Assembly: GCA_028287505.1 (NCBI GenBank)
Contig: JAQBPN010000046.1
Coordinates: forward strand, 1-37,535
Length of the DNA stretch: 37,535 nt
Direction of reading: 5' to 3'
Source: Fibrobacterota bacterium
GTDB taxonomy: Bacteria > Fibrobacterota > Fibrobacteria > UBA11236
The translations under genes were made by a program, and so were the position numbers. Below the pieces are notes generated by a model. That model was given only the letters and a program-made list of their open reading frames with translations. It had not been told where the DNA came from and ran no database searches. Positions 1 through 37,535 of the stretch are shown here, one piece after another (within the stretch, counting starts at the first letter, position 1; every line of letters begins with the position of its first letter).

Positions 1-2
1 TC

Positions 3-2024
3 GGCATCCTGGACAAGGAGGCGATCGTCTCCATCAACGCGGACGCGCCCGGCTACAATCCCTTCCTGACCCTGAAGGATTCCGCCGTGTTCCCGGACTC
101 CCTGTCCCTGGCCAAGACCCAGAAGATCAATTTCGTGACCGCGTTCAAGAAAGGCGCCTTCCGCAATCTGCGCTTCGCGGGCGATACCCTGTTCTATTCG
201 TCCAACGCGCTGGACAGCGCCTACAGCGTGTACGATGTCTACGCCAAACTTCCGGGGGATTCGGCCGTATACCGGGCTACGCACGTGGCCGGCCAGGCCA
301 TGGAACCGATCACGCATGAGGGAACCTTGTATTACCAGGGCTATCGCAAGCAACAGTTCCGCATCCTCCGCCAGCCTTTGGCGCTGACGCGGACGCAAAC
401 CTTCCTGGGCGCGGGAACGGATTCCCTTCCCATCGCCAAGCCGAAGAAGGAGGATTTCACCAAGGTCTTCGAGACCGGCGAATACACCGGCACCAAGGTG
501 GCCCTGGACATCACGCCCTTCCTGGCGGTGCAGCCCGTCTTCATTTCCGGCAACCGCTCCTACACGGACCTGGCGCTGGGCCTGAACGTGTCTTTCGGCG
601 AGGCCTACGGATCCTGGATGCAATCGGTTTCCGGCGCCATCACCAAGCGGACCAGCCTGGACGCGCCTATGAACTATCAGTTCTCGTACTCCGGGTTCAT
701 TTCCTCCGAATCCATCAAGCACACGAGCTCCTCCTGGCCCGTCAGCCTGTACTACAACGTGTACCATGACGTGGTGCAGTCCAACACGGATGACGTGATC
801 CGAAGCGGCTTCCGCCAAGGGGTGGACACGATTAAGTTCGTGGATGAGGAATTCAGCTATGCCACCTGGAGCCGCTATGCCGCATCCGCCTTCATGCCCC
901 TGCCCTACAACTTCGGAGTGGGCGGCAGCTACTTCTCGCAATACCTGACGGTTGATTTGTCCCAATCCGTCCAGTTCGTCAATCTCCATGAGAACGCCAA
1001 TCCCGTAGTCACCAAACCGGACACTTCGTACATCAACAACCCGCGCCTCAATTTTTACGACGGCGCGCAACAACACCGGAATTTCGAAACCAACCTGGGA
1101 TGGAGCTGGTCCAAAGGCATGCTGGGGACCTTTCTGCCCACGGGCGGCGGCGTTTGGAGCATGGTCCACCACTACTGGGCCACTTATGCATCCACCGCCA
1201 CCGGCGTCGATACCCTGACCATGATAACCCGCGCCCTGGAAGGCAAGCCGACCCCGCAATTGGCGCTGACCCAGAGGGAATTCGACCCGTGGACCCTGGA
1301 CCTGGGCGGCGGCGGCATGTATTCGATCGGTCGCCATATCTCCCTGTTCGCCAACATGGAGGCGGGCGCGTTCCTGAACAAGTACCCCACCTTGTCCGCT
1401 CCCGGCAATATCACGTACGACGGAGAAAACAAGAAGTACGACACCAGCGTTACCCAGGAGCAGGATCCCAATCTCTGGGTCATATCCTATCGCCTGGGGT
1501 ATTACCGCATGTCCGGCTATCCGTACAACTTCAACTACCGCGGCCGCGATATCATGGAAGGTTCATCGTACACCTTCGGCCAGGCCGGCTTCCAAATCCC
1601 CATCAAGACCGGATTGTTCCTGTCCGGCCTGCCCACCACCTCCCTGAAACAGATCATGTTCACCGGCCTGGGGGAATGGGGCACCACCTTGGAGACCCAG
1701 CCCACCCACATCTACCGGAGCCTCCTGAACGGCGAGCAACACCTGTTGCTGGACTACGGCGCGCGGATTTCCGCCAACTTCAAGCTGTACCATCAGATTC
1801 CGTTCTCCATCTTCGCGCAGGTATTCGTGCCCTGGAACCAGCTGCAAGCGGACAATCTCTTCTGGTTCGACTATCCCCATACCGGAGCCTCGGCCCAGGC
1901 GGCGGACGGGAGCTTCGTTCCGGGTCCGGAGCAATTGGCCAACGACGCCGCGGACCGCCAAAACTATATCGATCAGGTCAAACAGCCCCGCTACTTCGTC
2001 GGGTTCAACCTGGGGATTTTCTAA
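3..2024 (+). CDS. Outer-membrane protein with propeller-like segment and C-terminal beta-barrel (5'-partial)
   Basis: The reading frame is open from the first full codon at base 3, so the true start lies outside the window. The first ~110 visible residues read as short beta-propeller blades (phrases such as RFAGDTLFYSSN and EGTLYYQGYRK, like the PD40/TolB-type repeats). The remaining ~530 residues alternate aromatic and polar residues in the way of transmembrane beta-strands and end in phenylalanine (NLGIF), the usual signal for insertion by the BAM machinery. I infer a surface or outer-membrane protein in which a periplasmic propeller precedes a barrel; such proteins are often annotated as WD40-like or surface-antigen proteins. 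Substrate and role are not evident. The next gene starts 49 bases downstream. Confidence 0.6.
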   Translation, partial: GILDKEAIVSINADAPGYNPFLTLKDSAVFPDSLSLAKTQKINFVTAFKKGAFRNLRFAGDTLFYSSNALDSAYSVYDVYAKLPGDSAVYRATHVAGQAMEPITHEGTLYYQGYRKQQFRILRQPLALTRTQTFLGAGTDSLPIAKPKKEDFTKVFETGEYTGTKVALDITPFLAVQPVFISGNRSYTDLALGLNVSFGEAYGSWMQSVSGAITKRTSLDAPMNYQFSYSGFISSESIKHTSSSWPVSLYYNVYHDVVQSNTDDVIRSGFRQGVDTIKFVDEEFSYATWSRYAASAFMPLPYNFGVGGSYFSQYLTVDLSQSVQFVNLHENANPVVTKPDTSYINNPRLNFYDGAQQHRNFETNLGWSWSKGMLGTFLPTGGGVWSMVHHYWATYASTATGVDTLTMITRALEGKPTPQLALTQREFDPWTLDLGGGGMYSIGRHISLFANMEAGAFLNKYPTLSAPGNITYDGENKKYDTSVTQEQDPNLWVISYRLGYYRMSGYPYNFNYRGRDIMEGSSYTFGQAGFQIPIKTGLFLSGLPTTSLKQIMFTGLGEWGTTLETQPTHIYRSLLNGEQHLLLDYGARISANFKLYHQIPFSIFAQVFVPWNQLQADNLFWFDYPHTGASAQAADGSFVPGPEQLANDAADRQNYIDQVKQPRYFVGFNLGIF

Positions 2025-2073
2025 ACGATCAGGAAGCCGGATCCCTGCATCCGGCGATTTAAGGATTCAAGCC

Positions 2074-3309
2074 ATGAAGAACCCAGGATTCACCACCACC
2101 AGCATCCACTCCGACCGCTTGGGCAAGCCCGAACACGGATCGCTGCATAAACCCATCCACACGTCCATCGCCTTCGGCTACGAGAAGGCCGAGGACCTGG
2201 CCGCGGTTTTCCAAGGCACAGCCAAGGGCTACGCCTATGCGCGCCAGGCAAATCCCACCGTCTCCGCGCTAGAGCTTAAGATCACGGCCATGGAGCAGGG
2301 AGTGGCCAGCGTCTGCTTCTCCACCGGCATGGCCGCCATGGCCGCCGCATTCACCGCCCTGTTGCGCAAGGGCGATCATATCATTTCCAGCTCGTTCCTG
2401 TTCGGCAATACCAACAGTCTCCTGAACACCCTGGCCGGAATCGGCATCGACGTGACCTTCGTGGACGCCACGGACGCGCAGCGCGTGGAGGAGGCGATCA
2501 AGCCTGCGACCCGCATGGTGCTGGTGGAAACCATCGCCAATCCCGCCACCCAGGTGGCGGACATGGCCCGCATCGGGGCCATCTGCCAGGCCAAGGGCCT
2601 CATCTACGTGGTCGACAATACCCTCACTTCCCCGTATCTGTTCCTGCCCAAGAGCGTCAAAGCCTCCCTTTCCATCAACTCCCTCTCCAAGTATTTCGGC
2701 GGGCACGGCAACGCCTTGGGCGGCAGCGTGACGGACACGGGATTGTTCGATTGGGCCGCCTTTCCCAACATCCTGGACATCTACAAGGTCCCGCCCACCC
2801 ATCCGACCATGTACGCGATGTTGCAGCTCCGCAAGAAGGGCTTGCGGGATTTCGGCGGAACCCTGGCGCCGGAGGCGGCGCACGTGCTCTCGGTGGGATC
2901 GGAAACCCTCGCGCTGCGCATGGACCGGGCCTGCGGCAACGCCTCGCGCATCGCCCTGTTCCTGTCCACCCATCGGCGGGTGAAGGCCGTGCACTATCCG
3001 GGCCTCAATTCCCATCCCCAGAACTCCCTGGCCAAAGAGCTCTTCAAGCGGCCCGGCGCCCTGTTGAGCTTCGTGCTGGCGGACAGCGTCGATCCCTTCG
3101 CCTAAATCAACCGCCTCAGGCTGGCCATCTGCTCCAGCAATCTGGGGGACAACCGCACCCTGATTATCCCCGTAGCCCAGACCATCTTTTACGAAATGGG
3201 ACCGGCCCGGCGCGCCAGCATGGGCATCGAGGACGGAATGATCCGCCTGTCGGTGGGCATCGAAGACGCGGAAGACCTGCTGGAGGATTTCGGCCAGGCC
3301 CTAGGCTAG
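2074..3309 (+). pseudogene. Cys/Met-metabolism PLP enzyme (cystathionine gamma-synthase / O-acetylhomoserine sulfhydrylase type), interrupted by in-frame TAA
   Basis: The product belongs to the trans-sulfuration PLP family. It shows the YAYARQANPT segment (residues 53-62) that contacts the cofactor phosphate, the cofactor-ring aspartate in DNT (D181), and the Schiff-base lysine in SLSKYFGGHGNALGG (K206). A TAA at 3103-3105 stops translation after 343 residues. The same frame then continues for 67 sense codons with the expected family C-terminus (SSNLGDNRTLIIP and IRLSVGIEDAEDLLEDF) up to TAG at 3307-3309. The combined 411 codons match a normal family length of about 380-420. The lost part includes the arginine-containing substrate carboxylate site, so the shortened protein is probably inactive. 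The exact substrate cannot be assigned. A sequencing or assembly error at one codon is the main alternative. The stop lies 1 base from the stop of the convergent prepilin gene. Confidence 0.8.
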
Positions 3310-3310
3310 G

Positions 3311-3727
3311 CTAGTCCTGAGGCTTGAACACGATGGTCGTGAACGTCTTGTTCACGTCGCCGCCCGCCTTGCTCTTGAAACGCGTCAGCAAGGTCAGGTA
3401 GCGCAGGGAACTGGTGTCCAGGCCTCCGAAATCGGAAACGTCCGAGGGAAGCACCCCGCGCGCCGTGGCCGATACCGTGACCGTGGGTCCCTGGGAATGG
3501 CCCATGGGGGTGCCCAAGAGGCGGGAAACCGAGTCCAGGGAAAGCAGTTGGATGTTCTCCAGCACTTCCCGCGTGGCGGTGGCGGCGTCGCCGTAGGCCT
3601 TGGAACGCAACTGCCCGGTTACCGAGGTTTTCGAGGCGGCGGCCAGGATGGACCCGGCTATCCCTAAGATGACGACGGCGATTGCCACTTCCAAAAGGCT
3701 GATGCCGGTTTGCGATCTGGCTTTCAT
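3311..3727 (-). CDS. Type IV pilin-like / pseudopilin protein (prepilin N-terminal methylation motif)
   Basis: Starting at the ATG at 3727 the protein is 138 residues and begins MKARSQTGISLLEVAIAVVI: a short basic leader, the glycine at the prepilin peptidase cleavage site, and glutamate at position +5 of the mature protein, followed by one hydrophobic helix. This is the class III signal of type IV pilins and type II secretion pseudopilins. The start was chosen because the leader then has the normal length and AGGGAG lies 4 bases before the ATG; a longer upstream open frame has no pilin-like content. The rest is a small globular domain with no family I recognise. It follows the PilX-like gene by 47 bases on the same strand and is likely co-transcribed, so a minor pilin role (PilV- or GspI-like) is plausible. 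Confidence 0.75.
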   Translation of the reverse strand: MKARSQTGISLLEVAIAVVILGIAGSILAAASKTSVTGQLRSKAYGDAATATREVLENIQLLSLDSVSRLLGTPMGHSQGPTVTVSATARGVLPSDVSDFGGLDTSSLRYLTLLTRFKSKAGGDVNKTFTTIVFKPQD

Positions 3728-3774
3728 AGTGCTCCCTGGAAAAGGTCCCTGGCCTCGATAGGTAAAGGCGCGTA

Positions 3775-5514
3775 TCAGTACCGCGAAATCTCCCACGTGT
3801 TCAACTTGGGCGAAACCAGCCGGGGCGTGCCCGGAGGCATGTTTTCCATCTTCTTGTACATCGCGTCGAAATTCCACGGCCGGACCGGAGGCGTGTAGAA
3901 TGCCGTGGAATAGGCCCCCGTGGAGGTCCGCGAGGACCACAGGCATACCGTGGATCCCGAATAATGGAATGGGACGCCGCCCCAATCCTCGGTGAAATGG
4001 ATCAGGTTCTGGTAGCCTCCCTGCCCCGTCCAGCTTCCGTTGCGCTCGGTCATGCCCGCCATCACGCAGCTATTGAGGATGGTCACGGCGTCCGCTTTCT
4101 TGGATTTGATGGAGGGCCCGCCCTTGGCCTGGGCCTTGGCGAACAGGGCGCCGTCCCATTCGTTGGAAAGCTGGGTGAAGAAGTCGGACACCAGGGAGGC
4201 GGGATACGGGCTCTTGATTCCGCCCGGCAATACGTAGGAGGAATCCACGTTGAAGTCCCCCCAGTTGTACAGGCGGGAATTGCTGACGATGGTCAGGGGC
4301 CGCTTCAGGGATTTCCCGTTGTACAGGAAGAATCCGCCCGCGTCCTTGCCTCCCTGGGCCGCGTCGATGAAGCTGTCGTAAAGGTATACGATGGAATCCC
4401 CCGGGCGCTGCTGCAGGGCCGCCACGTCGATGGGCAGCAGGCGTACGGTGATGTCTTCCTGGGAATTCCAGAATGCGACCCGGACCCCGCCCGCATCCTT
4501 CAGGACCTTGGGCCCGGCGATGCCGACCGGCTCCTTGGCCAGGGAGACGGAGGCCAGAGTGTTGTCGAGCCATCCACCCTTGTAGATCAGGTTCGCGCGC
4601 CAGGCGTATTTCTGGCGGCGCAATTCATCTCCGTCCGAATAGCCGTCCCGCCACTCGATGAGGGCCCGGGGGTTGGTGAGGCCTTTCACGGGCAGGTCCA
4701 AGCGGTCCACGTGGCCGCATCCGCCCGCCCGGTACCCGTAGGCCACCCGGTGGTTCTTCTGCCAGGCGTCCCAGGAAGGAATCAATTCGTGCAGGGGACG
4801 GTGGACCGGGTTGGAAAAGGCCATGGGCGCATCCGGACCGGAGCCGTCCATCAAAGGGAACGCCTCCCAGGAGGGCGATCCGTCCTTGGAGAACTGCCCC
4901 GTGATCACGGTGGCGGAAGTCACCCAATCGTACATCCTCAGGTTGTTCTGGCTGGGGAAGATCCGCAAGGTGTCGTTCGAGTGGATCCGGCCGGTGATGT
5001 CCATGTCCGCCCCGGGATATAGCTCCAGCACCTGATCGAAGAACACGGCGAACTGGAAAATGGGGACTTCCTGGAAGCTCACGTTCTCGTTCAGGGTCAC
5101 CGACTGGCTCTCCCCTTCCCGGCAGGATACGCCGATGTCCACGTCCGTCCTGGCCACCTCCAGCCCGTAGCAATTGGTCTCCCGGCCTTCCTGCGGGGCC
5201 GCGTAGGAAGTGGCGCAGGCCATGGATTTGCCGGGGTTGTGATCCGCGCATTCGCAGGATTCGCCGCGTTGGGTAACGTGTCCGTTACCTTCGAGGGTGC
5301 GATTGGTCGCGTTGACCGCCACCGCCGCGCATTGTTCGGCGCAGAGCCGCGTCTGCAGGGAGTTCAGTTGCGCTCCCGCGATGCGCATGGAAACCTTGGA
5401 TCGGCTGATGGAGCGGAAAGTGAGCGCGGAGATGCCCACCAGGACCACGGGAACCAGCAGCAGCATGTATCCATGCTGGCGCTTAAGGCTTGAAAGGTCC
5501 GAAAACACCTTCAC
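3775..5514 (-). CDS. Large PilX-like membrane-anchored protein, cysteine-rich
   Basis: About 579 residues. The N-terminus (SLKRQHGYMLLLVPVVLVGISALTF) has a short basic stretch and one hydrophobic helix near residues 17-36, resembling the PilX-type type IV pilus assembly proteins, which lack the normal pilin cleavage motif. The helix is followed by several cysteines (LCAEQC, CECADH, then more singly), then a long exported region with phrases such as MDITGRIHSNDTLRIFPSQ that recall the polymer-forming or placeholder domains of PilX-like proteins. Start: a GTG at 5514 has GGGAGG spaced 5 bases; the GTG six bases further upstream would overlap that ribosome site. A perfect TATAAT lies at 5548-5543 on this strand. 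With the downstream prepilin gene it forms a two-gene unit. Function is inferred from layout and the N-terminus only. Confidence 0.6.
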   Translation of the reverse strand: MKVFSDLSSLKRQHGYMLLLVPVVLVGISALTFRSISRSKVSMRIAGAQLNSLQTRLCAEQCAAVAVNATNRTLEGNGHVTQRGESCECADHNPGKSMACATSYAAPQEGRETNCYGLEVARTDVDIGVSCREGESQSVTLNENVSFQEVPIFQFAVFFDQVLELYPGADMDITGRIHSNDTLRIFPSQNNLRMYDWVTSATVITGQFSKDGSPSWEAFPLMDGSGPDAPMAFSNPVHRPLHELIPSWDAWQKNHRVAYGYRAGGCGHVDRLDLPVKGLTNPRALIEWRDGYSDGDELRRQKYAWRANLIYKGGWLDNTLASVSLAKEPVGIAGPKVLKDAGGVRVAFWNSQEDITVRLLPIDVAALQQRPGDSIVYLYDSFIDAAQGGKDAGGFFLYNGKSLKRPLTIVSNSRLYNWGDFNVDSSYVLPGGIKSPYPASLVSDFFTQLSNEWDGALFAKAQAKGGPSIKSKKADAVTILNSCVMAGMTERNGSWTGQGGYQNLIHFTEDWGGVPFHYSGSTVCLWSSRTSTGAYSTAFYTPPVRPWNFDAMYKKMENMPPGTPRLVSPKLNTWEISRY

Positions 5515-5542
5515 AAACACCTCCCGGTTGGCGGATGTTCCT

Positions 5543-5548
5543 ATTATA
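5543..5548 (-). promoter_or_regulatory. -10 hexamer for the PilX-like/prepilin pair
   Basis: TATAAT reads on the minus strand about 29 bases before the GTG start. A TTGGAT stands 19 bases further upstream, which is a weak, over-spaced -35. The match to the -10 consensus is exact, but the assignment rests on that hexamer alone. Confidence 0.4.
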
Positions 5549-5629
5549 AAACCCTATGAAAACCGATATCCAAGAGCCATCTCGATCTTTATCGGCCCCT
5601 TTGGCCCCGCGCAGGGCTGGTACTTTCCC

Positions 5630-5650
5630 GTTAAAATTGGCATTTTTAAC
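5630..5650 (+). promoter_or_regulatory. Inverted repeat in the glyQS leader
   Basis: GTTAAAA and TTTTAAC form perfect 7-base arms around a 7-base loop, ending 15 bases before the GGAGG ribosome site (5665-5669) of the glycyl-tRNA synthetase gene. It could be an operator or a leader hairpin. No T-box elements (specifier loop or the AGGGTGG antiterminator motif) are visible in this 150-base gap. Confidence 0.3.
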
Positions 5651-5673
5651 GACTTAGCCCCTCCGGAGGTTGG

Positions 5674-8600
5674 ATGCATTTTCAGGACCTGGTTTTGACC
5701 CTTCAGAAATATTGGAGCAGCCGCGGCTGTCTCCTCGCGCAGCCGTACGACGTGGAGAAGGGGGCGGCCACCTTCAACCCGTCCACCTTCCTGCGCTCCC
5801 TGGGTCCGGAGCCCTTCGACGCCGCTTTCATCGAGCCCTGCCGCCGCCCCAAGGACGGCCGCTACGGGGAGAATCCCAACCGGGGCCAGCACTATTACCA
5901 GTTCCAGGTGGTTCTGAAGCCCAGTCCCCTGGATATCCTGGACCTGTACATCGGGTCCCTGAAGGAAATCGGCATCAAACCGGAAGAGCACGACATCCGC
6001 TTCGTCCACGACGATTGGGAATCCCCCACCCTGGGCGCTTGGGGCCTGGGCTGGGAAGTCTGGCTGGACGGCATGGAAATCACCCAGTTCACGTATTTCC
6101 AGCAGGTCGGCGGCTTCGATCTGTCCCCGATCATGGGCGAAATCACCTACGGCCTCGAGCGCATCTGCATGTACCTGCAGAAAAAGAACAACATGTTCGA
6201 GCTGCAGTACAATGACCGGTTCACCTACGGGGACATCTACCACCAGAATGAGGTCCAGTTCTCCAAGCACAATTTCGAATTGGCGGACGTGGACGCGCAG
6301 CTCAAGCTGTTCAACGCCTATGAGGCCGAATGCCGCCGCATGTGCGAAGCCGGCGTGCCCGCCCCGGCCCTGGATTACTGCCTCAAAGCCAGCCATGCCT
6401 TCAATCTGCTGGACGCCCGCGGGGCCATTTCCGTGAACGAACGCCAGGGATACATCCTCCGCGTGCGCACCCTGGCCAAGGCCGTGGCCGAAGCCTGGAT
6501 GAAGAACCGCGAGGACCTTGGGTATCCCCTGCTGGCCCGGGCCCGTCCCGCCATGGCCGGCCTGGCCGCGCCCGCCGCTACCGGCCCATCCGGAGCTGCG
6601 CCTTCCGCTTCCGGAGCCATTTCCGGAGCCTTGCCGGAACGCGCCCCGCTTCTGATCGAACTGGGCGTGGAGGAAATGCCCGCGCGCGTCTTCGGTCCCT
6701 TGCTGCGCGAGCTCCCCACCCTGCTGAACAAACATCTGGAGCCCACCCAGTTGCAGGCCCAGGACATCAGGATTTTCGTCACCCCGCGCCGGATCGCCAT
6801 CTCCGTGGGTTCCATCCTCACCCGCCAGCCGGACCTGAAGCTGGAATTGAAGGGCCCGCCCGCCAATCTGGCCAAGGACGCCCAAGGCAATTGGACCAAA
6901 GCCGCCCTCGCCTTCGCCCAGAAGGCCGGGCTCGATCCTGCCAAACTGGAGTTCCGGACAATCGGCGGCGGGGAATACCTGTTCGCCCAGGCGGACAAAA
7001 AGGGCCAAAGCGCCCTGGACCTGCTGTCCGAACTGTTCCCCAAGATCTTCTCGGAAATCCACTGGTACAAGACCATGCGCTGGGGCGACGGCAAGGTCAC
7101 GCCTTTCGTCCGGCCCGTCATCTGGCTGGCCGCCCTCTTGGGCGACCGGGTGATCCCCATGACCTTCGCCGGAATCGTTTCCGGCAACCACAGCCGCGGC
7201 CACCGCTTTTTGCATAACCGCAGCATCCCGGTGCCCGCCGCGCGGGAAGGCTATCTGGACGCCCTCCGCAAGGCGGACGTTTTCGCCGACCAGGAAGAGC
7301 GCAAAGCCCTGATCCGCAAGCTTACCGAAGCCGCCGCCGCCAAGGCCGGCCTGCACTGGCGCAAGGACGAGGAGTTGCTGGAAACGGTGACCTTCCTGGT
7401 GGAATACGCCGTGCCGGTGCTAGGCGGATTCGAAGAACGGCTTTTGGAAGTGCCCGAAGAGGTGCTGGTCTCGGAAATGCGCGAGCATCAGAAATACTTC
7501 GCCATGGAAAAGCCGGACGGCCGGCTCGCCAATGCCTTCGTGACCATCTCCAACATGCGCTGCGCGGATTTCAACCTGGTGAAGGAGGGCAACGAGAAGG
7601 TGCTGCGGGCCCGCTTCTCGGACGCTGAATTCTTCCTCAAGGAAGACCGGCTGCGCAAGCTGGAAACCCGCGGCAAGGATCTGGAAAAGGTGACCTTCAC
7701 CGCCGACCTGGGGCCGGAAGGCACCTTGGCGAAGAAAGTCGCCCGCGCCCGCATGCTCACCGCCTATATGGGCGCGCTATTGCTGAAGCTCGACGAATCC
7801 CGCTGGGAGCGGGCCGTCCGCATCGCCAGCCTGGCCAAATGCGATCTCACCACCAACATGGTGGGCGAGTTCCCGGAACTGCAAGGCATCATGGGCCGCT
7901 ACTACGCAATCGCCGAAGGCATGGATCCGATCGTCGCCGACGGCATCCGCGACCAGTACCTGCCCCGTAACGCCGACGATACCTTTCCCGGCAGCGACGA
8001 AGCGGCCCTGGCCGGCCTGGCCGATCGGCTCGACACCCTGATCAGCATGTTCGCCAAGGGCAAGGCGCCCACAGGCTCCTCCGACCCGTACGCCCTGCGC
8101 CGCGCATGCTGGTCCAGCATCGCCCTGATCGTCAACCGCGGCTTCCGCATGGACATCGGGGAAGTGTTGCGGTACGCCATCGCGGAGTTCTACCAGCCCA
8201 TCCTGAAGCCGGGGGAAACCGACGGCCTGGCGGAAAAGCTGCTGGAGTTCTTCCTCGGCCGCGCCAAAAACCTTTTTCAGGAAGCGCCCCGCCCCGGCCT
8301 GCCCGGCGGCTTCGCCAAAGACACCATCGAAGCGGCGGCCCTTTCCAAAGCCGGCTGGCGCGACTTCACGGATCTGGTGGCCCGCCTCCAAGCCCTGCAG
8401 GCCTTCCGCGAGCGACCCACCTTCGCCCAGGCCGCGGAAACCTTCAAGCGCGTTTCCAACATCCTGGATCCCAAGGTGGACGGCGAACTGGACGCCAAGG
8501 CCCTAAAACTCCCGGCGGAAATCCAATTGCTGGCCGGCGTCACCAAAGCGGAAGCGGAGGTCCGCAAGGGCCTGGCCGCCAAGCGCTATGGAGACGTGCT

Positions 8601-8760
8601 GGAGGCCGTGGGAACCCTGCGCGGGGACGTGGCGGCCCTGTTCGACGCGGCCATGGTCAACGATCCGGATCCGGAACTGAAGCGTCAGCGGCATCTGCTT
8701 CTGCGCCGGGTACGGGACCTGGTGGGTGAAATCGCCGACTTCTCAGCGATTCAATCGTAG
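5674..8760 (+). CDS. glyQS: Glycyl-tRNA synthetase, alpha and beta subunits fused
   Basis: Charges tRNA-Gly with glycine in the cytoplasm. Residues 1-290 are a complete GlyQ alpha subunit (class II catalytic core; [65 protein letters not shown]). A ~30-residue Ala/Pro/Gly/Ser linker follows (about 291-322). Residues ~323-1028 are a complete GlyS beta subunit starting [13 protein letters not shown], with the tRNA-recognition and C-terminal DALR-like anticodon-binding regions. Most bacteria with this enzyme type encode the two chains as separate genes; fusion is known in Chlamydia and a few other lineages. Start: GGAGG ends 4 bases before the ATG. The gene stands alone and converges on cpoB across a strong bidirectional terminator. 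Confidence 0.96.
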
Positions 8761-8796
8761 TGGTCTCAGGTGGGTCCCGGAGGTGGTCCGTCGGAT

Positions 8797-8929
8797 GACG
8801 GGCGTCGGGCGAAAGAAAAAGAGCCAGGGGGATAACCTCCTGGCTTTTTCTTTACGCCCGACGCCAAGGCGCCAAGCAACATTTAATCAATTGTTAAACG
8901 GGGACGCGCCGGTCGCCCGACGCCCGACG
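8797..8929. repeat. Inverted GGGCGTC heptamer repeats around the glyQS/cpoB terminator
   Basis: GACGGGCGTCGGGCG at 8797-8811 faces CGCCCGACGCC at 8855-8865 and a longer copy CGCCCGACGCCCGACG at 8914-8929. The unit is a heptamer (GGGCGTC) read in opposite directions on the two sides. The same heptamer in the same inverted layout recurs at 37441-37535. Between the two right-hand copies there is only AT-rich sequence with no gene. Confidence 0.7.
8801..8865 (+). terminator. Long bidirectional terminator between glyQS and cpoB
   Basis: A-rich arm AAAGAAAAA plus GCCAGG (8812-8828) pairs with CCTGGC plus TTTTTCTTT (8839-8853), leaving a two-base bulge. Outside this, an 11-base GC arm at 8801-8811 pairs with 8855-8865 across a single bulged A. 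The U-rich 3' side works for glyQS, and the complementary strand gives a U-rich tail for cpoB, so it can end both convergent units. The outer GC arms are copies of the GGGCGTC heptamer described under findings. Confidence 0.75.
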
Positions 8930-8990
8930 AAATGCTGTTAAAAAGCCCCAACCTTTGCAGGTTCGCACTCTTCAGGCAAAAGCAGCTTTT

Positions 8991-9824
8991 CTATTCCTTC
9001 TGCATTTCCTGGGCGCGTTGGGCTTCATTGGTCCCGGGGCATTCGCTGATCAGCTTGGACCATTCCTCATCGCGCTTGGTCTTGTCCTTACGCTGGTGGT
9101 AGATAAGGCCGATCTTGAAGCGGGAGGAACAGACCTTGGTGCCGCGGGGAAATTCCTTGGCCACGCGGGCGTAGGCTTCCAGGGCCTTGTCGGGCTTGTC
9201 CTGCTTGAGCAGGGTCTCACCCAGCCAGAACATGGCGAGTTCCCGCCAGGTTCCCCCGGCGTCCTTCTCGTATACGTTCTTGAAACCGGCCAGGGCCAGG
9301 TCGTATTTGCCGCGGATATAATCGTCCCGGGCCTGGTTGAACAAGGCTTCCAGGTCCAGGCCTTCGACCACGCGGACCGGTTCGCCATTCGGGCCTACCG
9401 CGGTTGCGGGAGCGGCCCCGGGCGTTCCCGCGGGCGTCCCAGGCTGACCCGGTGCTCCGGCCCCGCCGACGATGTACTTCTTCTGATCCAGTTTCTCGAT
9501 TTTGGCGCTGAGCTGGGTCAACCTGAATTGGGTCTCGTCGATTTCCGCGTGAAGGCGGGTGATTTGCGACTCCAGCTGGGTGAGCATGAGCGTCAAATCC
9601 GCCTTCATCTTGCTCGTCGAGCCGCCTTGGGCCAGATTGAGCTCATCCACCGATTTCTGCAGATTTTCGATCTGCTTGCCCGTGGCCCGCACTTGGTCCT
9701 GGACCTTGCGAAGCTCTTCCGTGCGCATCATGGTGATGGCGGAGCACCCGGTCCAGAACAGGATGGAGATGGAAAGGAGGACCAGGCGCGGCAAAAACGA
9801 TTTGAGGAAATCCCTTGCCGGCAT
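8991..9824 (-). CDS. cpoB: Tol-Pal cell division coordinator CpoB (YbgF-like) lipoprotein
   Basis: Periplasmic partner of TolA that, in model species, links outer-membrane constriction to peptidoglycan synthesis at division. The predicted protein (277 residues) has a lipoprotein signal with lipobox ending TGC (SILFWTGCSA), a coiled coil (about residues 30-120, VRATGKQIENLQKSVDEL onward), a Pro/Gly/Ala linker, and C-terminal TPR repeats (LFNQARDDYIRGKYDLALAGF; WLGETLLKQDKPDKALEAY; FKIGLIYHQRKD). Start: the ATG at 9824 places the signal peptide right at the N-terminus; a GTG 66 bases upstream would add 22 residues. Neither has a clear ribosome site. It is the last gene of the tol operon, 75 bases after pal. 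Confidence 0.88.
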   Translation of the reverse strand: MPARDFLKSFLPRLVLLSISILFWTGCSAITMMRTEELRKVQDQVRATGKQIENLQKSVDELNLAQGGSTSKMKADLTLMLTQLESQITRLHAEIDETQFRLTQLSAKIEKLDQKKYIVGGAGAPGQPGTPAGTPGAAPATAVGPNGEPVRVVEGLDLEALFNQARDDYIRGKYDLALAGFKNVYEKDAGGTWRELAMFWLGETLLKQDKPDKALEAYARVAKEFPRGTKVCSSRFKIGLIYHQRKDKTKRDEEWSKLISECPGTNEAQRAQEMQKE

Positions 9825-9899
9825 GGGACGCCAGGACCCGCCTGGAAGGCGGGCCCGGAGTCCTATTGCACGGTGGAAGACGGAAATCACAGGGTGGAA

Positions 9900-10424
9900 T
9901 TAAAACGTGGTCGTGAACTCTACCCGGCGGTTCTTGGCCCAGGAACCCTCGTCATGGCCTTCCATGGCGGGCTTCTCTTCGCCGTAGCTGATGGTGCTGA
10001 GGCGGGTGCCCTGGATGCCGTAGCTGGCCAGGTAATCATTCACCGACTTGGCGCGACGCTCGCCCAGAGCCAGATTGTAATCGTTCGATCCGCGTTCATC
10101 GGTGTGACCTTCGACGCGGGCGGTGATTTCCGGCACTTCCTTCATCAGCTTGCCGATTTCCTGCAGGGTCGACTGACCTTCCGCGGAAAGGGTGGCCTGA
10201 TCGTAGCCGAAGTAGATGGGCTTGAACACCTCTGCGATGCGGGCCTGGATGCGCTGACGGCGCAGGGCCTCCTCATCGACCTTGGGCGGTTCCGCGCGGG
10301 GAGCTTCCGGCTGCTCCATGCGGGGGGGCTGGGGCTCCGCCACAGGTTCGGGCTTCGGTTTCTTGGCACAGCCGACGAAGGCCAATACGCCCAAACCCAG
10401 TAGGGTCCAATGCTTCAAATTCAT
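9900..10424 (-). CDS. pal: Peptidoglycan-associated lipoprotein Pal
   Basis: Outer-membrane lipoprotein that binds peptidoglycan and TolB. It has a 19-residue lipoprotein signal with lipobox AFVGC, a Pro/Glu-rich tether, and an OmpA C-terminal domain with IYFGYDQATLSAEGQSTL, EGHTDERGSNDYNLALGERRAKSVNDYL and the diaminopimelate-binding NRRVEF near the end. Start: AAGGAG sits 6 bases before the ATG at 10424 (MNLKHW); a GTG and an ATG slightly upstream are less likely because the ribosome site overlaps them. It lies 226 bases downstream of tolB, so it may have its own promoter or processing site in addition to the operon promoter. Confidence 0.95.
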   Translation of the reverse strand: MNLKHWTLLGLGVLAFVGCAKKPKPEPVAEPQPPRMEQPEAPRAEPPKVDEEALRRQRIQARIAEVFKPIYFGYDQATLSAEGQSTLQEIGKLMKEVPEITARVEGHTDERGSNDYNLALGERRAKSVNDYLASYGIQGTRLSTISYGEEKPAMEGHDEGSWAKNRRVEFTTTF

Positions 10425-10462
10425 ATCCATCTCCTTTTTCCTGAAATCTAACACTTATAGGG

Positions 10463-10481
10463 GGGAAATTTAAAATTTCCC
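10463..10481 (-). promoter_or_regulatory. Leader palindrome upstream of pal
   Basis: GGGAAATT and AATTTCCC form perfect 8-base arms with a 3-base loop about 40 bases before the pal start. A second, weaker arm pair (GGGGGT at 10542-10547 with ACCCCC at 10560-10565) lies further upstream in the same gap. A leader hairpin that stabilises or separates pal mRNA is one reading; an operator is another. Confidence 0.35.
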
Positions 10482-10650
10482 TGCATTTTTCCCAGCAATC
10501 TTTCCGTCCATACACGCCGGCGACCCTTTGGCCGCCGCTTGGGGGGTGCTCTCCGCGATACCCCCTACAGGTTTTTCACATTTGGGCGGCTTGCCCCTGC
10601 TTTGTCCCCGCTAATTGGCCCTTATTGCCGGGACTTGTTACAACTCTCTT

Positions 10651-12006
10651 TCAGTAATCGGACCACTTGGGCATATAATTCCCCCCCGAGAAGCTGATCC
10701 GCTTCTGGTTGGTCCCGTCCGCGTTCATCATGAAAATCTCGGGGCTTCCCGTGCGTGTGGACATGAAAACCAGGTGGCGTCCGTCCGGGCTCCAGCTGGG
10801 ATTCTCATTGCTGCCCGCCTGCGTGGTCAGCTTGGCCGGATCCTTGCCGTCCGGGGAAATGGTCATGATGTTCATGTTGTTGCCCTCGTCCATGGTGGTA
10901 AAGGCGATGCGATCCCCTTTGGGCGACCAGGAGGGCGAGCCGAAATAATCCCCGTCGTGGGTGAGGGCGCGCATGTTCGATCCGTCCCGGTCCATCACGT
11001 AGACCATGGGCTTGCCGCCGCGATCGGATATGAAAACGATCTCGTAGCCGTTGGGGGACCAGCTCGGGGAGGTTTCGATGGACCCGAAGAAGGTGAGCCG
11101 TTGCGCCTTGCCGTCCGGAAAGGTCCGGCGGTAGATCTCGGTGTTGCCGTCCATGGTGGAAGCATAGACGATTTCCTTGTCCATTTTGTTCCATCCGGGC
11201 GACGTGTTCATGCCCTTGGAAGTGAAGTACACGGCGTTCTTGCCGCTCTCCAGATCCTTCAGGTAGAACTGCGGCTGGCCGCCCGCATAGCTGGTATAGA
11301 CGAGCTTGCTCTTGCCTTCCACCCAGCAGGGCATGAGGTTGATGGACTTGTTCTTGGTGATTTCCGTAACGCTTGAACCATCGTAGTCCATCACGGAGAT
11401 TTCCTTGTTGCCGCCGCGCTTGTTCACGTAGACGATGCGGGATTGCGCGATTCCCTTTTCGCCGAACAGCTGATAGGTCAGCTCGTCCGAGAACTTGTGG
11501 GCGGATTGGCGCAGCTCCGCCTTCTTTCCGGAGTATTTCTTGCCCAGGATGCGCTCCTGGGTGTCGATATCGATGAGTTCGCAACTCAGGGTGAAGTTGT
11601 CGCCTTCCAGGGTGTATTCCCCGCGCACGTAGGCCAGGGCGCCGTCGCCCTTGAATATGCCTTTGCTGGTGCTGTCGAACTGGGGCGCTGTCTTGATTTT
11701 GAAGCGGCCGCTGAAGTCCAGGTCCCAGGCGATGACCGTGCCCGGAGAGTAGGGAAGCGAGTTGGCGTCGCCCTTGGTGCATTTGAAGTCCAGGAAGCCC
11801 AGAGAGAGGGATTCCGCGCCCTTGTTCTCGGAGGTGATGACCACGTCCGCCGCCGCCGCCCTGGAAGGAGCCAGGCCGGCCAGGCAGAACGCCAAAGCCG
11901 CCGATGCCAGGACGCGCGTCCCGGACAGGCGGACAAGGGACCGTTTATGGGAGGAAGCCGCGGAGGTATTATGCATGTTACTGTTGCCCTGCGTAGACGA
12001 ATTCAT
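10651..12006 (-). CDS. tolB: Tol-Pal system beta-propeller protein TolB
   Basis: Periplasmic protein that shuttles between Pal and TolA. A signal peptide (hydrophobic stretch ending PSRAAAA, about residues 31-52) precedes the TolB N-terminal domain (roughly 53-190, with SGRFKIKTAPQF and ELTYQLFGEKGIAQSRIVYV) and a six-bladed propeller with repeated blade cores such as SPSWSPNGYEIVFISDRGG, GSPSWSPKGDRIAF and ENPSWSPDGRHLVFMS. The start is ambiguous: the ATG at 12006 overlaps the end of the upstream gene by 29 bases; an in-frame ATG at 11976 begins 1 base after that gene's stop. Either shows translational coupling. The length of about 441-451 residues is normal. Confidence 0.95.
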   Translation of the reverse strand: MNSSTQGNSNMHNTSAASSHKRSLVRLSGTRVLASAALAFCLAGLAPSRAAAADVVITSENKGAESLSLGFLDFKCTKGDANSLPYSPGTVIAWDLDFSGRFKIKTAPQFDSTSKGIFKGDGALAYVRGEYTLEGDNFTLSCELIDIDTQERILGKKYSGKKAELRQSAHKFSDELTYQLFGEKGIAQSRIVYVNKRGGNKEISVMDYDGSSVTEITKNKSINLMPCWVEGKSKLVYTSYAGGQPQFYLKDLESGKNAVYFTSKGMNTSPGWNKMDKEIVYASTMDGNTEIYRRTFPDGKAQRLTFFGSIETSPSWSPNGYEIVFISDRGGKPMVYVMDRDGSNMRALTHDGDYFGSPSWSPKGDRIAFTTMDEGNNMNIMTISPDGKDPAKLTTQAGSNENPSWSPDGRHLVFMSTRTGSPEIFMMNADGTNQKRISFSGGNYMPKWSDY

Positions 12007-12766
12007 AGCTTACCTGGATCAAATCTTCCGGGAAATTCTCCGGAATGGGGGGCGTATGATCGAGACGGATGATGGTCTGCTTGGCCAAATCGTCGAGATC
12101 GGAATTGCCGCTCCCGGTGGCGACTTCCACATCCTGGATCTGCCCTTCGCGGCTCACTTTGAAGCTGATGACGGCCTTGACGTTCCCGGAAATGTCGATG
12201 CCCGTGGGAGGTCTCCACAGCAGTTCCGCGGACTTCTTCACCCGGCTGGCCCAGAAGGACAAGCGCGGATCGGCCGGCACGTGGGAGACAATCTGAGGGG
12301 TCAGCACCTGCTGCTCCTGGACCACTTCCTTCACGGGCTTGATGTCGTCATCCTCTTTCGGCTTGACCACCTTGGGCTCGGGCTTCTTCGGCTGCACGGC
12401 GTTGGTGGGCTTGGTCACCAGCTTGGGCGCTTCCGGGGGTTTGACCGGTTCGGGCTCGGGAGGCTTGGGTTCCGGGGGCTTGATCTCCTTGGGGACCAAG
12501 GGCCGGAGCTTGGGCTTCTCCAGATTCACCAGCTCGAACACCGGCACCGCCGAAGGGCGGTGGGGCGCCAGCAGGGCGGACAGGCCGATGAACAGGATGG
12601 CCAGGCCGTGCACGAGCACGGAGATGAGCACGGCGATGTTCTCGGTGAGCGGTTCCTTGCCCAAGGCCGAATTCAATGCGGGACCGGAGGCGCCGCGTCC
12701 ATCCGATCCTCCTTCCGAAGCGGGGAAGGCTCCGGACTGGACCGATTCTTTGGGGGTGGAAGCCAT
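11978..12766 (-). CDS. tolA: TolA/TonB-type energy transducer
   Basis: Spans the periplasm and passes proton-motive force from the TolQ-TolR motor. 262 residues: a cytoplasmic N-terminal tail, one transmembrane helix (~43-66, IAVLISVLVHGLAILFIGL), a proline/lysine/glutamate-rich rod (~80-140, many PEP/PKP units), and a C-terminal TonB-like domain (~165-262; DISGNVKAVISFKVSREGQIQDVEVATGSG is the classic TonB C-terminal phrase, split here by comment only). The rod is proline-rich as in TonB, rather than the long alanine/lysine helix of enterobacterial TolA. Its position between tolR and tolB argues for the TolA role. Confidence 0.85.
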   Translation of the reverse strand: MASTPKESVQSGAFPASEGGSDGRGASGPALNSALGKEPLTENIAVLISVLVHGLAILFIGLSALLAPHRPSAVPVFELVNLEKPKLRPLVPKEIKPPEPKPPEPEPVKPPEAPKLVTKPTNAVQPKKPEPKVVKPKEDDDIKPVKEVVQEQQVLTPQIVSHVPADPRLSFWASRVKKSAELLWRPPTGIDISGNVKAVISFKVSREGQIQDVEVATGSGNSDLDDLAKQTIIRLDHTPPIPENFPEDLIQVSYEFVYAGQQ

Positions 12767-12779
12767 TACGGATGGCCCT

Positions 12780-13220
12780 TCAGCGGTGCCGCGCCTTGGG
12801 GTTGGCCGGTTCGGCGCGGACGACGCCCCCGGGATCGGTCAGGAAACCGAGGCGTTTGCCTCCCTGGCGCTGCACGGCGGCCACCAGTTCCATCACGAAG
12901 CCGTAGGGCACCGTCTGATCGCTGTTGATGATGATGGCGGTCTCATCGTCCCCGGTCCATACGTTGCGGAAGTCCTTTTCGAACCCGATCGGATCGGAAG
13001 CGGTCTCGTTGATGAGGATTTCCCGTTCCTTGGTCACCGTCACCTGGATCGCCTTCTTCTCCTCCAGGCTGGCCGCCTGGGCTTTAGGCAGTTCCACCTT
13101 CACGCCCTGGCTCATCAGGGGAGCCGTGATCATGAAAACGATCAGGATGGCGAAAAGCACATCGATCAGGTTGACGAGGTTGAGTTCGGGATTGGGTCGG
13201 AGCGATTCGCGTCTGCGCAT
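12780..13220 (-). CDS. tolR: TolR/ExbD motor subunit
   Basis: Inner-membrane subunit that, with TolQ, forms the proton channel driving TolA. 146 residues: a short cytoplasmic end, one transmembrane helix (~17-37) with the conserved proton-path aspartate in NLIDVLFAILIVFMI (D20), and a periplasmic domain (VELPKAQAASLEEKKAIQVTV; DQTVPYGFVMELVAAVQRQGGKRLGFLTDP). Length and order match ExbD/TolR. It begins 27 bases after tolQ and ends 13 bases before the TolA start. The C-terminus has a short basic tail (NPKARHR) not typical of the family. Confidence 0.93.
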   Translation of the reverse strand: MRRRESLRPNPELNLVNLIDVLFAILIVFMITAPLMSQGVKVELPKAQAASLEEKKAIQVTVTKEREILINETASDPIGFEKDFRNVWTGDDETAIIINSDQTVPYGFVMELVAAVQRQGGKRLGFLTDPGGVVRAEPANPKARHR

Positions 13221-13247
13221 GTTTTGTCCGGGTCCGGGCCTGGGGGC

Positions 13248-13943
13248 CTAGGCTTTCTTGGCCGTGGAACGCTCCAATGCCGAAAGGTCGCCGCGCTTGA
13301 ACAGGCTCACCAGCTCGGAACCGAAGTTGAACATGAGGGACTCGGCTTTGCGGTTGAATCCCGCGAAGGCGTTGTAGCCGACGGAGGAGGGGATGGCCAC
13401 GAGCAGGCCGGCCATCGTGGCCAGCAGGGCCTCGGCGATACCGGGCGCCACCACGGTGATATTGCCCGACCCCTGCTTGCCGATCTGGTAGAAGGAATCC
13501 ATGATGCCCCAAACCGTGCCCAGAAGGCCGATCAGGGGGCCCGTGGCCGAGCAGAAGGCCAGGAAGACCAGGCTGCGTTCGTTCTTTTCCTTTTCCACGT
13601 CCACGGCGCGCTCGGTGGATTCGCGCACCAATTCACCGCGGTGCTCCAGGGAGTCGTAGGACACGTAGGCGGAGAGGCCTTCCATTTCCGAAAGGGCGGA
13701 CTTGGTGATGCGTCCCATGGGGGAATCCGGGATGGACTTGGACAGCTTGAGCAGGTCCTGGAAAGTGGGACGCTCGCCCATCAACTCCCGCCACTTGGCG
13801 AAGGAGCGCTTGCGCGACCCGTTGGCCAACCATTTCTGGACCAGGGTGGCCCACACTCCTATGGAGAGCAGGAACATGAGGCCGACGATGGCGAAGGTGG
13901 AACCCGTCGCTTGCTTTAGGATTTCCAGGATGACCGAATGCAT
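13248..13943 (-). CDS. tolQ: TolQ/ExbB/MotA-type proton channel subunit
   Basis: Inner-membrane proton-channel protein that energises the Tol-Pal system. 231 residues with three hydrophobic segments: ~13-36 (STFAIVGLMFLLSIGVW), ~123-145 (SLVFLAFCSATGPLIGLLGT) and ~160-185 (TVVAPGIAEALLATMAGLLV). GPLIGLLGTVWGIMDSF and the following ALLATMAGLLVAIP are the diagnostic MotA/TolQ/ExbB phrases and include the channel-lining threonines and serines. It is the first gene of the tolQ-tolR-tolA-tolB-pal-cpoB unit. No clear ribosome site precedes the ATG. The upstream gap carries G-rich heptamers and DnaA-box-like sites and separates it from dnaA. Confidence 0.93.
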   Translation of the reverse strand: MHSVILEILKQATGSTFAIVGLMFLLSIGVWATLVQKWLANGSRKRSFAKWRELMGERPTFQDLLKLSKSIPDSPMGRITKSALSEMEGLSAYVSYDSLEHRGELVRESTERAVDVEKEKNERSLVFLAFCSATGPLIGLLGTVWGIMDSFYQIGKQGSGNITVVAPGIAEALLATMAGLLVAIPSSVGYNAFAGFNRKAESLMFNFGSELVSLFKRGDLSALERSTAKKA

Positions 13944-14046
13944 GGATATACCCGGTTAAGAGTGATTGGAGCGGCGGTGACCGCATGGAAACAGAGGTTA
14001 AACTAGCAATTTGGGAGGGAATGGGAAATGAAGAGGGGGAGGAAGA

Positions 14047-14220
14047 AGGGGTTAGGGGCTAGGGGCTAGAGATTAGGGGGCGTCTGTGGACAATCTTTGT
14101 CCGGTCGGTAGGCCTGTAGGCTTGGTTGTGACTTCTGTGAAGCGGCGGTTGAGCGCTCTGCCGTTGGCCCGAGCCGCCCATCTTGTTTTGCTTCTGGTCT
14201 TACCCTAATCCCTAACCCCT
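14047..14220. repeat. Inverted AGGGGCT-type heptamer repeats between dnaA and tolQ
   Basis: The 303-base gap between dnaA and tolQ holds no gene. At 14047-14080 there are heptamers AGGGGTT, AGGGGCT, AGGGGCT, AGAGATT and AGGGGG in a row. At 14203-14220 the reverse complement of a shorter version (AGGGGTT, AGGGATT, AGGG) appears. The two arms therefore match except that two heptamers are missing from the right arm. About 120 bases of unique sequence lie between them. The left arm has four runs of at least four G and could fold as a G-quadruplex on the plus strand. Confidence 0.65.
14085..14105. promoter_or_regulatory. Paired DnaA-box-like sites downstream of dnaA
   Basis: TGTGGACAA at 14085-14093 is the exact complement of TTGTCCACA, a strong DnaA box form in GC-rich bacteria. 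After a TCT spacer, TTGTCCGGT (14097-14105) repeats its first six bases in the opposite orientation, so GGACAA and TTGTCC form a small palindrome. Only the first is a full match. This may be part of an origin or of DnaA-dependent control of the tol operon. Confidence 0.35.
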
Positions 14221-14246
14221 GAGCGCAGCCTTGGCCGCGAAGGATC

Positions 14247-15680
14247 TTAGCTTAAGGATTCCATCAGCCTGTCCACCTGCTTCTTCAGGTCCGGATCCCG
14301 CTCCAGACACTGTTCCACCTTCTTGATGCTGTGGATGACGGTGGAGTAGTCCCGGCCAAAGGCCAGTCCGATGGTGTGCAGCGAATTGTCCGTGAGCTGC
14401 CGGGCCATGTACATGGCGATTTGCCGGGGTTCCGCCACGTTCTTCTTGCGGGTCTGGGAGGTGAGCAGGGAAACCGTGGTGCTGTACTCCATGGCCACCT
14501 GATCCAGCACGCGCTTGATGGTCACGGGCTGGTTCACGTTGCGGAGGGTATCCCCCAGGATCTGCTTGGCGATGTCCACGGTGATGGGCATATGGGTGAT
14601 GCTGGCGTAGGCGGACAGCTTGATCAAGGTGCCTTCCAGCTCGCGGATGTTCGAGGTGACCTGGTTGGCGACATACGTCAGCACGTCCCCGGTGACGCAA
14701 CTGTCCCCGTCGCCTTCGCTCTTCTTCTGGAGGATGGCCAGCCTGGTTTCCAGGTTCGGCGGCTGCAAATCGGCCAAAAGGCCGGTGTCGAAGCGCGAAA
14801 GCAGGCGGGTGTGCAATCCCTTGATCTCCGAAGGCGGGCGATCGGAAGTAATGACAATCTGCTTGTTCAACGATTGCAGGATGCTGAAGATGTTGAAGAA
14901 CTCGTCCTGGGTGCTCTGTTTGCCGGCCAGGAACTGGATATCGTCGATGAGCAGGATGTCCGCATCCTTGTACACCTGGTAGAAGGTGCGGGAGTCCTTG
15001 TTCTTCTGGACGAACTCGATATACTCGCGGGTGAACTCTTCCGAGGTGCGGTAGACCACCTTGCGGACGGTCTCGTTCTCGATGCAGAAGTGGGCGATGG
15101 CCTGCACCAGATGGGTCTTGCCCATGCCCGTGCCGCCGTAAAGGACCAGGGGATTGAAATTGTTGTGGCTGGGCGCTTCGGCCACGGCCATGCAGGCGGC
15201 ATGCGCCAACTGGTTGCAATCTCCGATGACGAAATCATCGAACGTATAGCGGTCGTTGAGGGGAACGGTGACCTCGATGCGCACGGGACCGCGGGATTTG
15301 ATCCAGGGAGCGTCCTGGGTGGGGAATCCGGAAGTGGGGAAGCCGGGCATTTCCGAGCGGCCTTCGCCCGAACGGAAATCCGCCTGGTAGACTTCCAGGT
15401 GCGGGGAGCGGGAGAGTACCGTGAAGGAGATGCGCACCGGGCTGTGGAGGATGTCTTCGAGGGTTTTCTCGATGACGCCGCGGTAATGATGGGAGACGTA
15501 TTCGAGCACGAAACCGTTGGGAACCCCGATGACCATCTCCCCGCCGGAAGACTCGAGAATCTCCAGGGCCGAGAACCAGGTGTTCAAGGCGGACTCGGAG
15601 ATCTGGGACCGCAGAGCCGAAAGGCACTGCGCCCACAAGGAACTCTCTTCGGCTTCAATCAAGGTGTGCTCGCCCATCAT
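14247..15680 (-). CDS. dnaA: Chromosomal replication initiator protein DnaA
   Basis: AAA+ protein that binds DnaA boxes, melts the origin and loads the replicative helicase. About 477 residues: N-terminal domain I (LWAQCLSALRSQISESALNTWFSALE), a short variable linker, AAA+ core with Walker A GGTGMGKTHL (~182-191), Walker B LLIDDIQFL and sensor-type segment SRFDTGLLADLQPPN, then the C-terminal DNA-binding domain with the signature IAMYMARQLTDNSLHTIGLA followed by FGRDYSTVIHS. Start: ATG at 15680 (a second ATG follows directly); an open frame continues 40 codons upstream but lacks DnaA character. It stands directly upstream of tolQ on the same strand, not next to dnaN/recF as in many genomes. 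Confidence 0.97.
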   Translation of the reverse strand: MMGEHTLIEAEESSLWAQCLSALRSQISESALNTWFSALEILESSGGEMVIGVPNGFVLEYVSHHYRGVIEKTLEDILHSPVRISFTVLSRSPHLEVYQADFRSGEGRSEMPGFPTSGFPTQDAPWIKSRGPVRIEVTVPLNDRYTFDDFVIGDCNQLAHAACMAVAEAPSHNNFNPLVLYGGTGMGKTHLVQAIAHFCIENETVRKVVYRTSEEFTREYIEFVQKNKDSRTFYQVYKDADILLIDDIQFLAGKQSTQDEFFNIFSILQSLNKQIVITSDRPPSEIKGLHTRLLSRFDTGLLADLQPPNLETRLAILQKKSEGDGDSCVTGDVLTYVANQVTSNIRELEGTLIKLSAYASITHMPITVDIAKQILGDTLRNVNQPVTIKRVLDQVAMEYSTTVSLLTSQTRKKNVAEPRQIAMYMARQLTDNSLHTIGLAFGRDYSTVIHSIKKVEQCLERDPDLKKQVDRLMESLS

Positions 15681-15760
15681 TTTCCGTTTCCCATCGTGCT
15701 CCCTTGCCCCGGTCCAACCCATTGATGTCAGGCGAGTTAATTTAAGAATAATTGGATTTG

Positions 15761-15777
15761 CACGGGCAAGCCCCGTG
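15761..15777. terminator. Hairpin in the dnaA leader
   Basis: CACGGG and CCCGTG (6-base arms, 5-base loop) lie 81-97 bases before the dnaA start. On the plus strand the hairpin is followed by AAGATTTTTTT, which looks like an intrinsic terminator, but no plus-strand gene ends here. For dnaA mRNA it is a leader structure preceded by an A-tract. The role is uncertain. Confidence 0.3.
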
Positions 15778-16134
15778 AAGATTTTTTTGGATCGCGCCAA
15801 TCATCCTTATTTCGAGCTTCCCGGATCGGAAGGCTTTTTCCATAGAGGTTCTCCCTACTTTATCCACGCGGTATTAACAGCCTGTGCACAAAAAAAATTT
15901 CATTGCGGTTGATCCTTCCCACTAAATGATTCTAGAATTGCTCCCCTTTTTTCGAGCCGATGTTTTGAGGGAAAAAGCCTCCGGCCCCCAACTCCCGCAA
16001 ATCCATGCCCGGCCGCGCTTCGGCATCCGGCCCGGAAACCCCGCATCCGCCCGGCCACGCTTGCCTTATGAGACCTTGAAGGAACCTTGAGGGGACCCGG
16101 CCATCGCCGAACTCGGGCCGGACGCAGTAATAGT

Positions 16135-16162
16135 TAAAGTAATGCTTCAACTTTTCCGATGA
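16135..16162 (+). promoter_or_regulatory. Sigma-28-like promoter candidate
   Basis: TAAAGTAA, 12 bases, then TCCGATGA resembles the flagellar sigma factor consensus (TAAAGTTT, 11 bases, GCCGATAA) with 6 of 8 matches in each half and one extra spacer base. Predicted start of transcription would lie ~40 bases before the ATG at 16208. No flagellar gene is in the window to support it. Confidence 0.3.
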
Positions 16163-16207
16163 AGGAAGGAAGCCCGCCGCTTGCAGGGGCCCCACCGGGA
16201 GAGGGAC

Positions 16208-17116
16208 ATGATCAGCAACGCCGTCAACGCCTTGAAATCCGGAGTGGAACCCAAGGCCAACCTAAACTCCTCAAAGGACACCCCCAAGGGCGTCTCCGCC
16301 CCGGGCGCCGTCGCCCCGGCCGCCCAAGACGGCGGGAACCAGGTGGACAATTGGGCGCCCGATTGGAACTACCAGTCGAACACCACCACCTATTCCTCCC
16401 ACAGCGAATCCCTTTACCTCAAGTATACGAGCCGGGATGGAGACGTGCTGGAATTGCAATCCCAGTCCACGGAAGAGTCCTACTCCAGCGAGACCGTGCG
16501 CTTCAGCGCGACCGCCAGGGCATTGGCGGCGGGCAATACGGACGCGGCCGCGGATGGCAAGGACGTCTCCGCGGCGGAGGAAGATCCGAAAGCCAAGCAG
16601 CTCGCCGACCTGCGCGCGTGGGCCAAGCAGGTGATGCGCGAGCTCAGCGAACAGCAACACAAATTGTTGGAGCAAACCTTAAAGCAATCCGGCAGGCACG
16701 TGGAATCCGGAGACGGAAAATTCCTGATGGTCTTCATGGCGACGTCGCAGGACGGAGCCGAAAAGGCCGGATCCGCCGACGAGCCGCAGGTGCCGGCTTA
16801 TTGGAACGCGGAGAACACGTCGGATAGGATTGTGCATTTTGCCACGCAAATGGCGGAGATTTCGGGATTGGACCTGGATACCTTCGCGGAACAGATTAAA
16901 AAAGCGGTGGGCGCGGGCTTCGATCAGGCACACGAGGCCACCGGGGACCTGCCGGGCGCGGCGGGAAAGCTGAACCGGGACACGCGGGAACTGGTTTTCT
17001 CCAAGCTGTCCAAATGGCTTGAAGACAGGAAATCCTTGCTCTATAATCAAGGGGCCCAAAGCAAAGCCATTATAACCGCGGAAGTGCCCGATGGAACTGA
17101 GAATAACCAGCAATGA
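16208..17116 (+). CDS. Unknown protein, possibly with a C-terminal DUF5610-like segment
   Basis: 302 residues, no signal peptide or transmembrane segment. The N-terminal ~80 residues are low complexity and probably disordered. The middle (about 110-180) is charged and helical (AKQLADLRAWAKQVMRELSEQQHKLLEQTL). The C-terminal part (~205-285; IVHFATQMAEISGLDLDTFA, QIKKAVGAGFDQAHEATGDL) resembles DUF5610-type helical domains; this is my recollection of the family pattern, not a search result. Start: GGAG 6 bases before the ATG at 16208; an ATG 27 bases upstream is less well placed. Its last 26 bases overlap the start of the STAS gene in another frame, which points to coupled translation and a shared task, perhaps in a partner-switching signal pathway. 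Confidence 0.6.
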   Translation: MISNAVNALKSGVEPKANLNSSKDTPKGVSAPGAVAPAAQDGGNQVDNWAPDWNYQSNTTTYSSHSESLYLKYTSRDGDVLELQSQSTEESYSSETVRFSATARALAAGNTDAAADGKDVSAAEEDPKAKQLADLRAWAKQVMRELSEQQHKLLEQTLKQSGRHVESGDGKFLMVFMATSQDGAEKAGSADEPQVPAYWNAENTSDRIVHFATQMAEISGLDLDTFAEQIKKAVGAGFDQAHEATGDLPGAAGKLNRDTRELVFSKLSKWLEDRKSLLYNQGAQSKAIITAEVPDGTENNQQ

Positions 17117-17531
17117 AAAGATCTCCCTGTTCATAGTCAAAGGGAAGATCGGATGGGATAACTCCCGCATCCTCGACACCCAGATCCACAAGATGGTGGA
17201 GAAGGGTTGCTCGCACATCATCTTCAATCTCGACGAAGTGACCTTCCTGTGCAGCGGCGGCATCGGCGCGCTGGTGTACAACATGAAGAAGGTCCAGGAG
17301 ACCGGGGGCGACATCTACATCGTCTCCACTTCCGACTACATCCAATTCCTGTTCGCCACCATCGGCTTCAACATCATCTTCAGCGGCAGGATCTTCACGT
17401 CCTTCGAAGAGTTCGGAGACAAGGTGCTGCAACCCAAGGGCCTGGCCCTGAACCTGTTCAACGCCGAATCCTCCATCGTCAATACGGAAGAACACCGCTT
17501 CCAAGATGGAGCGGCCAAAAACGCGGCTTAG
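17091..17531 (+). CDS. STAS-domain anti-sigma factor antagonist (SpoIIAA/RsbV-like)
   Basis: Small cytoplasmic switch protein of the family that binds a kinase/anti-sigma factor when unphosphorylated. 146 residues; residues 1-110 form the STAS fold (MELRITSNEKISLFIVKGKI, DEVTFLCSGGIGALVYNMKK, GGDIYIVSTSDYIQFLFATIGF). The phospho-acceptor loop normally reads DSxG; here it is CSGG (C54-S55), so the serine is kept but the preceding aspartate is cysteine. A ~35-residue C-terminal extension (residues ~112-146) is extra compared with the usual ~100-110 residues. It starts inside the upstream gene. No partner kinase or phosphatase is in the window. Confidence 0.82.
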   Translation: MELRITSNEKISLFIVKGKIGWDNSRILDTQIHKMVEKGCSHIIFNLDEVTFLCSGGIGALVYNMKKVQETGGDIYIVSTSDYIQFLFATIGFNIIFSGRIFTSFEEFGDKVLQPKGLALNLFNAESSIVNTEEHRFQDGAAKNAA

Positions 17532-17654
17532 ATTTACGCTCCATCCCGGCTCGGCAAAAAACGCAGCCTGAACCGGCGCCGTCCCGGGTCCGCGCGGGCC
17601 CGGCCGGTCCCGTTCCACTCGCCTCGCGGGGCGAAAAAAACTATCCTTACTCCC

Positions 17655-18734
17655 ATGGTACAGCCCGCGATCGTGCGTGAACCCCTGAAGTTCAAAGCCA
17701 TCCTCCAATCCAAAATCTGGGGCGGAGACGGCCTCCATCGCGTGCTGGGCAAGGGCCGGGCTTCCGACAAGGACATCGGCGAATCCTGGGAGCTTTCCGA
17801 TCGGGACGACAACGCCAATGTGATCGCCGGCGGGACCTTCGCGGGCAAGAACCTGCGCGACCTGTTCTCCATCCATGCGCGCGATATCCTGGGCAGCCAA
17901 TACTCCCCCACCATGGCGCGCTTCCCCCTGCTTTTCAAATTCATCTTCGCCCGGGAAAACCTCTCCGTGCAGGTCCATCCCGGAGAGGGTTCGCCTTTGG
18001 GCGAATCCAAAACCGAATGCTGGTACATCCTGGACGCGCCCAAGGACGGAGAGCTCATCCTGGGGATCGCCGGGGACGGGGACCGGGAATCGGTGCTGGC
18101 CGCCTTGCGCACCAGGGAATGCCGTACCGTGCTGAACAAGGTGCCGGTCAAAGCGGGCGACATGTTTTTCATCCCGGCCGGAACCGTGCATGCCATCACC
18201 GCCGGCCTGCTTTTATACGAGGTGCAGCAGAATTCGGACACGACCTTCCGCCTGTATGACTGGGATCGCCTGGATCCTGCCGGCAAACCCCGGCAATTGC
18301 ATCTCAACGAATCGGAGCAGGTCATCGACCTCCGCCGCCATGGCAAGCACCGCATTCCGCCCCTGGTCATCAAACGCGCCACCCACGAAGAGGAGTTCCG
18401 CGTGGCCTGCCGCCACTTCGCCGTGGTCAGGTACTCCAAGTGCAAGGGCGCGGTCCCTCTGGCCAATCGCGGGCGCTTCCGCGTGCTCACCTGCGTCCGG
18501 GGAAGTTTCGAATTGGGTTGGGACGGAGGCCAGGCCATGCCCATCGGCTTGGGCGAAACGGTGCTGGTGCCGGCGGCCTGCGTAAATCCCAAAATGAGGG
18601 AAACCGCTCCGGACTCGGAGATACTGGTCAGTTACCTCCCTGTTCTGGGCGAGGAAGTGCTGGCTCCCCTGAAAGCCGCCGGTTACAGCGATCAGGAGAT
18701 CCGCGATCTGGGAGGCCTGGAAGGCATCCCTTGA
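17655..18734 (+). CDS. manA: Mannose-6-phosphate isomerase, class I
   Basis: Interconverts fructose-6-phosphate and mannose-6-phosphate at the entry to GDP-mannose and polysaccharide synthesis. 359 residues with the type I cupin core: zinc ligands in VQVHPG (Q106, H108), TEC (E121) and PAGTVHAI (H179), and the later QNSDTTFRLYDWDR stretch with the active-site arginine (R199). A second cupin-like half follows and is shorter than in long eukaryotic forms, as in Bacillus-type enzymes. No ribosome site precedes the ATG; a TATCCT lies 7 bases upstream, so a leaderless transcript is possible. No obvious sugar-metabolism neighbours. Confidence 0.92.
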   Translation: MVQPAIVREPLKFKAILQSKIWGGDGLHRVLGKGRASDKDIGESWELSDRDDNANVIAGGTFAGKNLRDLFSIHARDILGSQYSPTMARFPLLFKFIFARENLSVQVHPGEGSPLGESKTECWYILDAPKDGELILGIAGDGDRESVLAALRTRECRTVLNKVPVKAGDMFFIPAGTVHAITAGLLLYEVQQNSDTTFRLYDWDRLDPAGKPRQLHLNESEQVIDLRRHGKHRIPPLVIKRATHEEEFRVACRHFAVVRYSKCKGAVPLANRGRFRVLTCVRGSFELGWDGGQAMPIGLGETVLVPAACVNPKMRETAPDSEILVSYLPVLGEEVLAPLKAAGYSDQEIRDLGGLEGIP

Positions 18735-18844
18735 TTTCCGCTCCGTGAATACGGTCATTCCGGTGCAATAGGTACCTTCCAGGTTCACGGGCATTTCGGA
18801 ACATCCTCCGGAAAAATACCTCCCGCAATAGTCCCGCTTAAAAA

Positions 18845-18873
18845 TTGACACGGCGCGGGATGAAATTTATCTA
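18845..18873 (+). promoter_or_regulatory. Sigma-70 promoter for the small outer-membrane protein gene
   Basis: TTGACA (consensus -35), exactly 17 bases, then TATCTA (-10). Transcription would start near 18880, giving a leader of about 105 bases before the ATG. This is the clearest promoter in the window and suggests high expression, as usual for abundant outer-membrane proteins. Confidence 0.75.
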
Positions 18874-18986
18874 GTTCGCAAAGACGAACATTCCACAGGT
18901 ATACGGGGAAGCCCGGTTTCGGCAAAAAAACCGCTCTCCGTTCCGCGAATGCGCGGTCTTCATCCACTCGAAAAGGAGTTCTCTAC

Positions 18987-19496
18987 ATGAAGAAATTTTC
19001 CCTGTTTGCCGCGTTGGTTCTCTCCCTTACCGCTGCCGCCAGCGCTCAGTTCGAAGGCATCGGTTGGGATGGAAACAATGGCGAAATCGTCGGGCGCCTC
19101 GGCCTGGGCGGATACAACCATGTCGAAGCCGGAACGAGCTTCTATTACAACAACCAGGCCGATGGCGACGCCAAGGCCAACTTCACCCTGTCGGGCCGCT
19201 TCCTGCTGGCCTTGCACTCCTGGGAAAAGCTGACCGGCTACCTCAATGCCGGCGCCTATTTCCGCGATGACAGCCGGAATGCGTTCGGAAACCCCCTTCC
19301 CGGCACCTTCGGCAACGCCAACCGCGGCTCGCTGTCCGTCAAGGTCGGCTATCAGCCGGAAGTGGTGTTGCTGCCGCATCTGGCCGTTTCCATGATGTTC
19401 GGCGCGGGCATGGAATTGGTCCCGGAATTCGTGTTCAGCACCATCGGCGACAGGATCAGCATCGTGGACGGATTCAACTTCATCATCCTGTTCTAA
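18987..19496 (+). CDS. Small outer-membrane beta-barrel protein (unknown role)
   Basis: 169 residues beginning with a Sec signal peptide (MKKFSLFAALVLSLTAAASA, cleavage before Q21). The mature part alternates polar and hydrophobic residues (GRLGLGGYNHVEAGTSFYYN, FTLSGRFLLALHSW, LTGYLNAGAYFRDD, SLSVKVGYQPEVVLL) consistent with about 8 strands, and the chain ends FNFIILF with a terminal phenylalanine for BAM recognition. I recognise no specific family. GGAG lies 8 bases before the ATG, and a consensus promoter precedes it. A GC-rich hairpin follows the stop. Confidence 0.75.
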   Translation: MKKFSLFAALVLSLTAAASAQFEGIGWDGNNGEIVGRLGLGGYNHVEAGTSFYYNNQADGDAKANFTLSGRFLLALHSWEKLTGYLNAGAYFRDDSRNAFGNPLPGTFGNANRGSLSVKVGYQPEVVLLPHLAVSMMFGAGMELVPEFVFSTIGDRISIVDGFNFIILF

Positions 19497-19516
19497 AGAC
19501 CGCTTCAGGCCTCTTC

Positions 19517-19543
19517 GGCCCCGGAATCTCGGATTCCGGGGCC
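19517..19543 (+). terminator. Strong hairpin after the outer-membrane protein gene
   Basis: Perfect 12-base GC-rich arms (GGCCCCGGAATC with GATTCCGGGGCC) around a 3-base loop, 20 bases after the stop. There is no U-tract directly after it, so it may protect the 3' end or act with Rho rather than be a classic intrinsic terminator. It lies 24 bases before the MNIO gene start. Confidence 0.5.
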
Positions 19544-19566
19544 TGCAAACCGATTACATTATTTCC

Positions 19567-20433
19567 ATGACCGGCAAAACGCCCCACCTGGGTTTCGGAT
19601 TGGGATTGCGCATCCCCCACTACTCCCATATCTTCGAGCATCGGCCCCAGGTCGATTTCTTCGAAATCATCTCCGAGAATTTCATGGCCGCGGGGGGCAT
19701 CCCTCTCTACAACCTGGATCGGATCCTGGAAAGCTACCGCGTGGTGATGCACGGTGTGTGCATGTCCCTGGGAGCGCCGGGGGAACTCGATTTCGGGTAT
19801 CTGAAAAAGCTGAAGGCCCTGGCGCGCAAGACCAATGCGCCCTGGTTCAGCGATCATCTATGCTGGACGCGTTCGGGAGCCCACCATTTCCACGATCTGC
19901 TGCCGTTGCCCTATACGGACGAAGCCGTCCGGCACGTAGCGGACAAGGCGCGCATCGCCCAGGACTTCATGGAGATTCCCTTGGGGATCGAGAATCTTTC
20001 CGCGGTGGCGGAGTTCTCGGCAGGAACCATGCCGGAATGGGAATTCTACCGCGCCGTGGTCGAGAAGGCGGACTGCCGGATGATGCTGGATGCGAACAAC
20101 ATCTACGTGTCATCGCGCAACCACCATTTCGATGCGATGGAATACGTGCGGGGCTTGGATTTGTCCAGGGTGTGCCAGATCCACCTGGCAGGCCACAGCG
20201 ACAATGGGACTTATGTCCTGGATACCCACGATCATCCGGTGCGGGATGAAGTATGGGATATCTTCAAGGCGGTTTACTCCGGGTGCGGGGGGGCGGCGAC
20301 CATGGTGGAGTGGGATGATGCTATTCCCTCTTTCTCCGAGACGCATGCTGAGGTTTTGAAGGCGAAGAGCTTGGTCTCGGGGGCGGGCGCGGGGGTCGCC
20401 GGCCTCAAGGCAAGCTCCGCGTCGGTCTCGTAG
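19567..20433 (+). CDS. DUF692 / MNIO family multinuclear non-heme iron oxidase
   Basis: The MNIO family (formerly DUF692; MbnB, TglH, BufB) uses two or three iron ions and oxygen to modify cysteines or other residues of ribosomally made peptides. 288 residues with a TIM-barrel pattern and the full set of metal-ligand motifs: SEN (E37), MHG (H62), SDH (D96, H97), IENLS (E142), LDANN (D175, N177), IHLAGH (H206, H210), DTHDH (D219, H221, H223) and VEWD (E248). No ribosome site; a TACATT stands 6 bases before the ATG, so the mRNA may be leaderless. The usual partner protein (DUF2063/MbnC-like) is not in the window. The last ~18 residues are encoded by the left arm of a palindromic element. Likely substrate: the Cys-rich peptide encoded 600 bases downstream on the other strand. 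Confidence 0.9.
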   Translation: MTGKTPHLGFGLGLRIPHYSHIFEHRPQVDFFEIISENFMAAGGIPLYNLDRILESYRVVMHGVCMSLGAPGELDFGYLKKLKALARKTNAPWFSDHLCWTRSGAHHFHDLLPLPYTDEAVRHVADKARIAQDFMEIPLGIENLSAVAEFSAGTMPEWEFYRAVVEKADCRMMLDANNIYVSSRNHHFDAMEYVRGLDLSRVCQIHLAGHSDNGTYVLDTHDHPVRDEVWDIFKAVYSGCGGAATMVEWDDAIPSFSETHAEVLKAKSLVSGAGAGVAGLKASSASVS

Positions 20434-20609
20434 GTCAGGTCCTCTGGGTCTTTCGGCCTTTCCAAACCGTTCCGCTGTTTCAATTGCTTAAAAGCGCTGA
20501 TCGAGGACACTCGCACGCGGGGTCGCGGTAGCAGCGCTTTTGCGCGTTTGGAAAGGCTGTTTGCAGGCTGCGCTTGATTCGGCCGGCGACCCCCGCGCCC
20601 GCCCCCGAG
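20376..20609. repeat. Nested palindromic element overlapping the 3' end of the MNIO gene
   Basis: A perfect 29-base inverted repeat forms the outer arms (20376-20404 with 20581-20609). Inside are two more perfect arm pairs: GCCTTTCCAAAC (20456-20467) with 20546-20557, and AAAAGCGCTG (20490-20499) with 20532-20541. The whole can fold into one long interrupted hairpin. The left outer arm lies inside the MNIO coding region and supplies its C-terminal codons. A MITE-like insertion or a structured 3' RNA element are the two readings. Confidence 0.7.
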
Positions 20610-20743
20610 TCCATCCCCCTGGCCTGCTGCACTGGGGGGGTGCGACGGCGAAGAAAAACCGATGCGTCGTGACTACACGGGTGCGGCGCGAACGCGGAGG
20701 GAGTAGGCCGCCGTTGATTTTTTGCGGGTGGGTTGGGCCTCGG

Positions 20744-20924
20744 GACTGCGGACCTTCGGGGAGGTGGGTCTCGAAGAAGAAGAGGGGGCTAGAGTGTTGG
20801 GACTCAGACTGCGGACCTTCGGGCAGGGGTGGGCCGCGAAGAGGAAGAAGAAGAGGGAACCTGAGTGTTGGGGCGCTGACTGCGGATCTTCGGATGGGAG
20901 TGGGGCGCGAGGAAGATGGGGATG
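20744..20924 (+). repeat. Imperfect tandem repeat, three copies of 63-71 bases
   Basis: Copies begin at 20744, 20807 and 20878 with GACTGCGGACCTTCGGG (third copy GACTGCGGATCTTCGGA), followed by a G-rich part and an AAGA-rich part. The third copy is partial. No gene is seen in the whole 20434-21037 gap; it is GC-rich and contains only this repeat, part of the palindromic element and the terminator. Confidence 0.6.
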
Positions 20925-20969
20925 GAAAGGAGGAATCGGGAAGGGGGTTGGGTGGGTTTTGGGCAAAAA

Positions 20970-20999
20970 AAGAACCCGCCTGGTTAGGGGCGGGTTCTT
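20970..20999 (-). terminator. Intrinsic terminator for the Cys-rich peptide operon
   Basis: Reading on the minus strand, perfect 11-base arms (AAGAACCCGCC with GGCGGGTTCTT, 8-base loop) are followed directly by a run of T. This is a textbook rho-independent terminator about 40 bases after the stop of the minus-strand peptide gene, and it supports that this gene is real and transcribed. Confidence 0.85.
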
Positions 21000-21037
21000 C
21001 GGACAGTTCGGCTGAGGCCGAATGTTCAGGAGGGGGG

Positions 21038-21469
21038 TTAGGCTTTGCAGCCGCCCAAGCCTTTGCATTCGTTCAGACCTTTGCAACCATGGGCTTTGCC
21101 GGCCTTGTCGGCGGCCATGCCCATTTTCTTGGCGGCGGCGTCGACGCCGGCCTGGTCCATCTTGCATCCACCCTTGCCTTTGCAGCTGTTCTGGCCTTTG
21201 CACGCGTGCTTTTCAGCGGCGGCGGTGGCGGCAGGAGCGGCAGCGGCGGCGGGAGCCACGCCAGCGGCGGCGGCGGGAGCAGCGGCAGCGGTGGTATCCT
21301 TATGGACCTTCGCGTGCTTGGCCTTCTTCGCATGCTTCGACGTATCCACGGGAGCGGAGGTCGCGGCGGCGGGAGCTGCGGCTTCTTCGGCGGAAACCGA
21401 AGCGACCGAGATCATACCGGCGGCGATGCCTGCGATGGCGAGATTCGCCAACAGGGTGGACTTATTCAT
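21038..21469 (-). CDS. Secreted Cys-rich peptide precursor with duplicated CKGxNxCKGxGGCK core (bufferin-like)
   Basis: 143 residues. A Sec signal peptide (about 1-27, ending SVSA) is followed by an Ala/Pro-rich stretch broken by a His/Lys segment (KHAKKAKHAKVHKD, 45-58), then two cysteine blocks: HACKGQNSCKGKGGCK (88-103) and HGCKGLNECKGLGGCK (127-142). All six cysteines (90, 96, 102, 129, 135, 141) fall in these blocks with identical spacing. Signal-peptide-bearing Cys-rich peptides encoded near MNIO genes are known as bufferins, copper-binding RiPPs. I infer that this is the substrate of the converging MNIO and that it acts in the periplasm in metal binding. It overlaps the upstream gene by 4 bases (ATGA) and is followed by a strong terminator. 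Confidence 0.8.
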   Translation of the reverse strand: MNKSTLLANLAIAGIAAGMISVASVSAEEAAAPAAATSAPVDTSKHAKKAKHAKVHKDTTAAAAPAAAAGVAPAAAAAPAATAAAEKHACKGQNSCKGKGGCKMDQAGVDAAAKKMGMAADKAGKAHGCKGLNECKGLGGCKA

Positions 21470-21804
21470 TTGGCGGCACCGGCGGCGGGAGCAGCGGCAG
21501 GGGCGGCTTCGGCAGCGGGAGCAGCGGCGGGTGCAGCGGCACCTTCAGCGGCGGCAGCGGGAGCAGCCTTGTGCTTCTTGGCCGACTTCTTCTTGGCAGC
21601 CTTGGTGTCAACCGCGGCGGTGGCCGGGGCGGCTTCCGTGGCGGCGGGAGCAGCGGCTTCCGCGGCAGCGGGAGCGGCGGCAGGGGCAGCAGCAGCGGCG
21701 GCCGGCTTGGCGGCAGCGGCGTCAGCGGCTACAACCTGGGAGACTCCCATGAGGCCAACGACCGCCATCGACAGAGCGAGGTTCGACAAGGTGTGCTTAG
21801 TCAT
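21466..21804 (-). CDS. Secreted Ala/Pro/Lys-rich small protein, cysteine-free paralogue of the peptide precursor
   Basis: 112 residues: a Sec signal peptide (MTKHTLSNLALSMAVVGLMG..., cleavage near AADA, ~27) and a mature part made mostly of alanine and proline with a lysine-rich patch (KAAKKKSAKKHK, ~68-79). The layout (similar signal peptide, Ala/Pro linker, Lys/His patch) repeats that of the next gene, but both cysteine blocks are missing, so it is probably a paralogue that lost or never gained the core. GGAAGGA lies ~8 bases before the ATG. The composition is so biased that the function cannot be read from sequence; the coupling to the Cys-rich gene (ATGA overlap) suggests a joint role. 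Confidence 0.65.
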   Translation of the reverse strand: MTKHTLSNLALSMAVVGLMGVSQVVAADAAAAKPAAAAAAPAAAPAAAEAAAPAATEAAPATAAVDTKAAKKKSAKKHKAAPAAAAEGAAAPAAAPAAEAAPAAAPAAGAAK

Positions 21805-21828
21805 TTTCTAGTCCTTCCTAAAATGTCC

Positions 21829-21845
21829 GGGTAGGCACGCTACCC
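21829..21845 (-). promoter_or_regulatory. Inverted repeat in the leader of the peptide operon
   Basis: GGGTAG and CTACCC (6-base arms, 5-base spacer) lie 25-41 bases before the first start codon. A TTGACA on the minus strand occurs at 21860-21855, 9 bases further upstream, without a good -10. The repeat could be an operator over the transcription start or a leader hairpin. Confidence 0.35.
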
Positions 21846-21939
21846 TGGTTGTGGTGTCAAAAAGACGGTAGAAATGTAATAATTACCTGAACGTTCCTGA
21901 CAATTCCGGAGCCCGTTCCGCCAATTAAGTGAAATGGGC

Positions 21940-21978
21940 GAATCGGGGTGAATGAATCGGGATGAATGATTCCGATTC
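21940..21978. repeat. Short direct and inverted repeats downstream of metH
   Basis: GAATCGGGGTGAAT and GAATCGGGATGAAT stand in tandem (21940-21967), followed by CCGATTC (21972-21978), which can pair with either GAATCGG. It is 85 bases after the metH stop on that strand, with no U-tract, so it may mark the 3' end without being a classic terminator. The rest of the 258-base gap shows nothing further. Confidence 0.4.
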
Positions 21979-22062
21979 CTGCCGACTAGTGGGAATGTTG
22001 GATTCGATTCTGCGAGGATCCTCTTTCAGCGCACCGAAACGGACCCTTCACGCAGGATGTGA

Positions 22063-25785
<3,723 letters not shown>

Positions 25786-25808
25786 TTATAGGTCCTTTGT
25801 CTTGTAAG

Positions 25809-26768
25809 TCATATTTTCTCGGCTTGGGCCAGCAGCCCTTCTATTTCCGGATAGTCCTTGGACGGACCGGTTATCTCGAAATGGACGGCGGAGAAGCCGC
25901 TCTCTTTGAGCCAGGCTTCCAGATCGGACCGGGTGAAGCCCAGCCAGAAATCGCCGAACTTGGTGCGCATCCATTCCTCGCCGTGCGCCAGCAGATCCAA
26001 TATAAGGATGCGGCCGCCGGGCGCAAGCAGGCGATGGGATTCCGCGATGGCTTCCTTGGGCTTGGCCGCGTGGTGCAGGGATTGGGACATGATGACCACG
26101 TCGAAGGAGCCTGCGGGAAGCCCGGTATCTTCCATGGGCGCGTATTTGAAGGAAGGATTCCCGTCCGCGACCTCCATATCCGGGCCGTTGGCGTTTTCGC
26201 GCGCCAGGCGGATCTGTTCTTCGCTGCTGTCGATTCCCGTCACCGTGTTCCCGGCCTGGGCCAGCAGGATGGCCAGCCGGCCGTTGCCGCAGCCCAGATC
26301 CACGATGCGTTGATTGCGGATGAGGCGGATCAATCCATTGCACAGGGCCCGCCAGGTCTGTCCCGGGGAAGGCATGTTCTGCACCGTCTGGGTATTGAAG
26401 AATTCGCGCGAACGATCGCTGCGCTCCTCCAGGACTTTCTGGAGGTTGCGCATGTCGCGCTCGTACCACTTGGCGGCCGGCGCGCTTTGCAGGGCGTTCT
26501 CGATGATGTCCAGCTTGGGGTCTTCCTTGCCGTTGCGCGGAATCCGGTAGAGGACCTTTTGGCCTTCTTTCCGGCCGGCCACCAGGTCCTGTTCTTTCAG
26601 GAGCCCGAGTTGGGTGGACAGGGTGCTTTGGCCCAGCCCCAGGATTTTCTGGAGTTCGCCCACGGCCAATTCGGACTCCCTGAGGGCGCATAGGATGCGC
26701 AAGCGCGTCTCATCCGAGAGGAGCTTGAACACGCCGGTGAGGACGTCGATTTGCAGTACTTTGGCCAT
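25809..26768 (-). CDS. ArsR-family regulator fused to a SAM-dependent methyltransferase domain (SahR-like)
   Basis: 319 residues. Residues ~1-85 form an ArsR winged helix (FKLLSDETRLRILCALRESE, LGLGQSTLSTQLGLLKEQDLV); the metal-binding cysteine motif of ArsR/SmtB is absent. Residues ~150-290 form a class I methyltransferase domain with motif I VDLGCGNGRLA (156-166), acidic residue in VTGIDSS, and FDVVIMSQSLHH. ArsR proteins with such a domain (SahR and relatives) are known to regulate methionine-cycle genes by sensing SAM or S-adenosylhomocysteine. Here metH follows within 23 bases, so metH control plus autoregulation is the natural inference. A palindrome covers the promoter. TATAAT ends 6 bases before the ATG and no ribosome site is seen, suggesting a leaderless mRNA. 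Confidence 0.88.
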   Translation of the reverse strand: MAKVLQIDVLTGVFKLLSDETRLRILCALRESELAVGELQKILGLGQSTLSTQLGLLKEQDLVAGRKEGQKVLYRIPRNGKEDPKLDIIENALQSAPAAKWYERDMRNLQKVLEERSDRSREFFNTQTVQNMPSPGQTWRALCNGLIRLIRNQRIVDLGCGNGRLAILLAQAGNTVTGIDSSEEQIRLARENANGPDMEVADGNPSFKYAPMEDTGLPAGSFDVVIMSQSLHHAAKPKEAIAESHRLLAPGGRILILDLLAHGEEWMRTKFGDFWLGFTRSDLEAWLKESGFSAVHFEITGPSKDYPEIEGLLAQAEKI

Positions 26769-26774
26769 AATCGG

Positions 26775-26807
26775 ATTATATCAATATATCTTGAAATTAA
26801 GATATAT
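26775..26807 (-). promoter_or_regulatory. Promoter and palindromic operator of the arsR-methyltransferase/metH operon
   Basis: ATATATCTT and AAGATATAT form perfect 9-base arms with a 6-base spacer at 26784-26807. A consensus TATAAT (26780-26775 on the minus strand) follows directly, and the ATG is 6 bases after it. The -35 position (ATCTTA, 17-base spacing) lies within the palindrome. A dimeric winged-helix repressor bound here would block polymerase, so autoregulation is strongly suggested. Confidence 0.7.
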
Positions 26808-26848
26808 ACTTTTCGTTCCGGGGAGGGACTCACCTTGGGCGCACACGC

Positions 26849-27123
26849 GTGCGTGGGTGGGGAGATGAGGCTGGCGGCTAGGACGCTCTGCGTCGAGGCG
26901 GATCGATTCCCTGGGTTTTCCGGCTGAATTCAAGGCTTTGACGGGGTCTGCCGGCTTGGTTCGCGAACCTGAGCCGAACGCACTCGGGTCCCGGGATCGC
27001 TTACCTGCGCCGCTTGAATTCAGCTTCCGCCCAAGCGACCCGGCAGGTCCAAAGTGTGCCGGGTCAGGCCGGGTCGTCGACGCGACGCGATACGCCGCCT
27101 GCCTCATCTCCCCACCCACGCAC
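26849..27123. repeat. Large inverted-repeat element (about 275 bases), MITE-like
   Basis: Perfect 23-base terminal inverted repeats (26849-26871 and 27101-27123). Inside, GCTGAATTCAAG at 26923-26934 is matched by its exact complement at 27013-27024, and GGTTCGCGAACC (26958-26969) is palindromic. The similarity seems to go on outward in weaker form (TCCCT and CCGGAA motifs at 26816-26830 and 27149-27160). No gene of its own is supported. It fills most of the 544-base gap between the arsR fusion and the protease gene; the remaining ~190 bases next to the protease show nothing I recognise. Confidence 0.7.
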
Positions 27124-27312
27124 CCACCCACTCCGTGGGCGGGTCATTCCCTGACCGGAAGGGAACATCCGATTTGAACCCATCATTGTGGAAAAGATCC
27201 CATTTGAGGCAAAGAAGTTGTACCCGACGGCCATGGCGCGACGGGGGAGGAGATCTCAACAATGCAGGTGTGGTAACCTGCGCCGGCTTCAGTCAAGATG
27301 GTCCGGGCCCGC

Positions 27313-28407
27313 TCAGGCAGGCCGTCGGGCCGAGGGTTGGACTTCGAGTTCGATCTTTTCCGAGAAGCGGCGGATGAGGGTAAGGGTGGTAACGACGCCG
27401 ATGCGATCTTCCGTCAGGAGGCGATGGAGATCGTCGAGGCCGCTCACGGCCCTACCGCCGATGGAGACGATGACGTCGCCCTCTTTGAGGCCGGCGCGTT
27501 GGGCGGGGCTGTCCTTTTCCACCGAGATCACCAGGATGCCTTCTTCCTTTTCCAGGTTGTGGTAGCGGACGATGCGCCGGTGCAGGGGAACATCCTGTCC
27601 GCCCACGCCCAGGTAGCCGCGCGTGATGTGGCCGCGCTGCATCAGTTGGGAGGCGACCCGCTTGGCCGTATTCACGGCGATGGCGAAACAGATGCCTTGC
27701 GCCGGGCGGATGATGGCGGTGTTCACGCCGATGACTTCGCCGCGCGAGTTCACCAGCGGGCCTCCGGAGTTGCCGGGATTGAGGGAGGCATCCGTCTGGA
27801 TCACATTGTCGATGAGCCGGCCCGAAGTGGTCCGCAAGGATCGGCCCAGGGCGCTGGCCACCCCCGCGGTTACCGTGGTCTGGAAGCCGTACGGGTTGCC
27901 GATGGCGATCAACACTTGCCCCACGCGGATGGCCTGGGAGTCGCCCAGGGGCGCGGAAACCAGATTCGATGCCGTGATGCGGATGACGGCGAGATCGGTA
28001 TCCGGATCGTCGCCGATGAGGCTGGCCTCGTAGCGTGAGCCGTCCAGCAGCGCGACTTCGATGCGGGAGGCGTCGTGCACCACGTGGCTGTTCGTCAGGA
28101 TGAAACCGTCGGGCGTGAATATGAATCCGGAGCCGGTGCCGCTGCGCTCCTTGCCCTCGCCGGGAGGTTTGCCTTCGGCGGGCGGCCTGCCCTCCGCGGG
28201 CGGTTGCGGATTTTCATCCTTCCCGGCGGCCGGTTTTTTTTCCTCGCGATGGAAGACTTCGATGAAGACCACGGAAGGGCTTACCCTGTCCGCGGCGCCG
28301 ATGACGGCGCGGGAGTATGCGTCCAGCAGGTTGTCGTCGTCGCGAGGGCCGTCGTTTCCGGGCGCAACGCTGACGGTTTCAGATGGGGTCCATTCCGGGT
28401 TGGGCAT
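27313..28407 (-). CDS. HtrA/DegQ-type serine protease with PDZ domain, no export signal
   Basis: 364 residues. The trypsin-like S1C domain (~90-255) has the catalytic triad H108 (LTNSHVV), D138 (DTDLAV) and S214 (GNSGGPL). One PDZ domain follows (~262-355; GYLGVGGQDV, ILVISVEKDSPAQRAGLKEG). Before the protease domain is a Pro/Lys/Glu-rich insert (PPAEGRPPAEGKPPGEGK, 69-86) in place of a linker. Start: the ATG at 28407, with GAGG 9 bases upstream; the open frame continues 19 codons further without a signal peptide either. HtrA proteases normally act in the periplasm or are membrane-anchored; no signal or transmembrane segment is seen here, so a cytoplasmic protein-quality role is possible. Confidence 0.88.
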   Translation of the reverse strand: MPNPEWTPSETVSVAPGNDGPRDDDNLLDAYSRAVIGAADRVSPSVVFIEVFHREEKKPAAGKDENPQPPAEGRPPAEGKPPGEGKERSGTGSGFIFTPDGFILTNSHVVHDASRIEVALLDGSRYEASLIGDDPDTDLAVIRITASNLVSAPLGDSQAIRVGQVLIAIGNPYGFQTTVTAGVASALGRSLRTTSGRLIDNVIQTDASLNPGNSGGPLVNSRGEVIGVNTAIIRPAQGICFAIAVNTAKRVASQLMQRGHITRGYLGVGGQDVPLHRRIVRYHNLEKEEGILVISVEKDSPAQRAGLKEGDVIVSIGGRAVSGLDDLHRLLTEDRIGVVTTLTLIRRFSEKIELEVQPSARRPA

Positions 28408-28555
28408 GATGTGAATCCTCTTTCTAATGAAATCCAAAATCGCGGCATCCCTGGCCAATACCAAGGAGGATATTCAACGCAAGCGTTGTGCCAGATTGCC
28501 TACGGGATGGATTTCCGGAAAGGCGAAGCCCAGAATGGAAAGGCGGAATGGGCTA

Positions 28556-28578
28556 CGCGGTATCCTTTGGGATACGCG
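28556..28578 (-). terminator. Hairpin after the small membrane protein gene
   Basis: GTATCC and GGATAC (loop of 4) extended by CGC/GCG with one bulged base, about 28 bases after the stop on the minus strand. There is no U-tract, so termination is only a guess; it separates the dihydroorotase unit from the protease gene. Confidence 0.3.
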
Positions 28579-28605
28579 GGTTGCATAAGGAAACAACGGG
28601 GTGCG

Positions 28606-28944
28606 TTAAGCGACTTTGAGCACGATAAGCATCAAGAAGAAAATCAGGAAGCCGACCATGTAGACCAGATTGAGCGCGATTCCCAAGGCGGGCGCCACTT
28701 TGTGGGGGCTGTAGATCAGATTACGGATGCCGAGCATGATGGCAGGGAAGCAAAAGGCCCAAAGGCCGAAAAAAGCCCCTGTCAATGGGATGGAGGTCAT
28801 CCTGCTCCGGGTCATGTAATCGGGAACTCCGCCACCCAAGACTCCGAGGATCACCAGGAACTGGAGGACTATGAGCACTGGCGGCGTGCACAAGGGAATA
28901 TAGGGATTGTCCAAAACCGCCGTTTTGAGAGTCGTCGCATTCAA
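28606..28944 (-). CDS. Small membrane protein of unknown function
   Basis: 112 residues with three hydrophobic segments: ~19-38 (LCTPPVLIVLQFLVILGVLG), ~55-73 (LTGAFFGLWAFCFPAIMLGI) and ~88-110 (ALNLVYMVGFLIFFLMLIVL). No signal peptide, cofactor motif or family that I recognise. Its ATG overlaps the dihydroorotase stop by 4 bases (ATGA), so the two are translated together, though this does not by itself imply a shared pathway. Transmembrane spacing and codon use look like a real gene. A role in metabolite transport would be speculation. Confidence 0.6.
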   Translation of the reverse strand: MNATTLKTAVLDNPYIPLCTPPVLIVLQFLVILGVLGGGVPDYMTRSRMTSIPLTGAFFGLWAFCFPAIMLGIRNLIYSPHKVAPALGIALNLVYMVGFLIFFLMLIVLKVA

Positions 28945-30284
28945 GGAAACGCTCCTCCGTTCTCCCAGATCGCATCGATGGTCATTTCCCGGCCCAGGAT
29001 TTCAGTAAAGAACTCGCCTTCCCGGTAGACCACGTTTCCATTCACCATGGTCATGACGGGCCAGCCCTTGGTCGTCCAGCCGTTGTAAGGGCTCCAGTTC
29101 ACCTTGGTCTGGAGCTTTCCGTTTTCGATGGTCTTCTCCCTGGCCATGTCCACCAGGACCAGGTCCGCATCATAACCGGCCTCGATGCGGCCCTTGTTTT
29201 TGAGCCCGTAGAGGCGGGCGGGATTCTCGCACATCCAGCGCACCACCTCGGCCAGGGAGCAGAGACCCTGGTTCACGCGGTTGAGCATCAAGGGCAGGGA
29301 GGTTTCCACGCCGGGCATGCCCGAAGGGGCGTGGGGAAATCCCTTGTCCTTCTCCTCGCGGGTATGCGGAGCGTGATCGGTGGCGATGCAATCGATGACG
29401 CCGGTCTTGAGGGCATGCCAAAGCGCCTCGCCATGGCGCTTCTCGCGCAAGGGAGGATTCATCTGGGCGTAGGTGCCCAGGGTATCGTAGCACTCGGGGG
29501 CGGTCAGGAGGAAATGCTGCGGGCACACTTCCGCGGAAACCGGCAAGCCGGCCTTTTCCTTGGCCAGGAACTCGGCCTCCTCCTGGGTGGTCATGTGCAG
29601 GATGTGCAGGCGCCGGCGGTATTTGCGCGAGAGCTCCACGGCGATGCGGGTGGCGCGCAAGGCCACTTCCGGGCTGCGGATCAAAGCATGATCGGCCACG
29701 TTGGTGACGCCGGCATAGCGGGTCTTGTTTTCCCGGATCAGGGCCTCGTCCTCGGCGTGCACGGCGATAAGGCGGCGGCCCTGGGAGAAGATGCGCTCCA
29801 GGTCCGCGAGCTTGTCCACCAGCAGCGATCCGGTGGAGGCGCCCATGAAGATCTTGATGCCGCACACGTTCTTGACCGCCAGGAGCTCCTCGACGTTGTC
29901 CGGAGTGGCCCCGATGAAGAAGTTGTAGTTGACCAGGCATTTGGAAGCGGCGATCTTCTTCTTGGCTTCCATCAGTTCCGCGGTCACGGTGGGCGGGGAG
30001 GTGTTCGGCATCTCCAGGAAACCCGTGACGCCTCCGGCCGCGGCCGCGCGGGAACCGGAAGCCAGGTCTTCTTTCCATTCCATGCCGGGTTCCCGGAAGT
30101 GCACTTGCGGGTCGATGGCGCCCGGAATCAGGGTGAGGCCTTTGGCGTCGATGATTTTCGCGCCCGGGGCCTTGAGGGAGGTTCCCACCGATCGGATGAC
30201 GCCGTTTTCCACCAAAACGTCCGCCGCGACGGGGCCCTGGGGGGTCATGACCGTAGCGCTTTGAATAAGAGTCGAGGTGTCCAC
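28941..30284 (-). CDS. pyrC: Dihydroorotase (class I, Q-variant metal motif)
   Basis: Third step of pyrimidine synthesis: cyclises carbamoyl-aspartate to dihydroorotate. 447 residues of the amidohydrolase fold. Metal-site motifs: DPQVHFREPG (H62; the first His of the usual HxH is Gln60, as in the DDQVHFREPG variants I know from Bacteroidetes), GIKIFMGASTG, IAVHAEDE (H176), HILHMTT (H230) and IATDHAPH (D303). Start: a GTG at 30284 with AAGGA 10-11 bases upstream gives the normal N-terminus (TLIQSATVMTPQG); the longer frame upstream has a hydrophobic run without similarity. A hydantoinase or allantoinase role is less likely given the FREPG motif. Divergent from the zinc-ribbon methyltransferase gene; overlaps the small membrane protein downstream. 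Confidence 0.88.
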   Translation of the reverse strand: MDTSTLIQSATVMTPQGPVAADVLVENGVIRSVGTSLKAPGAKIIDAKGLTLIPGAIDPQVHFREPGMEWKEDLASGSRAAAAGGVTGFLEMPNTSPPTVTAELMEAKKKIAASKCLVNYNFFIGATPDNVEELLAVKNVCGIKIFMGASTGSLLVDKLADLERIFSQGRRLIAVHAEDEALIRENKTRYAGVTNVADHALIRSPEVALRATRIAVELSRKYRRRLHILHMTTQEEAEFLAKEKAGLPVSAEVCPQHFLLTAPECYDTLGTYAQMNPPLREKRHGEALWHALKTGVIDCIATDHAPHTREEKDKGFPHAPSGMPGVETSLPLMLNRVNQGLCSLAEVVRWMCENPARLYGLKNKGRIEAGYDADLVLVDMAREKTIENGKLQTKVNWSPYNGWTTKGWPVMTMVNGNVVYREGEFFTEILGREMTIDAIWENGGAFP

Positions 30285-30424
30285 GCGATCCCGCTTCCTT
30301 GGGGTTGTTCCGCGGCCCGGCAGAGGGCCGATAGCCCCAAGAGTAGCAATAACGCCCGGCAATATAAATGCGAAGGGTAACGTGCGGGCTTTAATCGTAC
30401 GCGAAAGCAACGTATTATTTCAAC

Positions 30425-31612
30425 GTGAAGAAGAGAAGATTCCGACCCCGCGGCAGCCGACCCGACCACAGCAACCGGGAGGACCGGGAAAATGGCCATG
30501 ATCGCGGGCACAAGCGCGGATGGCCGCGGCGCAACGATCGGGACCCATCCCGGCGCGGTTCACGCGGTCCGGAAGGCCAGGGCAAAGGCCAGGCCCGGGA
30601 AGCCCGCCCGATCGAGGACTTCTGGAGCCGGCTCCTGGTGTCCGGGGAAGACAATGACTTCCTGGAAAAGACCCCCTGCCCCGCCTGCGGCAACCTCCCT
30701 GCGCGCATCCTCGGCCGCCTGGGCCCCACCCTGTTGCGCAAATGCCGATCCTGCTCCCTGATCTATATCTCCCCCCGCCTGGCCACTTCGGTCCGGGAGG
30801 AAATGCTCCGGCGCGAACCCTCCCCCCTGTCTTCGGAACGCAACCTGATGCTGCGCCACAAGATGGCGGAGCACATGGAGCGGATGCACCGGGAAATGCC
30901 CAAGGTGGAAGGCATGAACAAGCGATCGGCCACCCTGTTGGAAATCGGGTGCCGCTGGGGCCACTTCCTGCAATTGTGCCGGCCCCATTATCGCTCGGTG
31001 GAAGGCCTGGAGTGGTCCAAGGAACGCGCCGCCTTCGCCCGGGAACGCTTCGATTTGCAGGTCTCGGCCACGGATATCTTCCGGGATCCCTGGGACAACC
31101 GTTACAACGTCGTAGCCGCCTGGGACGTGATGGAGCGCGAGCCCCATCCCCTGGAATTCCTGCGCTGGGTGCACGATCACCTGGAACCCGGCGGCCAGTT
31201 GATGCTATCGACGCCGAACTACAACAGCATCTCGCGCCGCCTGCTGCGGAAACGCTGGCCCTATTTCGAACCGTCCCGCCATCTCTGCTATTTCACTCCC
31301 GCGACCCTGACGGCCCTGCTCCGCCAGGCAGGATTCCGGGACGTTACCGTGAAAACCTCCGGCCTGTCCTCCCTGCGCGGCTGGTTCAGCGGCATCAACA
31401 AGGTGGATCGCAGCCTGGACGCCCGCAGCCAATGGCTGGACAACCTGCGCGGCCGCGAAGCCGTCGAGGAGGCCCGGCGGGAAAACCTGAAGGGAATCGG
31501 GCGGGAAAGCGCGTGGAAGAAAATCCGGAAGCAAATCGCCGGCGTGCTCAGCGGGATCGTCACGGCCCCGGGCTGGGGCGATCAGATGCGCATCTACGCG
31601 CGCCGCGACTGA
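30425..31612 (+). CDS. Zinc-ribbon class I SAM-dependent methyltransferase with basic disordered N-terminus
   Basis: 395 residues from a GTG start. Residues 1-60 are extremely rich in Arg, Gly, Asp and Lys (KKRRFRPRGSRPDHSNRED...), a disordered RNA-binding-like tail. A zinc ribbon follows (CPAC at 85-88 and CRSC at 107-110), then a methyltransferase fold with motif I LLEIGCRWGH (171-180, a variant of GxGxG), VVAAWDVMEREPHPLEFLR and PGGQLMLSTPNYNS. This zinc-ribbon-plus-methyltransferase layout is common in sugar and polysaccharide O/C-methyltransferases (Methyltransf_13/23 type). The substrate is unknown. The basic tail is unusual for such enzymes and might reflect RNA or ribosome contact. 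It converges on the DUF3160 gene. Confidence 0.8.
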   Translation: MKKRRFRPRGSRPDHSNREDRENGHDRGHKRGWPRRNDRDPSRRGSRGPEGQGKGQAREARPIEDFWSRLLVSGEDNDFLEKTPCPACGNLPARILGRLGPTLLRKCRSCSLIYISPRLATSVREEMLRREPSPLSSERNLMLRHKMAEHMERMHREMPKVEGMNKRSATLLEIGCRWGHFLQLCRPHYRSVEGLEWSKERAAFARERFDLQVSATDIFRDPWDNRYNVVAAWDVMEREPHPLEFLRWVHDHLEPGGQLMLSTPNYNSISRRLLRKRWPYFEPSRHLCYFTPATLTALLRQAGFRDVTVKTSGLSSLRGWFSGINKVDRSLDARSQWLDNLRGREAVEEARRENLKGIGRESAWKKIRKQIAGVLSGIVTAPGWGDQMRIYARRD

Positions 31613-31633
31613 CCGCGTTTCACGGAAACGGCC

Positions 31634-33847
31634 TCACGGAAAAAGAAATGCTCCCGCCCATTGCGGACGCACGGCCAGGCGGGTATGGTGGCCCACCTCG
31701 CTCCTCCATTCTTCATCGTTCAGACGGATAAGATCCGGCATATTGACCTCGTAGTATGAGGACACGGGCCCCACGAACAGGGTGGTGCAATTGTCCAACC
31801 GCACCGCCACGACCATCATTTGCACCGGCCCGGTGGCAACATGCAGGACCTGGGCCGGCCCCAGCCTGTCGCTTACCGGCTTGGTATGCACATCGGCGAT
31901 GGTGAAATCGTTCTTGTCGGAAATCGATCGGTCCCCGTCGAAGATCAGGTCCATGAACCAACCGTTGTATTCGGTGATGGACGTGCATCCGGCCGACATG
32001 GTCTCGACCTTCAACGCTTGCCGCAGCCATTGCGTTTGCGCATCGGTGGGCGCCTTGCCCATGGCCGTCCGCTCCGCCACCTCCCTGAGGCGCGCGGCGA
32101 TTTTCTCCAGGCGGATGAAGTAGCCCATGATTTCGGCATCCTTGCCATCGAAAACCGAGTGTCCGCGCTGCGCGTAGAGTTCCACGGCTTGATAGAATGC
32201 CGGATAGGGTTCCACGTATGCCTTGGGGAACTCGCACATGGCCATGGAGGTATAGGACTGTTTGGCATAGAGGATGGTGTTGTGCCGCAACTGGGCCCAT
32301 GAGGCCAGCTGGGTATTGCGCATCTTCTTCCTCCAGGCCATGGTGCGGAAAGCAGGGGCGGCTTTGGGATTGGCTTCCGCGCCGTTCAACTGCCGCAGGA
32401 AGTTCAGCCAGGAATTGTAGAGATTTCCCTGCCATCCCGATGCCGACATCCCGTCGTACAACTCGCGCTGGGAAGCCAGCACCCCGGACGCGTTCTTGAC
32501 GCCCGCGGGCAGGGGAGGCAAATCCTCCAATGCGGAATTGTCCCCCAGCACGAAGGCGATTTCCTGGGTGGAGGGCATCGGCTTTTCCTGGACGTTGGGA
32601 TGGCACATCTGCCCCAAGGTATAGGAGTCCAGTGCGAAGCGCTGGGGCATGAAGGAGAAGACGGCGGCGGACAGCGAGGCTTCGGGCTTGTCGGCCGCTT
32701 TCGCCTGGGAAAGAATGGCTTGGGACCCCAAGCCGCCGGCCGCCAGGGCCGCATCGAAGCGGACCTCGTTGAAGGCCTCCAGGGCGGAGGAAACATCGCG
32801 GATCCCCGAGGCCTCGGCCACCTTGGCCATCCCGTCCATGTCCAGTGCGTCGCCTTTGCCCACCAGATATTCGAGGTAATGGTTCATCTCCCGCCAGGCC
32901 GGATAGGATCCCGATTTCACCACGCAATCCCACAAAGCCAAAGCGGCTTTTTTCCGGCGTACCCGGGACGCCTCGTCCCCACCCGCCTCGCGCGGATCCA
33001 GGGCGAACCCGAGATCGGCGCGGGACAGCCACATCATGGCCTGGAAATACGCGGTGAGCTGGGGCGATTTGGTGTAATGGCCGCGCGGCTTGAATTGGGA
33101 GAAGTCAACCAAGGCGGGGCCTCCGAACACCTCGGTCTGCTTGAGAGCCAGGCTCCCGATATCCTCCAAGTGGGCGTTCACGGCAGGGGTCGTTCCGGTC
33201 CTGGACCTTTCAGGGCGCAGCAGCAGCAGGGCCGTGGTCAGGACCTCATCGACGTCCCTCTGGTAATCCCGGCCTTTGTCATGGGCCTTGGCATAGGCCA
33301 GGGATGAATCCAGGATCTTTTCCAATTGGGGCGAGAACAGGCTGTACTCCAGATGCATCAGCAGGTTGTCATAACTGAGATAAATGGTCTGCAACATGGC
33401 ATCGGTGGTGAAGATGAGCGGGAGATCGGCCTCGTGGATCCGATCCAAGGCTTGGGAGTAATTCGGAAACTCGACCGCGGACACCACCGCCATACCGTCC
33501 CTGCGAACGCGTTTCATGAAGGTATCCTTGTCCCACTTGGGTCCGGCCCATCTTTTCAAGGCCGCTCCCACCGGATCTTCGAATTCGATCGTGCCGGATG
33601 CATAGCCCGGTCCGGGTTGGAAAGCGGCGGGATACCGTTGCCGTACCTGATCCGGGGTCCAAGCCGATCTGGCTTCGATGTTTTCCCGATATTGGGAGAA
33701 TATCCGCTTGTCTCCCAGATTCTCGAAATAACGGCCCGGATGGCCCGGGGGGTCCGCCTTGGGCGGGGAAGCCTCCCGGCAATGGACTATGCAGCAGATG
33801 GAAATGAAGAACGGGAAACCAAAACGGTAAGCGGATTTTGCATTCAA
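31634..33847 (-). CDS. DUF3160 family exported protein
   Basis: 737 residues from a TTG start at 33847, which has a perfect AGGAGG 6 bases upstream and leads straight into a signal-like sequence (NAKSAYRFGFPFFISICCIVHC). The hydrophobic stretch ends at a cysteine, so a lipoprotein with a non-standard lipobox is possible. The body has the family phrases PLIFTTDAMLQTIYLSYDNLL and FSFMPQRFALDSYTLGQM, plus PKAYVEPYPAFYQAVELYA. DUF3160 proteins are large, helical, envelope-associated and of unknown function. The C-terminus (HVATGPVQMMVVAVRLDNCT...FVGPVSSYYEVNMP) is a beta-rich domain also seen in that family. No co-transcribed partner: the upstream gene on this strand has its own terminator. Confidence 0.82.
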   Translation of the reverse strand: MNAKSAYRFGFPFFISICCIVHCREASPPKADPPGHPGRYFENLGDKRIFSQYRENIEARSAWTPDQVRQRYPAAFQPGPGYASGTIEFEDPVGAALKRWAGPKWDKDTFMKRVRRDGMAVVSAVEFPNYSQALDRIHEADLPLIFTTDAMLQTIYLSYDNLLMHLEYSLFSPQLEKILDSSLAYAKAHDKGRDYQRDVDEVLTTALLLLRPERSRTGTTPAVNAHLEDIGSLALKQTEVFGGPALVDFSQFKPRGHYTKSPQLTAYFQAMMWLSRADLGFALDPREAGGDEASRVRRKKAALALWDCVVKSGSYPAWREMNHYLEYLVGKGDALDMDGMAKVAEASGIRDVSSALEAFNEVRFDAALAAGGLGSQAILSQAKAADKPEASLSAAVFSFMPQRFALDSYTLGQMCHPNVQEKPMPSTQEIAFVLGDNSALEDLPPLPAGVKNASGVLASQRELYDGMSASGWQGNLYNSWLNFLRQLNGAEANPKAAPAFRTMAWRKKMRNTQLASWAQLRHNTILYAKQSYTSMAMCEFPKAYVEPYPAFYQAVELYAQRGHSVFDGKDAEIMGYFIRLEKIAARLREVAERTAMGKAPTDAQTQWLRQALKVETMSAGCTSITEYNGWFMDLIFDGDRSISDKNDFTIADVHTKPVSDRLGPAQVLHVATGPVQMMVVAVRLDNCTTLFVGPVSSYYEVNMPDLIRLNDEEWRSEVGHHTRLAVRPQWAGAFLFP

Positions 33848-33949
33848 GGCCGGCCTCCTGGTGGCCAATATGACGCGCGAGCGGGAGGAAAGCGCCCAGG
33901 TTCCCGTGAGGTTGTTCCGATGGCGGGGAATTGGGAAAGTCCGGAAATG

Positions 33950-33976
33950 AAAAACCCCCGCCGATGGCGAGGGTTT
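33950..33976 (-). terminator. Intrinsic terminator for the small exported protein gene
   Basis: On the minus strand AAACCCTCGCC and GGCGGGGGTTT pair (one mismatch, 3-base loop) and are followed by further T. It lies about 37 bases after the stop of the 34014-34382 gene and separates it from the DUF3160 gene. Confidence 0.75.
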
Positions 33977-34013
33977 ACCGGAAGACAACGGGACCGCGAA
34001 GGTCCGGTTCAGG

Positions 34014-34382
34014 TCAGCGGGTGGCGGCCGCTTCCTTCAACTTATCCTTGTCCTCATCTCCGTTGATTTCGCGGAGGACGACCTTGAGCTCGAACTCTTC
34101 CCGATCCACGTTCTGCATGAAAAAGGGATCCCGGGAGAAATCCCGCGTGAGCAACTCGCCCTTGATTTCATCCTCGGCGGAACCGCCGGGGGCGAAGATG
34201 TAGATGGCGGGAAGATCGGACTTGCCGAAAATGTCGATATTGTCCATCAAATGGGCTTTGAGCTTGGCGTCCTTGGTCCTTTCGGCGGCGGCCCGCACTT
34301 CGGCTTCGTCAGCGCGCACGCGCAGGCCCAGGCCCATTACGGTGGCCACGGCAACGAGAACGGGCAGGATTTTTCCGGACAT
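34014..34382 (-). CDS. Small exported protein of unknown function
   Basis: 122 residues. A signal peptide (MSGKILPVLVAVATVMGLGLRVRA, cleavage near residue 24) is followed by ~98 charged residues (EVRAAAERTKDAKLKAHLMDN; FSRDPFFMQNVDREEFELKV) with a Lys/Asp/Glu-rich end. GGAGG stands 4 bases before the ATG, so translation should be strong. I do not recognise a family. It probably acts in the periplasm. It stands 66 bases downstream of tsaD on the same strand and may be co-transcribed with it. Confidence 0.7.
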   Translation of the reverse strand: MSGKILPVLVAVATVMGLGLRVRADEAEVRAAAERTKDAKLKAHLMDNIDIFGKSDLPAIYIFAPGGSAEDEIKGELLTRDFSRDPFFMQNVDREEFELKVVLREINGDEDKDKLKEAAATR

Positions 34383-34447
34383 AAAACCTCCAAGCGGATA
34401 TTGATACTATAGGTTGAGGGGACGGGATTGTCAATCGCCTTTGGCCC

Positions 34448-35449
34448 TTAATGCCACCTGAGGGAAGGCGTTACACCCACCTCCGATTGCACCAAACCGT
34501 GGTTGGCCCTCCATTGGCCGATAGCGGCAATCATGGCCCCATTGTCCCCGCAATACAGGGGCGCCGGGAAAAGCGCCCGGAATCCCCTTTTTTTCGCCTC
34601 CGCTTCCATGCGTATCCGTAAATAACCATTCGCCGATACGCCTCCTACAACGGTAATCGTCTGCATTTTCGTGTCAAAAAGGGCGTTAATGGACTTCTTG
34701 ACCAGGATATCCACGATGGCTGACTCCACGGAAGCGCAGATGTGGGAAAGATTGTTCCGGATAAATTCGGCCGGCTTGGACTCCACGTAGCGGAGCATGG
34801 CCGTTTTCAACCCGCTGAAGGAAAACTCGAAATTGTCCCTTTGATCCAAAGCCCTGGGTAGAGGCACGAAATCCCGTTTTCCGGAGGCTGCCAACTGCGC
34901 CAGAATCGGACCGGCCGGGTAACCCAGCCCCAGGACCTTACCGCATTTGTCGAAGGCCTCCCCGGCCGCATCGTCGCGGGTTTTGCCGATGACGGTGTAG
35001 GCCAGCCCCGGGTCCACCTGGACGAATTCGGTATGGCCGCCCGAAACGACCAGGCAGAGAAAAGGCGGTTCCAGGGCCGGATCCTGGAGAAAAGCCGAGG
35101 CGAGATGGCCTTCCAGATGATTGACCCCTACCACCGGTTTGCCGATGGAACGCCCCAGGGCGCGGGCGAAAGAGGCGCCTACCAGCAACGGGCCCAACAG
35201 GCCTGGGCCGCGGGTGAATGCGATTTGGTCGACTCCATCCAGGGTAAGACCGGCTTCGTCCAGGGCCAGCCTCACTATGGGGTCGATTTTTTCAAGATGG
35301 GCCCGGGCGGCGATTTCGGGAACCACCCCCCCGTATTCCGAATGGATGGGAACCTGGCTGTAGACCTGGTTGGCCAAAACCCGCATCCCGGCATCCACCA
35401 GGCCGCAGGAAGTTTCATCGCAAGAGGTTTCAATGCCGAGGGTTACCAC
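34448..35449 (-). CDS. tsaD: tRNA N6-threonylcarbamoyladenosine transferase TsaD
   Basis: Transfers the threonylcarbamoyl group to A37 of ANN-decoding tRNAs, together with TsaB and TsaE. 333 residues of the Kae1/TsaD ASKHA fold: GIETSCDETSCGLV (5-18), the metal-binding HLEGH (H111, H115), SGGHTEF, DDAAGEAFDKCGKVLGLGYPAGP, SFSGLKTA and GGVSANGYLR near the C-terminus. Start: GTG at 35449. There is no ribosome site; TATCTT lies 6 bases before the GTG with TTGGTG 17 bases further up, which suggests a leaderless mRNA. TsaB and TsaE are not in the window. Divergent from the primase/helicase-like gene 84 bases away. Confidence 0.96.
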   Translation of the reverse strand: MVTLGIETSCDETSCGLVDAGMRVLANQVYSQVPIHSEYGGVVPEIAARAHLEKIDPIVRLALDEAGLTLDGVDQIAFTRGPGLLGPLLVGASFARALGRSIGKPVVGVNHLEGHLASAFLQDPALEPPFLCLVVSGGHTEFVQVDPGLAYTVIGKTRDDAAGEAFDKCGKVLGLGYPAGPILAQLAASGKRDFVPLPRALDQRDNFEFSFSGLKTAMLRYVESKPAEFIRNNLSHICASVESAIVDILVKKSINALFDTKMQTITVVGGVSANGYLRIRMEAEAKKRGFRALFPAPLYCGDNGAMIAAIGQWRANHGLVQSEVGVTPSLRWH

Positions 35450-35455
35450 GGAAGC

Positions 35456-35484
35456 AAGATAACATATGCCCCCGGGCCCACCAA
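35456..35484 (-). promoter_or_regulatory. Promoter of tsaD, probably giving a leaderless mRNA
   Basis: On the minus strand TTGGTG, a 17-base spacer, then TATCTT; six bases later comes the GTG start codon. With normal start-point distance, transcription would begin at or next to the GTG. The -35 matches 3-4 of 6 bases, the -10 four of six. Confidence 0.45.
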
Positions 35485-35533
35485 TCTACCCCTACCCAAA
35501 ATCCCGGAATAGCGCGAAAATGAATCCACCCAT

Positions 35534-37408
35534 ATGTTTTCATCCTTATTCAGCAAACCCGATCTCCTGAAAACCTTCGCTCCGCTTTCCGATTCCGGCA
35601 AAGCCTATCTGGAAGTGATGCTTATCAACGGCAAGACCTCCAAGGTGGAAGGACGGGGTTTCTTCAACGACGCCGATTTCCTGCTGGAAGCCTGCCGCGG
35701 TCTGGTGGGGCGCTACAATTTCAGCCTGAGCAACTACGCTTACACCCAAGCGCAGATCCCCACGCGCCCGTCTTACAATCAATTCGATCGCGCCCTGGTC
35801 GAGCTTCCCGCCCAGGAACAGGCGCGCGCGCATTCGCTTTCCCTCGTCGCACTTTTCAAGCCGGACCTCATCCGCGAACTGTACGTCCAAGGCGGGAACA
35901 ACGAACAATTGGTGAACATCGTTTACCAGATCGACTCCATCCTGGGCCGGATGGGCATACGCAGCTACAGCCTGGATTATTTCCTGACGGGCATCACCGT
36001 GCGCATCTGGGCCCCCGGCGCGCTGCAGCGCAGGCCGTTGGTCAAGATGACTTTGGGCATGGTCACCAAGAAACTGGTGGAAGCGCTGGAAAAGAAGATG
36101 ACCCCGCAGGAACAGAAGCATTTCTCCCTGACGTCCTCCGTGTCCGGCAAGATCCATGATCCCGTGCCCGGCCTGCCCGGCATGTTCTCGGCGGAAGCCA
36201 CGGACACCATGGTGGTGACATCCTCCGGTTCCCTGGAGCCGGGCGAAGACGCCACCGTCAACTCCCTGCTGGAAGAGATCTTCGACGCCAAGAAGCCGAA
36301 ATCGGAAAAGGAAAACTACGTCACTCCCGCCAACATCCAGGGCCTGAGCCAGAATTGGCAGGAAACCCAGGAACCCCAGTATGAAAGCGCGCCTTCGCCC
36401 GGCCTGCAACATGAGAAAAACTATTCCGGCGGCAAAGGCGACTACGCGGACAACCAACCCCGGGAAGGCAACCGGGAACTGACCGGATGGTTCCAGAATT
36501 ACACCCAGGGCAAATGGCGCTGGCCCCTGTATTCCGCGGCCTTCAACAAGATCCACCAAGGCGCGGGCTGCGGCGAGATGCTTCTGCTCCAATGCGATCC
36601 TTTCGCCGCGGAACTGGGCTTCCAATTCCTGATGCAATGCGCCGAAGGCTTCGCCAAGGAAGGCACAGGACAGGTCCTCATCTTTTCCAAAAAGCGCAGC
36701 CTGGGCGATCTCGCCCTCTCCGCCCTGTCCCGCCACTATCGCGGCAATCCCCTGGCCGGCAAACCGGAGGGCGGAACGCCCGAGGCCTCCGCTCTGTCCA
36801 AGGCATTCGATTCCCTCTTCCCCAATCCTCCCCAGGTGGCCCCCTGCGGCCGCCAGGACGGCCTGGAACAATTGCTGAAATATCTGGAACACGATTACAT
36901 GCCCAAGCAGCGCAAGCGCGGCAACGGCCTGATGCCCCTGGCCATCATCCTGGACAACCTGGACGAGTTCGGCGGGGACGACAAGGCGGAAACCTTCCGC
37001 GGGCTGTCCCAGTTCAAGATGCGGCTCCGCGAGTTCAACGGTTCCCTGTGGGTTACCCGGATGGGCACTCCGGAAGCGGGGGCCACGGACGAACTGCTGG
37101 GCCTGGCCGACTACCTGATGGTTCTCGATCACGATGGATCGCGGGAAGTGGCCGGCAAGACCGGGCGCCAGCCCCGGGCCTCGGAATGGGAATCGGGATT
37201 CCACGTGGACCTGTCGGTGGCCAAGCTGATCCAGGAAGTGTCCCTGGCCAAAATCCGCTTCCAGGCCCATGGTTCCCACCGCCATTTCCAGGGCCATTAC
37301 GTCTATCACCGCCCAAGCTCCCTGTTCAAGGAAATCAATCCCTCCCCCCAAGGCGCCTCGCACGCTCCCCCGGGAGCGTCGGTAGCGCAGGGGCTGCAAC
37401 CAGGTTGA
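35534..37408 (+). CDS. Primase/DnaB-helicase-like protein with a degenerate ATP-binding loop
   Basis: 624 residues, cytoplasmic. The N-terminal ~165 residues (GKAYLEVMLINGKTSKVEGR, GFFNDADFLLEACRGLVGRY, NFSLSNYAYTQAQIPTRPSY) resemble the primase-associated domain of mobile replication proteins that combine a primase-like and a helicase-like part. A ~150-residue linker follows. The C-terminal half (~330-540) looks like a DnaB/RecA-fold ATPase: a strand, then GAGCGEMLLLQCDPFAAE where the P-loop should be, VLIFSKKRSLGDLALSALSRH in place of the sensor strand, and AIILDNLDEFGG (~470-481) as Walker B. No GK[S/T] is present, so ATP hydrolysis is doubtful. These likenesses are from pattern reading, not a search. 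No clear ribosome site precedes the ATG. No mobile-element genes are nearby. Confidence 0.55.
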   Translation: MFSSLFSKPDLLKTFAPLSDSGKAYLEVMLINGKTSKVEGRGFFNDADFLLEACRGLVGRYNFSLSNYAYTQAQIPTRPSYNQFDRALVELPAQEQARAHSLSLVALFKPDLIRELYVQGGNNEQLVNIVYQIDSILGRMGIRSYSLDYFLTGITVRIWAPGALQRRPLVKMTLGMVTKKLVEALEKKMTPQEQKHFSLTSSVSGKIHDPVPGLPGMFSAEATDTMVVTSSGSLEPGEDATVNSLLEEIFDAKKPKSEKENYVTPANIQGLSQNWQETQEPQYESAPSPGLQHEKNYSGGKGDYADNQPREGNRELTGWFQNYTQGKWRWPLYSAAFNKIHQGAGCGEMLLLQCDPFAAELGFQFLMQCAEGFAKEGTGQVLIFSKKRSLGDLALSALSRHYRGNPLAGKPEGGTPEASALSKAFDSLFPNPPQVAPCGRQDGLEQLLKYLEHDYMPKQRKRGNGLMPLAIILDNLDEFGGDDKAETFRGLSQFKMRLREFNGSLWVTRMGTPEAGATDELLGLADYLMVLDHDGSREVAGKTGRQPRASEWESGFHVDLSVAKLIQEVSLAKIRFQAHGSHRHFQGHYVYHRPSSLFKEINPSPQGASHAPPGASVAQGLQPG

Positions 37409-37440
37409 AAGAGTCGCTGCGGACGATGCGCTGGGTCTTT

Positions 37441-37535
37441 CGTCGGGCGTCGGGCGTCGGGCGTTAACAAAAAAACCGCCCCAGTACACGCTCCGCCACC
37501 TTTTTGGTTTTTTCTAAACGCCCGACGCCCGACGC
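37441..37535. repeat. Inverted CGTCGGG heptamers around a terminator-like hairpin (runs off the window)
   Basis: Three-and-a-bit heptamers (CGTCGGG) at 37441-37463 face their complement (CGCCCGACGCCCGACGC) at 37519-37535, where the window ends. Between them AAAAAACC (37470-37477) can pair with GGTTTTTT (37506-37513) and gives a T-rich end in both directions. The layout copies that at 8797-8929. It lies 32 bases after the stop of the preceding gene and probably ends its transcription. Confidence 0.65.

Follow-up and report, generated by a model that had tools for sequence, protein, structure and literature searches.

The closest described relatives of the system analyzed here are the Buf2 bufferins (Buf_6/12Cys, BufA2-BufB-BufC), or Cys-Lys captophorins (PMC12452194, PMC13097082). 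In bufferins, the bufABC order is strictly conserved, and both stand-alone and tandem precursors are known (PMC12452194); the PME-type 1 (PME1, DUF2063) partner is almost universally adjacent to the MNIO gene (PMC13097082). In characterized relatives, the enzyme depends on the partner, which converts the iron cluster into the active mixed-valent state, and the Sec signal has a leader-like role (PMC13419390). Like Buf2, the system described here has an MNIO that scores above the BufB cut-off and carries Asp after the catalytic Asp, a six-Cys, putatively Sec-type precursor with CKGxNxCKGxGGC blocks, and a PME1 partner encoded in the genome. However, its bufC is unlinked, its bufA is convergent with bufB in place of a bufA-bufB-bufC operon, and a second precursor is found at a third locus. 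In addition, the Cys blocks are 39 rather than 19 residues apart, the precursor has a Lys/His-rich Ala/Pro linker and is encoded with a Cys-free companion, and ECF sigma genes adjoin the Fibrobacterota relatives, whereas sigma factors have been reported at Buf1 but not at Buf2 clusters (PMC12452194). The oxazolins and fontiphorins (HvfABC and FonABC; Lys-Cys captophorins) also combine an MNIO and PME1 with a Sec-signal or Cys-rich precursor, and 5-thiooxazoles and copper binding would be further points of likeness; in contrast to their EGKCG repeats, Phe after the catalytic Asp, and operon, the present system shows CKG blocks, Asp, and dispersed genes. The methanobactin system MbnABC shares the MNIO fold and presumably the copper-binding Cys-derived groups, but it has no Sec signal, uses an MbnC partner, and serves copper acquisition. 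The unusual part is the conserved split of the MNIO from its partner: a conserved unlinked MNIO partner is not described in the bufferin and captophorin accounts (PMC12452194, PMC13097082), and Fibrobacterota are unmentioned in the same accounts.

The window, that is, the whole stretch of DNA analyzed, is contig C66 (37,535 bp) of a 6.07-Mb Fibrobacterota genome in 130 contigs (G000). The genus of this genome comprises six genomes (G000-G005), and G006 is one relative outside the genus. The features of the locus are as follows.

19567-20433, plus strand: bufB, MNIO bufferin maturase (DUF692/PF05114) of 288 aa, recognized by PF05114, NF050167, and the EWDD signature
20969-21000, minus strand: intrinsic terminator of the companion-bufA unit, a hairpin followed by a T run
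21038-21469, minus strand: bufA, predicted Sec-type precursor of 143 aa with six Cys, recognized as an ORF with the motif, a weak NF050166 match, and a conserved core
21466-21804, minus strand: companion of bufA, a secreted, Cys-free, Ala/Pro/Lys-rich protein of 112 aa, kept upstream of the metH-linked bufA in G000-G005
21853-21879, minus strand: promoter-like box TTACATT-N14-GACACC, upstream of companion-bufA and conserved in the genus

The initial annotation had described an intact MNIO enzyme, and the profile and motif analyses agreed: bufB matched PF05114 with 332 bits and kept all motif residues (H62, H97, E142, D175/N178, H206, D219/H221, and E248), with the metal ligands in motifs common to the solved MNIOs 3BWW, 8HCI, and 7DZ9. 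It passed the NCBIfam model NF050167 (MNIO_BufB) with 313.8 bits against a cut-off of 310, and it is not an MbnB equivalog (TIGR04159, 35.8 bits against a cut-off of 325). In the signature E248-W-D250-D251, D251 directly follows the catalytic-base position D250 and occupies the position of FonB-Phe250; Asp at this position is the signature of Cys-Lys MNIOs (PMC13097082). As also stated in that annotation, the enzyme gene converges on a two-gene unit for secreted peptides on the opposite strand (21804-21038). The stop codons of bufB and bufA are 605 bp apart, and the ORFs of companion and bufA overlap by 4 nt; the unit ends at the terminator, where a T run comes after a strong hairpin of -21.1 kcal/mol (z -3.84). 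At the locus itself, no DUF2063, transporter, or regulator gene was seen adjoining bufB or the bufA unit. Immediately 5' of bufB, a secreted 169-aa protein lacking a Pfam match is encoded at 18987-19496 (plus strand), a homologue of which was observed near bufB in seven genomes in varying orientation. Three imperfect copies of a ACTGCGGAYCTTCGG-type repeat lie between bufB and the bufA terminator (20740-20900). On the minus strand, an ArsR-type regulator/methyltransferase fusion gene and metH (together 22063-26768) are followed by bufA, and the order of metH then bufA is kept in two genera.

The six Cys of bufA (positions 90, 96, 102, 129, 135, and 141) form two identically spaced CKGxNxCKGxGGC blocks, just as first read, and none of 200,000 shuffles of bufA that kept its composition gave even one such block. 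A 26-residue spacer separates the two blocks, whose distance is 39 residues, compared with 19 in most two-block relatives, and the Cys core is preceded by an Ala/Pro linker carrying a Lys/His-rich segment. The NCBIfam model NF050166 (BufA2) matched bufA weakly, with 18 bits against a cut-off of 60, which is the calibration line of one model rather than a biochemical feature; the block spacing of bufA departs from that of the common sub-type, and relatives of the same sub-type as bufA reached up to 43.5 bits (E 2.6e-11). We classify the window peptide, on its sequence, as a Buf2 (Cys-Lys) precursor of a wide-spacer sub-type, because the related bufB loci carry a CKGxNxCKGxGGC precursor upstream. 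The suggestion of a precursor class of its own was therefore overstated, since this sub-type, with block distances of 36-39 and a spacer, was also found in a few other phyla (loci L022, L024, L056, and L058), whose enzymes cluster with the operonic Fibrobacterota BufB in the BufB tree. What is confined to the window's genus is the Lys/His-rich Ala/Pro linker together with the Cys-free companion. The companion was observed 5' of the metH-linked bufA throughout the genus (G000-G005; partial in G004), and it had no Pfam match above cut-off. Both it and bufA start with a signal-peptide-like sequence, that of the companion resembling that of BufA, and the companion looks like a putative bufA signal peptide and linker minus the Cys core. 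By their sequence features, all precursors share a conserved Lys-start and a signal-peptide-like LAIAGIAAGMIS hydrophobic stretch. An AlphaFold model of bufA had low confidence (mean pLDDT 45), with a signal helix and a weakly helical spacer (106-116 and 120-126), and was not used as evidence.

The initial annotation had proposed a reduced system with no partner, and the absence of a DUF2063 gene from the window, with bufB and bufA convergent rather than operonic, would fit an MNIO that needs no partner and modifies a novel class of precursor. Locally, the lack of a partner, transporter, and regulator gene held; at the genome level, the absence of the partner did not. Profile search of the genome, as that annotation had advised, gave exactly one MNIO and one DUF2063 gene. 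The latter, bufC, encodes a 293-aa protein on contig C23 (L003:8568-9449, minus strand), 47 kb into a 69.7-kb contig, and matched DUF2063 with 43.9 bits (cut-off 27.2); its C-terminal domain matched NGO1945_C with 22.3 bits, under the cut-off of 27, and a phmmer search of the PDB with BufC as query gave no match. Such a protein, DUF2063 with an RRE-like domain, is encoded in trans in six of six genomes of the genus, which contradicts a reduced system, and the gene was present in every MNIO-bearing relative. A characterized relative, moreover, requires its partner (PMC13419390). A partner-free enzyme is thus scarcely credible, and the C23 protein is most simply read as the co-inherited partner of the window BufB. 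Since HvfB and HvfC were inactive when mixed after separate expression and needed co-expression (PMC13419390), the unlinked BufB and BufC must still be co-expressed; a regulator box or promoter shared by the upstream regions of bufB and bufC was sought, and none was found.

We addressed the distribution of the two genes across the phylum. The MNIO was found in exactly nine of 168 Fibrobacterota genomes and DUF2063 in the same nine, whereas the 159 genomes of the phylum that lack an MNIO also lack a DUF2063 gene with the RRE-like C-terminal domain. Identical genome sets would arise by chance with a probability of about 4e-15 if the genomes were independent, a figure that is only indicative given their shared ancestry. 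In seven genomes (G000-G005 and G006), bufB and bufC lie on different contigs. Within the genus, the neighbors of bufC are constant (cupin-like, OmpP1-like, and EamA genes), as are those of bufB (the secreted-protein gene, joined on contigs that extend far enough by STAS, mannose-6-phosphate-isomerase-like, and dnaA genes). An assembly artefact or contamination as the source of the split was rejected, because the G000 loci lie well inside their contigs and the neighborhoods are conserved across G000-G005. The two genes adjoin each other in G009, in G010, and in a second copy in G005; in G009 (L113), a member of the same family, precursor, MNIO, and DUF2063 form a contiguous bufABC operon, the precursor of which has the 39-residue spacing. 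For comparison, we analyzed the 80 closest bufB loci of the genome collection, 75 of them from outside Fibrobacterota. Outside the phylum, bufC lies directly 3' of bufB in all related loci with enough flank (73/73, a count that includes stop-to-stop frames starting inside bufB and extending past it), and the block pattern recognized a precursor in 54 of the 75 loci, in each case 5' of bufB and in the same orientation. These data bear out the proposal that enzyme and peptide belong to one bufferin-like system: close MNIO relatives with a recognizable precursor nearly all have a CKGxNxCKGxGGC peptide directly upstream, as does the G009 operon, and no consistent pairing of the relatives with a different precursor was observed, leaving the pairing unrefuted. 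In trees built by a quick method with SH-aLRT support only, the split BufB sequences formed one clade and the split BufC sequences another (SH-aLRT 100 each), and the remaining major clades were parallel between the two trees. Both genes are under purifying selection (dN/dS 0.06-0.13 for bufB and 0.17-0.28 for bufC).

The genome also encodes a second precursor at a third locus.

Contig C127 of G000, L150:7823-8167, plus strand: bufA', second Buf2-type precursor of 114 aa with six Cys and the 39-residue block spacing, recognized by the block pattern

The gene bufA' stands alone and has orthologues in G001-G005. Matches to the block pattern in G000 were limited to the window bufA and bufA', and the other genomes of the genus contained one metH-linked and one stand-alone precursor each; G006 had only the metH-linked precursor. 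As a control, the reversed block pattern gave no match in the same genomes. It might be argued that BufBC is real but acts only on bufA' or another protein, and that the window bufA lies near bufB merely through chance metH synteny. The adjacency is indeed not universal, as the metH-linked bufA is apart from the bufB of the same genome in G006, G009, and G001, and a box trained on bufA' fits the window unit weakly. However, the window bufA has a Cys core that is kept in relatives and that, like the core of bufA', is under purifying selection (dN/dS about 0.07-0.29 for the window core, and about 0.05-0.29 over both cores), and the two precursors are alike in Cys motif and signal-peptide type. 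We consider this alternative very improbable.

Both precursor units carry a box of the form WACnTT-N14-GAC about 70-100 nt 5' of the start codon. The window version is the single match in G000 even with up to three mismatches allowed. The G000 genome has one copy of the strict form AACATT-N14-GACWTA, 5' of bufA', and the single strict match in G003 lies 5' of an ECF sigma gene that is followed by a zf-HC2 anti-sigma gene. In G000 this sigma/anti-sigma pair is on contig C121 (L179), unlinked to the buf genes. An AACnTT-N14-GAC box is common to the sigma promoter and bufA', being present 5' of the sigma gene in G000, G001, G003, and G005, with weak versions in G002 and G004; the box of the window unit resembles this sigma-type box only weakly. 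In G009 a homologous pair adjoins bufABC, and in G006 one adjoins bufA; each of the eight MNIO-bearing family members tested has a single copy of the anti-sigma gene. ECF sigma control of bufA' is plausible. A dedicated role of this pair in bufferin regulation was unsupported, because G007 and G008, both lacking an MNIO, retain it, including the anti-sigma gene. In G002, an AACnTT-N14-GAC box was also observed 5' of a gene for a secreted thioredoxin-fold protein of the AhpC/TSA type that carries a CGGC motif (C32:290925; L165:1501-2430), a possible further member of the putative regulon.

Taken together, it is highly probable in our judgment that the window belongs to a dispersed Buf2 bufferin (captophorin) system, in which one BufBC assembled in trans would serve two Sec-exported precursors. 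In our model, the products of the window bufB and the C23 bufC would form a single cytoplasmic maturase that reads the hydrophobic Sec signal peptide as a leader and, in at least two precursors (the window bufA and bufA'), oxidizes the CKG-block Cys, the product most likely being 5-thiooxazoles. The modified peptides would then exit via Sec and chelate or buffer periplasmic copper, and expression of bufA' would probably be under the unlinked, autoregulated ECF sigma/anti-sigma pair. The gene content, the unlinked bufC, the co-occurrence and co-inheritance of the two genes, both precursors, the specificity signature, and the common promoter-like box were observed directly; the BufBC complex, the leader function of the signal peptide, the thiooxazole, the copper, and the sigma control of this model are taken from the family. 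That the peptides instead handle another metal or oxidative stress, or bear a different Cys modification, is in agreement with the lack of a copper gene adjoining the locus and with the fact that the Buf2 modification itself is without a solved structure (PMC12452194). We regard this as unlikely, considering that the PME1-dependent MNIOs examined make 5-thiooxazoles, with copper binding shown for several of the products (PMC13097082), and that Caulobacter Buf2 matched Buf1 in both its mass loss and its 305 nm band (PMC12452194).

More speculatively, and with somewhat less than even confidence, we propose that the genus-wide separation of MNIO and partner reflects a BufBC encoded by unlinked genes that would act as a general modifier of a small, ECF sigma-switched precursor regulon, replacing the one-precursor operon, with the companion possibly being a leader decoy or carrier. 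Cluster-finding methods and RiPP catalogues depend on the linkage of MNIO and partner; a stably scattered partner, enzyme, and precursors indicate that linkage is not required, and neighborhood-based surveys will miss scattered systems or misread them as "partner-free." This lineage offers natural material for studying MNIO-partner recognition and the question of one maturase serving several precursors.

Further MNIO loci were observed in the genus. In G005, an operon at L110:6800-10411 combines a lipoprotein-type precursor (seven Cys) with bufB and bufC as a second, complete bufferin operon, next to an ECF sigma gene and a regulator of the AraC type. A different MNIO-domain protein of about 490 aa is encoded beside a 58-59-aa peptide (GLGFDLNK...) in G005 (L111:8416-10086) and G003 (L115:7410-9099), with shared neighbors, and possibly represents another MNIO peptide system.
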